Assembly (NCBI RefSeq): GCF_900167415.1 | Contig: NZ_FUWU01000019.1 | Coordinates: 1-55,746, forward strand | DNA: 55,746 nt | Origin: Fibrobacter intestinalis | GTDB taxonomy: Bacteria; Fibrobacterota; Fibrobacteria; Fibrobacterales; Fibrobacteraceae | Direction: 5' to 3' | In this document: in pieces, positions 1 through 55,746 of the stretch | How the letters are laid out: each line of letters starts with the position of its first letter | How positions within the stretch are numbered: position 1 is the stretch's first letter | The notes under the pieces: model-generated | Seen by the model: the letters and a program-made list of their open reading frames with translations, nothing else | Told to the model about the DNA's origin: nothing | Database searches by the model: none | Program-made: the position numbers and the translations under genes

Positions 1-465
1 AACTTCGTGAAGGAGCGCGGCGAGCTGTCCGGTCCCGAATCCCGGGAGGACCTGTGGCTCTACCTCCTCACCCACGCCGGCGAAAGGGGAAACGTCCGGG
101 ACTTCGGCGACCCCCTGGCCAGCGGCGCACTGGAACGCATCCGCGTGGGTTCGGCGCAGGACGAACTGTTGAAGGAGCAGGCGAAGGAAATGGTGACTCA
201 GGACGAAATCGATGTGCGCATCGCCGACGGCGTTCTGCGGGGACGCAGGCTGGGGCGCGAGGAAGGACGCGCTGAAGGCCATGCTGCGGGACTTGCGGAA
301 GGGGTTGGCCTAGGCCGTGCAGAAGGTCATGCTGAAGGCTCCCTGTCTGCAAAACGGGAAATCGCCACGGCGATGCTGCGGGAAAAGTTGCTGACCGAAG
401 CCGAGATTGCCAGGTATTCCGGCCTATCCCTTGCGGAAATCGAAAGTCTTAAGAGAACGCTCTAG
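1..465 (+). CDS. Rpn / PD-(D/E)XK nuclease-transposase family protein, C-terminal part
   Basis: The reading frame is open from the first base, so only the last ~155 residues are here and the nuclease core lies outside the window. The visible part has the usual tail of Rpn-type (recombination-promoting nuclease, PF12784-like) proteins: a helix with 'DEIDVRIADG', then a run of short Gly-Arg/Glu repeats (GREEGRAEGHAAGLAEG and similar, about residues 80-112), then a helical end with 'LLTEAEIARYSGLSLAEI'. In this family the tail follows a PD-(D/E)XK endonuclease domain and such genes are often present in many copies. Family assignment rests on the tail alone. It is followed by 275 bases without a gene. 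Confidence 0.6.
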   Translation, partial: NFVKERGELSGPESREDLWLYLLTHAGERGNVRDFGDPLASGALERIRVGSAQDELLKEQAKEMVTQDEIDVRIADGVLRGRRLGREEGRAEGHAAGLAEGVGLGRAEGHAEGSLSAKREIATAMLREKLLTEAEIARYSGLSLAEIESLKRTL

Positions 466-604
466 CTTCGGACCGCGGACTCTGAAGGTAGCCGGGCGAA
501 ATTTTCGGGTCTTATGTACAAAATTCCTCTCGAGTTGCTTGGTTCGGGATTAGTGTTCTGCGGCTGAGTCTTGGATGGTGAGCTTGCCGAACCCTGGTTG
601 GCGT

Positions 605-621
605 CCTTCAATAAACTCAGG
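605..621. repeat. Short REP-like repeat, copy 1
   Basis: The 17 bases here, read on the minus strand, are CCTGAGTTTATTGAAGG. They match 16 of 17 bases of the motif at 51999-52015. The stretch 466-740 around it holds no gene that I can recognise. Motifs of this kind (CCTGAG...CGAAGG) are common dispersed intergenic repeats in bacteria. Confidence 0.4.
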
Positions 622-740
622 GACCGTTGGTCGAACTAACCACTTCGTCAAAATTATTTTCCGACGAGAGCGGTCGCTTTGTTTTCGAATAAAGCTTTGA
701 CTTTGACAATGCCGTAGTGCGTTTAGATTGCGTTTTCTCT

Positions 741-1505
741 TTACGCTTCGAAAATATCCCGCAGATACGCGAGAGCTCCATTGGCGACCGGCATCAAGTA
801 GGCGCGCTGCTGCGTTTCGGAAATCGTCACCAGAAGTTGGCGGGCAAGCCTCGTGTTAAAGTCCCTGTCGAAACTGAAATTCGGCGGGAAAACGACTTTA
901 TTCACGCGTTCCCAGTAATTCTGGCTGCGTTCCGTATAGACGGGCGCAATGCCGAACCAGATTTCGGCATCCGGCAATTGTTCCAGCCAGAGTTCCAGCA
1001 TGCCAACGGAAAAAAACGGCTGCGTAAAAAATCCGTCGCTTCCCGCATCCCGCTTGGCTCGGGCGTAGTCGAGTTCTTCGCGGAACGAAGAGCGGTAGGG
1101 GTCCAGCCCCGTATAGATTTTGAGCTGGGGAAATTCCCGTTTGACCGCTTGAATCGCCTGAAGCGTGGTGAGTCCGGAAGGGACGAAATCCGGGGATTCT
1201 TTGGGCGGATCGCCGCCGATAAGCAGAACTTGGGATAGTCCCGCTTCCACTAGGACGGCAATTTTTTGCAGCAGATCTTTTTCGCTTCTATCGATGAGCC
1301 GAAAATGCGGAGTCGTCACCAGGCCAGATTCCAGAAGGCGCTTCGAAGGTTCAAACGATTTGATGGGCAGGCGTCGGATTTCAGGAATGTTGATGGACGT
1401 TACGAACGGAAACGAGGAAAGGGACTCTCTGGCTTCGGCAAGGACGCCGTCGAGCGTGCGCGGAACCAATTCTAAAGCGATGTTTTTGGGTTTTCTGAAG
1501 CTCAT
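741..1505 (-). CDS. Methylenetetrahydrofolate reductase family protein (MetF-like)
   Basis: A 254-residue TIM-barrel protein of the MetF family (PF02219), which reduces 5,10-methylene-THF to 5-methyl-THF with FAD for methionine synthesis. Visible family blocks are ELVP with Glu12 (position of the catalytic Glu), TPHFR at 65-69, GGDPP at 97-101, and KRDAGSDGFFTQPFF at 151-165. It is shorter than typical MetF (~290 residues) and the blocks are divergent, so it could be a related folate-binding reductase. The start at 1505 is preferred over an upstream one at 1562 because a TATATT box ends 6 bases before it. A free-standing MetH activation domain occurs at 48299, consistent with methionine synthesis genes scattered in the genome. 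Confidence 0.75.
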   Translation of the reverse strand: MSFRKPKNIALELVPRTLDGVLAEARESLSSFPFVTSINIPEIRRLPIKSFEPSKRLLESGLVTTPHFRLIDRSEKDLLQKIAVLVEAGLSQVLLIGGDPPKESPDFVPSGLTTLQAIQAVKREFPQLKIYTGLDPYRSSFREELDYARAKRDAGSDGFFTQPFFSVGMLELWLEQLPDAEIWFGIAPVYTERSQNYWERVNKVVFPPNFSFDRDFNTRLARQLLVTISETQQRAYLMPVANGALAYLRDIFEA

Positions 1506-1517
1506 GCGAATAATATA
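1506..1517 (-). promoter_or_regulatory. TATATT -10 box adjoining the metF-like start
   Basis: On the minus strand TATATT (1512-1517) is followed by six bases and then the ATG at 1505. There is no room for a ribosome binding site if transcription starts at the usual distance, so the mRNA would be leaderless. Confidence 0.5.
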
Positions 1518-1831
1518 GCAAGATTTTTTGTTAAAGCGATGCGTAAATGCGAATTTTTGCATAAATATAGATTGATTAAGAAAGGAAAAGTTTATCGTTC
1601 GATTCTCGGAAAGATGGAAGTTGGGGCTTCAAATCTTCGTTTTTCCAAGCTTTTCAAAGTCTAGCGGCGAGAACAGAAAAAATCCTTTAAAGATATGCTC
1701 CCTGATTTCCGCGTAGAAACATGACGTTGAAGAGAAAACTTGCGAATTTTACCGCATCCTCAACGCCGCAGTAAACAGCAAGCATCGCCCTTTTGCTCAA
1801 AAACAGCCCTTCCCCAAGCTGCGGAGAAGAT

Positions 1832-2265
1832 TCAGCGGCCATCGATTGTAAAAGCCGCAAGGCGTGTACAGCTTGAGCGCCAGCCGCCGACCGGAACTAT
1901 CCACTTCGCGGGCACGGAAATGAACCAGTTCACGAGCGTTTTACCCTGCTCCTCCTTTCGAGTCCGCCAATGTGTTTCAAACAGCGTTCCATGAAGTACC
2001 GGTAGAACTTCTTCGCTATTGTTTGTCATGACAAGGAATGCGGTGTTTTCGTAAAGATGCGAGAAGGGCATGTGCGTCCAGCCGAAGTCGTTCGTGACAA
2101 TGGCGCGATAGATGTGTTCGCCGTTGAAAAGGTCGTCGTTTCACCGCGTGCGCTGCATTACGAGGTGCAGCGTCTTGACAACCCGTTCTTGGAAAATGCG
2201 TTGAAGATGTCTGCGAGGTCGTCGAATGCCGTGAAATGGTCGTTCTTTGTTTCTATATTGACCAT
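1832..2265 (-). pseudogene. Decayed gene of unknown function
   Basis: Read on the minus strand from an ATG at 2265, the sequence gives a plausible protein start (MVNIETKNDHFTAFDDLADI...). It then needs a frame change after about 28 residues, and a stop (TGA) interrupts the new frame after 'VMQRTR'. Past the stop the same frame continues as coding-like sequence (NDDLFNGEHIYRAIVTNDFG..., then FSHLYENTAFLVM...) to a stop at 1832. I do not recognise the family. The pattern of protein-like text broken by a frameshift and a stop suggests a dead gene; chance is an alternative. Confidence 0.35.
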
Positions 2266-2428
2266 TGTCGTTTTGATTTTAAGTTGATTTTTTTGTGCAA
2301 TCGCCGATTTAGATGGAAAACGCCCCCTCCGAAACGCTTTATTTTACTGGACTCGAACTGATTTTCGACAATGCGGAAACTAGAGCGACGGCAATTTTAT
2401 ATATTGTTGCATCCGAGGAAATTTTTTC

Positions 2429-3283
2429 ATGCTGCGTTTTTTTATCCTTGTCGTTTTTGCTCTTTTGGAAGTCGCTGCGGCTCCGGCGATCACGGTTTCC
2501 GTTACGCTGGCTCCGTATGCAAAAATGGTGCGAAAAATTGCCGGGGATCGCGTGGATGTCGTTACCCTCGTCCCCGCCAATGCGAATCCGCACTCTTTTG
2601 AACCCAAACCGGACGCGCTAAAAAAGTTCGCTTCCGCTTCGATTTATTTTTCGGATGGCTCCGGTTTGGACGAAGCCTGGCGTCCGCGTTTTTTAAGCGT
2701 GAATTCCAAAGTCCGGGTGGCGAACCTTTCCGAAGGGATTTCTTTTATTTCGGAACCTGAAGAACACGGGCATCGGCACGGGGATGATCATGAACTCGAT
2801 CCGCATTTATGGAATTCGCCACGGCAAGTGATTTTGGTTGCGTCCAATATCTGCAAGGTCCTTTCGGAAGCGGATGCGGCGTCGGCGGAATTTTACCGGA
2901 CTAATCTGGAAAATTTTTCTCGCGAACTTTCGGCTCTGGACGTCCGCTTTACGGAAGCGGTGCGTAGTCTGCCGGAGGAACGTCGGACGTTTATCGTTTT
3001 TCATCCTTCTTATGGATATTTGGCGCGGGATTACGGATTGAAACAAATTGCCGTGGAAATGGACGGCAAAGAACCGAAACCGCAGGATTTGCAGCGCCTG
3101 ATCCAGACGGCAAAGGCGAACCGTGCAAAAATCGTTTTTGTGCAGCCGCAATTCAGCCGCCGGGCCGCAGAATCCTTGTCGCGGGAAATCGGGGCGAAAA
3201 TCGTATCGATAGATCCGCTGGCCTACGATTTTAACGAAAATCTGCTTTTGTTTTTGAAAACGCTTGCGGGAGATGGAAAATGA
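2429..3283 (+). CDS. znuA: Metal ABC transporter substrate-binding protein (ZnuA/TroA family)
   Basis: Periplasmic cluster A-I binding protein for zinc or manganese, 284 residues, with an N-terminal signal peptide (about residues 1-18). The expected metal ligands are visible: His55 (NPHSFEP), His126 (DPHLW), His192 (FHPSYGY) and Asp262 (SIDPLAYD). A His/Asp-rich loop at 111-122 (EEHGHRHGDDHE) is typical of zinc-specific members. A GAGG ribosome site lies just before the start. The ATPase gene overlaps its end by four bases (ATGA), so the two are one operon. The usual third member, a ZnuB-type permease, is not next to them. Zinc rather than manganese is inferred from the His-rich loop. Confidence 0.85.
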   Translation: MLRFFILVVFALLEVAAAPAITVSVTLAPYAKMVRKIAGDRVDVVTLVPANANPHSFEPKPDALKKFASASIYFSDGSGLDEAWRPRFLSVNSKVRVANLSEGISFISEPEEHGHRHGDDHELDPHLWNSPRQVILVASNICKVLSEADAASAEFYRTNLENFSRELSALDVRFTEAVRSLPEERRTFIVFHPSYGYLARDYGLKQIAVEMDGKEPKPQDLQRLIQTAKANRAKIVFVQPQFSRRAAESLSREIGAKIVSIDPLAYDFNENLLLFLKTLAGDGK

Positions 3284-4035
3284 ATCTTTTCCCGGCGATA
3301 GAAATTCGGGACGTGAGCTTTTCTTATGGCAAAACGCCGGTTCTTTCCCATGTGAACATGAGCGTTCGTGCCGGCGATTTTCTCGCGATTATCGGTCCGA
3401 ACGGCGGCGGCAAAAGTACATTGATGAAATTGATTGTCGGGCTTTTGAATCCGTCGGCGGGAAGTGTCCGGCTTTTCGGAGAAAAGGTTCCGACAAAAAA
3501 GATCTCGGTCGGCTATGTCCCGCAAAATACGAACGGCAATCTGGAGTTCCCAATAACGGTCGAGGAAACGGTGGCGACGGGGCTTCTCCGTTACAAGTCC
3601 CATTCGGACCAGGTGAGACAGGCTCTGGAAACCGTCAAAATGGAGTCTTTTGCTGAAAGGCGGCTGGGGGAGCTTTCCGGCGGGGAACGTCAGCGGGTGC
3701 TGATTGCGCGGGCCCTTGCGTCCAATCCGCAGATTCTTTTTTTGGATGAACCTTCCAGCAATATCGACGCCAAGGGCCAAGAGGATTTATACGGGCTGCT
3801 GGCACAACTGAATCAAAGGATGACGATTATCATTGTCAGTCACGATTTGATGGTGCTATCCAGCCATGTCAAGAGCGTCGCCTGCGTGAACCGGGACGTG
3901 CATTTTCATTCCGGATCGCAGATAACGCCGGAGATGGTGCAGGGAATGTATGGCTGTGAAGTCGATTTGATAGCGCATGGAGTGCCGCATCGGGTTTTGG
4001 GTTCGCACGACCATCTTCACGGTGGCTGCGCGTAA
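3280..4035 (+). CDS. znuC: Metal ABC transporter ATP-binding protein (ZnuC-like)
   Basis: A 251-residue ABC ATPase that would energise metal uptake with the preceding binding protein. Walker A is GPNGGGKST at 39-47, the signature LSGGE is at 132-136, Walker B ILFLDEP starts at 152, and the switch His is in VSHD near 188. The C-terminus is His-rich (GSHDHLHGG), as in many zinc/manganese transporter ATPases. Start overlaps znuA by ATGA. No permease follows; the next gene is a phosphohexomutase after 139 bases, so the membrane subunit must be elsewhere or lost. Confidence 0.85.
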   Translation: MNLFPAIEIRDVSFSYGKTPVLSHVNMSVRAGDFLAIIGPNGGGKSTLMKLIVGLLNPSAGSVRLFGEKVPTKKISVGYVPQNTNGNLEFPITVEETVATGLLRYKSHSDQVRQALETVKMESFAERRLGELSGGERQRVLIARALASNPQILFLDEPSSNIDAKGQEDLYGLLAQLNQRMTIIIVSHDLMVLSSHVKSVACVNRDVHFHSGSQITPEMVQGMYGCEVDLIAHGVPHRVLGSHDHLHGGCA

Positions 4036-4074
4036 AAATCCGGGCGTTTTGATTCAGAAGTGTGCCCGTAAAAT

Positions 4075-4127
4075 GGACAGCATAAACGGTTCGGCCTCCC
4101 ATTTTGCTTTTGCTGTCCGGAATTTTT
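4075..4127 (+). terminator. Possible terminator after znuAC
   Basis: GGACAGCA at 4075-4082 can pair with TGCTGTCC at 4111-4118, followed by GGAATTTTT. The loop is long (28 bases), so this is only a weak terminator candidate. Confidence 0.3.
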
Positions 4128-4174
4128 GAAATTTATTAAATTATACAGGTCAAATTTATCCAATAGGAATACGA

Positions 4175-5791
4175 ATGGAAACTGCTGCACAACTTTGGAA
4201 AAAAATCCAATCTCCCGATTTTAAATCGGCTAACGACATGAATCTGGTAGAAAGCGTGAAAAAAATCGCGCTTGCCAGTGAAACGCCTTGCACGGTCAGT
4301 TTTGGGACTTCCGGCTTTCGCGGAGAAATCGGAACGGAATTTACCCTGCGCACGGTGGAAGTGATCGCTTCGGCGATTATCCGCATGTATCGGGAAGCGG
4401 ATGCGGATTTGCTTGCTGCTCTCGGCGTTTCCGGCTTTGAAGAATTGCAGGAACGCGGCATCGTTTTGGGACACGACAACCGTCTTCTCGGCGACGAATT
4501 TTGCATGGCGGTAGCGCAGGTCTTTGCCAAAGCGGGCGTCAAGAAAATTTATTACGGCGGCGAAATGGCCACCCCGGAATTTTCGGCGGCGATAGAAATG
4601 CTCAAGGCGGCTTGCTCTATCAATATGACCCCGAGCCACAACCCGTCGAATTACGCGGGCATCAAATTCAATCCGGTGGACGGCGGCCCCGCAGGCCCCG
4701 AAATCACGAGCGTTATCACTCGGCTTTCCAATGAAATGATGAAGGATTTCCAGCGGGAAGACTTGGAATCCGTCGAAGTCAAGAAAATCGACTCCGTGGC
4801 GATTTACAACGAATTCTTGCACAAGCAGGGGACAATCCAGTTTGCTCGAATCCAGAAGCTTTTGGACGAAGGTCGCTTGACTCTGGTCTGCGATCATGTG
4901 CACGGCGCTACCCGTGGGCGTCCGAATGCCATTCTCGGCAATCCGCAATGCCTGCTTTGTCTGCGCACCGAGGATGATCCGCTTTTTGGTGGCATCGCAC
5001 CGGAACCGAGTTCCAAAAATTTGGAAGGCGTCAAGCGTATTTTGGATCAGAGCAAGAGCTGGTATCGGCTGGGTTGCATTTTTGATCCGGATGGCGACCG
5101 CGTGCGTTTCTACGACGGTTCCCGTGAAATTGACATGAACCGTTTTGGCGCGATTGCATTCCACTATATGGTGACGTGGCGCAAGGAAAAGGGCGTTGTC
5201 GCCAAGTCCGTGGCGACTTCCAATTTTGTGAATGTCATCGCGAACAAGTTGGGCGTTCCCGTGATGGAAACTCCCGTGGGATTCAAAAATTTCCGTCCCT
5301 GGCTTTCTCGCTCGGCGAATCCGAAAGGACTTATCGCATTCGAAGAATCGGATGGCATCTCGGGATTGAACAACACCCTTGAAAAGGATGCGCAGTTCGG
5401 CCTTTTGCTCGCCCTTGAAATCATGGCGACGACGGGCAAAAACCTCGGGGAATACCTGGACGATTTGTATAAGGAGTTCGGTAAATTCTATCCGAGCCGT
5501 GCCGGTTTTGAAGTGGACAAATCGCTAGTCGGCGCTCCGCTTGCTGCACAGGTAATGGCTGTTGCGGATAAGGCCAAGGCTGGGGCCCAGGTCAAGGTAG
5601 GTGACAAAGAAAAGACGGTGCGCGAACTCTTGACCGTGGATGGCGTCAAAATCATCTTCGAGGACGATTCCTGGATGCTCATTCGCCCGTCTGGAACGGA
5701 ACCGAAAGTTCGTATTTATACGGAATGCCGAGAGGAAACGGAAAAGGACGCCATGTTCGAAGCCGCAAAATCTTTGTTCTTTAACAAATAA
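4175..5791 (+). CDS. Alpha-D-phosphohexomutase (phosphoglucomutase/phosphomannomutase family)
   Basis: A 538-residue four-domain phosphohexomutase that moves phosphate between C1 and C6 of a hexose in the cytoplasm. The phosphoserine loop is TPSHNPSNYAG with Ser154, the metal loop is DPDGDR with Asp304, Asp306 and Asp308, the sugar-binding loop is EESDGISG near 390, and the phosphate-binding loop RPSGTEPKVRIYTE lies near 507. The length fits phosphoglucomutase-type members better than short phosphoglucosamine mutases (~450). Whether it prefers glucose or mannose cannot be read from the sequence. It has its own upstream region with an AGGAAT-type ribosome site and appears monocistronic. Confidence 0.88.
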   Translation: METAAQLWKKIQSPDFKSANDMNLVESVKKIALASETPCTVSFGTSGFRGEIGTEFTLRTVEVIASAIIRMYREADADLLAALGVSGFEELQERGIVLGHDNRLLGDEFCMAVAQVFAKAGVKKIYYGGEMATPEFSAAIEMLKAACSINMTPSHNPSNYAGIKFNPVDGGPAGPEITSVITRLSNEMMKDFQREDLESVEVKKIDSVAIYNEFLHKQGTIQFARIQKLLDEGRLTLVCDHVHGATRGRPNAILGNPQCLLCLRTEDDPLFGGIAPEPSSKNLEGVKRILDQSKSWYRLGCIFDPDGDRVRFYDGSREIDMNRFGAIAFHYMVTWRKEKGVVAKSVATSNFVNVIANKLGVPVMETPVGFKNFRPWLSRSANPKGLIAFEESDGISGLNNTLEKDAQFGLLLALEIMATTGKNLGEYLDDLYKEFGKFYPSRAGFEVDKSLVGAPLAAQVMAVADKAKAGAQVKVGDKEKTVRELLTVDGVKIIFEDDSWMLIRPSGTEPKVRIYTECREETEKDAMFEAAKSLFFNK

Positions 5792-5873
5792 GGGATATGG
5801 GCGCTATCGGAAAAGAGGGATGAAGTTCTTGATTTTCGGATGGTGCTTGAATTTCAAGATTGAGGAGTTGAAA

Positions 5874-6830
5874 ATGCTGAGAAAACTATCGATGTTTCTT
5901 GTGCTTTGCGTGACGGCATTGTCCTTTGCGCAAATAAAACCGTCATTCCAGGCCTTTAATGCCGATTACTTGGTTCTGGACGAAGCGGTGAACGGCTATC
6001 ACCAGTTTAAAATCCGCGTCGACTATGCGCCATGGGCTTTTGTCGCCGAAGGAAAGGTAAAAGCTCCGCAAGGAGACGTCGATTTGCTTTTCAACAGCAT
6101 GGACAACGACCAGTTGTATATTGAAGTCGCTTATGCGGAGGCTCCCGTGGGGGCGTCCGACGGTTTGGAATACCAGGCGGGAATTTACGACGTGATGATT
6201 TTCTATTCCGACGGCACGGACGAATTCGACACGAAAATCAAGGATTTGAAAGTTTCGCTTTTGCCGCCTATTGCCGGGGATTCCTGGGCGACGGGTTCTT
6301 TGGCGGATGCGCAAGGCCGTCGTGGTGCTCCGGGCAGCGTTTTTAAGGATCCCGCTAATTCTGATGCAATTTTCAAGGCTTCAGCCCGCCCCCTTTCTAA
6401 GGCTCAGGCTCAGGCCGCTCGCAAGGCGGCCCTTGAAAAGAAAAAGAATGCCGCCAAAGCGCGCCGGGATTCCATTGCTGCCGCAGAAGCTGAAGCGGCA
6501 CGAGCTGCTGAAGCTGCAGCCGCCGCGAAAGCCGTCAAAAAGAAGCAAGCGCAGCAAACCCCGCCGGTCGTCGAAGCTGCAGAAGATTCCGTGCCGACAA
6601 AGACTGTCAAGCGTAGGATTATCCGGAAAAAGGTCAAGAAGGTCAAAGCGGAACCTGTGGAAGAGTCCGAAGAGGAACTTTCTCCGCGGGAACGCAAGCG
6701 CCAGGCGATGCAGGCCCAGCAAAGCGCTCCGAAAGCGACGGCAACGCCAGCTTCCACTTCGTCGGATCCTTGCGACCAGCCGGGAATGACGCCCCTTCAA
6801 AAGAAGCGTTGCCGGGTGAACAATAAATAA
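5874..6830 (+). CDS. Secreted Ala/Lys-rich protein of unknown function
   Basis: A 318-residue protein with a clear signal peptide (MLRKLSMFLVLCVTALSFAQ). Residues ~20-150 form a folded-looking domain rich in beta-type pattern and acidic residues. Residues ~175-318 are low complexity, with AARKAALEKKKNAAKAR-type Lys/Ala/Glu stretches likely to be disordered or coiled coil, and a Cys-containing end. I do not recognise a family; the tail could bind cell wall or act as a periplasmic spacer. I chose the ATG at 5874 because GAGGAG lies six bases before it; an in-frame ATG at 5820 exists but would put a less typical segment before the signal peptide. A hairpin terminator follows. Confidence 0.65.
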   Translation: MLRKLSMFLVLCVTALSFAQIKPSFQAFNADYLVLDEAVNGYHQFKIRVDYAPWAFVAEGKVKAPQGDVDLLFNSMDNDQLYIEVAYAEAPVGASDGLEYQAGIYDVMIFYSDGTDEFDTKIKDLKVSLLPPIAGDSWATGSLADAQGRRGAPGSVFKDPANSDAIFKASARPLSKAQAQAARKAALEKKKNAAKARRDSIAAAEAEAARAAEAAAAAKAVKKKQAQQTPPVVEAAEDSVPTKTVKRRIIRKKVKKVKAEPVEESEEELSPRERKRQAMQAQQSAPKATATPASTSSDPCDQPGMTPLQKKRCRVNNK

Positions 6831-6849
6831 TTCGACGGAAAATGGATAA

Positions 6850-6880
6850 CGGCGGTTCTTTCGAGAATCGCTGTTTTTTT
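6850..6880 (+). terminator. Rho-independent terminator with UUCG loop
   Basis: CGGCGGTTCT (6850-6859), loop TTCG, AGAATCGCTG (6864-6873), then seven T. The ten-base stem has two G-U pairs. Confidence 0.8.
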
Positions 6881-6934
6881 GTGGAGTGGCTTTTTGCGCT
6901 GCAACGACGCAGGAAATGTACTTTCAAAAAGAGC

Positions 6935-6946
6935 TAAATTTAATCC
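6935..6946 (+). promoter_or_regulatory. TAAATT -10-like box adjoining the resB start
   Basis: TAAATT at 6935-6940 ends six bases before the GTG start at 6947 and no Shine-Dalgarno site is seen, as expected for a leaderless transcript. Confidence 0.4.
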
Positions 6947-7621
6947 GTGAAAGTATTGTATCGAAGCGTCCGGGTTCTGGGTTCTTTGCCGGTGGGAATC
7001 TTTTTATTGGCCTCCCTTTTTGTCCTGTCGTTCTGGGGAATTCTTTTTGATGCGCAGATGGGTGTGGATTTGGGGACGGAACGCTTTTTCAATAGCTGGA
7101 TTTTTTTTGCCGCAGGCATTTTTCCTTTGCCGGCTTTGAAAACCTGGGCAGTCCTTTTTGGGGTGAATATCACTTGTTCTTTGCTCTTCCGAATGCCGCA
7201 CACTTCCAAAAAGTGGGGAGTTTTGCTCTCGCACATTGCGCTTCTTGTGCTGATAGCGGGAAGTTTCGCCGCTTCTTGTACCCGGGAATCTTTTACCGCA
7301 TTGGGTTTTGCCGGGAGTCGCATTGTATTGAACGAAGAGCGGGCGGATGGTTTTCAGATTTTGGCGGTGGATTCCAACGGTTGCTCGATAATTTCCCTTT
7401 CCCATGGGGACACGCTTCGCGTTGCCTACAACCAACCGCAAAACATAGGCGCTTACCGGCTTTATTTTGAAGAGTCGTTGTGGCTTTCCGCAGAAAAAGG
7501 AATCGCCCGTCTGCACGTAAAGCGGGATCCGTTTGGCTTTGTACCGTATTTATTTTCCGTCCTGCTGATTGTCGGACTTTTGGGAACTCTACTGCCGCTT
7601 TGGAGAAATCGCCGCTTATGA
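6947..7621 (+). CDS. resB: ResB-like cytochrome c biogenesis protein
   Basis: A 224-residue membrane protein, one half of the System II (ResB-CcsA) heme handling complex that attaches heme to apocytochrome c outside the membrane. Membrane segments are seen near residues 12-35, 60-78, 88-108 and at the end (~197-215), with a periplasmic domain between the last two. It is short compared with full ResB (400+ residues) and matches the compact ResB-like form found in Bacteroidetes and Epsilonproteobacteria-type pathways. The start is GTG. The next gene, ccsA, overlaps by ATGA, which supports the assignment. Confidence 0.7.
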   Translation: MKVLYRSVRVLGSLPVGIFLLASLFVLSFWGILFDAQMGVDLGTERFFNSWIFFAAGIFPLPALKTWAVLFGVNITCSLLFRMPHTSKKWGVLLSHIALLVLIAGSFAASCTRESFTALGFAGSRIVLNEERADGFQILAVDSNGCSIISLSHGDTLRVAYNQPQNIGAYRLYFEESLWLSAEKGIARLHVKRDPFGFVPYLFSVLLIVGLLGTLLPLWRNRRL

Positions 7622-9015
7622 TTCGCATTCTGATGGGGATACTCTTTTTGTTGCCGGTTTTGGCCGGTGCTTGGAATTTAACGGAAAAGAAAATCCCCGA
7701 CTGGATCCGATTTGAATCTAGGATTCGCCCTCGCCAATCGTTCGAAATCCTTTTGGCGGAGCGTTTGTGTGAAAAAACGAAATGCGACGGTTTTTCCGCC
7801 GCGGAAATTTTGCAGAAAATTTGGAATGGAACTGCGGATTCGCTGGAAGTTTTTCGCATTAGCCGTTCGACGGCGGTGGAAATTCTGCATTTGCCGCAGA
7901 ACCGCAGAACATTTCGGCGTTCAGAATTTGAAAATGCTCGGCCTTTGCTTCGGCAATATGCGGAACGCGAGGACTCTCATCCTTTAACGCGGGAATTCAT
8001 CCGTTTAAATTCGGTGCTGGATTTGTACGATTCCATCCAGTCGGATTTTCTTGTGCATCGGGCTGTGCCTGAGGAGTCGCTATCATCGGAGGAATTGAGA
8101 AAATTGCAGGCGGAAGCTTTTTATCTGTCCATTGATCCCATGTTTTTTATTTGGATTCTTTCCTGTTGCGCGTTTTGCCTTGCGGCTTTGGGAAACCGGT
8201 CTCGGCGAGCTTTTCGGGCAGGCTGGATCTTAGAAGTTCTGCTCGCTTTCGGAATTTTTACGGTATTTGTTTGGCGGGGAATTTGCGAAGGGCGCTTGCC
8301 GTTTGCATCGCTTTATGAAATGGTGATGACGGTGGCTTTTGGCATTGCGGCTCTCACGGGAATTGTTGCGCCAAAAACGAAGATGTCGGGAGTTTTGCTG
8401 GGGGGCGCGGGAACCGTATTTTTGCTGGTGACGCTTCTTCGATTGGCGTTTCCGGTCAGCGGCGCATTTGAACCGGTTTCCCTGCTTTTGAATTCGCCGT
8501 TTTGGCTATCCTTGCACGTTCTGACGATTGCTTTTGGCTTTTGCGCGCTGATTTTTTCGAGTGTTGCCGCCCATATTTCTTTGTGGCTTGGCGTTTTTAG
8601 AAAGGCACCGTCCGAATCGCTTCGTTCCATTTTGCGGGCGACTCTTCGGATTGGCTTTGTCTTTTCTGCCTTGGGGACGGTTTTGGGCGGATTTTGGGCG
8701 GATATCGCATGGGGGCGTTTTTGGGGCTGGGATCCCAAGGAATGCGCCGCTTTATTGGTGCTGCTTTGGACGTTGATTCTTTTGCATCTGGAACACGGAA
8801 ATTGGATTTCTGCAAAAACTTGGGATGCTTTGTCCGCTTTTTTGCTGGTCGTTATTGCGTTCTGTCTTTTTGGCGTAAACCTCTTGGGTGTCGGTCTCCA
8901 CAGTTACGGTTATTCTCCCAGCGTCTTTTTCGCTTTTAGCGCTTTTTCCATTTTAGATTCGTTGCTGATTGGCTTTGCGTATTTTTTGTCGCGCAAGAAC
9001 TGTCAGATTCCGTAG
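7618..9015 (+). CDS. ccsA: Cytochrome c biogenesis protein CcsA/ResC
   Basis: A 465-residue membrane protein of System II cytochrome c maturation. The tryptophan-rich heme-binding WWD signature is present as WGRFWGWDPKE at about 364-374. Conserved flanking histidines are in SLHVLT (~300) and GVGLHSYGYS (~425), the usual heme ligands. An N-terminal membrane segment and a ~150-residue extracytoplasmic region precede the core, which has about six to seven membrane helices. The ATG at 7618 overlaps the resB stop. The gene runs 13 bases into the end of the convergent tatD-type gene. Confidence 0.87.
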   Translation: MIRILMGILFLLPVLAGAWNLTEKKIPDWIRFESRIRPRQSFEILLAERLCEKTKCDGFSAAEILQKIWNGTADSLEVFRISRSTAVEILHLPQNRRTFRRSEFENARPLLRQYAEREDSHPLTREFIRLNSVLDLYDSIQSDFLVHRAVPEESLSSEELRKLQAEAFYLSIDPMFFIWILSCCAFCLAALGNRSRRAFRAGWILEVLLAFGIFTVFVWRGICEGRLPFASLYEMVMTVAFGIAALTGIVAPKTKMSGVLLGGAGTVFLLVTLLRLAFPVSGAFEPVSLLLNSPFWLSLHVLTIAFGFCALIFSSVAAHISLWLGVFRKAPSESLRSILRATLRIGFVFSALGTVLGGFWADIAWGRFWGWDPKECAALLVLLWTLILLHLEHGNWISAKTWDALSAFLLVVIAFCLFGVNLLGVGLHSYGYSPSVFFAFSAFSILDSLLIGFAYFLSRKNCQIP

Positions 9016-9779
9016 CAATCTCGGGTGTTTTGGCGAACCTGCTTCATCAATTCTTCAAAAGGGATGTTTTTTACCTGGGCGAGAACTTCGCCGATTTGGG
9101 GAATCATGCCTGCGTGACTTGGCTTGCCCCGAAAAGGAACGGGAGCCAGGTAAGGTGAATCCGTTTCGAGCAGCAATCGATTCAGAGGAACGCGGCTTGC
9201 GGCTTCTCGGACGGATTCGGCGTTTTTAAACGTGAGAATTCCGGTGAAGCCGACGTAAACGCGGCAAGGCAACTGAAGGGCCGCTTCTACGAAACGGCAA
9301 CTCGCCGTGCAACTGTGAATATGGAGAGTCGCATTTTGCAGATTGGCGTGTCGAAGAACATTTAGAGAATCGTCGTCGGCTTCGCGCAAGTGCAAAACAA
9401 AAACTTTATGAAAGGGCAAGCCGATTTCCAATTGGCGCTCAAAAACTTCTCGTTGTTTTTTTCGGGATGCTGTTTCATAGTGGTAGTCGAATCCGATTTC
9501 GCCAATGCCGACGGTTTTAGGAGAAGCCCAAAGTCGCATGAGGCATTCTTCGGTTTCGGCGTCATAAGAGTCGGCATTTTGCGGATGAATGCCAAAAGCG
9601 GTATAAACGTTCGGGTACAAACGGGAAATTTTTTCGGCGTAGTCGAATCCGGATTTTTCGCAGGCGACGTGGAGAATCGCATCGGGTTTGGGAGAAACCG
9701 TATTCCACCAGGAATCTAAATCGATTCCGGATTTTTCGGTGAAGGAATCCATATGGCAATGCGAATCGACAAAGTTCAT
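9003..9779 (-). CDS. tatD: TatD family metal-dependent hydrolase (DNase)
   Basis: A 258-residue TIM-barrel hydrolase with two-metal chemistry acting on DNA 3' ends. Metal-site residues are visible in DSHCHMDSF (His7, His9), GEIGFDYHYE, the HLREADDD and HIHSC segments, and ETDSPYLAPVPFRGK. The family's 'HCFSG' block is replaced here by HSCTAS. It starts within the last codons of greB (four-base overlap), so the pair is co-transcribed. Despite the name, TatD proteins are not part of Tat export. Confidence 0.87.
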   Translation of the reverse strand: MNFVDSHCHMDSFTEKSGIDLDSWWNTVSPKPDAILHVACEKSGFDYAEKISRLYPNVYTAFGIHPQNADSYDAETEECLMRLWASPKTVGIGEIGFDYHYETASRKKQREVFERQLEIGLPFHKVFVLHLREADDDSLNVLRHANLQNATLHIHSCTASCRFVEAALQLPCRVYVGFTGILTFKNAESVREAASRVPLNRLLLETDSPYLAPVPFRGKPSHAGMIPQIGEVLAQVKNIPFEELMKQVRQNTRDCYGI

Positions 9780-10246
9780 TTGTACGTAATTCCAATGATG
9801 GCGTATTCCACTTTTCCGCGTGGAATTTCTATGGTCACGCTGTCGCCCTGTTTTTTACCGATAAGAGCCATGCCAACGGGGGAATTGACGCTGATTCTTC
9901 CGGCGATGGGATCGATTTCCTGAACGCCGACAAGGGTGTAAATGCGCTGTCTATTTGTCTTTTTATCTTGGAGGGTTACGGTCGCTCCAAAGCGGATGGA
10001 TCCGTCGGCAGGAGCGTTCGTCGAAACGACTTTTGCATGGTCGATTATTTTATCGAGTTCGCGCAATCGCCTGTCGATATCCCGCAACCGCATTTTTCCA
10101 TAAGTGTAGGCGGCGTTTTCGGAGCGGTCGCCTTCAGCAGCGGCGGCTCCTACTTGGCGTTGCATTTCGGGACGTTCTACAAACTTGAGGCGTTTCCACT
10201 CTTCCATCAGTTTGTCGAATCCTTCTTGAGAAATAAAATCGGACAT
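9776..10246 (-). CDS. greB: Transcription elongation factor GreB
   Basis: A 156-residue transcript cleavage factor that rescues backtracked RNA polymerase. The coiled-coil tip carries the acidic loop in EGDRSENAAYTYGK followed by RLRDIDRRLRELDKI, which is the GreB pattern rather than GreA (which usually reads GDLxENaEY). The C-terminal domain ends with GVQEIDPIAGRISVNSPVG-type sequence typical of the family. Only six bases separate a TATATT box from the start. tatD overlaps its end. Confidence 0.88.
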   Translation of the reverse strand: MSDFISQEGFDKLMEEWKRLKFVERPEMQRQVGAAAAEGDRSENAAYTYGKMRLRDIDRRLRELDKIIDHAKVVSTNAPADGSIRFGATVTLQDKKTNRQRIYTLVGVQEIDPIAGRISVNSPVGMALIGKKQGDSVTIEIPRGKVEYAIIGITYK

Positions 10247-10258
10247 ACGGCAAATATA
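10247..10258 (-). promoter_or_regulatory. TATATT -10 box adjoining the greB start
   Basis: On the minus strand TATATT (10253-10258), six bases, then ATG at 10246. No ribosome site fits between them. Confidence 0.5.
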
Positions 10259-10373
10259 GATAAGGCCAGCGATTTTTTGAAAATGCCTTTTTGGAGGTTG
10301 CCTTAAAGCGTTCTTATTGGGTGAAAAATAGGGTAGTCCCTTTTGGCGAAACTCTTAAAATTTTCTCGTTTTC

Positions 10374-10386
10374 TATTATTGAAGCG
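10374..10386 (+). promoter_or_regulatory. TATTAT -10-like box adjoining the ABC ATPase start
   Basis: TATTAT at 10374-10379 ends seven bases before the ATG at 10387. This decided the start choice for that gene. Confidence 0.4.
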
Positions 10387-11244
10387 ATGTCCGCCTGTAT
10401 TCATTTTTCCCATTTGTCTTTCGCTTATTCTAAACAGTCCTCTTTGGCTTTGGACAATGTGGACTTTGCCATTGGAAAAGGGGAATCCTTTGCGCTTTTG
10501 GGCCCTAATGGTGCGGGCAAAACAACGCTTTTGCGAATTCTTTGTGGAAGGCTTTCCGCTTTGAATGGATGTGTGAAATTGGATTCGGAAATGCGCCTCC
10601 CCAATGGAATGCTGAATTTGGCGAAGTGCGGCATTCTCTTGGAAAATCCCGGCGTTTATCCCCGTCTTTCCATCGAAGAATATCTGCGTTTTTTTGCGGA
10701 TTTTTACGCTGTTCCCGACTTGAAAACGCGTCTATCCAAACTTGCCGATGCGCTCGGTATTTTGAATCTCTTTCAAAAGATGGGAACTCTTTCGCAGGGG
10801 ATGCGGCAGAAAGTGCAAATAATGCGCGCGCTTCTTCCTTGTCCATCGCTTTTGCTTCTCGATGAACCTGTGGCGAATCTGGATCCGGAATCGCGAGAAA
10901 CGGTGTGGGAACTTCTTGCCGATTGGAAAAGGCAAACGAATGGAACCCTTGTTGTGTGTTCGCATATTCTTGCCGAAATGGATAAAGTCGCAACATCCTT
11001 TGCCATTTTGGAACGGGGAAAACTTTTGTGTTGCAAAAAAGTCTCGGATTTACAAAATCGGGAAGTGGAAATTCGGGTGCGGATTCCGGAAGGAGAAACG
11101 GAAGCGGCATTTTGCGAACACCTCCTTTCCTCGGCAAAAAAGACGATGGGAGAAGTTTTGAATGTGAAAACCGTTCGTCCTTCGCTGGAAAAATTTTATT
11201 GGGAATGCGTGGCGTCTTTGAAATCGCAGGGATTGAAAAAATGA
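10387..11244 (+). CDS. ABC transporter ATP-binding protein (ABC-2/NatA-like)
   Basis: A 285-residue ABC ATPase. Walker A is GPNGAGKTT at 39-47, the signature is LSQGMRQKV, Walker B is LLLLDEPVANLDP and the switch His lies in VVCSHILAEMD. The C-terminal ~80 residues resemble the accessory tail of exporter ATPases. It forms a two-gene exporter with the next gene (ATGA overlap). The substrate is unknown; the pair sits near ccsA but is separated from it by tatD and greB on the other strand, so a link to heme export is only a possibility. An in-frame upstream start at 10291 is less likely. Confidence 0.8.
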   Translation: MSACIHFSHLSFAYSKQSSLALDNVDFAIGKGESFALLGPNGAGKTTLLRILCGRLSALNGCVKLDSEMRLPNGMLNLAKCGILLENPGVYPRLSIEEYLRFFADFYAVPDLKTRLSKLADALGILNLFQKMGTLSQGMRQKVQIMRALLPCPSLLLLDEPVANLDPESRETVWELLADWKRQTNGTLVVCSHILAEMDKVATSFAILERGKLLCCKKVSDLQNREVEIRVRIPEGETEAAFCEHLLSSAKKTMGEVLNVKTVRPSLEKFYWECVASLKSQGLKK

Positions 11245-11885
11245 AAAATGCGATTCGAATTGCTCGGCATGAAATGCGCCAAATTTTGCGGGAACCGAAA
11301 TTTCTCATTCCCTTTTTACTGCCGCCCTTATTTTTAATAGGATCTCATCTGTTCTTATTTTCGGAGCAGATGCATTCGGATGTTTTGCCTTATACCATGT
11401 TGCTTTGTGCTTTGTTGATTTCTCCGATGGTGGTGCCGCTCGCTTCTGATAGTTTTGCTGGCGAACGGGAACGCAATTCTTTGGAGCTGTTGCAGCTTTT
11501 GCCGATTCATCCGCTTAGTATTTTTTGGGGAAAAGTTTTGGCTCTTATTCCGATTCCACTTTTTTTCCTTGTGCTTTCCGAATTCGTTTTTGCGAAAATG
11601 CTTGCAGAAAGTTTGTTTGTCTATTTATGGAAAACGCTTTGGATGGGATTTTGTTCGACAAATCTTTTTACCGTCATTGCATTGCTTGTTTCTCTTTATG
11701 CGAAAAGCGCACGAGCTGCCAATCAAATTTCTTTACTCTTTTTCTTTATGGCGTTTTTCTTTTTTCAAATGGGTTCCTCCTTTTATTTGACCAACGCATT
11801 TGCTCCGCTGTGGCTGGGTTTGCTTACGCTTCTGGCCGATATTCTTATGACATTTTTTGCCGTTCGTCGTTTTCGCAAACTTTGA
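11241..11885 (+). CDS. ABC-2 type transporter permease
   Basis: A 214-residue integral membrane protein with about six hydrophobic segments (near 20-40, 52-72, 95-118, 135-160, 170-190 and 195-210). The segment DSFAGERERNSLELLQLLP is the conserved ABC-2 permease motif that contacts the ATPase. It pairs with the ATPase gene that overlaps its start. Substrate unknown. It ends eight bases before the convergent larE. Confidence 0.75.
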   Translation: MKNAIRIARHEMRQILREPKFLIPFLLPPLFLIGSHLFLFSEQMHSDVLPYTMLLCALLISPMVVPLASDSFAGERERNSLELLQLLPIHPLSIFWGKVLALIPIPLFFLVLSEFVFAKMLAESLFVYLWKTLWMGFCSTNLFTVIALLVSLYAKSARAANQISLLFFFMAFFFFQMGSSFYLTNAFAPLWLGLLTLLADILMTFFAVRRFRKL

Positions 11886-11893
11886 TTTTGACG

Positions 11894-12721
11894 TTAAGTC
11901 GAAAAGCTATTTTCCACATTCATGCTGCCGCTCCGAAATCCTTCCAAATCCAAGGAAACATAAGCGAATCCAGCTTGTTTGCATTCGCGGAGAATCGCCG
12001 CTTTGTGCTGAAATAATTTTTCAAAATCTTTAGGAAGCACTTCGATTCTTGCCAACTCGTTGCTATCGCTTCCGTGAATGCGGACTCGGAACTGCTTGAA
12101 TCCAAGTTGAAAAAGAAATTGTTCGGCGCTGGAAACCATTTCCAGACGGCGCTCCGTAATTTTTTCCCCATAAACAAATCGGGAAGCAAGACAGGCGAAA
12201 GAAGGTTTATTCCATGTAGAAAGTCCCAAATCCTTGGAAAGTTCCCGAATGTCCTTTTTGGAAAGTTTCGCCTCTCGCAACGGACTTTCAATGCGAAGTT
12301 CTTCAATAGCTTTCAATCCGGGGCGATAGTCTTGCAAATCGTCCACGTTGCTGCCTTCGCAAAGGGCGGATAAAAAGTTGCTGGCGGCAATCCTTTGAAA
12401 TTCTGAAAAAAGATGACGCTTGCACAAGTAGCATCGATTTTTTGGATTTGCGGCAACGCCTTCCACATGGAGTGCTTTAAAAGGATAAAAGATTTGCCGG
12501 ATTTTTTCTTTTGTACAAAACGCTTCCGTTTCTAGCCTTTCGCGTTCCGTGAAAAATTCAGACATTGCGGTAATGGCAACCGCTTTTTCACCTAAAACGT
12601 CGTGGGCAACTTTCAATAAAAACGTAGAATCCACTCCGCCTGAAAAAGCTACGGCGACACTTTCTTGTTTGCACAGAAAATTTTGCAAAGTCTGCAATTT
12701 ATTTTGTAATTCCGGAGTCAT
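11894..12721 (-). CDS. larE: LarE, ATP-dependent sacrificial sulfur transferase for the nickel-pincer cofactor
   Basis: A 275-residue PP-loop enzyme that activates a carboxylate of pyridinium dicarboxylate mononucleotide by adenylation and donates sulfur from its own cysteine. The PP-loop is SGGVDST at 27-33, a CYLCK block is at 97-101, and Cys177 in PSFACLASR matches the sacrificial Cys176 of the Lactobacillus plantarum enzyme. It is the last gene of the minus-strand operon, 20 bases after larC. No larA (lactate racemase) is present in the window, so the client enzyme of the cofactor is open. Confidence 0.9.
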   Translation of the reverse strand: MTPELQNKLQTLQNFLCKQESVAVAFSGGVDSTFLLKVAHDVLGEKAVAITAMSEFFTERERLETEAFCTKEKIRQIFYPFKALHVEGVAANPKNRCYLCKRHLFSEFQRIAASNFLSALCEGSNVDDLQDYRPGLKAIEELRIESPLREAKLSKKDIRELSKDLGLSTWNKPSFACLASRFVYGEKITERRLEMVSSAEQFLFQLGFKQFRVRIHGSDSNELARIEVLPKDFEKLFQHKAAILRECKQAGFAYVSLDLEGFRSGSMNVENSFST

Positions 12722-12741
12722 ATCAATGGAAAATTTTCGTT

Positions 12742-14040
12742 TTAATCGGCGAATCCTTCGGTGAACGAGGCTTCGGCAATGCGACGGGCTTCGTCAAAAA
12801 TTTCCCGGAAGGTAGCAGCCGGATTTTTTTGTTGGGCTTCACAGACGCTTTCGTATTCCGGATAAAAGCGGACAATGTCTTTCCAACTGCATTTTTTGAC
12901 TTGAAGGATTCCGTATTTTGTAGGAACCTCCTGAATTTTCCGTTCCATGCAGATTCGCCGGGCGGCGTATTGCCGAACGCCGATGGTTGTGGTATAACGC
13001 AAAATGGCATCGGCGACGTTTTCCCCTTTTTCCCCTTCGGGAACGATGGCTTTCAACAAAACTCCCGGACGGTTCTTTTTCATTTGGCAGGGAATAAAAT
13101 TCACATCGGCAGCTCCAGCAGTAAATAATTTTTCCATGGCAAATCCCAATTCTTCTGGGGTGGAATCGTCGATGTTCGCTTCTAAAATCTGGATGGATTT
13201 TTCTTTTGCATTTTTCTTTTCAGAAGAGTTGGCCTCATCATTTAAAATCATAGCCCGCAGAAAATTCGCTTTTCCAAAATCCCGTTTGCCCAGCCCGATG
13301 CCGATTTTTTCAATTTGGTAAATTTCGGGAAGGCGTTTTTTTGTACGCAAAGCGGCGACAATGGCGATGCCTGTAGGGGTGACCATTTCTCCTTTGACGC
13401 TTGTCTTTTGGAGCGCAATTCCGTAAGTGGCTGCGATGTTTGCCACGGCAGGAACGGGAACCGGGAGCGCACCGTGCTGGGTCAGGACTTCTCCCGAACC
13501 TTCGTGCAGCGATTCTACAACGGTATTTTCAACGCCCAAATCATCCATTAAAACGGAGACTGCCAAAATATCCGCAATGGAATCCAGCGCGCCCACTTCG
13601 TGGAAATGCACTTCTTCTTTAGAAACGCCATGGGCTTTGGCTTCCGCGTCGGCGATGATTTCAAAAATGCGGTGGGCGAGATTTTTGGCACGAGGTGTCA
13701 ATTTCGCCTGGTCCACGATTTCAAAAACTTCGGCAAGGTGGCGGTGAGAATGCCCATGATGTCCATGAGATTCGTGGTAGTGATGCTCGTGATTTTCGTG
13801 ATAAGATTCTTCGTGGTGCTCTGTATGGTCCGCGTCTTTTCCGTGAACGAAAACCTGAAAATCCAATCCGGAAATGCTATAGGAATTTTTCCGTTCAAGA
13901 GCGTAATGCAAACCCAGGCTGTGTAAATCGGCGAAAAGGGCGTTCAGTTTTTCCCGACTTCCTCCCAAATCCAAAAGAGCGGCAACTGTCATGTCTCCGC
14001 TAATTCCGCTGGCACCTTCCAGATATAAATACTTTGCCAT
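12742..14040 (-). CDS. larC: LarC, nickel insertion protein for the nickel-pincer cofactor
   Basis: A 432-residue CTP-dependent cyclometallase that places nickel into the pincer nucleotide. N-terminal YLYLEGASGISGDM is the family start. A His-rich segment at 66-101 carries about 15 histidines and is a likely nickel store. The C-terminal part has the EANIDDSTPEELG block. In lactobacilli larC is split and read by programmed frameshifting; here it is one uninterrupted frame. AGGAG precedes the ATG. It lies 28 bases after larB and 20 bases before larE. Confidence 0.9.
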   Translation of the reverse strand: MAKYLYLEGASGISGDMTVAALLDLGGSREKLNALFADLHSLGLHYALERKNSYSISGLDFQVFVHGKDADHTEHHEESYHENHEHHYHESHGHHGHSHRHLAEVFEIVDQAKLTPRAKNLAHRIFEIIADAEAKAHGVSKEEVHFHEVGALDSIADILAVSVLMDDLGVENTVVESLHEGSGEVLTQHGALPVPVPAVANIAATYGIALQKTSVKGEMVTPTGIAIVAALRTKKRLPEIYQIEKIGIGLGKRDFGKANFLRAMILNDEANSSEKKNAKEKSIQILEANIDDSTPEELGFAMEKLFTAGAADVNFIPCQMKKNRPGVLLKAIVPEGEKGENVADAILRYTTTIGVRQYAARRICMERKIQEVPTKYGILQVKKCSWKDIVRFYPEYESVCEAQQKNPAATFREIFDEARRIAEASFTEGFAD

Positions 14041-14068
14041 AACATCTCCTAAAAATGGGACTTGAAAC

Positions 14069-14747
14069 TTAATGGTGGGCGATTTGTTTTAAAATGCGGC
14101 AGGCTTGGATGGCGGCACCAAATCCGTTGTCGATGTTTACTACGGAAATTCCTTCGGCGCAGGAATTGATCATGGAAAGCAAAGGAACGATTCCTTGTAA
14201 GGAGACTCCATAACCTACAGAAGTAGGCACGGCAATAACGGGCGCTTGCACAAGTCCAGCAAGAATTCCCGTCAAGGCTCCTTCCATTCCTGCGATGGCG
14301 ATAACCACATTTGCCCTGCGAATTTGTTCAATTTTGGACAAAAGTCGATGAAGCCCAGCAACGCCTATGTTAAAGAATTTTTCAACGGTCGCTCCCTGAA
14401 ATTCGGCAACAGTTGCCGCTTCTTCGGCGATGGGCAAGTCGGCGGTTCCCGGCACAGCAAATGGCGATTTTCCCGGCAAGGGCTTGGGGCTTTCGATTCC
14501 TTAAAGAAAGAATTTTTGAAGTGGTGTCGTAGTGCACTTCCGGCATGGCGTTTCGTACAAATTCATACTGTTCCCATGAGCATCGGGCGCCCAAAGCATT
14601 GCAGGAATTTTTTTGAAATGCCGAAAAAATCTGGAGCAGCTGTTCCTTCGTTTTTCCAGAGCAAAAAACCGTTTCGTCAAATCCTGTGCGCTCCCGACGA
14701 GAAAGATCCAATTTGGCAAATCCCAGTTCCAGATAGTTCTCTTTCAT
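14069..14747 (-). pseudogene. larB: larB, nickel-pincer cofactor carboxylase, interrupted by a one-base frameshift
   Basis: LarB carboxylates and hydrolyses nicotinic acid adenine dinucleotide, the first step of the pincer cofactor pathway. Two frames together give one full protein of about 225 residues. The first runs from ATG 14747 to 'GKIAICCAG'; the second continues with 'TADLPIAEEAATVAEFQG', then VAGLHRLLSK, IAGMEGALTG, VIAVPTSVGYG and VVNIDNGFGAA, all LarB blocks. The join falls at GGGAACC (14444-14450, minus strand), where one extra A puts the frames out of register. This may be a sequencing error, a fresh mutation or programmed +1 frameshifting. The start overlaps the tatC stop (ATGA). 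Confidence 0.8.
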
Positions 14748-15598
14748 TTTTCACCGCCTTGACGATTGTCCGCTTCTTTTGCTTTTTCACTTTCCTCTAT
14801 TTTTTTACTGCCGCCGTTAGGCGCAAACACGTCAAACGACGCAATATCCCGAGCGTCCCGCTGCTCTTTCATGGTGGGAGCGTTCCTGTATTTTCGGGCA
14901 AAGAACAGCCCCGCTTCAAAAAGCAAATAAGTGGGAGTGCCCAGCATCAGTTGGCTTACAATGTCCGGCGGAGTCAAAAGAGCTGCCAGAATCAAAATCA
15001 GGATAATGATAAAGGGACGCTTTTTTTGAACAGATTCGTATGAAAAAAATCCCCAGCGCACCAATGCGTATGTGAGAATGGGAAATTGGAACATAACGCC
15101 AAAGGCCAGAGAAAGCCAAATGCCAAGGGTCACGATATTGGAAACGCCGAAAACGGGCTGCAAGGATTCCGTTGAAAAGCTGACTCCGAACTTAAGAATC
15201 AGGGGGAAACAAAGAGTCAAGAAAAAGACGACGCCTATTACAAACAAGCTGCTGGAAAGCCAAACCAGTCCCCGCAAAAATTTCCGTTCATCGTCGTATA
15301 AAGCCGGAAGGATGAACTTCCAGATTTCCCAAGCGATAAACGGAAAGCAGATGACCACATCCAAAAGGGCGGCAAGTTTCAGCTGCAATAAAAAAACCTT
15401 CATGGGCGAAAAGTAATGGAGGGTGGCGTGGGTGTCCACAATAATGCGTTCCGAAAGAAAATCCAAAGCGTAGGGAGCGGCAAAAAACATAGGGATAAAG
15501 CCTATTCCCAGTGCAATGAAGCTATGGATAAGCATTTTCCGCAATGCTTCCAGATGAAAAATCAGGCTGCTTTCGTTTGGATTGTCTTGGTCTTGCAA
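14744..15598 (-). CDS. tatC: Sec-independent translocase TatC
   Basis: A 284-residue membrane protein with six predicted helices, the receptor core of the twin-arginine translocase that exports folded proteins. The family start SLIFHLEALRKMLIHSFIAL is clear, and helices follow near 25-45, 73-95, 105-130, 150-180, 195-212 and 215-232. The C-terminal ~50 residues are charged and cytoplasmic, longer than in E. coli TatC (258). The start appears to be TTG. It lies between tatA and larB, inside an operon that encodes its own likely Tat substrate. Confidence 0.9.
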   Translation of the reverse strand: MQDQDNPNESSLIFHLEALRKMLIHSFIALGIGFIPMFFAAPYALDFLSERIIVDTHATLHYFSPMKVFLLQLKLAALLDVVICFPFIAWEIWKFILPALYDDERKFLRGLVWLSSSLFVIGVVFFLTLCFPLILKFGVSFSTESLQPVFGVSNIVTLGIWLSLAFGVMFQFPILTYALVRWGFFSYESVQKKRPFIIILILILAALLTPPDIVSQLMLGTPTYLLFEAGLFFARKYRNAPTMKEQRDARDIASFDVFAPNGGSKKIEESEKAKEADNRQGGEK

Positions 15599-15618
15599 AA
15601 TTTTTCTTGGGCTTTGGG

Positions 15619-15861
15619 TTATGCTTCCGAAGATTTTTCTTTTTCGGAAAGGTCAGCCTTTTCTGCTTTTACTGCAGTTTCGCCCGCTTTGTCAATGGTC
15701 TTTTCCAAATCGGCGGCTTCCTTTTCCAGCGATTCCTTTGCCTTCTTGTATTCGTATTTGGCTTTGCCCAGAGAGCGGGCAAGTTCAGGAATCCGCTTGC
15801 CACCAAAAAGCAGAAGCACCACCACGGCAATCAAGATGATTTCGGGAATTCCGAGAGACAT
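15619..15861 (-). CDS. tatA: Sec-independent translocase subunit TatA
   Basis: An 80-residue protein with one N-terminal membrane helix ([23 protein letters not shown]), the Phe-Gly hinge FGG, an amphipathic helix and a charged tail. Together with TatC this makes a minimal TatA-TatC translocase; no separate TatB is seen. AAGGAG precedes the ATG. The gene lies 12 bases after the DUF362 gene, whose product carries a Tat signal. Confidence 0.88.
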
Positions 15862-15873
15862 AAAACTCCTTGG

Positions 15874-16857
15874 TTAAATTTCTATCAAGTTGTAGCGACG
15901 GTTGCCCAATTTCAATGCATCGGCAGCTTCCAACTGGTGCAGACCTTCACGGCTTTCAATGCGTTCCTTGATGTCGTGCAATTCGTTGGCGGGCAACTTG
16001 TAAAGCAAATCGATGGACGCCTGGTCGATAGCCAAAAGGTCTGTGGAAGCGAGAATCCCGATGTCACGGCAGGTAGGTTCCGCAGCCCGAAGCCCCGCAC
16101 AGTCGCAATCCACGGACATACGACGCATCACGTTCAAAAATACAATATTCTTTCCGAAATGGTCGCAAGTCGCTTTGGCGCTGTCTGCCATCAGTTCCAT
16201 AAAGTAAGATTTTCCCGGCCAGGAAACAGTTGAAGCGTCTGCATCCAAGGGGACGCCGTGGACTTCCTTTTTTCCGATTTGTCCGCCGGCGCAACCGATG
16301 GCGATGTTTTTCAAGGAGCCGCCGTAACCGCCCATGGCGTGGCCTTTGAAATGAGTCAGCACAATCATGGAATCGTAATTCAGCATGTGCTTTCCCACGT
16401 GCAATTCTTTCAGGTGCTTGCCGCCCTTGACAGGAATCGCCGTCTCGCCTTCTTCGTCCATAATATCCACCGGGCTAAAAGTCCAGCCGTTCACTTTTAA
16501 AGCTTCCCGATGATCTTCCGTGGTGTAGCGGTCGCCTTTGTAAAGCGTGTTGGTTTCCACAATGGTGCTGTTGGGAACCTGCGCCTGAAACTCCTTTACC
16601 CATTCCCGGGGCAAAATGTTCGGGCCGTTCTTTTCGCCGGTGTGGAGTTTAATGGCGACTTTTCCCCGAATTCGGTCCCCTTTGATTTTTTGATAAAGGG
16701 CGATGAGGGTTTTTGCGTCCAGTGTTTTAGAAAAATACACGTCGGAAACCGCTTCCGATTTTCCGGCGGCAGCGGCAGGCTTTACGCCCAAAGTTGCAGC
16801 TGCAGTTCCGCCAATGGCAACGCCTGCGGATGCTTTCAAAAATTCTCTTCTGTCCAT
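15874..16857 (-). CDS. Tat-exported DUF362 family protein, possible nickel-pincer client
   Basis: A 327-residue protein with a Tat signal (DRREFLK at 2-8, hydrophobic stretch, AAAA cleavage region near 28-31). The rest is a DUF362 domain (PF04015, function unknown). Its most conserved segment is THFKGHAMGGYGGSLKNIAI at 168-187, followed by GC (Cys189) and a KKEVH ending at His200. Cys251, Cys253 and Cys263 form a second Cys group, as in iron-sulfur-type relatives. His173, Lys183 and His200 are spaced much like the LarA cofactor residues His174, Lys184 and His200. The gene sits with tatAC and larBCE in one operon. A periplasmic redox or racemase-type enzyme carrying a metal cofactor is my inference; no activity is known. 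Confidence 0.75.
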   Translation of the reverse strand: MDRREFLKASAGVAIGGTAAATLGVKPAAAAGKSEAVSDVYFSKTLDAKTLIALYQKIKGDRIRGKVAIKLHTGEKNGPNILPREWVKEFQAQVPNSTIVETNTLYKGDRYTTEDHREALKVNGWTFSPVDIMDEEGETAIPVKGGKHLKELHVGKHMLNYDSMIVLTHFKGHAMGGYGGSLKNIAIGCAGGQIGKKEVHGVPLDADASTVSWPGKSYFMELMADSAKATCDHFGKNIVFLNVMRRMSVDCDCAGLRAAEPTCRDIGILASTDLLAIDQASIDLLYKLPANELHDIKERIESREGLHQLEAADALKLGNRRYNLIEI

Positions 16858-16882
16858 GTTGAATCCTCTTGATTTAAAATTT

Positions 16883-17179
16883 TTAGGGACGAATGACCCG
16901 TTTAGGATCTTTGACGATTAAGTTGGCAAGCCAAATCAAAAGCCCTAGAGCCACGGCGGCAAATCCGAGAACGGCATCGTTCAGCATATCGGAAAGAGCC
17001 GGCGTGAAAAATTCAGCCTTTTGCTCGGCGTATTCAAAAGCTGCATCCACAAGCCACATGAGGGAAGCTCCCCAATAGCAATAGCACAATGTGGAAAAAC
17101 GCCACAGATTTTTCGGAGCGTCCTTATACCAGAGAATACTTGCAAAAATGGCTGCGAATAAAACGACCAGCAGCGTCAT
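16883..17179 (-). CDS. Small membrane protein of unknown function (98 aa)
   Basis: Three membrane helices are predicted: about residues 1-18, 24-48 and 65-87, with a Trp-rich short second loop (LWRFSTLCYCYWGASLMW). I chose ATG 17179, which follows the stop of the upstream gene by one base (TGATATG) and has AGGAAA before it; an in-frame start at 17203 would overlap that gene. No family is recognised. Tight coupling with the 139-residue membrane protein and the DUF362 gene suggests the two small proteins form a membrane anchor or electron path for the exported DUF362 protein, which is inference. Confidence 0.65.
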   Translation of the reverse strand: MTLLVVLFAAIFASILWYKDAPKNLWRFSTLCYCYWGASLMWLVDAAFEYAEQKAEFFTPALSDMLNDAVLGFAAVALGLLIWLANLIVKDPKRVIRP

Positions 17180-17180
17180 A

Positions 17181-17600
17181 TCAGTTTTCCTTTTTCTCTT
17201 CAATCGGAAGAGGCTGCAATGCGGCGCGCTTGGCCATAACGCTCTTGAAAGCGATGATTCCCGCCCAGACGGTGGTGACCAACGCCGCCATGGATACGCC
17301 GACCGTAGCCATTTCGTGTAACATCACTTGGGTTTCCGCCGCATCTTGCGCCGCCGTCAGGAACGGATACCAAGGTTGGATTTCCCCGTGCCACAGGTGT
17401 TCAAAAGCCAGCAAAGCTGAACCGCCCCAAAGTAAATTGGAGAGCAATTTCAATTTTTTATAAAGCGGCTCCTTTGGCGCAAAATCCACTTTTTCAACAG
17501 AAAGTTCCTTGGATTCCTTTTGAATCGCCTTTTTTTCCAGAACGTGGGTGGCGATGGTAACGATGGCGGCTTCTGCCGCTGGAACAACAAAACAGGCCAT
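17181..17600 (-). CDS. Small membrane protein of unknown function (139 aa), first gene of the DUF362-tat-lar operon
   Basis: A hydrophobic N-terminus (ACFVVPAAEAAIVTIATHVLE), a charged middle, and two further helices at about 54-73 and 97-118. A conserved-looking HLWHG and a short Gln/His-rich loop lie between the helices. I do not recognise the family. AAGGAG sits six bases before the ATG. It is the promoter-proximal gene of the minus-strand operon, facing the MerR-type regulator across 192 bases. Confidence 0.7.
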   Translation of the reverse strand: MACFVVPAAEAAIVTIATHVLEKKAIQKESKELSVEKVDFAPKEPLYKKLKLLSNLLWGGSALLAFEHLWHGEIQPWYPFLTAAQDAAETQVMLHEMATVGVSMAALVTTVWAGIIAFKSVMAKRAALQPLPIEEKKEN

Positions 17601-17649
17601 TCAAAACTCCTTATGAAATGAAGAAATCCCATGGTGCGAATTTCAAGTA

Positions 17650-17682
17650 ATAATACACGAGTTAGAGTTGACTTTAAGACAA
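17650..17682 (-). promoter_or_regulatory. MerR-type operator/promoter of the DUF362-tat-lar operon
   Basis: On the minus strand TTGTCT (-35, 17677-17682) and TATTAT (17650-17655) or the overlapping TGTATT are 19-21 bases apart, longer than the normal 17. The spacer holds the imperfect palindrome TTAAAGTCAACTCTAA (17662-17677, 12 of 16 symmetric). Over-long spacers filled by a dyad are the mark of MerR-family promoters, and AACTCTAA-type half sites are known for NmlR/AdhR regulators. The divergent gene at 17793 encodes such a regulator. Confidence 0.6.
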
Positions 17683-17740
17683 GCGTTTTTGTTTTCTTTT
17701 AGTGTAAAAATAAAATTACGGGACGAAGGGGCCCAGTTTC

Positions 17741-17770
17741 TTGATTTTGCGCAAATCCAAGGTCTATATT
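17741..17770 (+). promoter_or_regulatory. Promoter of the MerR-family regulator
   Basis: TTGATT (17741-17746), 18-base spacer, TATATT (17765-17770). A TAGGAG ribosome site follows, nine bases before the ATG at 17793. Confidence 0.5.
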
Positions 17771-17792
17771 TAAAACGTTTTTAGGAGTTTCT

Positions 17793-18278
17793 ATGCCTTA
17801 TTCCATCGGTCAGGTCGCACAGAAGACAGGGCTTTCCGCACATACTCTTCGCTATTACGAAAAAGAAGGTTTGCTGCCGTTTGTCAAAAAGACGCATTCC
17901 GGCATTCGTACTTATAACGATGAAGATATTGGCTGGCTTTCGATGATCGAATGTCTTAAAATGACGGGAATGTCGCTCAAGGATATTCGCCAATACATTG
18001 AATGGTTCAGCGAAGGCGATTCTTCTTTGCCAAATCGGTTGGAACTTTTTCGCAAACGCAAAGCAGACGTTTTAAAGGAAATGGAAACGCTCAAGACGAT
18101 TCTTGGAAAAGTGGAGTTCAAAATTCGTTTATATGAAGAGGCGGTCAAGTTGGGTTCTCTCGATTTGGCTATGCAATCGCAGACGATACAAAAATTGCGG
18201 AAGAAACTTTTTGGAAACCCGCACTTTTTTCCGACGCGGAATGATGACGCAGAAAGGCTTTCGGCGTCTGCGGACTAG
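17793..18278 (+). CDS. MerR family transcriptional regulator, NmlR/AdhR-like
   Basis: A 161-residue regulator. The N-terminal winged helix-turn-helix reads YSIGQVAQKTGLSAHTLRYYEKEGL, then YNDEDIGWLSMIECLKMTGM, a MerR block. A dimerisation coiled coil spans about 85-125. The single Cys54 in IECLKMTGM matches the redox/electrophile-sensing cysteine of AdhR and NmlR (Cys52 in B. subtilis AdhR). Such regulators respond to formaldehyde, methylglyoxal or similar electrophiles. It is divergent from the DUF362-tat-lar operon and its likely operator lies in that operon's promoter. The inducer is unknown. Confidence 0.85.
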   Translation: MPYSIGQVAQKTGLSAHTLRYYEKEGLLPFVKKTHSGIRTYNDEDIGWLSMIECLKMTGMSLKDIRQYIEWFSEGDSSLPNRLELFRKRKADVLKEMETLKTILGKVEFKIRLYEEAVKLGSLDLAMQSQTIQKLRKKLFGNPHFFPTRNDDAERLSASAD

Positions 18279-18316
18279 CTTCTGTTGTGGATGCCGGAAG
18301 TTGCTCGGGGAGGAAT

Positions 18317-18341
18317 CGGAAACGTGAAAATTTCCGTTTTT
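18317..18341 (+). terminator. Terminator after the MerR gene
   Basis: CGGAAA (18317-18322), eight-base loop, TTTCCG (18331-18336), then T run. Confidence 0.5.
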
Positions 18342-18450
18342 AGGAATCCCGCTCTGAAAATGGGGCGCAAAATGAAATCGTTTGCGAGTTTTTTGTGGAG
18401 GCTTTTTTTCATTTAACTAGATTTTGTGTCAAATTCGAATGGAGATCGTC

Positions 18451-19227
18451 ATGAAAAAATGGATTCCTCTTTTTTGTATTGCATTTGCTCTGCTCGCTTG
18501 CCGGGAAACGGAAAAAACAAAAGAATCCGACGCTTTGGAAAAAATCAAAGCTGCCGGCGAACTGGTTCTCGGATTGGACGATTCTTTCCCGCCGATGGGA
18601 TTTCGCAATACGGAAAATGAAATTGTCGGATTTGACATCGATCTGGCCAAGGAAGTAGCGAGCCGTTTGGGAGTGACTCTTCGCATCCAGCCGATTTCCT
18701 GGGATGCCAAGGAACAGGAATTGAATACGGGCAAAATCGATTGCATCTGGAACGGGATGTCCGTCGATTCTTCTCGGGCTGCTGCGATGAGCCTTTCGGC
18801 TCCTTACTTGCAAAATCGCATGGTATTTGTGGTCAAGGATTCGGCGATTCAAAAAGTTTCCATGCTCGCCGGCAAAAAAATTGCGGTGCAGAACGGATCG
18901 ACTGCGCAAAAACTGCTTGAAGCCTCCGATGCGGGCAAGTCGGCCTCGGCGTTGATTCCATTTGATGACAATCTGACGGCGTTGATGGATTTGGAAAAGG
19001 GCGGCGTGGAATCGGTATTTCTCGATGAAGTTGTCGCGGACTATCTGATTGCGGCTTATGCGAAATCGCTCCGCGTGCTAGCGGAAGAAGGGATGAATGA
19101 AGAAGAATACGCCATCGGTTTTCGCAAAAAGGACTTGAAATTGCGGGATGCCGTGGACAGCGTATTGAATACCATGCGCACGGATGGCACTTTTGCCGAA
19201 ATTTCCGTAAAGTGGTTTGGCAAATAA
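18451..19227 (+). CDS. Polar amino acid ABC transporter substrate-binding lipoprotein
   Basis: A family 3 solute-binding protein of 258 residues. The signal peptide ends in the lipobox ALLAC, so it is a lipoprotein. Core blocks are LVLGLDDSFPPMGF, GFDIDLAKEVASRLGV, and DCIWNGMSVDSSRA, all typical of cystine/glutamine-type binding proteins. The start at 18451 has GGAG before it; a start at 18424 would spoil the signal peptide. It is followed at once by a permease and an ATPase gene, giving a full importer. The exact amino acid cannot be told. Confidence 0.85.
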   Translation: MKKWIPLFCIAFALLACRETEKTKESDALEKIKAAGELVLGLDDSFPPMGFRNTENEIVGFDIDLAKEVASRLGVTLRIQPISWDAKEQELNTGKIDCIWNGMSVDSSRAAAMSLSAPYLQNRMVFVVKDSAIQKVSMLAGKKIAVQNGSTAQKLLEASDAGKSASALIPFDDNLTALMDLEKGGVESVFLDEVVADYLIAAYAKSLRVLAEEGMNEEEYAIGFRKKDLKLRDAVDSVLNTMRTDGTFAEISVKWFGK

Positions 19228-19235
19228 ATCGGCTT

Positions 19236-19895
19236 ATGTCAGATCTCGCTTCGCTTTTGCCGATTTTGTGGGGCGGATTCCTCACGACTCTCGCCATTTT
19301 CGGACTGACCCTGCTCTTTTCGCTTCCCCTGGGATTGCTTGTCGCCGTGCTGAAAATGAGTCGTTTTCGGGCGATACGTTATCCGGTTTCGTTTTACATT
19401 TCTTTGATGCGGGGAACGCCGCTTTTATTGCAAATCGTCGCTATTTATTTTGGGTCGTATTATTTGTCGGAATATTCGGGAATGCAACTTTCTTTTGATC
19501 GATTTCCGGCGGTCATTGCAGCATTCTCCATCAATTATGCCGCCTATTTTGCCGAAATTTTCCGAGGAGGTATTCAGTCGATTAGCCGTGGACAATATGA
19601 AGCGGCGGCGATGCTTGGGCTTTCTCGCAGACAGACCTTTTTCCGAATCATTTTGCCGCAGGTCATCAAGCGGATTGTTCCGGCTAGCGCCAATGAAGTC
19701 ATCACTCTGGTGAAAGACACTTCGCTGGCTCAAGTCATCGCCGTAACGGAACTTTTTGCGCTGGCGAAAAAGCAGCAGGCCGCTTATGCGAGCATTTTTC
19801 CGCTGTTTGTTGCCGGCGTGTTCTACTATTTGGCGAACCTGTTGTTGAGTATGCTCTTTGCCTATATTGAACGCAAATTGAATTATTACAGATGA
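19236..19895 (+). CDS. Polar amino acid ABC transporter permease
   Basis: A 219-residue His/Glu/Gln/Arg/opine-type permease with about five helices. The family motif ISLMRGTPLLLQI is near 50-62, and the EAA loop is GQYEAAAMLGLSRRQTFFRIILPQ near 125-148. The start at 19236 follows the binding protein by eight bases; no strong ribosome site is visible, so translation may be coupled. The ATPase gene overlaps its stop (ATGA). Confidence 0.88.
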   Translation: MSDLASLLPILWGGFLTTLAIFGLTLLFSLPLGLLVAVLKMSRFRAIRYPVSFYISLMRGTPLLLQIVAIYFGSYYLSEYSGMQLSFDRFPAVIAAFSINYAAYFAEIFRGGIQSISRGQYEAAAMLGLSRRQTFFRIILPQVIKRIVPASANEVITLVKDTSLAQVIAVTELFALAKKQQAAYASIFPLFVAGVFYYLANLLLSMLFAYIERKLNYYR

Positions 19896-20701
19896 GGCGC
19901 ACTGTGGACGATTCTCAAAAAATAATTCCGATTCTGCAAGTCAGGCATTTGAAAAAATCGTTTGGCGAAAACTGTATTTTAAAAGACATTTCCTTTGATT
20001 TGAATGCCGGGGAAGTCCTTTCGGTCATCGGGCCTTCGGGTTCGGGAAAAAGCACCCTTTTGCGTTGTTTGACCCAATTGGAAACTTTTGAACGCGGACA
20101 AGTTTGTGTAGATGGCCGGAATATGGTTGTTTCGGAAACGGAAAACGCAGGGCGTCTTCGTTATGCGTCGGCGCGGGAATTGCGGGAAATCCGTCTTTTA
20201 ACGGGCCTGGTTTTTCAGAATTTCAACCTCTTCCCCCACTTGACCGTTTTGCAAAATATCACGCTGGCTCCGGTTCGGGTGCTTGGCCGTAACAGGGCTG
20301 CGGCTCGGGAGACCGGAATGGAACTTCTGAAACGGATGGGACTGGAATCCAAGGCGAAGATGTATCCGTACGAACTTTCCGGCGGGCAGCAACAGCGGGT
20401 TTCCATTGCTCGCGCTCTAGCGATGAAACCCAAGATTCTGTTTTTCGATGAGCCGACCAGTGCGCTCGATCCGGAGCTGACGGGCGAAGTGCTGAAAATT
20501 ATCAAGGGGCTTGCCGAAGAACGCATGACGATGGTGATTGTCACGCACGAAATGGCGTTTGCCCGGGATGTGGCGAACCGTGTTCTTTTTATGGACGAGG
20601 GCATTATCGTGGAACAGGGGACTCCGCAATTCGTCTTTGGAGAATCCCGAAATGAGCGTTTGCGGGCTTTTCTCGCACGCTTTTCACAAAACGGAGACTG
20701 A
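19892..20701 (+). CDS. Polar amino acid ABC transporter ATP-binding protein
   Basis: A 269-residue GlnQ/HisP-type ATPase. Walker A is GPSGSGKST, the Q-loop is VFQNFNLFPHLT (typical of this family), the signature is LSGGQQQRV, Walker B is ILFFDEPTSALDP and the switch is VTHEMAFARDVA. It completes the importer with the two preceding genes and overlaps the permease by four bases. Confidence 0.92.
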   Translation: MRRTVDDSQKIIPILQVRHLKKSFGENCILKDISFDLNAGEVLSVIGPSGSGKSTLLRCLTQLETFERGQVCVDGRNMVVSETENAGRLRYASARELREIRLLTGLVFQNFNLFPHLTVLQNITLAPVRVLGRNRAAARETGMELLKRMGLESKAKMYPYELSGGQQQRVSIARALAMKPKILFFDEPTSALDPELTGEVLKIIKGLAEERMTMVIVTHEMAFARDVANRVLFMDEGIIVEQGTPQFVFGESRNERLRAFLARFSQNGD

Positions 20702-20702
20702 T

Positions 20703-21134
20703 ATGCACGCTGTGATGGAACAGGAATCGCAGTTTGAAGAATACACGAAAACATTTCGCGTCGAAGAATCGATGATAGACAGAAATCACCATTTGAACAA
20801 TGTTGTCTGCGTCGAATGGATTCAAGACATTGCCGTGGAACATTCGGAAGTGACCGGCGGGACAAAGAAAATGGAAGAACTCGGTTGCGGCTGGATGATT
20901 CGGACGCAGCATGTGGAATACAAGGCGCAGGCCTTTTTGAATGACGAAATCGTAGGAACGACGTGGGTGCCGGAGTATTCTAAAATTTCGACAAACCGCT
21001 ATTCAAAATTCGTTCGCAAATCCGACGGGAAAGAAATTTTTTCGGCGGTAACCACTTGGGTTCTTGTCGATTTGAACCGGGGGCGCCCCATCGCGATTCC
21101 CGAAGAGATTAAGTCTTTTTTCCGCAAGAAATAA
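20703..21134 (+). CDS. Acyl-CoA thioesterase, hotdog fold (YbgC/4HBT-like)
   Basis: A 143-residue single hotdog domain. The block ESMIDRNHHLNNVVCVEWIQD corresponds to the catalytic-loop region of 4-hydroxybenzoyl-CoA thioesterase relatives. Substrate is unknown. The ATG comes one base after the ATPase stop, so it rides on the amino-acid transporter operon, though a shared function is not evident. A second in-frame ATG four codons later is possible. Confidence 0.72.
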   Translation: MHAVMEQESQFEEYTKTFRVEESMIDRNHHLNNVVCVEWIQDIAVEHSEVTGGTKKMEELGCGWMIRTQHVEYKAQAFLNDEIVGTTWVPEYSKISTNRYSKFVRKSDGKEIFSAVTTWVLVDLNRGRPIAIPEEIKSFFRKK

Positions 21135-21202
21135 TGCTTTGCGAGTAGGGCTTTTACTATATTAAGTGTGCTAAAATTTTCACATCAACAGAAGGTACAA
21201 CG

Positions 21203-22459
21203 ATGGCAAAACTTTCCATTGAAGATCTCGACCTCAAGGGCAAACGCGTATTTATCCGTGTGGACTTTAACGTCCCGCAAGACAAGGTGACGGGAGAAAT
21301 CACCAACACCAAGCGAATCGAAGCCGCTCTTCCGACCATTCAGTATGCGCTCGACAAGGGAGCGTCCGTGATTCTCGCTTCCCATCTGGGACGTCCGAAC
21401 GGCAAAGTGAATGCAAAATTTTCCCTCGCGCCGGTTGCCAAGAAACTGGAAGAACTCATCCAGAAGCCGGTCAAGTTCTTGAACGATTGCGTCGGTACCG
21501 AAGTCGAAGCGGAATGCGCCAAGGCTCAGCCGGGCGACATTATCCTTTTGGAAAATCTCCGTTTCCACATTGAAGAAGAAGGCAAGGCCAAGGAAAAGAA
21601 TGCGGACGGAACGGAAACGAAGATAAAGGCGGATCCGGCCAAGGTCGAAGAATTCCGCGCTTCCCTTTCCAAGCTCGCCGACGTGTATGTAAACGATGCT
21701 TTCGGTACGGCGCACCGCGCCCATTCTTCCATGGTCGGAGTCAATCTGCCGGTTCGTGCTGCGGGCTTTTTGATGAACAAGGAACTGAAGGCTTTCGACA
21801 AGGTTTTGAACAATCCTCCGCGTCCATTCCTCGCCATTCTCGGCGGAGCAAAGGTGGCGGACAAGATTCAGCTCATCAACAACCTTTTGGACAAGGCCGA
21901 CAAAATCATCATCGGCGGCGGTATGGCCTTCACCTTCAAGAAGGTTTTGAACAACATCGAAATCGGCTCTTCTTTGTTTGACGAAGAAGGCGCAAAGCTC
22001 GTTCCGGATTTGATGGCCAAGGCCAAGGCCCTGGGCAAGGAAATCATTCTTCCGGTGGACTACATCGCGGCGGATAAATTTGCTGCGGATGCGGCAACTA
22101 AGGTCGTGACCGACGCCGAAGGCATTCCTGCCGGTTGGATGGGACTCGATGTGGGTGCTGAATCCACCAAGCTTTTTGTGAATGCGATCCAGTCTGCCAA
22201 GACGATTGTCTGGAACGGTCCTGCGGGCGTGTTCGAATTTGACGCTTTTGCTCAAGCGACCAAGGCGATGGCCGATGCGATTATCGATGCGACCGCTGCC
22301 GGCGCAATCACGGTAATTGGTGGTGGCGATACCGCTACGGCTGCTAAAAAATTCGGTGCCGATAAGAAGGTGACGCACACTTCTACCGGTGGTGGAGCAT
22401 CCTTGGAACTTCTCGAAGGCAAAGTGCTTCCGGGCGTCGCCTTCCTGACCGATAAATAA
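21203..22459 (+). CDS. pgk: Phosphoglycerate kinase
   Basis: A 418-residue glycolytic kinase making ATP from 1,3-bisphosphoglycerate. Family blocks are [45 protein letters not shown] and the nucleotide site [13 protein letters not shown] near the end. The length is slightly above the usual ~395 because of a charged insertion around residues 125-145 ([14 protein letters not shown]). It has its own promoter region with TATATT at 21157 or so, an AGAAGG-type ribosome site and a terminator. Confidence 0.95.
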
Positions 22460-22481
22460 TCGGCGTTTGCCTGTGCAAAAG

Positions 22482-22514
22482 GGACCTTGCCGTTTGGCGG
22501 GGTTCCTTTTTTTA
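22482..22514 (+). terminator. Terminator after pgk
   Basis: GGACCTTGCC pairs with GGCGGGGTTCC (one bulge, two G-U pairs), loop GTTT, followed by eight T. Confidence 0.75.
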
Positions 22515-22594
22515 TAGATGCTCAATTCTAAATTTGGGGGTTTTAAAATGAAAAATAGGATTTCAAAAATCCTATTAAAGTTTATGAAAGTATA

Positions 22595-22668
22595 TCGGGG
22601 TAGCCAGATTCGAACTGACGACATTCTGCTCCCAAAGCAGACGCTCTACCAGGCTGAGCTACACCCCG
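22595..22668 (-). tRNA. tRNA-Pro (anticodon UGG)
   Basis: A 74-base cloverleaf on the minus strand. The acceptor stem CGGGGTG pairs with TACCCCG with a terminal G-T pair, the D arm is GCTCAGCCTGGTAGAGC, the anticodon loop CTTTGGGAG places TGG as the anticodon, and the T arm contains GTTCGAATC. The discriminator base is A and CCA is not encoded. A TATATT box lies upstream on the minus strand near 22680. Confidence 0.95.
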
Positions 22669-22778
22669 TAGCAGTCCAAATATAATAAAAGTTGCGACTT
22701 TTGGAAATGGAGCAGATTTTGAAATCCGTTTTTGTTTTTGAAAATTCTTTATGTTATTTTTGAAAAAAAGAGGATTTT

Positions 22779-23330
22779 ATGAATGAAGATCGCAGAAAGC
22801 TCCGAGACGAAGTCTATTCGCAGATGATGCTTGCGCAAGCGCGCCTTTCCAAGGATGCCAACACGCAGATGGGCGCGGTTCTGGTTTCGGGAGACGGGAG
22901 AGTCTTGAGTACCGGTTATAATGGTGCGCCAAAAGGATTTGACGATTCGACGGTTCCTTATACACGCGAAAAGCAGAAACTGGCCTATGACCTGCTGGAT
23001 GCGGATTCTGGCGAGTTGATTTCCCATCATGAATTTGAAGCCAACAAATACCCTTTTATGGTTCACGCCGAAATCAACGCCCTGCATTATGCGCACGGAA
23101 AAGTGCCGCCGGGTTCCAAATTGTATGTCATCGGTTTTCCTTGTGAACGATGCGCTTTGGAAATTGCTCTTTCCGGTGTTTCGGAAATTTTTGTGGCGAA
23201 AGACGACTACGATCCGAATTCTTCGCTGAACAATTGCCGGGACACGGCTTACTATATGTTTGCGCAGGCGGATATTCTCGTGACGATTTGCGGAAAGCGG
23301 ATGCGCCCGGTGATTTCGAAATGCCGATAG
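22779..23330 (+). CDS. dCMP/deoxycytidylate deaminase family protein
   Basis: A 183-residue zinc deaminase. The zinc site is HAEINAL (His96, Glu98 as catalytic acid/base) and PCERC (Cys122, Cys125). The N-terminal MMLAQARLSKDANTQMGAVLV and the GYNGAPKGFDD block match dCMP deaminase and the ComEB family. The role would be to make dUMP for thymidylate synthesis. An AGAGGA ribosome site precedes the ATG. Confidence 0.87.
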   Translation: MNEDRRKLRDEVYSQMMLAQARLSKDANTQMGAVLVSGDGRVLSTGYNGAPKGFDDSTVPYTREKQKLAYDLLDADSGELISHHEFEANKYPFMVHAEINALHYAHGKVPPGSKLYVIGFPCERCALEIALSGVSEIFVAKDDYDPNSSLNNCRDTAYYMFAQADILVTICGKRMRPVISKCR

Positions 23331-23347
23331 GATTACGCCAGATATAA

Positions 23348-23374
23348 AAAAGTCCGCCTTGAAGCGGACTTTTC
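23348..23374. terminator. Bidirectional terminator
   Basis: AAAAGTCCGC (23348-23357), loop CTTGAA, GCGGACTTTT (23364-23373). It lies between the convergent deaminase gene and the small basic protein gene and can serve both. Confidence 0.8.
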
Positions 23375-23389
23375 TTTTACCGAGAAAGC

Positions 23390-23662
23390 TTACTTGCCGA
23401 ATTTGGCACTTGCACGTTGAACCGCCGGATCAGATTGGGCAGCTTTGATTTTCCGCTTGATGTCGTCTTCGATTCCGCGCTTGAGCTTGTTGGCCAGCGC
23501 ATTCCCAAAACGGTCGGCGAGCGAGTCGGAAAACGGAGCGTTCTTTTTAGACGCCTGGTGGGGTCTATCACCTGCACGGCGAGGCTTTCTGGCTGGTTTC
23601 TTGACTTTTGCTGCAGGAGCAGTTTTAGTTTCTGTGGTTTCTTTCTGTTCGTTTTCTGCCAT
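23390..23662 (-). CDS. Small basic protein of unknown function
   Basis: A 90-residue protein. The first half is low complexity and rich in Lys, Pro, Ala and Arg (AAKVKKPARKPRRAGDRPHQ). The second half is a likely helix (SDSLADRFGNALANKLKRGI). The composition suggests nucleic acid binding but no family is recognised. The ATG at 23662 has a GAGG before it; an upstream in-frame start at 23704 is less likely. Confidence 0.55.
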   Translation of the reverse strand: MAENEQKETTETKTAPAAKVKKPARKPRRAGDRPHQASKKNAPFSDSLADRFGNALANKLKRGIEDDIKRKIKAAQSDPAVQRASAKFGK

Positions 23663-23788
23663 TTTATACCTCGGAAGATGATTGTTTGTAAATTTCCGCG
23701 GCAAATTTAGAAAATTTTTGAAAAATGACAGGCGATTTGCCGCTTATATAAATCTTTTCCGGCAAAAATGCCGCCGTGACGCTTCAAA

Positions 23789-25033
23789 TTAGAATCCCAG
23801 GCTGGCTTGCAGCATATAGACCCGACTTTCTTCCTGTCCGGTATAGTAGCCCAGCTCTTCGCCCCAAGTCGCAAATTCGACTTCGATAAAGCGCAAGGCT
23901 TCCAGGGCGATTCCCGCGGAGGGATAGCCGCCGTGAAAGCCTCCGGAAAGGCGTACTTTTAAAAGCCGCAGATTGTTGTTGTAACCGGGGAAGGCGAGCA
24001 AAACCTGTTCGAGTTCCATGCCGAAATTGAGATGGCTGAGAGTTTTGTAATTGCGGGATTTGAAAAGGGCGTTTTCGTAGTCCACAGCGAAGTTCACTTT
24101 GCGGGAAAATGCCGAGTTGCGGTTTAAATATCTGGGGCTGTAAGCCATGCCGACGGTCAGGTTGGGAAGAATCCGTTCTCCGGCGAGTTCGTTGAAGAAA
24201 ACGTTGTTGCAAGATGCGCCGATGCGCATTTCTCGCGTCGCCTGATAAAGAACGCCGAAATCCATGCCGATTCCAAAGTCGTCAAACTCCGATATTTTCA
24301 AGGCTTCGGAAAAACGGTCTTCCAAAGTATCTTCGATGGAGTTGAAGTTGGAAACATCCACGCGGACCATATCGATTCTCTGGCGATTGGCGATTTTAAG
24401 CCCCGCTCCGACCGCCAGATTGTCGGTAATTCCAAAGGCTCCGCCGACTTGTGCAACCGCATCGATATAAAAAGTGTCTATTCCGAGAAAGGGAAGGACG
24501 ATGCCTCCATCGACGTAAGGCGCACTATTGCCATCGACCCAAAGGGACGCTCCAAAATTGTGGAAGGCGATTTCGGCGTCGGCCTTGAGAATCAGGCTCA
24601 GCAGCATGTGGTCGTATCGGTTGATCCGTTTGACCAGTTTGGGATTTGCTGCCAGCGAATCCGCAAAGGCTTTTTCCATGGAAACGTCACTGTTTTCCGC
24701 ATCCTTTTCCGTCGCGTCGTATAAATCCTGTAAGTCGTCGATGAGATTATAAATGCGCCGCGCTTCATTCAGCGGTCCTGCAAGTCCAAGGTTGATCCTC
24801 ATATCGACGGCGTTGTGAGGATAGTAGCCGACTTCGGGATGTTTCTCGTAATTGCCGAGTTTGTTCATCTGGTTCAGGCCTGCGTAATTGTAGTAAAGGG
24901 CCTCTTTGTCATCGACAATGGCGACGTGGGCGTTTCCCATCGCGTATGCGCGCAGGGATTTGTGTTTGGGCCCTTGGGCTGCAAGGCAGCTGGCTGCGCA
25001 GAAAAGGACGAGGAGTCGGGTGGAGAATTTCAT
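23789..25033 (-). CDS. Outer membrane beta-barrel protein (PorV/TraF-like)
   Basis: A 414-residue protein with a signal peptide (~1-19). After it comes AYAMGNAHVAIVDDKEALYYN, the typical start of FadL/PorV and TraF-like barrels, where the first strand and the plug read 'A.GNA.VA..DD..A.Y.N.AGL'. Many alternating-hydrophobic strands follow and the last residue is Phe, as for BAM substrates. Its start overlaps the stop of the upstream lipoprotein gene, so the two form an operon and may work together at the outer membrane. Confidence 0.72.
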   Translation of the reverse strand: MKFSTRLLVLFCAASCLAAQGPKHKSLRAYAMGNAHVAIVDDKEALYYNYAGLNQMNKLGNYEKHPEVGYYPHNAVDMRINLGLAGPLNEARRIYNLIDDLQDLYDATEKDAENSDVSMEKAFADSLAANPKLVKRINRYDHMLLSLILKADAEIAFHNFGASLWVDGNSAPYVDGGIVLPFLGIDTFYIDAVAQVGGAFGITDNLAVGAGLKIANRQRIDMVRVDVSNFNSIEDTLEDRFSEALKISEFDDFGIGMDFGVLYQATREMRIGASCNNVFFNELAGERILPNLTVGMAYSPRYLNRNSAFSRKVNFAVDYENALFKSRNYKTLSHLNFGMELEQVLLAFPGYNNNLRLLKVRLSGGFHGGYPSAGIALEALRFIEVEFATWGEELGYYTGQEESRVYMLQASLGF

Positions 25034-26277
25034 TCGGCATCTCCTTGGCGGTTTTGAAACCAGACCTTAAATTGATTTTGTGTGTAATTATTCCAGCAGC
25101 GTCCGATGAGGCGTTGCCGTTCCGAAAGGGATACGCGAACGTTTGTTTCATCCGAATCCTTCAGAATCTGGAGTTGTTTCGCTTGGTAAGAGGAGTCGCC
25201 GCTGTGAATGCGTTCAAAATTTTCGGCAAAGAGGAATGTGCCGTCCGGTTTAAAGATGTGCTCGAGAGAGTCCTCTTTGACTCCGTTTTGGTCGTGGTCA
25301 ATGGAATCCTTGCCGATGCCGACGTAAACAATGGCCGAATCGGCGTCATAGCCCAGAGGGACAAGGCGCAGGTCTTCGTCGATAAGCCCGTCACCGTCGT
25401 TGTCCTTTCCGTCCAGGATTTCTTCGTCGATGCAACCGTCTCCGTCGTTGTCGATGCCATCGCCGATTTTGTAAAAGCCGACTGTCCATTTAACGGTTTC
25501 GGAAGCGGAGCGGGTCTGGTCGTCTAGAATCAGCGAAACGCCGCTCGAATCGTCGGAATCGAAAAGCCCGCTGTTTTCCAGCGTTTCGGAAACCATCGGC
25601 AAAACATCGTCCATCGCGAAAGCCAAGTCGCTCTGCAACTGGTCGAGGCTCTGGTTAAAAGACTGGAGAAGCGCGGAGTCTTCCAGTGCGCTCTCGTAAA
25701 GGGAGCCTAGGTCGAATTGCAGGGAGTTATCGTCGTCAAGACGGACGGTGATATCCGCTCCGACGGAGTGGCGAAAGCGAAGGACGGTATAGGCGAATTC
25801 CAAAAGTCCGTAGCTGAGGGAAAAGTTGGAATAGACGACTTTTCTGTCCGAAAGTTTTAGCGAGGGATTTTTTTGGGTGATCGTGTCTCGCCGGACAAGT
25901 TCCCGCAAGGGCATAATGGCCGAATGTACGGCGTCATAGTATTCGGCGGCGAGTTCGGGAGAAATTCCCATTAGAGGCAGGTCGTCCTCTTTTTGCTGAA
26001 TATCCGAAACGATTTGGAGAGGATTCTTGGAATGCCGGTAGAGATTCGCTTTGGCGAACCCGAACCAGGCTTCCGATTTGCTGGAATCGGCTTGAAGGGC
26101 ACTGGCAAAAAAGTTGGCGGCACTCTCGTATTCCGATTCGCGGAATTTTTTTTGCCCTTCGTAAATCAGCATGGAAGCATTGTCCTTTTGAACAGAAGTG
26201 TCATCGGAAGGATTGAAAATGTTGCACCCCCACACGAAGAGGATCCATGTTCCGCATAGCCAATGTTTGATTTTCAT
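25030..26277 (-). CDS. Lipoprotein with TPR-like and calcium-binding repeat segment
   Basis: A 415-residue protein with lipobox (ILFVWGC) near residue 18. Residues ~35-75 look like a TPR pair (YEGQKKFRESEYESAANFF...). Around 270-300 there are two DNDGDG repeats (GIDNDGDGCIDEE, KDNDGDGLIDEDL), which match the calcium-binding MopE/thrombospondin type 3 kind of repeat. The gene is first in an operon with the outer membrane barrel gene (four-base overlap). Function unknown; a surface or periplasmic scaffold is likely. A TATAAA box lies upstream on the minus strand near 26313. Confidence 0.65.
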   Translation of the reverse strand: MKIKHWLCGTWILFVWGCNIFNPSDDTSVQKDNASMLIYEGQKKFRESEYESAANFFASALQADSSKSEAWFGFAKANLYRHSKNPLQIVSDIQQKEDDLPLMGISPELAAEYYDAVHSAIMPLRELVRRDTITQKNPSLKLSDRKVVYSNFSLSYGLLEFAYTVLRFRHSVGADITVRLDDDNSLQFDLGSLYESALEDSALLQSFNQSLDQLQSDLAFAMDDVLPMVSETLENSGLFDSDDSSGVSLILDDQTRSASETVKWTVGFYKIGDGIDNDGDGCIDEEILDGKDNDGDGLIDEDLRLVPLGYDADSAIVYVGIGKDSIDHDQNGVKEDSLEHIFKPDGTFLFAENFERIHSGDSSYQAKQLQILKDSDETNVRVSLSERQRLIGRCWNNYTQNQFKVWFQNRQGDAE

Positions 26278-26375
26278 TTCAGGTTCTCCCTAAATCGGCG
26301 TCGAGTATCTTTTATACAATGCAAAAAATAATTTTATCTTTAAAAAAAGAACGAGCAAAAGAAAAATTCACTTCA

Positions 26376-26388
26376 TATATTTGTCTTT
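26376..26388 (+). promoter_or_regulatory. TATATT -10 box adjoining a GTG start
   Basis: TATATT at 26376-26381 is followed by seven bases and the GTG at 26389, with no ribosome site. This suggests a leaderless transcript. Confidence 0.45.
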
Positions 26389-27162
26389 GTGCCTACTGAA
26401 TTGGAATATTTCCCGTCTCCCGCCTACAAGCGTTCCGTCTTGCGGATTCGCTCGCTGCTTGCAAAAGAAATCGCTCGCTTGGAATCGATAGCTCAAAAAA
26501 AAGAGCGGGCGAGTGCCATTGGAAAGGATAATCTGGGCGAGGAGCTTCCCCGAATCCGTGCATTTTGTCGGGAATATCACAAGGCGTTTATGCGCTATTT
26601 GGACGCAACGCTTCCGCAGCATAAAAACGGCGTGCAGTGCAAGGCGGGGTGCGGAAATTGCTGCCACCATTTTCCCATGTCCGTCGAACCGTTTGAACTG
26701 GTCGAATTTTATGCGAATATCCGTAAATCGCCCGATTTGATATTGTATTTGGAAGAATGCGTTTTTCGGACTCGGACGTATTACGCGTTGCTGAAAAGCG
26801 GGGAAGTGCGCGGGGAGGAGGATCCTGAAGATTTTGCCCTTGTCCGCTATTTTAAAAAAGGCTTGGCCTGCCCGTTCATTCTTGCCGGCGGGGATTGCGG
26901 AACTTATGCTTGCCGTCCGGTCACCTGCCGGATGTATTTCAGCGAAACGCCTGGCGAATTTTGCGTTCCGGAATATCTGCAGACCGAAAAAAATCGGAGC
27001 TTCATCGTTTATCTGCCGGACGACGTGGAATGGATGATTGCGGACCTTTCGGCGCATTATCAGGAACTCGCTTTGCCGGAATCGCTTTACGAGGGAATCC
27101 TTTCGATGAATACGTTGGAACCCTTTTTTGCAAATGCCGATAGCCAAGGCGGAGTGGTGTAA
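26389..27162 (+). CDS. YkgJ family cysteine cluster protein
   Basis: A 257-residue protein with a zinc/iron-type Cys cluster: CKAGCGNCC (Cys84, Cys88, Cys91, Cys92), then CPFILAGGDCGTYACRPVTC and a Cys in EFCVPE. These are the blocks of the YkgJ (CxxxCxxCC) family (PF03692). The molecular role of this family is not established. The start is GTG. The next gene overlaps at TAATG. Confidence 0.75.
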   Translation: MPTELEYFPSPAYKRSVLRIRSLLAKEIARLESIAQKKERASAIGKDNLGEELPRIRAFCREYHKAFMRYLDATLPQHKNGVQCKAGCGNCCHHFPMSVEPFELVEFYANIRKSPDLILYLEECVFRTRTYYALLKSGEVRGEEDPEDFALVRYFKKGLACPFILAGGDCGTYACRPVTCRMYFSETPGEFCVPEYLQTEKNRSFIVYLPDDVEWMIADLSAHYQELALPESLYEGILSMNTLEPFFANADSQGGVV

Positions 27163-27971
27163 TGGAAAAGGCGTTTTTGCAAACCGATTTGTTTGATCTT
27201 GACGAAGAACCTTTGCGAGACAAGGCTCCGAGCATTTTGAAATCGAATGCCCCCAATGCCTCGGTGATGTTTCATTTTGAAAAACGCCTAAAAAAGGGTA
27301 TTCGTTTTCTGTGGAAAAGGCAGGAAAATGCCTACGAGCTTTTTTTGCCTGCCTATATGGAAACGGAAGATTTTTCTTCAGTCCGGGAACTCGCATTGGA
27401 ATGCTGCCGCCTCTCTTTTCAAAAGAAAAAGGAAAGCCGGGAGAGGTATCGCCTTTTGCTCTCCCAGGTCTGGAACGAGACGGAAAGGATTTTAGCGGAT
27501 CGGGGTGAAAAATTTTTCGCTAGCCGGACACCGCCCATTCGTCCTGTCGGTAAATTTTACGATTTGGAAAGAGTGCTCGCGGAAGTCAATCAAAATTATT
27601 TCCAAGGAAGATTGGCCGCTCGCATTACATGGAGCAATCGCAAAGGCGGACTCAGTTATCACCGGAAACTTCAAGACCCGGCAACGGGAGAAAATTTTCA
27701 TCTGATTAGCATCAGCCGCGGCTATGATTTTCCGAATTGCCCCCCTTACGCGGTTGCCGGAGTCGTCTATCACGAATGCTTGCATATTGTGAATCCGCCG
27801 ATAGTAAAAAATGGGCGCCGCATTGTACACGGGAAAGATTTTAAAACGGCGGAACGGCGTTATCGCGAATATGAAAAATGGATGAAATGGCATACCGAAG
27901 TCCTGCCGAAAAATGTTCGGGCCATGAATCGTCCTGTGAGACGTTGGCTTTTCGGATTGGGGAAAAAATGA
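27162..27971 (+). CDS. SprT-like zinc metallopeptidase domain protein
   Basis: A 269-residue protein. The zinc motif HECLH is at 204-208 (His204, Glu205, His208), and His223 in IVHGKDF is a likely third ligand, as in SprT/WSS1-type peptidases (HExxH...H). The upstream LERVLAEVNQNYFQGRL block is also typical of SprT-like proteins. Substrates of bacterial members are not known. It sits in a run of overlapping genes with the Cys-cluster protein and an outer membrane barrel. Confidence 0.75.
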   Translation: MEKAFLQTDLFDLDEEPLRDKAPSILKSNAPNASVMFHFEKRLKKGIRFLWKRQENAYELFLPAYMETEDFSSVRELALECCRLSFQKKKESRERYRLLLSQVWNETERILADRGEKFFASRTPPIRPVGKFYDLERVLAEVNQNYFQGRLAARITWSNRKGGLSYHRKLQDPATGENFHLISISRGYDFPNCPPYAVAGVVYHECLHIVNPPIVKNGRRIVHGKDFKTAERRYREYEKWMKWHTEVLPKNVRAMNRPVRRWLFGLGKK

Positions 27972-28849
27972 AAAAGCTTTGGATAGGCGTCCTTTTTTGG
28001 TGCGGTGCTTTATGGGCGGAAAGTGCGAAGCCGGAAACTCCGGTCATCACCTCCTTTCCCGAAAAGTTTTTTCTCCAGTTGATTACGCGTTATAATTACG
28101 CTTCGTTCTCGGGCGAAAGTACCGATGACGAGGAATTACAAACCAATCTTCCGATTGAATTGGGTGTTGGCGGCGGTTATGGAATTTTTTCCTGGAGTTC
28201 CCTGCTTTCTTTTTCCTTTGGCTCGGATGAGGATCGCCCACGTACAAAGGGAACGAATTTGCAGCTCGGCTTTTACGGGAATCGTTTTTTTGGTGAAGCG
28301 ATTTTGATTGCTGACGACGGCTTTTACAGTAAGGAACAGAATGGCGACCAAATCCTTTCCTACAATCTTTTTGTGATGGAATTGGCGTTGAAATTGAACT
28401 ATCTATGGAATCCGGAACATTCGCTGCGAGCCTTCTATTCCATGGAAAGACGGCAATGGGTGAACAACGGCAGTTTTATTTGCGGACTGGGAGCGTATTA
28501 TCATGGCATCGAATCCAAGGATTCTGTGATGGCGTATTATTCGGAAAGGCAGTCCTTTCTTCATGCGGGGCCGAGCGTCGGCTATTCCTATAATTGGGTG
28601 TGGGATAGCGGAATGTTTCTGAATTTAATGGCGACAGGATCGACGACGGTTGGCAAAAATGTGACCCGTGACAAATGGATGGTGTTCTTCCAGTTTTTTC
28701 CGCAGGCGGTTTTGGGCTATCATAGCGACACCTGGTCTGTCAATTTTCCGTTTGCCATCAATTTTTTACATCTGAGCGACCAGAGCGGAAAAATCAGCGA
28801 TGTCCTTTTGAAAGCGTCCGGCGGCATGACGCTGACAAAGCGTTTTTAG
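27968..28849 (+). CDS. Outer membrane beta-barrel protein of unknown function (DUF4421-like)
   Basis: A 293-residue protein with a signal peptide (KKLWIGVLFWCGALWA). It then shows alternating-strand patterns with aromatic girdles and ends in RF, the BAM-type terminal Phe. Blocks such as LPIELGVGGGYGIFSW and GNRFFGEAILIADDGFYS recall DUF4421 barrels. The start at 27968 overlaps the peptidase stop (ATGA), and its end overlaps the convergent aminotransferase by four bases. Confidence 0.62.
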   Translation: MKKLWIGVLFWCGALWAESAKPETPVITSFPEKFFLQLITRYNYASFSGESTDDEELQTNLPIELGVGGGYGIFSWSSLLSFSFGSDEDRPRTKGTNLQLGFYGNRFFGEAILIADDGFYSKEQNGDQILSYNLFVMELALKLNYLWNPEHSLRAFYSMERRQWVNNGSFICGLGAYYHGIESKDSVMAYYSERQSFLHAGPSVGYSYNWVWDSGMFLNLMATGSTTVGKNVTRDKWMVFFQFFPQAVLGYHSDTWSVNFPFAINFLHLSDQSGKISDVLLKASGGMTLTKRF

Positions 28850-29970
28850 CGGCAGGACAGGAGTTCTAAAAATTCCGGGAGATGCCCGTTGATTTTTTGG
28901 ATGATGCTTTCTGCGTCGGAAAAGGCGCAGATGGGAAGACAAAGGGATTCTTCCGCTAATTTGTTTGAAATCGGATTTTGTTTGCCGTCCTGCGCTGCCG
29001 TTTTGAATCGGGCAAAGCAGGGCTCTTGGGAGAGGGGGCTTTCGTAATAGATTCGGGTCGGAATTTCCAGTTGCAAAAGCTTTTGCCGAAAGGCGTCTCG
29101 TTTCGGAATGCGCAAGGCGTATTGGGCGTAAATGCTCTGGTTGCCCGTTTCTATTTTGGGCGTGGAAATGGCGGGAAGCTTGCTGAAGAACGAATCGTAT
29201 CGGGCGGCGTTTTTTCGTCGGCGCTCCAGCTCGGCAGAGAAATGCTTGCGCTTTACGGAAAGGATTGCCGCTTGAATTGCATCCAGTCGGCTGTTGGTGC
29301 CGCATTCCGCATAGACACCTTGGGCATTTTGTCCGTGGCGGGCGAAGATTCGGACGCGCTCCGCCAGATGCTCGTCATTGGTAAAAACGGCTCCTCCATC
29401 GCCAAACGAACCGAAGGGCTTGGTCGGGTAAAAACTGGTGGCCGCGATGGTGGCGAGGGAGCCGGCCGCTTTGCCGTTTTGCGTCGCTCCGAAACTTTGG
29501 GCGGCGTCTTCTAGAATCCACAGGTGGTGCTTTTGGGCGATTTCTTGCAGGCGAGGGTAATCGGCGCATTGTCCAAAGAGATCCACAGCGATAATGCCGA
29601 CGGTTTTAGGGGATATGCGTTCCGCAACGGATTCGGGTGCTATCAAAAAATTCTCGTTCACATCGGCAAAACGGGGAATTCCGCCTTCGAGAACGACGGC
29701 TTCGGCGGTGGCGATAAACGTGTAATCCGGGACAATCACTTCGTCTCCGGGTTCTAGTCCAAGTGCTCGTAGGGAGAGCCGTAGCGCACTGGTTCCGCTG
29801 GCGCAAGAGATGGCGTGCGCACATCCCGTGTCGATTCGCAGATTTTCTTCAAAATTCCGGACCGCTTTCCCGCCAATGTAATCGCCGCTTTGAAGAACGG
29901 AGGAAATCGCCGAGTCCAATTCTTCGCGGTACATTTTATATTGGGCGGCCAGATTGACGAACGGAATCAT
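28846..29970 (-). CDS. DegT/DnrJ/EryC1/StrS family aminotransferase
   Basis: A 374-residue PLP enzyme that makes amino sugars from keto-nucleotide sugars. The PLP lysine is Lys184 in FYPTKPFGSFGDGG, and Asp155 in ILEDAAQSFGA binds the pyridine nitrogen. The N-terminal block NLAAQYKMYREELDSAI and ASGTSALRLSLRALGLEPGDEVIVP fit the family. Its sugar is unknown, and there is no other polysaccharide gene beside it. A TATAGC box ends eight bases before its ATG. Confidence 0.88.
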   Translation of the reverse strand: MIPFVNLAAQYKMYREELDSAISSVLQSGDYIGGKAVRNFEENLRIDTGCAHAISCASGTSALRLSLRALGLEPGDEVIVPDYTFIATAEAVVLEGGIPRFADVNENFLIAPESVAERISPKTVGIIAVDLFGQCADYPRLQEIAQKHHLWILEDAAQSFGATQNGKAAGSLATIAATSFYPTKPFGSFGDGGAVFTNDEHLAERVRIFARHGQNAQGVYAECGTNSRLDAIQAAILSVKRKHFSAELERRRKNAARYDSFFSKLPAISTPKIETGNQSIYAQYALRIPKRDAFRQKLLQLEIPTRIYYESPLSQEPCFARFKTAAQDGKQNPISNKLAEESLCLPICAFSDAESIIQKINGHLPEFLELLSCR

Positions 29971-29984
29971 GCCGTAAAGCTATA
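29971..29984 (-). promoter_or_regulatory. TATAGC -10-like box adjoining the aminotransferase start
   Basis: On the minus strand TATAGC (29979-29984) is followed by eight bases and the ATG at 29970. Weaker match than the TATATT boxes. Confidence 0.3.
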
Positions 29985-30080
29985 AAAATGGACTGCTCCC
30001 GCCGGATAGACTTGACTAAATCCCCAATTTATACTAATATTGTTTCAACATTTTTAAGATTTTCACCCGGAGATATAAAG

Positions 30081-30350
30081 GTGCCTAATCATCAGTCTTG
30101 CAAAAAACGTATTCGTCAGACCAAGAAGCTGACCGAAATCAACCGTTCCGTCCGTTCCGCAATCCGCACGAGTCTTAAGACGATTCGTTCTGCCAGCGAC
30201 AAGGACGCCGCTCTCAAGGAAATGCCGCGTTTGTTCAGCATGCTCGATAAAGCTGCTGCCAAGGGTCGCGCAGGTTTCAGTGCCAATCGCGCTGCAAACT
30301 ACAAGGCGAAGGTTGCTCGTGTCGTGAACGGTTTGGCGGCAAAGGCTTAA
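30081..30350 (+). CDS. rpsT: 30S ribosomal protein S20
   Basis: An 89-residue S20. It has the standard PNHQSCKKRIRQTKK start and a basic three-helix layout ending in KAKVARVVNGLAAKA. The start is GTG at 30081, with a GGAG site nine bases earlier; a frame extension upstream to 29988 is not coding-like. A strong terminator follows. Confidence 0.92.
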   Translation: MPNHQSCKKRIRQTKKLTEINRSVRSAIRTSLKTIRSASDKDAALKEMPRLFSMLDKAAAKGRAGFSANRAANYKAKVARVVNGLAAKA

Positions 30351-30372
30351 GTTTTTTGTCCGAAGTTCATGG

Positions 30373-30400
30373 AAACCGCAGCCTGATGCCTGCGGTTTTT
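30373..30400 (+). terminator. Terminator after rpsT
   Basis: AAACCGCAG (30373-30381), loop, CTGCGGTTT (30390-30398) and T run. Confidence 0.85.
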
Positions 30401-30472
30401 GTATTTTTATCGGAAGTTTGTGCCGCTTGCTTATATTTTTTCTAGATTAGAGGAAAACTTAAGGAAGAAGAA

Positions 30473-31435
30473 ATGTCATCGATAAATTTCGCCACCCGTG
30501 AAATCAGTTGCAAGGTCGTGTATTATGGACCTGGTTTGAGCGGCAAGACGACAAATCTTCAAGTCATCCACCAGAAGATGCCGCAGGACAAGAGAACGGA
30601 CATGGTCTCTTTGGAAACCGAAGGCGATAGAACTTTATTTTTCGACTTTCTCCCGTTGAACTTGGGCGATATTAAGGGATTTAAAACAAAATTCCAGCTT
30701 TATACGGTTCCCGGTCAGGTCTTTTACAACTCGACGCGTAAAATCGTGCTGCGTGGTGTAGATGGAATCGTATTTGTCGCGGATTCCCAGCGTTCCCGTG
30801 AAGCCGAAAATTTGGAAAGCTTGCAGAATTTGCGCCAGAACCTAGAAGACTACGGCGTCAGCCTGGATGAAATCCCGCTGGTCCTTCAATACAACAAGCG
30901 GGATATGGACAACGTTTTCACTTTGGATGAAATGAATGCGCTTCTGAATCCGAAGAAAATCCCGTTTTTCCCGGCGACAGCCCATAACGGGAAAGGCGTT
31001 GTGACGACTCTCAAGGCGATTGCGATGCTGGTCATCCAGCGCTTTAATGTCAAACAGGGATTTTTGCGAAAGGCGGCGGATAGCGTTCACAATACGGGAG
31101 TGCACGATGTGACTTTCGGCGGAAAGAACGGTGTTTCTATCGCGTCTCCGGAACCTTTGAAGCCGGTTGCCGCGCCGACGGAAACTCCTAAAATGGATGC
31201 GCCCAAGCCGGTGGATGCTCCCAAGTTCGCAGAACGTCCGCGTCCTGTCCCGCCCATGTCGGGAGGATCGGTCTTCCGGGGCGGATTTTTCCAGAAAAGC
31301 GCATCTCCGTTTGGACGTCCGGCGGCATCTCCGCTTCCCAACGCCAAGCCTTTTGGTGCGTCCAATGCGAATTCCAATGGGGAAATTTCGGATGACGATA
31401 TCGAATTGCGTCCGTATATTCCCAAGAAAAAATGA
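30473..31435 (+). CDS. mglA: MglA-like small GTPase with C-terminal Pro-rich extension
   Basis: A 320-residue protein. Residues 1-195 are a Ras-like GTPase of the MglA type: P-loop GPGLSGKTT (19-27), TVPGQ (78-82, replacing the usual DTAGQ), and NKRD (141-144). MglA sets front-rear polarity and motility in myxobacteria and related Gram-negatives. Residues ~205-320 are a Pro/Ala/Lys-rich extension (AAPTETPKMDAPKPVDAPK, then a Gly/Ser/Pro tail), not part of MglA and probably disordered. The next gene is a roadblock protein, the usual GTPase partner (MglB). AAGGAAG precedes the ATG. Confidence 0.82.
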   Translation: MSSINFATREISCKVVYYGPGLSGKTTNLQVIHQKMPQDKRTDMVSLETEGDRTLFFDFLPLNLGDIKGFKTKFQLYTVPGQVFYNSTRKIVLRGVDGIVFVADSQRSREAENLESLQNLRQNLEDYGVSLDEIPLVLQYNKRDMDNVFTLDEMNALLNPKKIPFFPATAHNGKGVVTTLKAIAMLVIQRFNVKQGFLRKAADSVHNTGVHDVTFGGKNGVSIASPEPLKPVAAPTETPKMDAPKPVDAPKFAERPRPVPPMSGGSVFRGGFFQKSASPFGRPAASPLPNAKPFGASNANSNGEISDDDIELRPYIPKKK

Positions 31436-31453
31436 TTGTGGGGAATTTTTCTG

Positions 31454-31873
31454 ATGAGCGATTTTGCAGTTTATACAGATGATGCCGACAGGCTCCGCCG
31501 CTTGATGCAGGCCTATTTGACGAATGTGAAAGCGGATTATATCATGCTGGTGCACCGAGACGGTTCTGTAATTTCGGAAGTCGGAACTATCGGAATGGAT
31601 ACGGTTCCGCTGGCTGTTTTGAGCACGGCCTCTTTTGGCAGTGCCAAGCAGATCGGTACAATGCTCGGCGAAGGGGAGTTCAAGTCGGTTTCCTATACGG
31701 GCGAAAAACGCTCCATCTATATCGCTCCCGTGGAAAGCGCCCTTTTGCTTGTCCAGATTTTTTCGGGAAACAAATTGCCGAATCGCATTGAGGATTACAA
31801 TAAATTATTGGTTGAAAAATTGATTGAAGCCGTGCCCGCATTTACCCAGAATACGAGCAAAATTCACCGCTAG
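31454..31873 (+). CDS. Roadblock/LC7 domain protein (MglB-like)
   Basis: A 139-residue roadblock fold (LMQAYLTNVKADYIMLVHRDG, then VISEVGTIG and a SFGSAKQIGTMLG block). In MglA systems this type acts as a GTPase-activating partner. It follows the MglA-like gene after 18 bases, so the pair is likely a switch. Start at 31454 chosen over 31436, which gives a less plausible N-terminus. Confidence 0.8.
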   Translation: MSDFAVYTDDADRLRRLMQAYLTNVKADYIMLVHRDGSVISEVGTIGMDTVPLAVLSTASFGSAKQIGTMLGEGEFKSVSYTGEKRSIYIAPVESALLLVQIFSGNKLPNRIEDYNKLLVEKLIEAVPAFTQNTSKIHR

Positions 31874-31891
31874 AAATTTTTGGAGCAAGGG

Positions 31892-32350
31892 ATGCCTCCA
31901 TTACGCTATATCCGAAAGACGACTCTGATTTTTCTGGTCGTCTTTTTGAGTTTTATCGGGCACCGGATTTTCGTGTCGTTCAGCGCAATGGAAAATCAAC
32001 AGAGAAAGGAAGAAATCAAAAAATCTTTGCCCCTTTACAGCGTTATTTGTCGGAACATTGTGGGCGGTTCTCCTTTTGGCGTGGATTCCGTTTTCCCGCT
32101 ACATACGCGGTTGCATTATTATGCGGAACTTCCGAAGCGGGCGTGGGCTGTTCCGGACGGGAAAATCGTACACGTTTGGTTTAACGGGGCGGATACGGTG
32201 CAGAAAGTGGTATGCACTTTGGCGGAAAACGCTTGTGAAAGTTCCATTGCCCCGCAAAAGCTGGTTCCCGGCGATTGGAGCGTGGATGCCGTCAGCGGAC
32301 GTAAACTTCTTTCTAGCCGCCAGTTCAAGGTGGAACCGTCCAAGGAATAG
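31892..32350 (+). CDS. DUF2914 domain membrane-anchored protein
   Basis: A 152-residue protein with one N-terminal membrane helix (~10-25) and an outside domain. The block GKIVHVWFNGADTVQKVVCTL and the PQKLVPGDWSVDAVSGRKLL end match DUF2914 (an Ig-like domain of unknown function). GGAG lies six bases before ATG 31892. It is between the roadblock gene and a large outer membrane protein gene, both within a few bases. Confidence 0.72.
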   Translation: MPPLRYIRKTTLIFLVVFLSFIGHRIFVSFSAMENQQRKEEIKKSLPLYSVICRNIVGGSPFGVDSVFPLHTRLHYYAELPKRAWAVPDGKIVHVWFNGADTVQKVVCTLAENACESSIAPQKLVPGDWSVDAVSGRKLLSSRQFKVEPSKE

Positions 32351-32353
32351 GCG

Positions 32354-35239
32354 TTGCCTTTTTTTGCTTGTATTCTCCTGCTTTTTTCGTCAGTTGCTTG
32401 GGCGGGGGACTATGCAAAGCTTTCTTTGGATTCCGTGCCTATTTGGCGCGGGGTTCCGTTTTTAAAACAGGACTCGCTGAAATCACAGAGAAACGCCGAA
32501 CCTTCGGAGCGGGATACGCTGCGTTTGCAGACCAGAGGTTCAAAAACCATTCAGGTGACGGTGGGCGACGGCGGAACGGAAGTGGATCAGGAATTGCGGC
32601 TTTCCGTGCAGGGCGAAGCGACCCGTGGCGTTTATATCGACGCGCTGTTGTCCGATGTGGGGCGGGAAGCGGGTAGTGAAAGAACGGCGACTCTTCAGGA
32701 AGTGGACGAAGTGCATTTCCGGGTGGAATCGGAACGGCTTTTTTTGCATTTGGGCGATATGACTTGGAAGGAATCCGCTTTGGGATTTTCGGGATTGGAA
32801 CGGGTGACTTTAGGTGTTGCGGCTGGAGTCAAAGCGGGGCGTTCCCAGGTGCGGGGTGCTTATGGTTATGACGAATTGCACAGCGTCTATTCCGTGTTTC
32901 GCGGCGTTGACGGGCAGCAAAAAGGCTACTTGCTTTCTACCGGGACGACAGAATCGTATCTGGCTGTTGTGCCGAATTCCGAAACGGTTTATTTGAACGG
33001 TATCAAGCTGAATAGGCAAGAAGACTACGTGGTGAATTATGCGGGCGGCGTTCTGGATTTTTTGGGAACGGTGATTCCCGGGGCGGAAGATGAAATCCGG
33101 GTGGAATTTCAGGCGTACAATTCCGGAGCTCTCCAGATTCTCAAGGCGGCGGACGGCAAGTATCGCGGGAAAAATCTTTGGCTGGACATTGTCGGGTTCG
33201 AACTTTCGAGCGATACGGCCCGCATGCGGCGAAATACCTGGTCCGAGGAAGATTTGAAAATGCTTCGGCAAGATGATGGGAGCGAATTTGAACGGGATGA
33301 TTCTTTGGGGATTTTGGAACGCCCGTGGATGTTGCGACGTTTGGGTTCTCGCTTGCGCGCGCAGTGGGAAAATCACTATTATATAGATGCGGAAATCGGT
33401 TACAGCGAAGCGGATACCAATACGCTTTCGCATCGGATTGGTGGACCTTCCGGGCGGGCCTATCGCTGGTTTCTTTCGACCGACAGCACAGAGTCGCAAA
33501 GGTATTCGCGGTTGCGCCTTTCGCTTTCCGGCGATTATTTGCAAGAGGGTTTTCTTCAAAAAAATTATCAGGGAACGGACAGAAACTGGGATTCTTATCG
33601 CTTGCAGGAATTTTGGGATTTGGACTCGTCAAAAGTAAACGGCTCGCTTCGCTATGACGAAATTGCTTTGCAGATTAAATTGCCTTCGTCCTATTTTTGG
33701 GGAACGGAATGGGGTTATCGCCGGAGTTTAACCGAAGAGGAAAAATGGAATTCCTCTCGCGCCAGATCTTATTTGCTGCACAAGACGAACACTCTGCGCA
33801 GTGAAATTTCATTTGTGCGAATCGCCTCTTTTAATGAAAACGAAATGGAACGCTATCAGGGAATCGCCGATGCCGAATACACGACGGGAATGTTCCGGCC
33901 TTTTGGCTATGCCGATTACGGAATTTGGAAAAAAAATTCGGAGCGGAAACAAGAAAATCGTTCTGAAAAAACCGACGTGAAAAGCGGATTGAATGTCGTC
34001 GGCGATAATTGGAATACCAAGGGAACTCTTTTGGGATTGCGGGTTCGGACCGGAGAAAATTTTGAAACGCTGGAAGATTCCTTGCGGGTTGCCGGTTTTG
34101 AACATTCGGCGAATTATTCGGGAAACCGTTTATCTTTTGGACATGTTCTTCAATACAAACGAAGCGATTTGGATACGGCGGGCGCATCAAACGCCTGGCT
34201 TTCGGAAGAATCCGTGGAATGGGGAGATTCCAGAACGCCTTTTGTCGGCAAGGCTTCATATCGTTTGGGATTGACTCGCGAAGTCCCCTATGTTCCCATT
34301 TACAAGGCGGTAGCCAAGGGGACTGGCGATGTGATGTTCGACAGTATTGCCGGCGTTTTTGTGGAAGGGGTCGATAACGGCGATTATGTTTATGAAGGAA
34401 TGGGGCGCAGCGATTCGGCGGAAGCGGTTCGGGCAAGTTCGGCATCCATGTCGCTTTCGTGGACATTTGTTCCGAGGATGCTGGGAATTCAAAATGGCGT
34501 TTTACGGGATTTGGAATTTTCTTTTGACGGGTCTAGCGAAGGACGGGATACGACGGGAAAAACGCTTTATCTGCCGCCGTTTTTTCGCAGCCAGCTTCGC
34601 GATTTAAGCAGTGGGATTTTTCAAGGTGAATTTTCCGTTTTGTGGTCGGAAGCGCAGAACCGTGGCTCTCTGGGATATTCTTTGGGAACGGAAAGTGAAA
34701 AACGCAATACGTCGCAGGGATATTTTGAAAATCGGACGTGGCATAAACTGGACGGCGTTTATTCGGGACGGAAAAAAGAAACGTGGGAATTGGTTCCGGC
34801 ATTGGAATTTGTGGATTTGGAAACCTTTCAAAAAATGGAATGGAGAATTTATGAAGCGACCATGTCTTGGAAAAGGGAATTGCCTCTTCATTTGTATGTG
34901 ATGCCCAAAGCTTGGATTCGGAAAGGAAAGGGCAACGACGAGTCCGGTTCCATGGACGCCTTTCTGCGTCAAGCATCTCTTTTGCTGGGATTTGACAACG
35001 AGCGTTCTGTTAGGGCTTCCGACGAGTTCAGCGCGACTTATGTGACAACTCAAAATGAAGTGCTGCCTTACCAGATGATTTCGGGATTTGGCAAGGGCGT
35101 CACCTTTCGCAATTCGGCGTCCGTGACAGTCGATGCCAATGAATTTCTTTCGCTCGGATTTTATTATGTGGTGCGATTTGGCAGTGCCGAAAACGGCGTG
35201 TTTCAAAAAATGTCGATGGAGGCGAGAGCCTATTTTTAG
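32354..35239 (+). CDS. Large outer membrane protein with SprA-like motif
   Basis: A 961-residue protein, TTG start, with signal peptide (FFACILLLFSSVAWAG). A region at ~195-255 with PNSETVYLNGIKLNRQEDYV, then a GVLDFLG block, resembles a repeated motif seen in the SprA translocon of type IX secretion and similar large barrels. The rest is a long run of amphipathic strands ending in Phe, consistent with a large beta-barrel. It lies 4 bases after the DUF2914 gene and 6 before an Omp85-type gene. A role in export or surface attachment is inferred; true SprA is over 2,000 residues, so this is at most a distant relative. Confidence 0.6.
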   Translation: MPFFACILLLFSSVAWAGDYAKLSLDSVPIWRGVPFLKQDSLKSQRNAEPSERDTLRLQTRGSKTIQVTVGDGGTEVDQELRLSVQGEATRGVYIDALLSDVGREAGSERTATLQEVDEVHFRVESERLFLHLGDMTWKESALGFSGLERVTLGVAAGVKAGRSQVRGAYGYDELHSVYSVFRGVDGQQKGYLLSTGTTESYLAVVPNSETVYLNGIKLNRQEDYVVNYAGGVLDFLGTVIPGAEDEIRVEFQAYNSGALQILKAADGKYRGKNLWLDIVGFELSSDTARMRRNTWSEEDLKMLRQDDGSEFERDDSLGILERPWMLRRLGSRLRAQWENHYYIDAEIGYSEADTNTLSHRIGGPSGRAYRWFLSTDSTESQRYSRLRLSLSGDYLQEGFLQKNYQGTDRNWDSYRLQEFWDLDSSKVNGSLRYDEIALQIKLPSSYFWGTEWGYRRSLTEEEKWNSSRARSYLLHKTNTLRSEISFVRIASFNENEMERYQGIADAEYTTGMFRPFGYADYGIWKKNSERKQENRSEKTDVKSGLNVVGDNWNTKGTLLGLRVRTGENFETLEDSLRVAGFEHSANYSGNRLSFGHVLQYKRSDLDTAGASNAWLSEESVEWGDSRTPFVGKASYRLGLTREVPYVPIYKAVAKGTGDVMFDSIAGVFVEGVDNGDYVYEGMGRSDSAEAVRASSASMSLSWTFVPRMLGIQNGVLRDLEFSFDGSSEGRDTTGKTLYLPPFFRSQLRDLSSGIFQGEFSVLWSEAQNRGSLGYSLGTESEKRNTSQGYFENRTWHKLDGVYSGRKKETWELVPALEFVDLETFQKMEWRIYEATMSWKRELPLHLYVMPKAWIRKGKGNDESGSMDAFLRQASLLLGFDNERSVRASDEFSATYVTTQNEVLPYQMISGFGKGVTFRNSASVTVDANEFLSLGFYYVVRFGSAENGVFQKMSMEARAYF

Positions 35240-35245
35240 GCGACG

Positions 35246-36604
35246 ATGAAATTTTTTTTGCTGATTTTTCTAGTTCTCACGAACTTTCTGTGCGCATCGG
35301 ATTGCGTGGTGAAAGGCGTGCGTTTTCACGGCGATTCGCTGGATGGATTTCAGGATTTTGATAGCGATGAAGAATGTGGGGACTGGGAAATTCGTCTCCG
35401 AAAAAAAATGGACGACTTTGCTGAAAACGGCTTTCCGTTTGCTGCGGTTTCGTATCGAATGGATTCGTCGGGAATTTGGGATGTGGCATTTTCCCGGGGA
35501 AGTGCGTATGTGTGGGCGCTTGCTGAAAACGCTGAGAACTCCAAGACGAAAAAGGAAAATTTTGCCAGGCTTTCCGGGCTGGAAGCGGGATCGCTCGTGC
35601 GGCTTTCCGATTTGGAACGGGCGGAACGCAAACTCGTCAATTCGGGCTACTTTGAATCGGTCGCCTCGCCGAGAATTTTCCGGGATTCGGTACGGAACCG
35701 TTTGGTACCGGTATTTTATATGCGGGATCTTTCCGTCAATTCCTTTGAAGGTCTGCTTTCTTATGCTAGCGGAGACGCTGGCGGTTGGGCGGGCAATATC
35801 GATTTGAATTTATTCAATATGCGCGGGACGGGGCGCGACTTGACGGTTTCGGGGCAAACAGGGGAATGGGGACGTTCCCTGTCGGCCTCTTACAAGGAAC
35901 CCTGGCTTTTTGGTACAGGATGGAACGGTATTGTCCGTGGCTTTTTTGAAGAAGACTCGTCTTTTCGGGATGCGCAAGTCGAAGCGGGAGTTTCTCGCAG
36001 TATCGGCTTCTTTTTTGACTTTGCGATATTGGGGGGCATGGGAAGTGACAGATGGATTTACACCCTGGAACTGCATTATCGGAACGAAGACCGGGTGATT
36101 CTTCCCCGGCACGGGATGCGCATGAACGGCACTTTCCGTGTGAGCAAGGATCGATCGGATTCCCTGAACGCCTTTACGACGGATTTGCATGGGGATGTCC
36201 GCCTATATACGCCGCTTTCTTCCGCTTTTGTTTTGCAGACTTCTTTTTGGGCCGGAACGCTGCTTCCGACCGATCGCCGATTTAAAAATGCGGAACTGTT
36301 CGCTTTGGGCGGAATGACGGACTTGAAAGGATTCCGAAACGGCTTTTTCAGGACTCGAGCCTATGGCATCGCCGAAATGAATTTGCAATGGCGTGCGCTG
36401 GAAAGTACCGCATTCCATCTGTTTTTTGAACCGGCACTGCATCGTGCCCGAACTCCGGCTCATGGTTGGGAGGATTCCTACAGTTACGGAGTCGGCATTT
36501 CCCAGTATCGGGGCTATTGGAGTTTTTCTCTCTACTACGCTCTGCGAAATGGAAAGGACCCTTTGGACGGGCTCTTGCACTTCGGTGTGAAGACGCTTTT
36601 TTAG
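35246..36604 (+). CDS. Omp85 (BamA/TamA-like) outer membrane protein
   Basis: A 452-residue protein with signal peptide (~1-17). Residues ~85-155 look like one POTRA domain (SGLEAGSLVRLSDLERAERK, then LVNSGYFESV), and the C-terminal ~290 residues are a barrel. The lid-lock strand reads ALGGMTDLKGFRNGFFRTRAY, matching the GG...(R/K)G motif of Omp85. The final residue is Phe. BamA normally has five POTRAs and TamA three, so this is a short member. It closes the MglA-roadblock-DUF2914-OM run. Confidence 0.72.
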   Translation: MKFFLLIFLVLTNFLCASDCVVKGVRFHGDSLDGFQDFDSDEECGDWEIRLRKKMDDFAENGFPFAAVSYRMDSSGIWDVAFSRGSAYVWALAENAENSKTKKENFARLSGLEAGSLVRLSDLERAERKLVNSGYFESVASPRIFRDSVRNRLVPVFYMRDLSVNSFEGLLSYASGDAGGWAGNIDLNLFNMRGTGRDLTVSGQTGEWGRSLSASYKEPWLFGTGWNGIVRGFFEEDSSFRDAQVEAGVSRSIGFFFDFAILGGMGSDRWIYTLELHYRNEDRVILPRHGMRMNGTFRVSKDRSDSLNAFTTDLHGDVRLYTPLSSAFVLQTSFWAGTLLPTDRRFKNAELFALGGMTDLKGFRNGFFRTRAYGIAEMNLQWRALESTAFHLFFEPALHRARTPAHGWEDSYSYGVGISQYRGYWSFSLYYALRNGKDPLDGLLHFGVKTLF

Positions 36605-36688
36605 TGGAAGGCGAGCCTTTGCCTTTGTGGTTCCGCGGATTTGTGAACGCTCCTCTGGACTTTTGAACCAAAGCTTGCGGCTTTTGCC

Positions 36689-37654
36689 CTACAGAATCGG
36701 CGTCTTGGATTTTTCTCCGGCGATTTCCCGGACGAATCGGGGAACCAGATAGCCGGGAAGGCGCTTTCGCAATTCTTTCATGATTTTCAGCGCATCGCCG
36801 TCGGGAATTTCAAAGTGGGCGACTCCGGTCGCATGATCCAGCTGGTGCAAGTAGTAGGGGAGGACTCCTTGCGAAAAAAGTTTTTGCGAAAGCGCTGCGA
36901 GCACTTCGGCGGAATCATTGACGCCTTTCAGCAAAGTCGATTGGTTCAAAAGAACGGCTCCGATGCTGGCAAGGTTTGCGAATACGGCGGCGGAAGCGTC
37001 ATCGAGTTCGTTCGGGTGATCCACGTGGGAAACGAAGACGAGCTTTTTTTGAAGAGCCGCGTTTTTCAAAATGGGGAACAGGGAACGGTCTCTTTGCGGA
37101 TCCAGCACCTGAGGAAGGGTCACGGGAATGCGGGAATGGATTCGGAGCGTCGTTATCGCGGGCTTGGAGAGAACGATGTCGAACAGGCTGGCTAGGTCCG
37201 TCGGGGAAAGCATCAGCGGGTCGCCCCCCGAAAAAATAATCTCGCGAATCTCTGGCGAAGACGAAAGCAGGCGGTTCAAGCGGTTGGCAAAATTGGTCGG
37301 CGCCCTTTTGGGTTCTGCCCGGCGAAAGCAGAATCGGCAATGCAGACTACAGGCGAAAGTCGGCTCCACCAGAATGCGTCCTGCGTATTTTTGCAGAATG
37401 CCGGGTTCCTTTTCGCTTTGGGAGTCTCCGACGGGATCGTCGATAAAGCCTTCGACCTTTCTATTTTCTTCTTCCGTCGGCAAAATTTCGCGCAGAAGCG
37501 GGTCGTTCGGATCGTTTTTGCGTATCTTGGAAGCAAAATGGCGAGAAACCAAAAAGGAAAAACGGGAGTTGGCTGCTTGAATCGGCGGGGAAGGCAATTC
37601 CAGAAAGGCAAAAAGTTCCTTTATGCTGGTGAAAAAGGCTGAAGTTTTAGTCAT
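36689..37654 (-). CDS. epmB: EF-P lysine 2,3-aminomutase (EpmB/KamA family)
   Basis: A 321-residue radical SAM enzyme. The iron-sulfur motif is CSLHCRFC (Cys102, Cys106, Cys109), and FSGGDPLMLS plus LRIHSRIPVTLPQ are family blocks. EpmB converts alpha-lysine to beta-lysine for attachment to elongation factor P. The length fits EpmB (~340) rather than full lysine 2,3-aminomutase (~416). The efp gene is divergent, 43 bases away, and carries the modifiable Lys34. The ligase EpmA is not in the window. Confidence 0.87.
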   Translation of the reverse strand: MTKTSAFFTSIKELFAFLELPSPPIQAANSRFSFLVSRHFASKIRKNDPNDPLLREILPTEEENRKVEGFIDDPVGDSQSEKEPGILQKYAGRILVEPTFACSLHCRFCFRRAEPKRAPTNFANRLNRLLSSSPEIREIIFSGGDPLMLSPTDLASLFDIVLSKPAITTLRIHSRIPVTLPQVLDPQRDRSLFPILKNAALQKKLVFVSHVDHPNELDDASAAVFANLASIGAVLLNQSTLLKGVNDSAEVLAALSQKLFSQGVLPYYLHQLDHATGVAHFEIPDGDALKIMKELRKRLPGYLVPRFVREIAGEKSKTPIL

Positions 37655-37668
37655 ATTTTTCTATCTTA
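37655..37668 (-). promoter_or_regulatory. TAAGAT -10-like box adjoining the epmB start
   Basis: On the minus strand TAAGAT (37663-37668), eight bases, then ATG 37654, with no ribosome site between. The 43-base gap must also hold the efp promoter. Confidence 0.35.
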
Positions 37669-37697
37669 ACCAAAAATCTTTTATAAGAGGCATATTT

Positions 37698-38264
37698 ATG
37701 GGTACAGTCAGCACCAATGAGTTCCGCAAAAAGTTAAAAATTATCGTCGATGCCCAACCGTGGGAAATCGTCGAAAACCAGTTTGTGAAGCCCGGAAAAG
37801 GTCAGGCCTTTAACCGTGTCCGCATCAAGAATCTGGTGACAGGCCGCACTCTCGAACGGACCTGGAAAAGCGGGGACACCGTCGAAGAAGCCGATGTGAC
37901 TTACACGGAAATGACCTATCTCTATAACGATGGCGAAACGTGGTTCTTCCTCGACAATACGACCAACGAAACGATGGAAATTCCGAAAGAGGCGTTGAAC
38001 GGCGGCGAAGTCTGGCTTTTGGACGGGGCGACTGTTCAGGTGACCTGGTGGAACAACAAGGCGATTGAAGTGATTCCGCCGACCTTTGTCGAAATGACCA
38101 TCACTTCCGCTCCTCCTGCGGTTCAGGGTAACACCAGCGGCAACGTCATGCGTGAAGCCGTTCTGGAAACCGGCGCCGTCGTGATGATTCCGCTCTTTAT
38201 CGCCGAAGGCATGAAGATTAAGGTCGATACCCGCGACGGTTCCTACGTGGAACGCGCCAAGTAA
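37698..38264 (+). CDS. efp: Elongation factor P
   Basis: A 188-residue EF-P that relieves ribosome stalling at proline runs. Three KOW/OB-type domains are visible by pattern. Domain I has FVKPGKGQAFNRVRIKNL, where Lys34 is at the tip and is the site modified by beta-lysine in EpmAB systems. The divergent epmB supports this modification route. AGAGG lies before ATG 37698. An upstream extension is not coding-like. A bidirectional terminator follows. Confidence 0.93.
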   Translation: MGTVSTNEFRKKLKIIVDAQPWEIVENQFVKPGKGQAFNRVRIKNLVTGRTLERTWKSGDTVEEADVTYTEMTYLYNDGETWFFLDNTTNETMEIPKEALNGGEVWLLDGATVQVTWWNNKAIEVIPPTFVEMTITSAPPAVQGNTSGNVMREAVLETGAVVMIPLFIAEGMKIKVDTRDGSYVERAK

Positions 38265-38290
38265 TCGAATCGGTTTCAGCGAAAATGAAT

Positions 38291-38320
38291 AAAATCCCGA
38301 AAGTTTTTTTCGGGATTTTC
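38291..38320. terminator. Terminator after efp
   Basis: AAAATCCCGA (38291-38300), loop, TCGGGATTTT (38310-38319). Symmetric, so it could act in both directions. Confidence 0.8.
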
Positions 38321-38380
38321 TGTTTTGGAAAAAGAAGTGAATGGCACGATGCCACAGCCCGTTTTTCATCTGGGACAGCG

Positions 38381-38580
38381 AGTTAGTGATTAGTTAAAAG
38401 TTGGGAGTTAGGAGAAACAAAAAGCAGCACGCCCCATGAGCCTTGGAAGCTTGCTTCCTTTAGGCGAATTGTCCCTTTCAGGGATACTTCAACTATGGAA
38501 TCAGAGATTCCTAGTTTCAGGGAGCCTCGGAGGAGGATGCCGCTTCTCCTTAACGATTAACTGACAACCGGCAACTCTCC
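38381..38580. repeat. Structured intergenic repeat element with GTTAG-type flanks
   Basis: Left flank AGTTAGTGATTAGTT...GTTAGGAGAA (38381-38416) and right flank TTCTCCTTAACGATTAACTG... (38543-38580) are inverted relatives. Between them are small hairpins: GGAAGC/GCTTCC (38445-38458), TCCCT-TTC-AGGGA (38472-38484), GGAATC-AGA-GATTCC (38497-38511), and CCTC-GGAG-GAGG near 38525-38536. It may be a mobile intergenic repeat or the remnant of one. Confidence 0.4.
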
Positions 38581-38600
38581 GCATTCGGGGCGAAATTTCC

Positions 38601-38636
38601 TATATTTGGGCAAAATAATTGTTCAAAGGATTTATC
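38601..38636 (+). promoter_or_regulatory. glyS -10 box and ribosome site
   Basis: TATATT at 38601-38606, then AAAGGA at 38625-38630, six bases before the ATG at 38637. This shows the normal layout with a leader of about 25 bases, in contrast to the leaderless starts elsewhere. Confidence 0.5.
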
Positions 38637-40049
38637 ATGGCGAAAACCGTTCAAAATGCACTCAAGGATGTGATTTCCCTTTGTAAGAGACGCGGGTTTA
38701 TTTTTCCGGGTTCCGAAATTTACGATGGCCTTGCCAATACTTGGGACTACGGTCCCTATGGCGTGGAACTCAAACGCAATATCAAGAATCTCTGGTGGAA
38801 AACCTTTGTGGAATCCCGTCCGGATGTCGTCGGGCTGGATTCTTCCATTTTGCTGAATCCCCGGGTTTGGCAGGCTTCTGGCCACGTTTCGAATTTTTCG
38901 GACCCGCTGGTCGATTGCAAGGCGTGCCACGAACGTTTTCGCGCGGACCATCTGTTGGAAGAAAAACTGGGTGAAGGCTGCTGCGCCGGAAAGACTTTCC
39001 CGGAAATTCACCAGATGATGGCCGATCATGCCATCGAATGCCCCAAGTGCGGCAAGAAGGATTTTACGGAGCCGCGCGCTTTCAATTTGATGTTCCAGAC
39101 CCAGCTCGGCGTTTTGGAAGGCACGGGTAGCAAGGTCTATCTCCGTCCGGAAACGGCGCAGGGCATTTTCATCAATTTCAAGAACATCATGGACAACGTC
39201 CGCCCGAAGATCCCGTTTGGCGTGGGACAGATCGGCAAGTCGTTCCGTAACGAGATTACGCCGGGCAACTTTATTTTCCGCACGCGCGAGTTTGAACAGA
39301 TGGAACTCGAATTCTTCTGCGAGCCGGGAACGGAAGTGGAATGGTACGATTACTGGAAAAAGTTCTGCGTTTCCTTTGTCGAAGGCCTGGGCGTGAACAA
39401 GGAAAAGCTCCGTCTGCGCGAACACGCCAAGGAAGAACTGTCGCATTATTCCAACGGCACTTCGGACATCGAATACAATTTCCCGTTCGGATGGGGTGAA
39501 CTGTGGGGCATCGCGAGCCGCACGGATTACGACCTGACCCAGCACCAGAAGGAATCCAAAGTCAAGATGGACTACTTCGATGCGGTCAATAACAAACGCT
39601 ACATTCCTTATGTCGTGGAACCGTCCTTGGGCGTGGACCGTCTTCTTCTTGTCCTTCTTTGCGATGCCTACGATGTGGAAAAACTGGAAAACGGCGAAGA
39701 ACGCATCGTGATGCACTTCAGCCCGAAGGTCGCTCCGGTCAAGGCGGCGATTCTTCCGCTGGTCAAAAAAGGCAAGGTGAAGGAAGTCGCCGAGAATATC
39801 TATAAGGATTTGATTCAGCACTTCAACGTGGAATACGACGAGACGCAGTCCATCGGCAAGCGCTACCGCCGTCAGGACGAACTCGGAACGCCGTTCTGCA
39901 TTACCGTGGATTTCGACACGATCGGCGAGGGCGACAATGTGAATCCGGAGCTCAAGGGCATGGTCACTGTCCGCGAACGCGATTCCATGAAGCAGGAACA
40001 CGTCCGGATTGAAGATCTTTCCGGTTGGATCTTCTCCCATTTGAAGTAA
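38637..40049 (+). CDS. glyS: Glycine--tRNA ligase (alpha2 type)
   Basis: A 470-residue class II synthetase that charges tRNA-Gly. The N-terminal block SLCKRRGFIFPGSEIYDGLA and WDYGPYGVELKRNI are diagnostic for the alpha2 form. Motif 2 is FRNEITPGNFIFRTREFEQ and motif 3 is GVDRLLLVLL. The insert with CKACHERF and CPKCGKKDF is a zinc-ribbon type segment. The C-terminal part is the anticodon-binding domain. AAAGGA precedes ATG 38637. Confidence 0.95.
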   Translation: MAKTVQNALKDVISLCKRRGFIFPGSEIYDGLANTWDYGPYGVELKRNIKNLWWKTFVESRPDVVGLDSSILLNPRVWQASGHVSNFSDPLVDCKACHERFRADHLLEEKLGEGCCAGKTFPEIHQMMADHAIECPKCGKKDFTEPRAFNLMFQTQLGVLEGTGSKVYLRPETAQGIFINFKNIMDNVRPKIPFGVGQIGKSFRNEITPGNFIFRTREFEQMELEFFCEPGTEVEWYDYWKKFCVSFVEGLGVNKEKLRLREHAKEELSHYSNGTSDIEYNFPFGWGELWGIASRTDYDLTQHQKESKVKMDYFDAVNNKRYIPYVVEPSLGVDRLLLVLLCDAYDVEKLENGEERIVMHFSPKVAPVKAAILPLVKKGKVKEVAENIYKDLIQHFNVEYDETQSIGKRYRRQDELGTPFCITVDFDTIGEGDNVNPELKGMVTVRERDSMKQEHVRIEDLSGWIFSHLK

Positions 40050-40061
40050 GCTGAAGTCGCT

Positions 40062-40229
40062 ATGGAATTGATCGAAAAGGCAAAACGGAGAATTCTGAAT
40101 TTCCGCGAAAAAATTCAGGATCTTCCCTGGTGGCGCAAAGGGCTGCTTCTCGTTGTGGCGCTTGCGCTCCCGGCGGGCATTTTGCTGGCGACGATTCTTT
40201 TTGTCCTTTGGAAAGGTCGAAAAAAATGA
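40062..40229 (+). CDS. 55-residue single-span membrane protein
   Basis: ATG 40062 opens a small frame ending at 40229. The first ~28 residues are basic and Trp-containing (LPWWRKG), then a hydrophobic helix (LLLVVALALPAGILLATILF) and a Lys/Arg end. It fits between glyS and the aminotransferase and its stop overlaps the next ATG (AATGA), a typical operon junction. That overlap and the clean membrane pattern support it being real. Function unknown. Confidence 0.5.
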   Translation: MELIEKAKRRILNFREKIQDLPWWRKGLLLVVALALPAGILLATILFVLWKGRKK

Positions 40230-41386
40230 AGCTTGGCTTTTCTTCCAGACTTCCGGAGGATCTTTCTGATTCTCCGTTTTTTTTGCAGCTTTCGGCGTTA
40301 AAGCGCAAGGTGGGCACTTGGACGGATTTGACGGTTTCCACGCCGCTCTCGGCGGGCATTCCTTTTGATTTGGATTCGGTTTTGTCCGCAGCTTCTGGAA
40401 ATTTTTCAGTCTGGAATCCGGATTCGAGCGGCTGGCTGCAAACCCGAGAGGCCGTGACGCGCTATTTTGCGGAACGGGGCGGCTCTTTTGATGTGGAGCA
40501 TATCCAGCTGACGGCGAGTACGAGCGAAGCGTATTCGATCCTATTCAAAACGCTTTGCAATCCGGGCGATGCCATTTTGACGCCTGTTCCGGGCTATCCG
40601 CTTTTGTATTCCCTTGCCGCTTTGGAATTTTTGAAAACCTTCCCGTATTTTTTGACATGCGCCGACGGAAAATGGCGTCTGGATTCAGGCTCGCTGTGCG
40701 CTTTTCCGCCGCAGACGAAAATTCTTTTAATCGTGTCGCCGAATAATCCGACGGGACATGTTTTTTCCAAAGAGGAATGGAATGCCGCCGTGGAAATGGC
40801 GTCCCGTGAAAATTGGGCAATTGTCGTGGATGAAGTTTTTGGCGATTTTATTTATGATGGGACGGAACGCCCGTGGAATTGGGATTCCAAGGATGTTCCC
40901 GTGTTTTTTCTGGGCGGCCTTTCGAAATCCGTCGGCTCGCCGCAGCTGAAGCTCGGTTGGACGGCTTATCGTCCGGGGCGTTTGGGCGCACGTTTGAAAG
41001 AAGCTGTGGAATATGTGGCGGACGCCTACTTGAGCGTGTCTTCGCCGGCGTTTGCTTTGGCGACTCCGATGCTTTCGCATTCCTTGGAATACAAGGCGAA
41101 AATCCAAAAGCGGATTTGCGACAATTTGTCCGTTTTGCGCTCAGTTTTTGGCCAAGTGGAGGTGGTGCCGAATGTGCAGGGCGGCTGGTATGCGGCGTTG
41201 CATTTTGACGGGGAAGAGGACGATGTTTTGACGTTGCGTCTCCTTCGGAAACATGGAATTCTGGTGCAGCCGGGATTTCTTTTCGACTTTCCGGAAGACG
41301 GTTGGATTGTTGTGAGCCTTTTGACGGAAACGTCCGCTTTTGAACAGGCGTTGCGGAAAATTGCCCTGGAAATCCGCGCTTGCTGA
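40226..41386 (+). CDS. PLP-dependent aminotransferase, class I/II
   Basis: A 386-residue fold type I aminotransferase. PLP-binding blocks are NNPTGH (Asn173/174), VDEVFGDF (Asp202), and the Schiff-base Lys234 in GGLSKSVGSPQLKLGW. The substrate is not evident; it resembles AspC/AlaC-like or MalY-like members. The start overlaps the preceding small membrane gene. It ends 40 bases before the convergent cyclase gene. Confidence 0.82.
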   Translation: MKLGFSSRLPEDLSDSPFFLQLSALKRKVGTWTDLTVSTPLSAGIPFDLDSVLSAASGNFSVWNPDSSGWLQTREAVTRYFAERGGSFDVEHIQLTASTSEAYSILFKTLCNPGDAILTPVPGYPLLYSLAALEFLKTFPYFLTCADGKWRLDSGSLCAFPPQTKILLIVSPNNPTGHVFSKEEWNAAVEMASRENWAIVVDEVFGDFIYDGTERPWNWDSKDVPVFFLGGLSKSVGSPQLKLGWTAYRPGRLGARLKEAVEYVADAYLSVSSPAFALATPMLSHSLEYKAKIQKRICDNLSVLRSVFGQVEVVPNVQGGWYAALHFDGEEDDVLTLRLLRKHGILVQPGFLFDFPEDGWIVVSLLTETSAFEQALRKIALEIRAC

Positions 41387-41426
41387 CCGCTCGCCGCTAC
41401 CCCCTAATCACTGATCCGGTCGGACT

Positions 41427-44273
41427 TTATTTTTCTGTCGCCTTATACACGCCGTTCCAGACTTCTCCTGCTTTGACTGGAGGATTTAATTTATACGTCT
41501 GGCAGCGGGCAATAAAGACTTCGGAGGGCGTGGGCGGAGAACCCGGATCTTTTTCTTGCGTATGGGGTTCCAAAAGTTTGCACTCTTCAAATGCGGCAAT
41601 GGCTTCGTCCCATTTTTCGGCAAAGTAGAGTTCGTGCGCTTTCTTCCAGAAGGAGACCAGGAGCTTGAATTGGCCCGCGTCTTCGTCGGTGTTTGAAGCC
41701 AACAGTTCGTAGATTTGAACGGGTTCGGTTTTGCCGACGACATTCACCTTGTCGATGTATCGGGTGATGAATTCGTTTCGGTAGTCCGTTTTGTCGTCGG
41801 GATCCTGTTCTCCGGTCAGGACTTCCTTGCTCACTAGAATGTAAACGCCGTATTGCTTAGCGATGCTTTCCAGCCGGGAAGCCAAATTCACGGCGTCGCC
41901 CATGATGGTATAATTTTTCCGCGTTTCCGAACCCATGTTGCCGACGACGATTTCCCCGGAATTGATGCCGATTCTCGTGTGCATTTTGTAAACGGAATCC
42001 GGCCAGTCCGCTTTGCCGTTTTCCGATTCGGCTTTCCAGCGGGCGCGCAGCAGCAACTGGTTCTTTTGCATGGAAAGGGCGCAGAGGAGAGCGTTTCTTC
42101 GTTGATTTTTCAAAGGCGATGGCGCGCCGAAAAAGGCGATGATGGCATCCCCTTCGTATTTGTCCAAAGTTCCCTGGTGTTCTTCCTTGAGAATGTCCGT
42201 CATGACGCTCAGGTAGCTGTTCAACAGGACGACCAGTTTTTCGGGGTCGCCTATCTTTTCCGAAAAGGAAGAAAATCCCTGGATGTCCGTAAAATAGGCG
42301 GTCAGGTATTTCTTTTCTCCGCCGAGTTTCGGGAGCGTTTCGCTATTCAGCATCTGGTCGATTAAAACACTGGAAATATATTGTTTGAAGGATTTGTCCA
42401 AAAACGTCTTGTCCCGGTTTTCAAAATAGAAGCGGACGAGGAAGGAACCGAGGAACGCCCAGAAAATTTCGATGATATATGTTGCACAGCCGATATAGAA
42501 GCCGTTTTTGAAAAAGTGGAACGAAATGAAGACGTTTAACATCATCAGGCAGATAAGAAGCAGAATCGCCAGATACTGGAAGGCAAAAAGGCCGATGAGA
42601 ATCGCGAGAATCGCCATGACGATGTATAAAGCCGGATGGGGAAAATCCGAAATCATATAATCGTTGTTCAGAATGTTGTCCATGATGGTGGCGTGGACGA
42701 GGACGGCGGGGAAATGATCTTCTTGAGGCGCGTTGTAGAAATCGAACATGGCGGGAGCCGCACTGCCCAAAATGAAAATTTTTCCCTGATAGGTTTCGGG
42801 GGGAATCCTGCCTTCGATGACGTCGTAATAGGAAAGGTGCTGAAAGGTACGCTGCTGTGCGGGAATGTTGTAAGCGCTTTTGTAGTGCAGGATAAAATCC
42901 CCGTGTTCGTCGATGGGGACTTGTTTTCGCTTGCCAAAACGGATTTCTTCACCCGGTTTCAGTCCGCGGATTTGATTGGTGTCGGCTTGGAAAATTTCGG
43001 CGAGGACATCGGGCGAGAAAATGGAGAAGTTGGAAACCCAGCGTTTCTTTTTTTTGCTGTAGTGGAAATCCAGCAGGGCGGAGAGCCAGCTGCTTTCGCC
43101 TTCGCGCAGATTTTGGATTTCCGGTTGGAAAAAGCGGATGATTTCCCTGTCGTAATCGCTCAATTCTTCGTCGTCCATATCGAAGTCGCCTTCATTGGTC
43201 AAAATGGTGACGTTTCCATCTTCGTTTTTGAGTGCTTGGACTTGAGACGTGATTTCTACGAAATTTTCGGCGAGGCTGTCCTGAGGTTCCTGGGAAAGGA
43301 GCGATTTATATTGCAGGAGATGCCGGATCATCGGGTAGGTGATTTGCGGATAGGTTGTGCGTAAAATTCCGGAACTGTCGCGGTAAATGGCGAAAGGTTT
43401 TCCCAAATCGGCGTATTTCCCCGGAATGATTTGTACCGAATCCGGATTCGCCTGAAAAAGATGCATCAGGGCCGAGATGGAAAGAATCGGGTAAACCTGG
43501 GATTTTTCTTCGGGCCATATTGCGGAATTGGGAAAGCGGTAAAACAGGCGCATTCGGCGGACAATGCCGTCGTCGTCAGGGGTCGCGTTGACGACTCCAA
43601 AATTTTTGGACGCGTTGGAAAGCTCCGGGAAAACATTGTCGAGAAGATCTTTCTCTTCGATTTGAGAGGGGTCGGAAACTTGCTCTAGCTGAAATACCGG
43701 TCTGGAACGGATTTGCTTTGCCCGATTTCCCGTGCTAAGGGGCATCCATTGCGATTGGTGCTTGTAGTCCGTTCTGGAGCTGAATGTTCCGCACACAATG
43801 ACGTTGTTGTTTTGGGCGATGGTTCTCACCAGAATGGAATCGTAATCGTAGGACTGGCGGATTTTGTTGAAGTCCGCACGCCAATCGCGATCTGGGTAAA
43901 GTTCGCCGAGTACTTTTTCGGTGCGCCTGGCATTTCTGTTTCCGAAGTCGGCGTTTTTAAATAGGATGTCGAATGCGATGGCGGCCGCTCCGCCTTTTTC
44001 CAAATTTTGTACGACTTTGGCGTGGGTTTCCCGCGTCCATTCGTTATAGGGACCATATTTAGAAAGAGAGTTCTCGTCGATATCTACAATCAGAATGTCC
44101 TCGGAATGGCTTTCTTCATGGTCGGAGAGATATTTGGAAAATCCGTCGTAAAAAATGTATTCGGCACGGTGAAGAATGTCGGAGGGAATCAGAAGCAGGA
44201 CTAGCGTCATGATAACGCCGGCGAGGAGCCCTGCCAATGTGCGCTTGATTTTTTTGGGATGCTTGAATTTCAC
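41427..44273 (-). CDS. CHASE2 domain adenylate/guanylate cyclase
   Basis: A ~948-residue class III cyclase. A first membrane helix (AGLLAGVIMTLVLLLIPS) is followed by a long periplasmic CHASE2 sensor domain (HSEDILIVDIDENSLSKYGP, ..AAAIAFDILF). Three close helices lie near 600-680, and the cyclase domain follows: metal site TDIQGFSSFSEKIGD, DKYEGDAIIAFFGAP, and RIGINSGEIVVGN with YTIMGDAVNLASRLE. The C-terminus looks like a TPR pair. A GTG at 44273 or a TTG at 44315 could be the start; neither has a clear ribosome site. It would make cAMP in response to an outside signal. Confidence 0.85.
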   Translation of the reverse strand: MKFKHPKKIKRTLAGLLAGVIMTLVLLLIPSDILHRAEYIFYDGFSKYLSDHEESHSEDILIVDIDENSLSKYGPYNEWTRETHAKVVQNLEKGGAAAIAFDILFKNADFGNRNARRTEKVLGELYPDRDWRADFNKIRQSYDYDSILVRTIAQNNNVIVCGTFSSRTDYKHQSQWMPLSTGNRAKQIRSRPVFQLEQVSDPSQIEEKDLLDNVFPELSNASKNFGVVNATPDDDGIVRRMRLFYRFPNSAIWPEEKSQVYPILSISALMHLFQANPDSVQIIPGKYADLGKPFAIYRDSSGILRTTYPQITYPMIRHLLQYKSLLSQEPQDSLAENFVEITSQVQALKNEDGNVTILTNEGDFDMDDEELSDYDREIIRFFQPEIQNLREGESSWLSALLDFHYSKKKKRWVSNFSIFSPDVLAEIFQADTNQIRGLKPGEEIRFGKRKQVPIDEHGDFILHYKSAYNIPAQQRTFQHLSYYDVIEGRIPPETYQGKIFILGSAAPAMFDFYNAPQEDHFPAVLVHATIMDNILNNDYMISDFPHPALYIVMAILAILIGLFAFQYLAILLLICLMMLNVFISFHFFKNGFYIGCATYIIEIFWAFLGSFLVRFYFENRDKTFLDKSFKQYISSVLIDQMLNSETLPKLGGEKKYLTAYFTDIQGFSSFSEKIGDPEKLVVLLNSYLSVMTDILKEEHQGTLDKYEGDAIIAFFGAPSPLKNQRRNALLCALSMQKNQLLLRARWKAESENGKADWPDSVYKMHTRIGINSGEIVVGNMGSETRKNYTIMGDAVNLASRLESIAKQYGVYILVSKEVLTGEQDPDDKTDYRNEFITRYIDKVNVVGKTEPVQIYELLASNTDEDAGQFKLLVSFWKKAHELYFAEKWDEAIAAFEECKLLEPHTQEKDPGSPPTPSEVFIARCQTYKLNPPVKAGEVWNGVYKATEK

Positions 44274-44339
44274 AAGCAAAACATAGCAAAGAAAATGAAT
44301 GATGCGGCAGTGCAAGCGGCGGAGAAGAAATCGATTCTC

Positions 44340-44365
44340 CTAACTTTCCACTAACCACTAACTTG
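44340..44365. repeat. GTTAG-type repeat fragment
   Basis: On the minus strand the tract reads CAAGTTAGTGGTTAGTGG followed by AAAGTTAG. It belongs with the tracts at 38381 and 52027 and lies between divergent cyclase and ftsK genes. Confidence 0.35.
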
Positions 44366-44502
44366 TTTTGCAGCGTCTTCCGTTTCCAATTTCTTCCGGC
44401 GAATTGGAAATGTTGGCGGTTCGCCGCGTCGCTTTCGGGGGCGCATTTTCAAAGGAACGGTTTTGCTTTTGCACCGAGGCAAAATCCTTCGGGAAAATAA
44501 AT

Positions 44503-44517
44503 TATATTTGCTCCCGT
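44503..44517 (+). promoter_or_regulatory. TATATT -10 box adjoining the ftsK start
   Basis: TATATT (44503-44508) ends nine bases before the ATG at 44518. Either that ATG is used leaderless, or the downstream ATG at 44551 with its AAAGGGA site is used. Confidence 0.4.
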
Positions 44518-47364
44518 ATGAAAAAACGTTCCAAACAAAAGGGAAAGCAAATGGATCCGAAAACGCCCAGACGGATTTTGGGCGTTATATTGCTGGCTTT
44601 TGGATTCTTGCTGCTGGTTTCGCTGGTCTCGTTTATCGGCAGTGAAAAAAATGGGCTTGGCCCGATTTTTGGGACAGCGGTTCCGCAGGCTTTTATTTAT
44701 GTGTTTGGAAAGTTCTCGGCAACCATGGTGTCCGTCTGCTCGATATGCTGGGGAATTTGGATTCTTCTTTCCAGGGAATGCCCGAAATATTTAAAAGTTT
44801 GTTTCGGCATATCCATCCTTTGCGTTCTTTGCCCGGCGATATTTTCTCTGCTCGCCGCCCATTCCGGAAACCTGTCTTTAAATGACGAAGCTTTGTATGC
44901 GTCGGGAGGTCGTTTCGGTTTCTTTTTGGTGCACACATTGCTTTGGCCTGTTTTTGGAAAAGAAAATTTTGTCCTGCCGTTCCTCTTTTTGCTTTTAGTT
45001 CTCCTTGTTGTTTTTGTAGCCTTTTTTCATTTCCCGTTGGCGAAATTGGGATTTTTAAAAATGCCTTTTGTCGGCTTTGCCGGTTTTGTCCGCTGGATGT
45101 TCGCCCGTTCGGAAAAGGAAATTGCAAGCCCGAAATCGGATTTGAAAAAAACAAAAGGAACTGCGGAAAAATCTTTGGAAAAAGCAAAAGCCAAGGCGGC
45201 GAAAGCGAACGAATGGAATAGCGATTATACCATGTTGGGCATCGAAGCGAAACCGTTTCGCGGAGTCGCAGGCGCATTTGACGGAACTCTTCCTGTAGAG
45301 CAGCCCGCTCCGTTCCGGGAAGAAACGGAAACGCCGTCTTTGGTGAGTCCGGAGGCGACCGCTTCGGAAACGCCTTCCAACGAAGAGGCTTCTTCCAATG
45401 TGGCGGAGAGGGAAATCGAAGAGAAGGAACGCTATTTGCGCGAAAACGAAAAGCGCATGGGCGCCTTGGAAGTCCGAGCGTTGCGAGACGAAATTGCCCA
45501 CTTGCGTCAGGTTCAGCAAATGAACAATTGGGAAAACGACCGCCATAGCCGTCCGACAATTAAAGGCGTTGTGGTGCGCGGAAACGATTTTGCCAAGAAA
45601 GATTTGCCCGAGGAGATCGGTCCGGAAAATCTTCAGGAAGTAAAGGCTCCCGCAGAAGAATCTGCGGCGGATTTGCCGTCGGAGTCCCCTCAGACCGCGG
45701 AAAATACGACAACGGAATTGCGCTATGACGAATATGTGATTCCCCAGGTCGCCGAAATTCTCGATACGCCGCCGGAGCAGAAGCCAGACTATACGGCGGA
45801 AGAACTGGATGAAATCAGTCACCAGTTAGAAGAGCAATTGGAAAATTTTAAAGTGAAAGGGAAAGTTCTGGGCATTTCGACGGGACCGATGATTACCCGT
45901 TTTGAAGTGGAACCCGGGCCGGGCGTGAAGGTCTCGCGTTTTACGACTCTCCATGAAGATTTGGCCCTGGCGCTGAAAGCGAAGTCCATTCGGATTCTGG
46001 CTCCGATTCCCGGAAAGTCCCTGGTCGGCGTGGAAGTGCCGAATCGCAAATTGCAGACGGTCTATTGTCGGGAGATTTTTGAAAGCCCTCTATTTAAACC
46101 GCAGCCGGATAAATTGATTATCGCTTTGGGCAAGGACATTACCGGAAATTCTTATACGATGGATCTTTGCCGCGCACCGCACATTTTGATTGCCGGTCAG
46201 ACGGGTTCGGGCAAGTCGGTTTGCATCAACACGCTGATGGCGAGCCTTCTTTTCAGCAAGTCTCCCGATGAATTGCGGATGATTCTGGTGGACCCGAAAG
46301 TCGTGGAATTGAAACTCTACGAGAACATTCCGCATTTGCTCGCTCCGGTGGTCACGCAGCCCGATGTCGCCGTGAGCGCTTTGCGTTGGGGCTGTGTGGA
46401 AATGGATCGCCGTTATGAAGTTCTCGCTCAGTATAAAGTGCGAAATCTGGTCGGCTATAATCAAAAACGCCGGGAACAGCAGGAATTGATTCGCCAGATA
46501 GAAGAAAAGAAGGCGGCTTACGAATCGGCGAAGGCCCTTGCCGAAAAAATCGAAGAAGAAAACCGGCAAGAGGTGGAACGGGCGACTGCCAGCGGGGAAT
46601 CTCCGGCTCTTCAGGTGGTTCCCGAAATTCCCGACCCAAAGGATATCCCTCCGATGCCCACGGACATCATGGAAAATATGCCCTATATCGTCGTGGTCAT
46701 CGACGAACTTGCCGATTTGATGATGGTGGCGGGAAAGGAAGTGGAAAAATACATCGCCCGGATTGCGCAAAAGGCGCGAGCGGTCGGAATCCATCTGGTC
46801 ATTGCGACGCAGCGTCCTTCGGTCAATGTGATTACGGGGCTTATCAAGGCGAACCTTCCCGCGCGAATCAGTTTTAAGGTCGCTTCCCTTGTGGATTCCC
46901 GGACCGTAATGGATCGGGGCGGTGCAGAAAAACTGCTCGGTCGGGGCGATATGCTCTACCGTTCTGGGGACGATCCGGAACCGATTCGTGTGCACGGCGG
47001 CTTTTTGACGGATGAAGAAGTGGAGAAGCTGGCGGATTTTTGCGCGGACCAGAATGTGCATTTTGAAAGATTGGAGTCCTTTGACGTGGACGATCCTGCC
47101 GAGGATGCCGAAAACGCCGACGGCGCCGCCAATCTGTCTGGTAAAATTGACGGGTTGGCCATGGATGTCGCTCGCTACGGCATGGAGCGAGGCTCCCTTT
47201 CCGCTTCCGAAGTGCAACGCCATTTCTCTGTCGGGTTCAGCCGTGCGGGAAAAATTCTGGATCAGCTGGAAAGGTTGCGAGTCTGCGGACCGAAACGCGG
47301 TTCCAAGCCCCGCGAAATGCTGGTGAACGACGAACAGTCCCTTTATGACCTATGGCCTCGCTGA
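44518..47364 (+). CDS. ftsK: DNA translocase FtsK/SpoIIIE
   Basis: A ~948-residue DNA pump that clears the chromosome at the division septum and activates XerCD recombination. Four N-terminal helices anchor it (about 25-45, 60-85, 95-125, 150-180), then a charged linker (~210-430), then the RecA-like motor with Walker A GQTGSGKSV and Walker B VVVIDELADLMM, and GLIKANLPARISFKV. A coiled insertion with many Glu/Lys lies between the Walker motifs (~670-720). The C-terminal winged helix (EVQRHFSVGFSRAGKILDQL) reads KOPS sequences. The start may be 44518 or 44551. It overlaps the next gene by 13 bases. Confidence 0.93.
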   Translation: MKKRSKQKGKQMDPKTPRRILGVILLAFGFLLLVSLVSFIGSEKNGLGPIFGTAVPQAFIYVFGKFSATMVSVCSICWGIWILLSRECPKYLKVCFGISILCVLCPAIFSLLAAHSGNLSLNDEALYASGGRFGFFLVHTLLWPVFGKENFVLPFLFLLLVLLVVFVAFFHFPLAKLGFLKMPFVGFAGFVRWMFARSEKEIASPKSDLKKTKGTAEKSLEKAKAKAAKANEWNSDYTMLGIEAKPFRGVAGAFDGTLPVEQPAPFREETETPSLVSPEATASETPSNEEASSNVAEREIEEKERYLRENEKRMGALEVRALRDEIAHLRQVQQMNNWENDRHSRPTIKGVVVRGNDFAKKDLPEEIGPENLQEVKAPAEESAADLPSESPQTAENTTTELRYDEYVIPQVAEILDTPPEQKPDYTAEELDEISHQLEEQLENFKVKGKVLGISTGPMITRFEVEPGPGVKVSRFTTLHEDLALALKAKSIRILAPIPGKSLVGVEVPNRKLQTVYCREIFESPLFKPQPDKLIIALGKDITGNSYTMDLCRAPHILIAGQTGSGKSVCINTLMASLLFSKSPDELRMILVDPKVVELKLYENIPHLLAPVVTQPDVAVSALRWGCVEMDRRYEVLAQYKVRNLVGYNQKRREQQELIRQIEEKKAAYESAKALAEKIEEENRQEVERATASGESPALQVVPEIPDPKDIPPMPTDIMENMPYIVVVIDELADLMMVAGKEVEKYIARIAQKARAVGIHLVIATQRPSVNVITGLIKANLPARISFKVASLVDSRTVMDRGGAEKLLGRGDMLYRSGDDPEPIRVHGGFLTDEEVEKLADFCADQNVHFERLESFDVDDPAEDAENADGAANLSGKIDGLAMDVARYGMERGSLSASEVQRHFSVGFSRAGKILDQLERLRVCGPKRGSKPREMLVNDEQSLYDLWPR

Positions 47365-48317
47365 ACTCTAAAACTCGGGCTCCTCGCAATCGGACGCTGA
47401 CCATTTCTTCCGAAGAAATCGCTCGCTTGCAAAAGCGGCTTGTTGTGGATTCCGGGGAAAATTCCTTGCCGACGCTTGTCGAAAAAACGATTCTTGGGGA
47501 TTCTTTGCGAGTCCTTCCCAAGATTCCGTCCTCTTTTGCGGATTTGCTCATTGTGGATCCGCCATACAACCTTTCCAAAAATTTTAATGGCAACCGCTTT
47601 TCTGCCATGTCGTCTGAGGATTACGAAGCCTATCTCGATTCTTGGATGGGGGAACTTGTCCGGATTTTGAAACCGGAGGGCTCGCTTTACGTTTGTGGCG
47701 ATTGGAAATGCACGTCGGCAATTCAGCGTTCTATTGAAAACAAATTAACGGTGATGAACCGCATTTCCTGGGGACGCGAAAAGGGACGAGGGGCTTTGTC
47801 AAACTGGAAAAACAGCATGGAGGATATTTGGTTCGCCGTCAAAAATCCGAATGCTTACACCTTTCATGCGGACGCGGTGCGCTTGCGCCGACGGGTAATC
47901 GCTCCCTATAAAACGGATGGCCTTCCAAAGGATTGGCTCGATTCGGATTGCGGAAAATTTCGTGATACGGCTCCATCGAATTTTTGGGACGACATCAGCA
48001 TTCCCTTTTGGAGTATGCCCGAAAATACGGATCATCCCACCCAGAAACCGGAAAAGCTTTTGGCAAAACTGATTTTAGCTTCTTCCAATCCGGGCGATAT
48101 GGTTTTTGATCCCTTTTTGGGAAGCGGGACGACAAGCGTTGTCGCTAAAAAATTGGGCCGCCGTTTTTGTGGAATCGAGCAAAATCTGGAATACGCCTGC
48201 CTTGCGGAAAAAAGATTGGAGCTGGCGGAATCGGACAATTCCATTCAGGGTTATACGGATGGTATTTTTTGGGAAAGGAACTCCCTTGGTGCGCAGAAAT
48301 GCAAGACGAAAAAATAA
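47352..48317 (+). CDS. Site-specific DNA methyltransferase (beta class, orphan)
   Basis: A 321-residue DNA N4/N6 methyltransferase. The catalytic motif DPPYNLSK is near residue 73 and the AdoMet motif FDPFLGSGTTSVVAKKLGRR is near 256, so the order DPPY then FxGxG marks the beta class. No restriction endonuclease is beside it, so it may be an orphan regulatory methylase or part of a host defence whose partner is elsewhere. The gene overlaps ftsK at the start and the MetH-domain gene at the end. Confidence 0.82.
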   Translation: MASLNSKTRAPRNRTLTISSEEIARLQKRLVVDSGENSLPTLVEKTILGDSLRVLPKIPSSFADLLIVDPPYNLSKNFNGNRFSAMSSEDYEAYLDSWMGELVRILKPEGSLYVCGDWKCTSAIQRSIENKLTVMNRISWGREKGRGALSNWKNSMEDIWFAVKNPNAYTFHADAVRLRRRVIAPYKTDGLPKDWLDSDCGKFRDTAPSNFWDDISIPFWSMPENTDHPTQKPEKLLAKLILASSNPGDMVFDPFLGSGTTSVVAKKLGRRFCGIEQNLEYACLAEKRLELAESDNSIQGYTDGIFWERNSLGAQKCKTKK

Positions 48318-49192
48318 AATGGCGTTCGTCGCCGCCCCCTAAAATGCCTGGCGTGCAGGTGATTCTCGACCAGAATCTCGAAGAGCTGGTTCCGTTTATC
48401 GACTGGTTTTACTTTTTTTACGGCTGGCGGATTCCGGGAAAATTTCCGGAACTTTTGGAAGGGGACTCGCCTAAGGCGGAAGCCGCGCGGAAACTCTACG
48501 GCGATGCGCAAGAATTGCTTCAAAAGGCGATAGCGAAAAAGTGGATTCGGGCGAATGGAATCTGTGGAGTGTTTCCGGTAAATCGCCATGGAGAAACTCT
48601 GGAATTGCGTTCCGAATTTGGCTCGTTCCGCTTTGAATTTTTGCGGGAACAGGAAGTGCGCAGTGGCATTTGCAGAAATCGATCGCTGGCGGATTTTGTG
48701 AACCCGAAGGAAACGGATTACATGGGACTCTTTGCGGTTTCCGCCGGTTTCCAGATCGCGGAACAGTCGGAAGAGTTCAAAAAGAAAGGCGATGAATATT
48801 CGGCGCTACTTCTCCAATCGCTGGGCGGTCGCCTGACCGAGGCTTTTTCCCAAAAATTGCACTTGGACGTGATGAAAAAGTATTGGGGCTATTTGCCGGA
48901 AAATGCGGAACCCTTTGGAATAAGGCCTGCTCCCGGGTATCCGGCTTGCCCGGACCATACGGAAAAACTGCCGATTTGGCAAGCGATGCGGGTTCAGGAA
49001 AAAACGGGGATCGCTCTTTCGGACTCGTTTATGATGATTCCCGAAAATGCGACTTGCGGCTATTATTTTGCGCATCCGAAAAGCGGCTATTTTTCCATCG
49101 GGAAAATTGGCGAAGACCAGCTTTTGGAATACGCCCGGCGCAAGAATTGGACGTTGGAAACGGCGCGCAGATGGTTGTGCCCTCGAGAATAA
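48299..49192 (+). CDS. Free-standing MetH activation domain protein
   Basis: A 297-residue protein that matches the C-terminal AdoMet-binding reactivation domain of cobalamin-dependent methionine synthase (PF02965). Blocks are PFIDWFYFFYGWRIPGKFPE, RPAPGYPACPDHTEK (AdoMet binding), and GYYFAHPKSGYFSIGKIGEDQ. In full MetH this domain reactivates cob(II)alamin with AdoMet. Here it is a separate gene, so the organism probably has a split methionine synthase. The start at 48299 overlaps the methyltransferase gene by 19 bases; another ATG 15 codons later is possible. Confidence 0.85.
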   Translation: MQDEKIKWRSSPPPKMPGVQVILDQNLEELVPFIDWFYFFYGWRIPGKFPELLEGDSPKAEAARKLYGDAQELLQKAIAKKWIRANGICGVFPVNRHGETLELRSEFGSFRFEFLREQEVRSGICRNRSLADFVNPKETDYMGLFAVSAGFQIAEQSEEFKKKGDEYSALLLQSLGGRLTEAFSQKLHLDVMKKYWGYLPENAEPFGIRPAPGYPACPDHTEKLPIWQAMRVQEKTGIALSDSFMMIPENATCGYYFAHPKSGYFSIGKIGEDQLLEYARRKNWTLETARRWLCPRE

Positions 49193-49194
49193 AT

Positions 49195-49208
49195 TATATT
49201 GACTCGCG
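49195..49208 (+). promoter_or_regulatory. TATATT -10 box adjoining a small membrane protein start
   Basis: TATATT (49195-49200) is followed by eight bases and ATG 49209. No ribosome site fits. The box overlaps the region just after the MetH-domain stop. Confidence 0.5.
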
Positions 49209-49622
49209 ATGGTGGATATCTGCTCCTACGTTTTGATCTTGGCGTCTGTAGTTCTATTTGGTTACAGCCTTTCTCGCCTTATCGATGGCTTTAGCACGGT
49301 TCAAAAGAAAATGCAGGATTATCGGCAGATGCTTGCGGAATACGAAGCCCCTCCTGATGCGACCCGCCGGATCAATACTTTGCAAAACGGCTTTCTGGCG
49401 CTGGGTTATGTCGTGCTGGCGCATCTCGCCGGTTTCACTTTGTGGTTTCTCGCTTTAATGGCTGCGAAATTTACGCTTTCCTGCTGCTTCTCGGACAAGC
49501 TGCATTGCCTTGTCATCCACAGGGAACGTACGCTTTCCAGACGCTTTTACGGGCTTCTCAAAGCGGACGCCCTGCTGAATATCTTTTTGAGTGCCTTCTT
49601 GCTCCTTGTGCTTGTTCTATGA
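49209..49622 (+). CDS. Membrane protein of unknown function
   Basis: A 137-residue protein with about four hydrophobic segments: 3-20, 57-82, 78-90 and 117-137. A charged loop (TVQKKMQDYRQMLAEYEAPP) lies after the first helix. No family is recognised. The start follows a TATATT box directly. The next 170 bases hold no gene. Confidence 0.5.
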   Translation: MVDICSYVLILASVVLFGYSLSRLIDGFSTVQKKMQDYRQMLAEYEAPPDATRRINTLQNGFLALGYVVLAHLAGFTLWFLALMAAKFTLSCCFSDKLHCLVIHRERTLSRRFYGLLKADALLNIFLSAFLLLVLVL

Positions 49623-49791
49623 TAGGACCTTCTCTAAAAATGCCTTTTCAAAAATTCGGTTGCGACGCGTTGCGCTGTTTCGGGTTGCTTCGTTGCTCCG
49701 CTTTTCGGGGTGTCTTATCGGTTGCCGAACCCGTCGAAATATCCTCGGTCTCTCTCGACGTTCCTTCTCCAGCGCCATTTTTAGAGGGACC

Positions 49792-50325
49792 ATGAAAAAA
49801 ATTCTGTTTTTGGCACTCTGTTTTTTCTCGGCTTCTTTTGCTCAAAAAATGCCTTTTGTTGTCGGCGCTGTCGCGGAATCCGGTTACGGCATTTTGGATG
49901 ACGGTTCGGAAGGGGCGGGGCTAAACAGGATGACTCCTTTTGTCGGCATCTGGTTGCAGGGCATAGGCGCATTGCGCTTGGGCTATGGCATTTACAATTA
50001 TTCGCGAACGGACGGCGAGGGCGATCATCTTTCGGTTCGTTCCCGGGCATTGAACGTCTCTTTGAATATCGCGCCGGGCGGAGCCGGACGTCCTTATTTC
50101 ATCGGGTCTTTTTCCCGCGCCCGAAAGCTCTCCAATATCGGGGACGTAACCTGGTATGAATGGGGTGTTGGGGGTGGGGCGACTTTTCAGGTGCTTCCCA
50201 CGGCGGCTATCGTCACGGAGTTGGAATACCGCTGGATTCTTTCCCATTACGATCCGGTCGCGGATTTGCGTGTAAAAGGAAGCCGTCTTCAATTTAATGT
50301 CGGTTTTATGGTCTATGTCTTCTAA
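49792..50325 (+). CDS. Outer membrane beta-barrel protein (OmpA/OprF-type small barrel)
   Basis: A 177-residue protein with a signal peptide (KKILFLALCFFSASFA) and then about eight strands with Gly/aromatic alternation, ending in YVF. It looks like a small eight-strand barrel of the OMP_b-brl type. GAGGGA precedes ATG 49792. Function unknown. Its end overlaps the start of nadD by 11 bases. Confidence 0.62.
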   Translation: MKKILFLALCFFSASFAQKMPFVVGAVAESGYGILDDGSEGAGLNRMTPFVGIWLQGIGALRLGYGIYNYSRTDGEGDHLSVRSRALNVSLNIAPGGAGRPYFIGSFSRARKLSNIGDVTWYEWGVGGGATFQVLPTAAIVTELEYRWILSHYDPVADLRVKGSRLQFNVGFMVYVF

Positions 50326-50950
50326 ATCGGTCGCTATTTTCGGCGGAGCTTTTGACCCGGTTCATCGGGATCATGTTCGCCTTGCCCGCCTTTGCTTGGA
50401 TTTAAAACTTTGCGATGAACTCTGGTTTGTTCCGAGTCCCGACAGATGGGACAAAAAACTTTTTGCCTCTCCGGCAGATAGGCTTGCCATGCTGGATCTG
50501 GTGGTGGGCGACGATCCGCGCATTCGTGTTTCTGAAATGGAATTGAACATGGGAGATTATCGGGGTTCCTATGTTTCGATGAGTTTGTTCCGCGAAAAAT
50601 TTCCGGGCGTGAATTTCCGGCTCCTTGTCGGGGCGGACAGCTATCTGGGCATTCCGCATTGGCGGGATCCCTTGCATTTTTTTGGAACGGAATTTAACGG
50701 TGCTCAGCTCCTCAAAGAATTTGAACTGATTGTTTTTGAACGCCGGGGTTCTCCGAAACCCGACATGGCGGGGCACTTGGCAAAAGGCTATGCGCAGATG
50801 TTCTGGGTAGGACGCGAACAGAATTTTGACGGCAAATATGCGAGCAGCGAAATCCGCAAGGAACTTTTCTTTGGTTCCGGAAAAAAGCCGGAAGGCCTGG
50901 ATGAAAAAGTGTTCGACTATATCCGAAACAATAATTTGTACCGTCTATGA
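50315..50950 (+). CDS. nadD: Nicotinate-nucleotide adenylyltransferase
   Basis: A 211-residue enzyme of NAD synthesis that joins nicotinate mononucleotide and ATP. The nucleotidyltransferase motif is GGAFDPVHRDH (residues 10-20), with a second block SSEIRKEL near 175, matching the ISSTxIR motif. Slight changes from the usual GSFDPxHxGH are seen. It overlaps the barrel gene before it and the pseudouridine synthase gene after it (ATGA). Confidence 0.85.
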   Translation: MSSKSVAIFGGAFDPVHRDHVRLARLCLDLKLCDELWFVPSPDRWDKKLFASPADRLAMLDLVVGDDPRIRVSEMELNMGDYRGSYVSMSLFREKFPGVNFRLLVGADSYLGIPHWRDPLHFFGTEFNGAQLLKEFELIVFERRGSPKPDMAGHLAKGYAQMFWVGREQNFDGKYASSEIRKELFFGSGKKPEGLDEKVFDYIRNNNLYRL

Positions 50951-51930
50951 ACGAAGTTCCGAGCACTCTTTTTTTTGAAAGCGTCGTCCGCAACGAACAG
51001 CGAGGCTTTTTCCTTGTAGATGCGCTGGCAGCCCGCTTTACCTACCTCTCCCGGGACGCATGGCGGCAAAAGATTTTAAACGGCGTAGTCACTTTGAACG
51101 GCGAAGTGGCAAGTCCCGAAACGATTGTGCAGGCCAAGGATAAAATTGTCTATCGGGTGGACGATTACGCCGAACCGGAAGTGCCTACGCATTTTGAAAC
51201 GCTCTATCGCGACGACGATTTTTTGATTCTTTCCAAACCGGCGGGAATCCCTGTGCACCATACGGGCCGCATCTTTTACAATACGTTTACCGGAGTCGTG
51301 CGCCGCGCTTTTCAAAACGATGAAATTTCGCCGATGCACCGCTTGGACAGGGACACGGGCGGCATCATGGTTTTGGCGATGAATGCGGATACTTTAAAGC
51401 GCTTTGAAAAATCACTGGAGCACATTCTTTTGCGCAAGTTGTACTTGTGCGTTGTCCGCGGGAGTTTCCCCGAAGGCGAAACGGTTTGCGAGTTGCCTTT
51501 AGCCGAAGATCCGCAGCATAAGATTCGCATCAAGATGTTCCCTCGCGAAAATGGAAAGCCCTGCAAAACCGTTTTTCGCAAAGTGGCGGAATTTCGGGAA
51601 AACATCGGCGATATCGAAGCCCCTTTTTCCGTTGTCGAAGCGGAACTTTTCACGGGTCGCAAGCACCAGATTCGGGCGCATCTCGCGAGCCTTGGCCATC
51701 CGATTGTCGGGGACAAACTTTACGATTTTGACGGGTCGTTTTATTTGAAACTCGTCGAAGGGCCGCTTTCGGAAGACGATTTCCGGATTCTGGGCGCGCA
51801 CACGCAGATGCTTTTCGCCTATCGCGCACAGATTGCCATTCCTGGCAAAAATTCGGAGTGGTTTATGGCTGCCAATTTCCCAGAGGAAATGCGGCAAGTC
51901 GTGCAAAAAATTCCCCAGAAGTGGTTTTAG
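50947..51930 (+). CDS. RluA family pseudouridine synthase
   Basis: A 327-residue RNA pseudouridine synthase. An N-terminal S4-type RNA-binding segment (FLVDALAARFTYLSRDAW) precedes the catalytic domain with HRLDRDTGGIMVLA at about 130-143 (catalytic Asp). RKHQIRAHLASLGHPIVGDKLY is the second family block. Which rRNA or tRNA site it modifies cannot be told. It overlaps nadD by ATGA and is followed by 405 bases without a gene. Confidence 0.85.
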   Translation: MNEVPSTLFFESVVRNEQRGFFLVDALAARFTYLSRDAWRQKILNGVVTLNGEVASPETIVQAKDKIVYRVDDYAEPEVPTHFETLYRDDDFLILSKPAGIPVHHTGRIFYNTFTGVVRRAFQNDEISPMHRLDRDTGGIMVLAMNADTLKRFEKSLEHILLRKLYLCVVRGSFPEGETVCELPLAEDPQHKIRIKMFPRENGKPCKTVFRKVAEFRENIGDIEAPFSVVEAELFTGRKHQIRAHLASLGHPIVGDKLYDFDGSFYLKLVEGPLSEDDFRILGAHTQMLFAYRAQIAIPGKNSEWFMAANFPEEMRQVVQKIPQKWF

Positions 51931-51980
51931 GCCATTTTTAAAATTTGGGACTTATATACAAAACTCCACCCGATTTGCTT

Positions 51981-52017
51981 GCCCTTCGACAGGCGGTTCC
52001 TGAGTTTATCGAAGGGC
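51981..52017. repeat. REP-like inverted repeat, copy 2
   Basis: GCCCTTCGACA (51981-51991) pairs with TATCGAAGGGC (52007-52017) with one mismatch. The arm CCTGAGTTTATCGAAGG matches the motif at 605-621 in 16 of 17 bases. Confidence 0.5.
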
Positions 52018-52026
52018 AGGGACCGG

Positions 52027-52094
52027 TTAAGAGTTAGGAGTTGGGAGTCGGAACAGAGAACTGAATTCTCACTTCCAACTTCCCAACTGCCCAC
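52027..52094. repeat. GTTAG-type inverted tract
   Basis: Left arm AGTTAGGAGTTGGGAGT (52032-52048), right arm ACTTCCAACTTCCCAACT (52071-52088), which is a close reverse complement. Resembles the tract upstream of glyS. Confidence 0.45.
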
Positions 52095-52335
52095 TCAATA
52101 TCACCGGCAACCTTGAATTCGTCCATTTGCCCATCCATGTCGGCGAATATCCGTATTTGGGCGTCTTTTGTGGAGAAGTTCGCTTGACGGCGGGGACAAT
52201 TTTCTATTTTTTGCGCCAAGTAGTTGCATTTGTCCCGGATCTGCAGACCAGAATCGCCAAATTCCACTGGGTGCAGGCAGAGATGGGGCTAAAAGTAATT
52301 CTTTCACATAAAACCAAAAAGGAAATGGACGGCAT

Positions 52336-52608
52336 ATGGCTACCATTACAAAAGAAAAGATTCAGGAACTCACCGCCAAGTTCGGCGCTAATGAAAACGA
52401 TACCGGAAACGTCCGTGTACAGATTGCGATTCTCACGGAAAGAATCAAGAACCTCACGGAACACGCCAAGGCCAACAAGAATGACCACCATTCTCTTCGT
52501 GGCTTGTCCTTGATGGTTGCCCAGCGCAGAAATCTGTTGAAGTATTTCAGCAATAAGGACATCAATGCGGCTCGTCAGCTTATCAAAGACCTCGGCCTCC
52601 GCGGTTAA
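52336..52608 (+). CDS. rpsO: 30S ribosomal protein S15
   Basis: A 90-residue S15 with the family blocks GSP/NDTGNVRVQIAILTERI and LSLMVAQRRNLLKYFSNKD. It binds 16S rRNA helices 20-22. The order rpsO-pnp with a 15-base gap is the classic bacterial arrangement. AAGGAAA lies about eight bases before the start. Confidence 0.95.
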   Translation: MATITKEKIQELTAKFGANENDTGNVRVQIAILTERIKNLTEHAKANKNDHHSLRGLSLMVAQRRNLLKYFSNKDINAARQLIKDLGLRG

Positions 52609-52623
52609 TTTTTAAGGATGCTT

Positions 52624-54822
52624 ATGGAATATCAAATGCTAGCGCCTAAAGAGGCGACGGCAAAGCTCCCCGACGGAACGGAAGTCGTTCTGGAGACGGG
52701 GCGTCTTGCCAAGCAGGCTTCGGGATCTGCGGTTGTTAAAATCGGAGATGCCTTTGTTCTGGCTACGGTCTGCTTTGGACCGGAAAAGGACGGAGACTTT
52801 TTCCCGCTGACTGTGGAATATCGCGAAAAGGCTTATGCTGCCGGACGTCTTCCTGGTGGATATAATAAGCGTGAAGCGGGCCGTCCGAGCGACGAGGAAA
52901 TTCTTTCCGCCCGTATCATCGACCGTCCGATTCGTCCGATGTTTCCGGAAAACTTCACCCGTGAAGTACAGGTCATTGTAAACGTCCTTTCTGCGGACAA
53001 GAAGTTTGCGCCGGACGTATTCGGTGTCTCTGCGGCGTCTTTGGCCATCGGTCTTTCCGAACTGCCGTTTGAAGAACAGGTTGCGGCGGTTCGTGTTGCC
53101 GTCATCGGAGACGAATACATTGTCAATCCGTCCTATGAACAGGTTTCTGTAGCCGATCTGGATCTCGTGGTCGCCGGTACGGAAAACTCGGTCTGCATGG
53201 TGGAAGGCGGTGCTTACGAAGTTTCCGAAGATACGATGATCAAGGCGATTACGACCGGGCATGAAGCGATCAAGGTTCTTTGCAAAGCACAGGCTGAACT
53301 CGTCGCCAAATTTGCCAAGCCGAAAATGGTCCTCACCCCGAAGAACAAGGGCGAAGCGCATGAAAAGCTCGTTTCCACGGTCAAGGAAGTCATTTTTGAC
53401 GAATTGAACGAGGCGCTTCACGCTAATATGGTGAAGACGCAGCTTTATCCGAAAATGGCCGAACTGGAAGCCAAGGTCGTCGCTGATCCCAAGATTCTTT
53501 CGATTATCGGTGAAGGCGATGCCCAGGATCCGGCGCTCCTCGCCGATGCGAAGGCCATTTTTGCCGAATTGGAACGCACGACGATGCGTATGATGATTTT
53601 GAATGAAGGTCGTCGTATCGATGGTCGTGCCACGACAGAGGTTCGCCCGATTGAAATTCAGTTGGGACTCCTTCCAAGCGTGCACGGCTCCGCCGTCTTC
53701 CAGCGCGGCGAAACCCAGGCTCTGGTCAGCTGCACTCTCGGCACCAAGGCCGATGAACAGCGCTACGAAACCTTGCAGGGCGAAGGCTCCAAGAGCTATA
53801 TGCTCCATTACAACTTCCCGCCGTTCTGCGTCGGGGAATGCAAAAAGCTCGGCATGTCTCGTCGTGAAATCGGGCACGGCCACTTGGCGGAACGTTCGCT
53901 CAAGGCGGTTCTTCCCGTCACGGAAGATTTCCCGTACACCATTCGCATTGTTTCGGAAATTTTGGAATCCAACGGTTCCTCTTCGATGGCATCCGTCTGT
54001 GGCGGAACTCTCTCGTTGATGGACGCCGGTGTTCCTATCAAGGCTCCGGTTGCGGGCGTGGCGATGGGACTCATTTCCGAAACGGGTCATGCCGATGATG
54101 CCAAGATCAAAATCCTCACCGACATTACCGGAACGGAAGACCACCTTGGCGATATGGACTTCAAGGTCACGGGTACTGAAGAAGGTATCACTGCGTTCCA
54201 GATGGACATCAAGATCAAGGGCATCACCCCGGAATTGATGCGCAGCGCTTTGGAACAGGCTCGTGCAGGCCGCTTGCATATTTTGGGCAAAATCAAGGAA
54301 GCGATTCCGGCTCCGCGAGACCATTTGTCTCCGAAAGCTCCGACCATGCTCAAGATGCGCATTCCGACAAGCAAGATTCGCGACGTCATCGGTTCCGGTG
54401 GCTCCGTTATCAAGGGAATGCAGGCGCAGACGGGTTGCCAAATCAATATCGAAGAATCTGGCGATATCGATATCGCGGCACCGAACGCCAAGGCTGGTGC
54501 CATCTGTCGCCGTATGATTGAAGAGCTGACTGCCGAACCCGAACCGGGTCGCATCTATAAGGGAAAAGTCAAAACGATTCAGCCGTTTGGCGCATTCGTT
54601 GAAATTCTTCCCGGACGAGATGGACTTGTACATATTTCCGAACTTGCCGACTATCGAGTCGAAAAGGTCGAAGATATTGTTCACGTGGGTGACGAAGTTA
54701 CCGTTCTCTGTCTCGGCATTGATCCGAAGGGAAAGGTCAAGCTTTCGATCAAGGCACTTCAGCATCAGGAAAAACCGGCAGAGCCGCAGGGAGATGCTCC
54801 CGCAGAGCCGCCGCAAGCCTAG
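52624..54822 (+). CDS. pnp: Polyribonucleotide nucleotidyltransferase (PNPase)
   Basis: A 732-residue 3'-5' RNA phosphorylase. Two RNase PH domains are seen (GRLAKQASGSAVVKIGDAF near 25, and RPIEIQLGLLPSVHGSAVFQ near 340), followed by a KH domain (KIRDVIGSGGSVIKGMQ) and an S1 domain (GRIYKGKVKTIQPFGAFVEI). The ATG at 52624 has AAGGA seven bases upstream; an ATG two codons earlier (52618) is too close to it. The C-terminal tail is Pro/Ala-rich. A terminator follows. Confidence 0.95.
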   Translation: MEYQMLAPKEATAKLPDGTEVVLETGRLAKQASGSAVVKIGDAFVLATVCFGPEKDGDFFPLTVEYREKAYAAGRLPGGYNKREAGRPSDEEILSARIIDRPIRPMFPENFTREVQVIVNVLSADKKFAPDVFGVSAASLAIGLSELPFEEQVAAVRVAVIGDEYIVNPSYEQVSVADLDLVVAGTENSVCMVEGGAYEVSEDTMIKAITTGHEAIKVLCKAQAELVAKFAKPKMVLTPKNKGEAHEKLVSTVKEVIFDELNEALHANMVKTQLYPKMAELEAKVVADPKILSIIGEGDAQDPALLADAKAIFAELERTTMRMMILNEGRRIDGRATTEVRPIEIQLGLLPSVHGSAVFQRGETQALVSCTLGTKADEQRYETLQGEGSKSYMLHYNFPPFCVGECKKLGMSRREIGHGHLAERSLKAVLPVTEDFPYTIRIVSEILESNGSSSMASVCGGTLSLMDAGVPIKAPVAGVAMGLISETGHADDAKIKILTDITGTEDHLGDMDFKVTGTEEGITAFQMDIKIKGITPELMRSALEQARAGRLHILGKIKEAIPAPRDHLSPKAPTMLKMRIPTSKIRDVIGSGGSVIKGMQAQTGCQINIEESGDIDIAAPNAKAGAICRRMIEELTAEPEPGRIYKGKVKTIQPFGAFVEILPGRDGLVHISELADYRVEKVEDIVHVGDEVTVLCLGIDPKGKVKLSIKALQHQEKPAEPQGDAPAEPPQA

Positions 54823-54838
54823 TCTGTTTTAGCGACAA

Positions 54839-54868
54839 AAAAATCCCGAACATCCGTTCGGGATTTTT
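54839..54868 (+). terminator. Terminator after pnp
   Basis: AAATCCCGAA (54841-54850), loop CATCCG, TTCGGGATTT (54857-54866) and T run. Confidence 0.85.
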
Positions 54869-54935
54869 CTATTCTGGCATGGATTTAAAAGCTGGAAGGC
54901 GAATGCTACGGAACGTTGAAGCGAAAAAGTTTGAC

Positions 54936-55274
54936 TCATCCGCAAATGGATAAAATCCAAAAGCAGAGTGAGGCTATGCTCCATAGGATGGCATTTCTGA
55001 AGCTGTGCTTTTTACCGACAGCGCAGAAGGTGACAATCGAAGTAAAGGTCAAATAAATGCTGAAAAAATAGCAGATGCCGGATTGAATGCCTTCGGGAAT
55101 CCATCGTGGGGAACATCCTCCTTGAGCTAAAACAACGTAAATCGCAAAAATTTGAAACAGCGAGGGAAGAACCAGGGCTTTTCGCATTTCTGGTTTTATT
55201 TCTTTCCAGGTCAGCACCAGTTCTATCGCAATGGCAAGAGCTGCTACGGTAGATAAAATGGGTAAAGCAATCAT
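54936..55274 (-). CDS. Four-helix membrane protein of unknown function
   Basis: A 112-residue protein with about four membrane segments (3-23, 37-53, 66-88 and 95-111). A polar loop with GGCSPRWIPEG is between the second and third. No family is recognised. The ATG at 55274 is chosen because a TATCTT box ends seven bases before it. No gene is seen between it and the window end. Confidence 0.5.
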   Translation of the reverse strand: MIALPILSTVAALAIAIELVLTWKEIKPEMRKALVLPSLFQIFAIYVVLAQGGCSPRWIPEGIQSGICYFFSIYLTFTSIVTFCAVGKKHSFRNAILWSIASLCFWILSICG

Positions 55275-55287
55275 GTTCTGCAAGATA
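55275..55287 (-). promoter_or_regulatory. TATCTT -10-like box adjoining the membrane protein start
   Basis: On the minus strand TATCTT (55282-55287), seven bases, ATG 55274. Same layout as the other leaderless candidates. Confidence 0.35.
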
Positions 55288-55746
55288 GTTTTTTAGGGGA
55301 TTGTAAACGATTCCTTTGGAAAAACGGCAGAAGTATTTTGCTCTAAAAATTCTTGTCGTTCCGCATATGAATTCAAGAAATCTTTTCAAGTGAATGTCGT
55401 CGGCTGCGTTTGGGATAAAATTTTACCGGGAAATTTATGGTTTCGTCGTTCCAAATTTTCATGATTTTTTGATAAAACGGATTTACGCTTTTCATTTTGC
55501 TGGGAAGAACGCCTCTTTTAAAATCGGTGGCGAGCCTCTGCAAAGGCTAGGAGACTAGCGATTAAAAAATTAGCCGCTAATAGTTATGGCGAGGAATGAA
55601 CGCCGAGAGTCACGTGATGTGCGATGCGTATTTAAAAGATTGCTTTCCTATATAGTCCTCCCTTAAAATCCCGTCCAGCCCGCATAACTATTGGGAAAAA
55701 CTGATTTCTACCCTGTGAAAATATTGCAAGGATTTCTAAAATATGA
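55288..55746. other. Right-edge region without a clear gene
   Basis: About 460 bases. I find no convincing frame. An AAGGA at 55728-55732 nine bases before an ATG at 55743 could be the start of a gene that continues beyond the window. Confidence 0.35.

Follow-up and report, generated by a model that had tools for sequence, protein, structure and literature searches.

The DNA analyzed in this study, hereafter the window, is a 55,746-nucleotide stretch of a Fibrobacter intestinalis contig (NZ_FUWU01000019.1). Its minus strand carries a run of genes in the order MP1, MP2, DUF362, tatA, tatC, larB (in two frames), larC, and larE, in which all three genes for the synthesis of the pincer cofactor NPN lie alongside a gene encoding a DUF362 protein. 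The roles assigned to the three lar products are those of a carboxylase (LarB), a sulfur transferase (LarE), and a nickel insertase (LarC) (PMC9283937, PMC11796402). The features of the run are as follows.

17181..17600, minus strand: small membrane protein MP1; no family match; conserved beside DUF362 in Fibrobacter
16883..17203, minus strand: small membrane protein MP2; no significant family match; conserved beside DUF362 in Fibrobacter
15874..16857, minus strand: DUF362 protein of 327 aa, proposed to be an NPN-dependent, Tat-exported enzyme; PF04015 E 4.8e-41; Lar_N E 0.015; predicted LarA fold
16765..16857, minus strand: putative N-terminal twin-arginine signal (MDRREFLKASAGVAIGG...) of the DUF362 protein; RR-x-FLK motif present
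16339..16341, minus strand: His173 codon, counterpart of the LarA catalytic His174 by invariance and register
16309..16311, minus strand: Lys183 codon, counterpart of LarA Lys184 (pincer thioamide) by invariance and register
16258..16260, minus strand: His200 codon, counterpart of LarA His200 (nickel ligand) by invariance and register
16099..16107, minus strand: Cys251-Asp252-Cys253, invariant as C219, D220, and C221 of alignment A1; not in LarA
15619..15861, minus strand: tatA; TIGR01411 57.6 bits, above cut-off
14744..15598, minus strand: tatC; TIGR00945 148.2 bits, above cut-off
14382..14747, minus strand: larB, N-terminal part before the frameshift; NF033503 positions 1-93
14069..14479, minus strand: larB, C-terminal part after the frameshift; NF033503 positions 87-208, E 1e-56; one stop inside
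12742..14040, minus strand: larC, NPN nickel insertase; PF01969 E 2.2e-121; TIGR00299 and NF052512 above cut-off
11894..12721, minus strand: larE, NPN sulfur transferase; TIGR00268 314.7 bits

The DUF362 protein passed the PF04015 gathering cut-off of 24 with a score of 141.5 bits. The profile matches to its N-terminal signal fell below threshold for TAT_signal PF10518 (E 0.024, 15.0 bits, cut-off 22.7) and, narrowly, for TIGR01409 (E 0.01, 16.2 bits, cut-off 16.7). The invariant Cys-Asp-Cys sequence is possibly a metal or redox site, a role that we infer. No LarA was found in this 99.95%-complete genome, in which the only Lar_N signals were the window DUF362 protein and one fragment (E 0.34). 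The closest named relatives, at approximately 65% identity, place the organism probably in the Fibrobacterota, near Fibrobacter. An earlier sequence-only reading of the locus had pointed to a His-Lys-His pattern in register with LarA, which was borne out; the stronger context, comprising larB, larC, larE, tatAC, and the absence of LarA, was not mentioned in it.

The split of larB over two frames (14382-14479, minus strand) occurs amid otherwise intact lar genes and may be a real mutation in a decaying operon or an assembly error. Promoter and terminator scans of the gene run gave results at chance level, and only the order and spacing of the genes argue for an operon. A gene encoding a MerR-family regulator (17793-18278, plus strand) is divergent from the DUF362-lar run, and a related MerR gene lies upstream of DUF362 in another Fibrobacter locus (L035).

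Relationship of DUF362 to LarA

The codons of His173, Lys183, and His200 were located where the earlier reading had placed them, and its spacings of 10 and 17 residues in DUF362 against 10 and 16 in LarA were correct, as was the LarA motif it gave (LarA sequences read H-F-M-A-G-F-S-G-G-Y-K). Among close relatives, His173 and Lys183 were present in 86 of 86 sequences and His200 in 85 of 86, the exception being one X. All three residues were invariant in A1 (78 aligned sequences, down to approximately 31% identity), and they were included among the 18 invariant residues of A2, a set of 23 diverse DUF362 proteins mostly at 22-28% identity to A1. Because it is invariant in both sets, the trio characterizes the DUF362 types sampled and is not confined to the window protein. 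The spacing pattern by itself was dropped as evidence, since 28 of 674 unrelated neighboring proteins carry it. When the glycines were included (H-x3-G-[FY]-x-G-x2-K-x13-17-H), the pattern was found in none of the 674 unrelated proteins, in 73 of 74 DUF362 proteins, and in 24 of 28 LarA proteins.

The Lar_N profile (PF09861) matched residues 151-192 of the window protein in register with Lys184 (E 0.015), at a score of 14.9 bits that lies below the gathering cut-off of 23.3. Lar_N was the sole other Pfam family matched by most A1 members (71 of 78 at E <=0.1, best 6.6e-5). Profile-profile alignment by hhalign over 250 columns, the check proposed with the earlier reading, paired His173 with His174, Lys183 with Lys184, and His200 with His200 (DUF362 and LarA, respectively); its score was weak (E 0.022, probability 2%). 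In two bridge proteins, L131 and L135, the same residues scored above the Pfam cut-off of each family (E 4e-42 and 7e-43 for DUF362; 29.3 and 31.6 bits for Lar_N, with a cut-off of 23.3). Searches of PDB sequences with phmmer and with a profile placed a LarA-type chain first, yet without significance (E 1.3 and 0.73).

An AlphaFold2 model of the window protein, built from DUF362 relatives only and without LarA sequences, reached a pLDDT of 96.0 and a pTM of 0.93. In a PDB structure search with this model, LarA-type structures filled the first 19 ranks (probability 1.00, E 1.5e-7 to 2.9e-4), and the probability dropped to 0.25 at rank 20. TM-scores to LarA-type structures were only 0.4-0.5, partly owing to the second domain of LarA. 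A divergent gammaproteobacterial DUF362 protein, modeled at a pLDDT of 80.3, likewise had LarA-type structures as its first nine PDB matches. Unrelated folds would have refuted the earlier proposal of a shared ancestral cofactor site, and this refutation failed in both models; the common fold and the exact sequence register support the proposal. These findings indicate that DUF362 shares the LarA fold, as predicted by modeling, with the cofactor residues in register; the pocket geometry is not covered.

No clear counterpart of LarA Asp72, Arg75, or His108 was found in DUF362 by hhalign; the Asp72/Arg75 region reads K-x-H-x-G-E with ambiguous gap placement, and neither DUF362 group has a histidine aligned with His108 (hhalign, A1, A2). 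Near that position, the A1-type proteins have an invariant Tyr106, and the canonical group reads GDS. DUF362 and DUF2088 are on record as members of Pfam clan CL0471, and DUF362 has served as an outgroup (PMC11770544). The present data confirm this known link and add the cofactor residues to it.

Association of DUF362 with lar genes in other genomes

Window-type DUF362 genes adjoin lar genes in other Fibrobacter loci (L035-L038 and L048), in Telmatospirillum (L041), a member of the Holophagaceae (L083), and Oryzomonas (L085), and in a metagenome-assembled genome (MAG) labelled Rickettsiales (L053). An alphaproteobacterial MAG (L051) carries larC alone after DUF362. The order larE-DUF362-larB-larC occurs in four Geobacterales genomes (L204-L207), and in the gammaproteobacterium G605 (L190), larC-larE-larB is followed by a DUF362 gene of another type with an RR motif. 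Clusters of lar genes and DUF362 recur in Geobacterales, Gammaproteobacteria, Alphaproteobacteria, and Acidobacteriota. A second larB was present in 6 of 10 Desulfuromonadia with Tat-type DUF362, compared with one other genome (G349).

Two of the clusters share further genes. In L190 (5049-7936), two genes come after DUF362, one for a polyferredoxin and one for an aldo/keto reductase that starts with a twin-arginine sequence, and in Fibrobacter L037 (14544-17489), a polyferredoxin and a Tat-type aldo/keto reductase are encoded between larC and larE. The pair is thus found in two unrelated lar-DUF362 clusters from two phyla. Other DUF362 proteins carry fused ferredoxin domains.

Several loci showed features of their own. 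Between larC and larE, L053 (11075-11740) encodes a 222-aa protein without a significant family match (best COX7C, under the cut-off), which resembles a membrane transporter and may carry nickel. The Selenomonas ruminantium plasmid pSRC1 (L217) carries a Tat-type DUF362 gene (7812-8945) amid a run of genes for aldo/keto reductases, flavodoxins, an SDR, and a carboxymuconolactone decarboxylase. Searches of plasmids for further lar-linked copies yielded DUF362 genes and no linked lar genes. In a same-genus relative (L209; G071:C10, 4100-6116), larB is intact and DUF362 is broken into two ORFs, and four other members of this genus lack both genes, a pattern that suggests joint decay of the pathway.

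Across genomes, DUF362 predicts LarB. In the Fibrobacterota sample, LarB was present in 57 of 62 genomes with DUF362 and in 17 of 89 without it (Fisher p 2.9e-20), and 40 genomes had LarB and DUF362 without LarA. Within the Fibrobacteraceae, the counts were 27 of 30 and 2 of at least 31, respectively, and LarA was found in none; DUF362 and larB lie on separate contigs in one genus of this family, which indicates that close linkage need not be the sole reason for the association. Among 369 gammaproteobacterial genomes, only 11 had LarB and 6 had DUF362, with LarB in 5 of 6 DUF362-positive genomes compared with 6 of 363 DUF362-negative genomes (p 5e-8; 1.4e-6 without the centre genome). LarB matches weaker than approximately E 1e-40 were taken as PurE-type cross-matches and excluded, except for a partial LarB in G590 (E 1.6e-25, positions 131-208), without which the first fraction is 4 of 6. 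In Desulfuromonadia, the association is confounded by LarA, which 144 of 195 genomes carry; among Desulfuromonadia without LarA, LarB occurred in 23 of 23 genomes with DUF362 and in 15 of 28 without it (p 8e-5), counts that may be off by one because the name of one genome without LarB is missing. All of these Fisher p values take no account of shared ancestry and serve as description only. The control Synechococcus elongatus had LarB and DUF362 and no LarA at E 1e-6.

The association was incomplete in both directions. Of 48 named genomes with Tat-type DUF362, 37 had LarB (15 of these without a strong LarA match), and 23 of the 48 had strong LarA matches; 11 lacked LarB, 10 of which also lacked LarC. 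The LarB-less genomes are mostly small gut MAGs, yet several come from shared lineages; G162, G172, G174, G178, G185, G180, and G192 are among the small gut genomes with Tat-type DUF362 and neither LarB nor LarC. Bacteroides ihuae also has DUF362 without LarB. Possible explanations are gene loss, salvage, or another cofactor, and some of these organisms may use DUF362 without making NPN. Conversely, 16 Fibrobacterota genomes (L196-L200 among them) had LarB with no DUF362 or LarA match that passed the applied thresholds. DUF362 is therefore not the whole answer to orphan NPN, and these genomes, some of which also have larC or larE, may contain a further or a divergent NPN user.

Proposed function and alternative explanations

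We consider it probable that the window DUF362 protein is an NPN-binding enzyme, although there are no biochemical data; the analysis establishes the residue register, the fold, the gene clustering, the co-occurrence across genomes, and the absence of LarA, and the binding of the cofactor, the export, and the reaction are inferred from these. With LarA absent from the genome, the protein is a strong candidate for the role of NPN user. In the proposed mechanism, LarB, LarE, and LarC would build NPN in the cytoplasm, and apo-DUF362 would load it there, with Lys183 linking the cofactor through a thioamide and His200 completing the coordination of nickel. The folded holoprotein would be exported by the Tat machinery of the same gene run. 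Proteins whose cofactors are assembled intracellularly usually leave through Tat, and the presence of tatA and tatC in the run fits this inferred export of folded DUF362. His173 would serve as a general base over the pincer ring, with hydride transfer from a substrate of the alcohol or 2-hydroxy-acid type. The hydride would more likely leave as electrons, giving a net oxidation or reduction, than be handed back to the opposite face, the route of racemization.

LarA racemizes with two histidines, His108 and His174 (PMC12611868). Because DUF362 has no counterpart of His108 and iron-sulfur partners recur around it, we infer that net redox chemistry is likelier than racemization, a proposal that we make tentatively and at somewhat less than even confidence. 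The notion that DUF362 is instead an NPN racemase or epimerase, for example with Tyr106 in place of His108, concerns the reaction only and stays a real possibility, one that we do not favor. In its favor, isomerization of 2-hydroxy acids is what the characterized NPN enzymes catalyze (PMC11770544), an invariant Tyr106 lies close to the relevant position, and some LarA homologues have only one catalytic histidine (PMC12611868); on the other side, both DUF362 groups lack a histidine at the His108 position, and the iron-sulfur and aldo/keto reductase partners and the fused ferredoxins suggest redox. Regarding the substrate, proteins combining DUF362, CBM9, and dockerin have been reported from plant-fiber microbiomes (PMC5742341), which makes sugar-derived acids candidates worth considering. 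The bridge proteins L131 (1318-3492) and L135 (1357-3525) are themselves DUF362-CBM9 proteins, apparently secreted, and tie a putative pincer enzyme to carbohydrate binding. In DUF362 papers outside nickel biology, only iron-sulfur and CBM9 associations were found.

DUF362 could also have kept the ancestral LarA scaffold and residues and bind another cofactor or a bare metal, with the lar neighbors serving something else. The genomes with DUF362 that lack larB and larC, the LarB-less Bacteroides ihuae, and the lack of a clear counterpart of LarA Arg75 and of a histidine at the position of His108 are consistent with this explanation. We nevertheless regard it as unlikely, because DUF362 proteins at 22-28% identity all keep the exact cofactor residues, among them the thioamide lysine, lar-DUF362 clusters occur in several phyla, and no LarA was found in the Fibrobacteraceae sampled. 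Still less likely is a role for DUF362 as a carrier, storage, or assembly protein that binds NPN without being an enzyme; strong LarA matches in 23 of 48 Tat-type genomes and the lack of obvious substrate genes in some clusters would suit such a role, whereas the catalytic His173 is invariant in addition to the two binding residues, a Tat signal would remove a carrier from cytoplasmic LarA, and the LarA-type fold suggests an active site. That the DUF362-LarB co-occurrence merely reflects an anaerobic lifestyle or the presence of LarA, as the frequency of LarA in Desulfuromonadia (144 of 195) might imply, can scarcely be maintained, given that the association persists in LarA-negative Desulfuromonadia (23 of 23 against 15 of 28), in Fibrobacteraceae without LarA, and in Gammaproteobacteria, where LarB is rare, and that physical linkage recurs.

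The NPN-binding enzyme proposed here resembles LarA (PF09861/DUF2088; PDB 5HUQ, 6C1W, and 2YJG) in the fold of the N-domain, the His-Lys-His register, and the link to larB, larC, and larE. It differs from LarA in lacking a counterpart of His108, in its mature length (295 aa compared with approximately 420 aa), in its frequent putative Tat export or fusion to ferredoxins, and in the invariant CDC of the window subfamily. A LarA fold in which one catalytic histidine is missing is likewise found in the single-histidine LarA homologues (PDB 9Q3J and 9Q3K; PMC12611868); however, they lack the His174 counterpart (Asn), whereas DUF362 keeps that residue and lacks the counterpart of His108. The NCBIfam family NF052623 (Npun_F2552) is DUF362-type and has no named function; L003 matches it at E 1.2e-55, and the tested DUF362 proteins score far under its equivalog cut-off. 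No published NPN role for DUF362 was found in a search whose coverage left out most subscription papers and bioRxiv preprints.

A published survey found larB, larC, and larE without larA in approximately 15% of genomes, and its authors concluded that NPN has binding proteins still to be identified, cyanobacteria being a notable case, and predicted a fold distinct from that of LarA (PMC11796402). DUF362 likely represents a second branch of NPN enzymes with other partners, another location, and probably other chemistry. The broader idea that DUF362 as a whole forms a second family of NPN enzymes performing net redox, in which hydride would pass from the substrate to the pincer and electrons would go on to iron-sulfur clusters, is speculative though not implausible; if true, it would be the first use of NPN besides isomerization and would account for many LarA-less genomes that make NPN, possibly including those of cyanobacteria. 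For the window protein and its relatives, the present findings provide a concrete candidate NPN user with a named lysine and nickel ligand, for which an expression system for testing exists, and the fate of NPN in LarA-less genomes thereby becomes a testable question. If the proposal is true, a cofactor would be assigned to a large family of unknown function, exported nickel enzymes would be added to those known, and pincer chemistry may extend from isomerization to redox.
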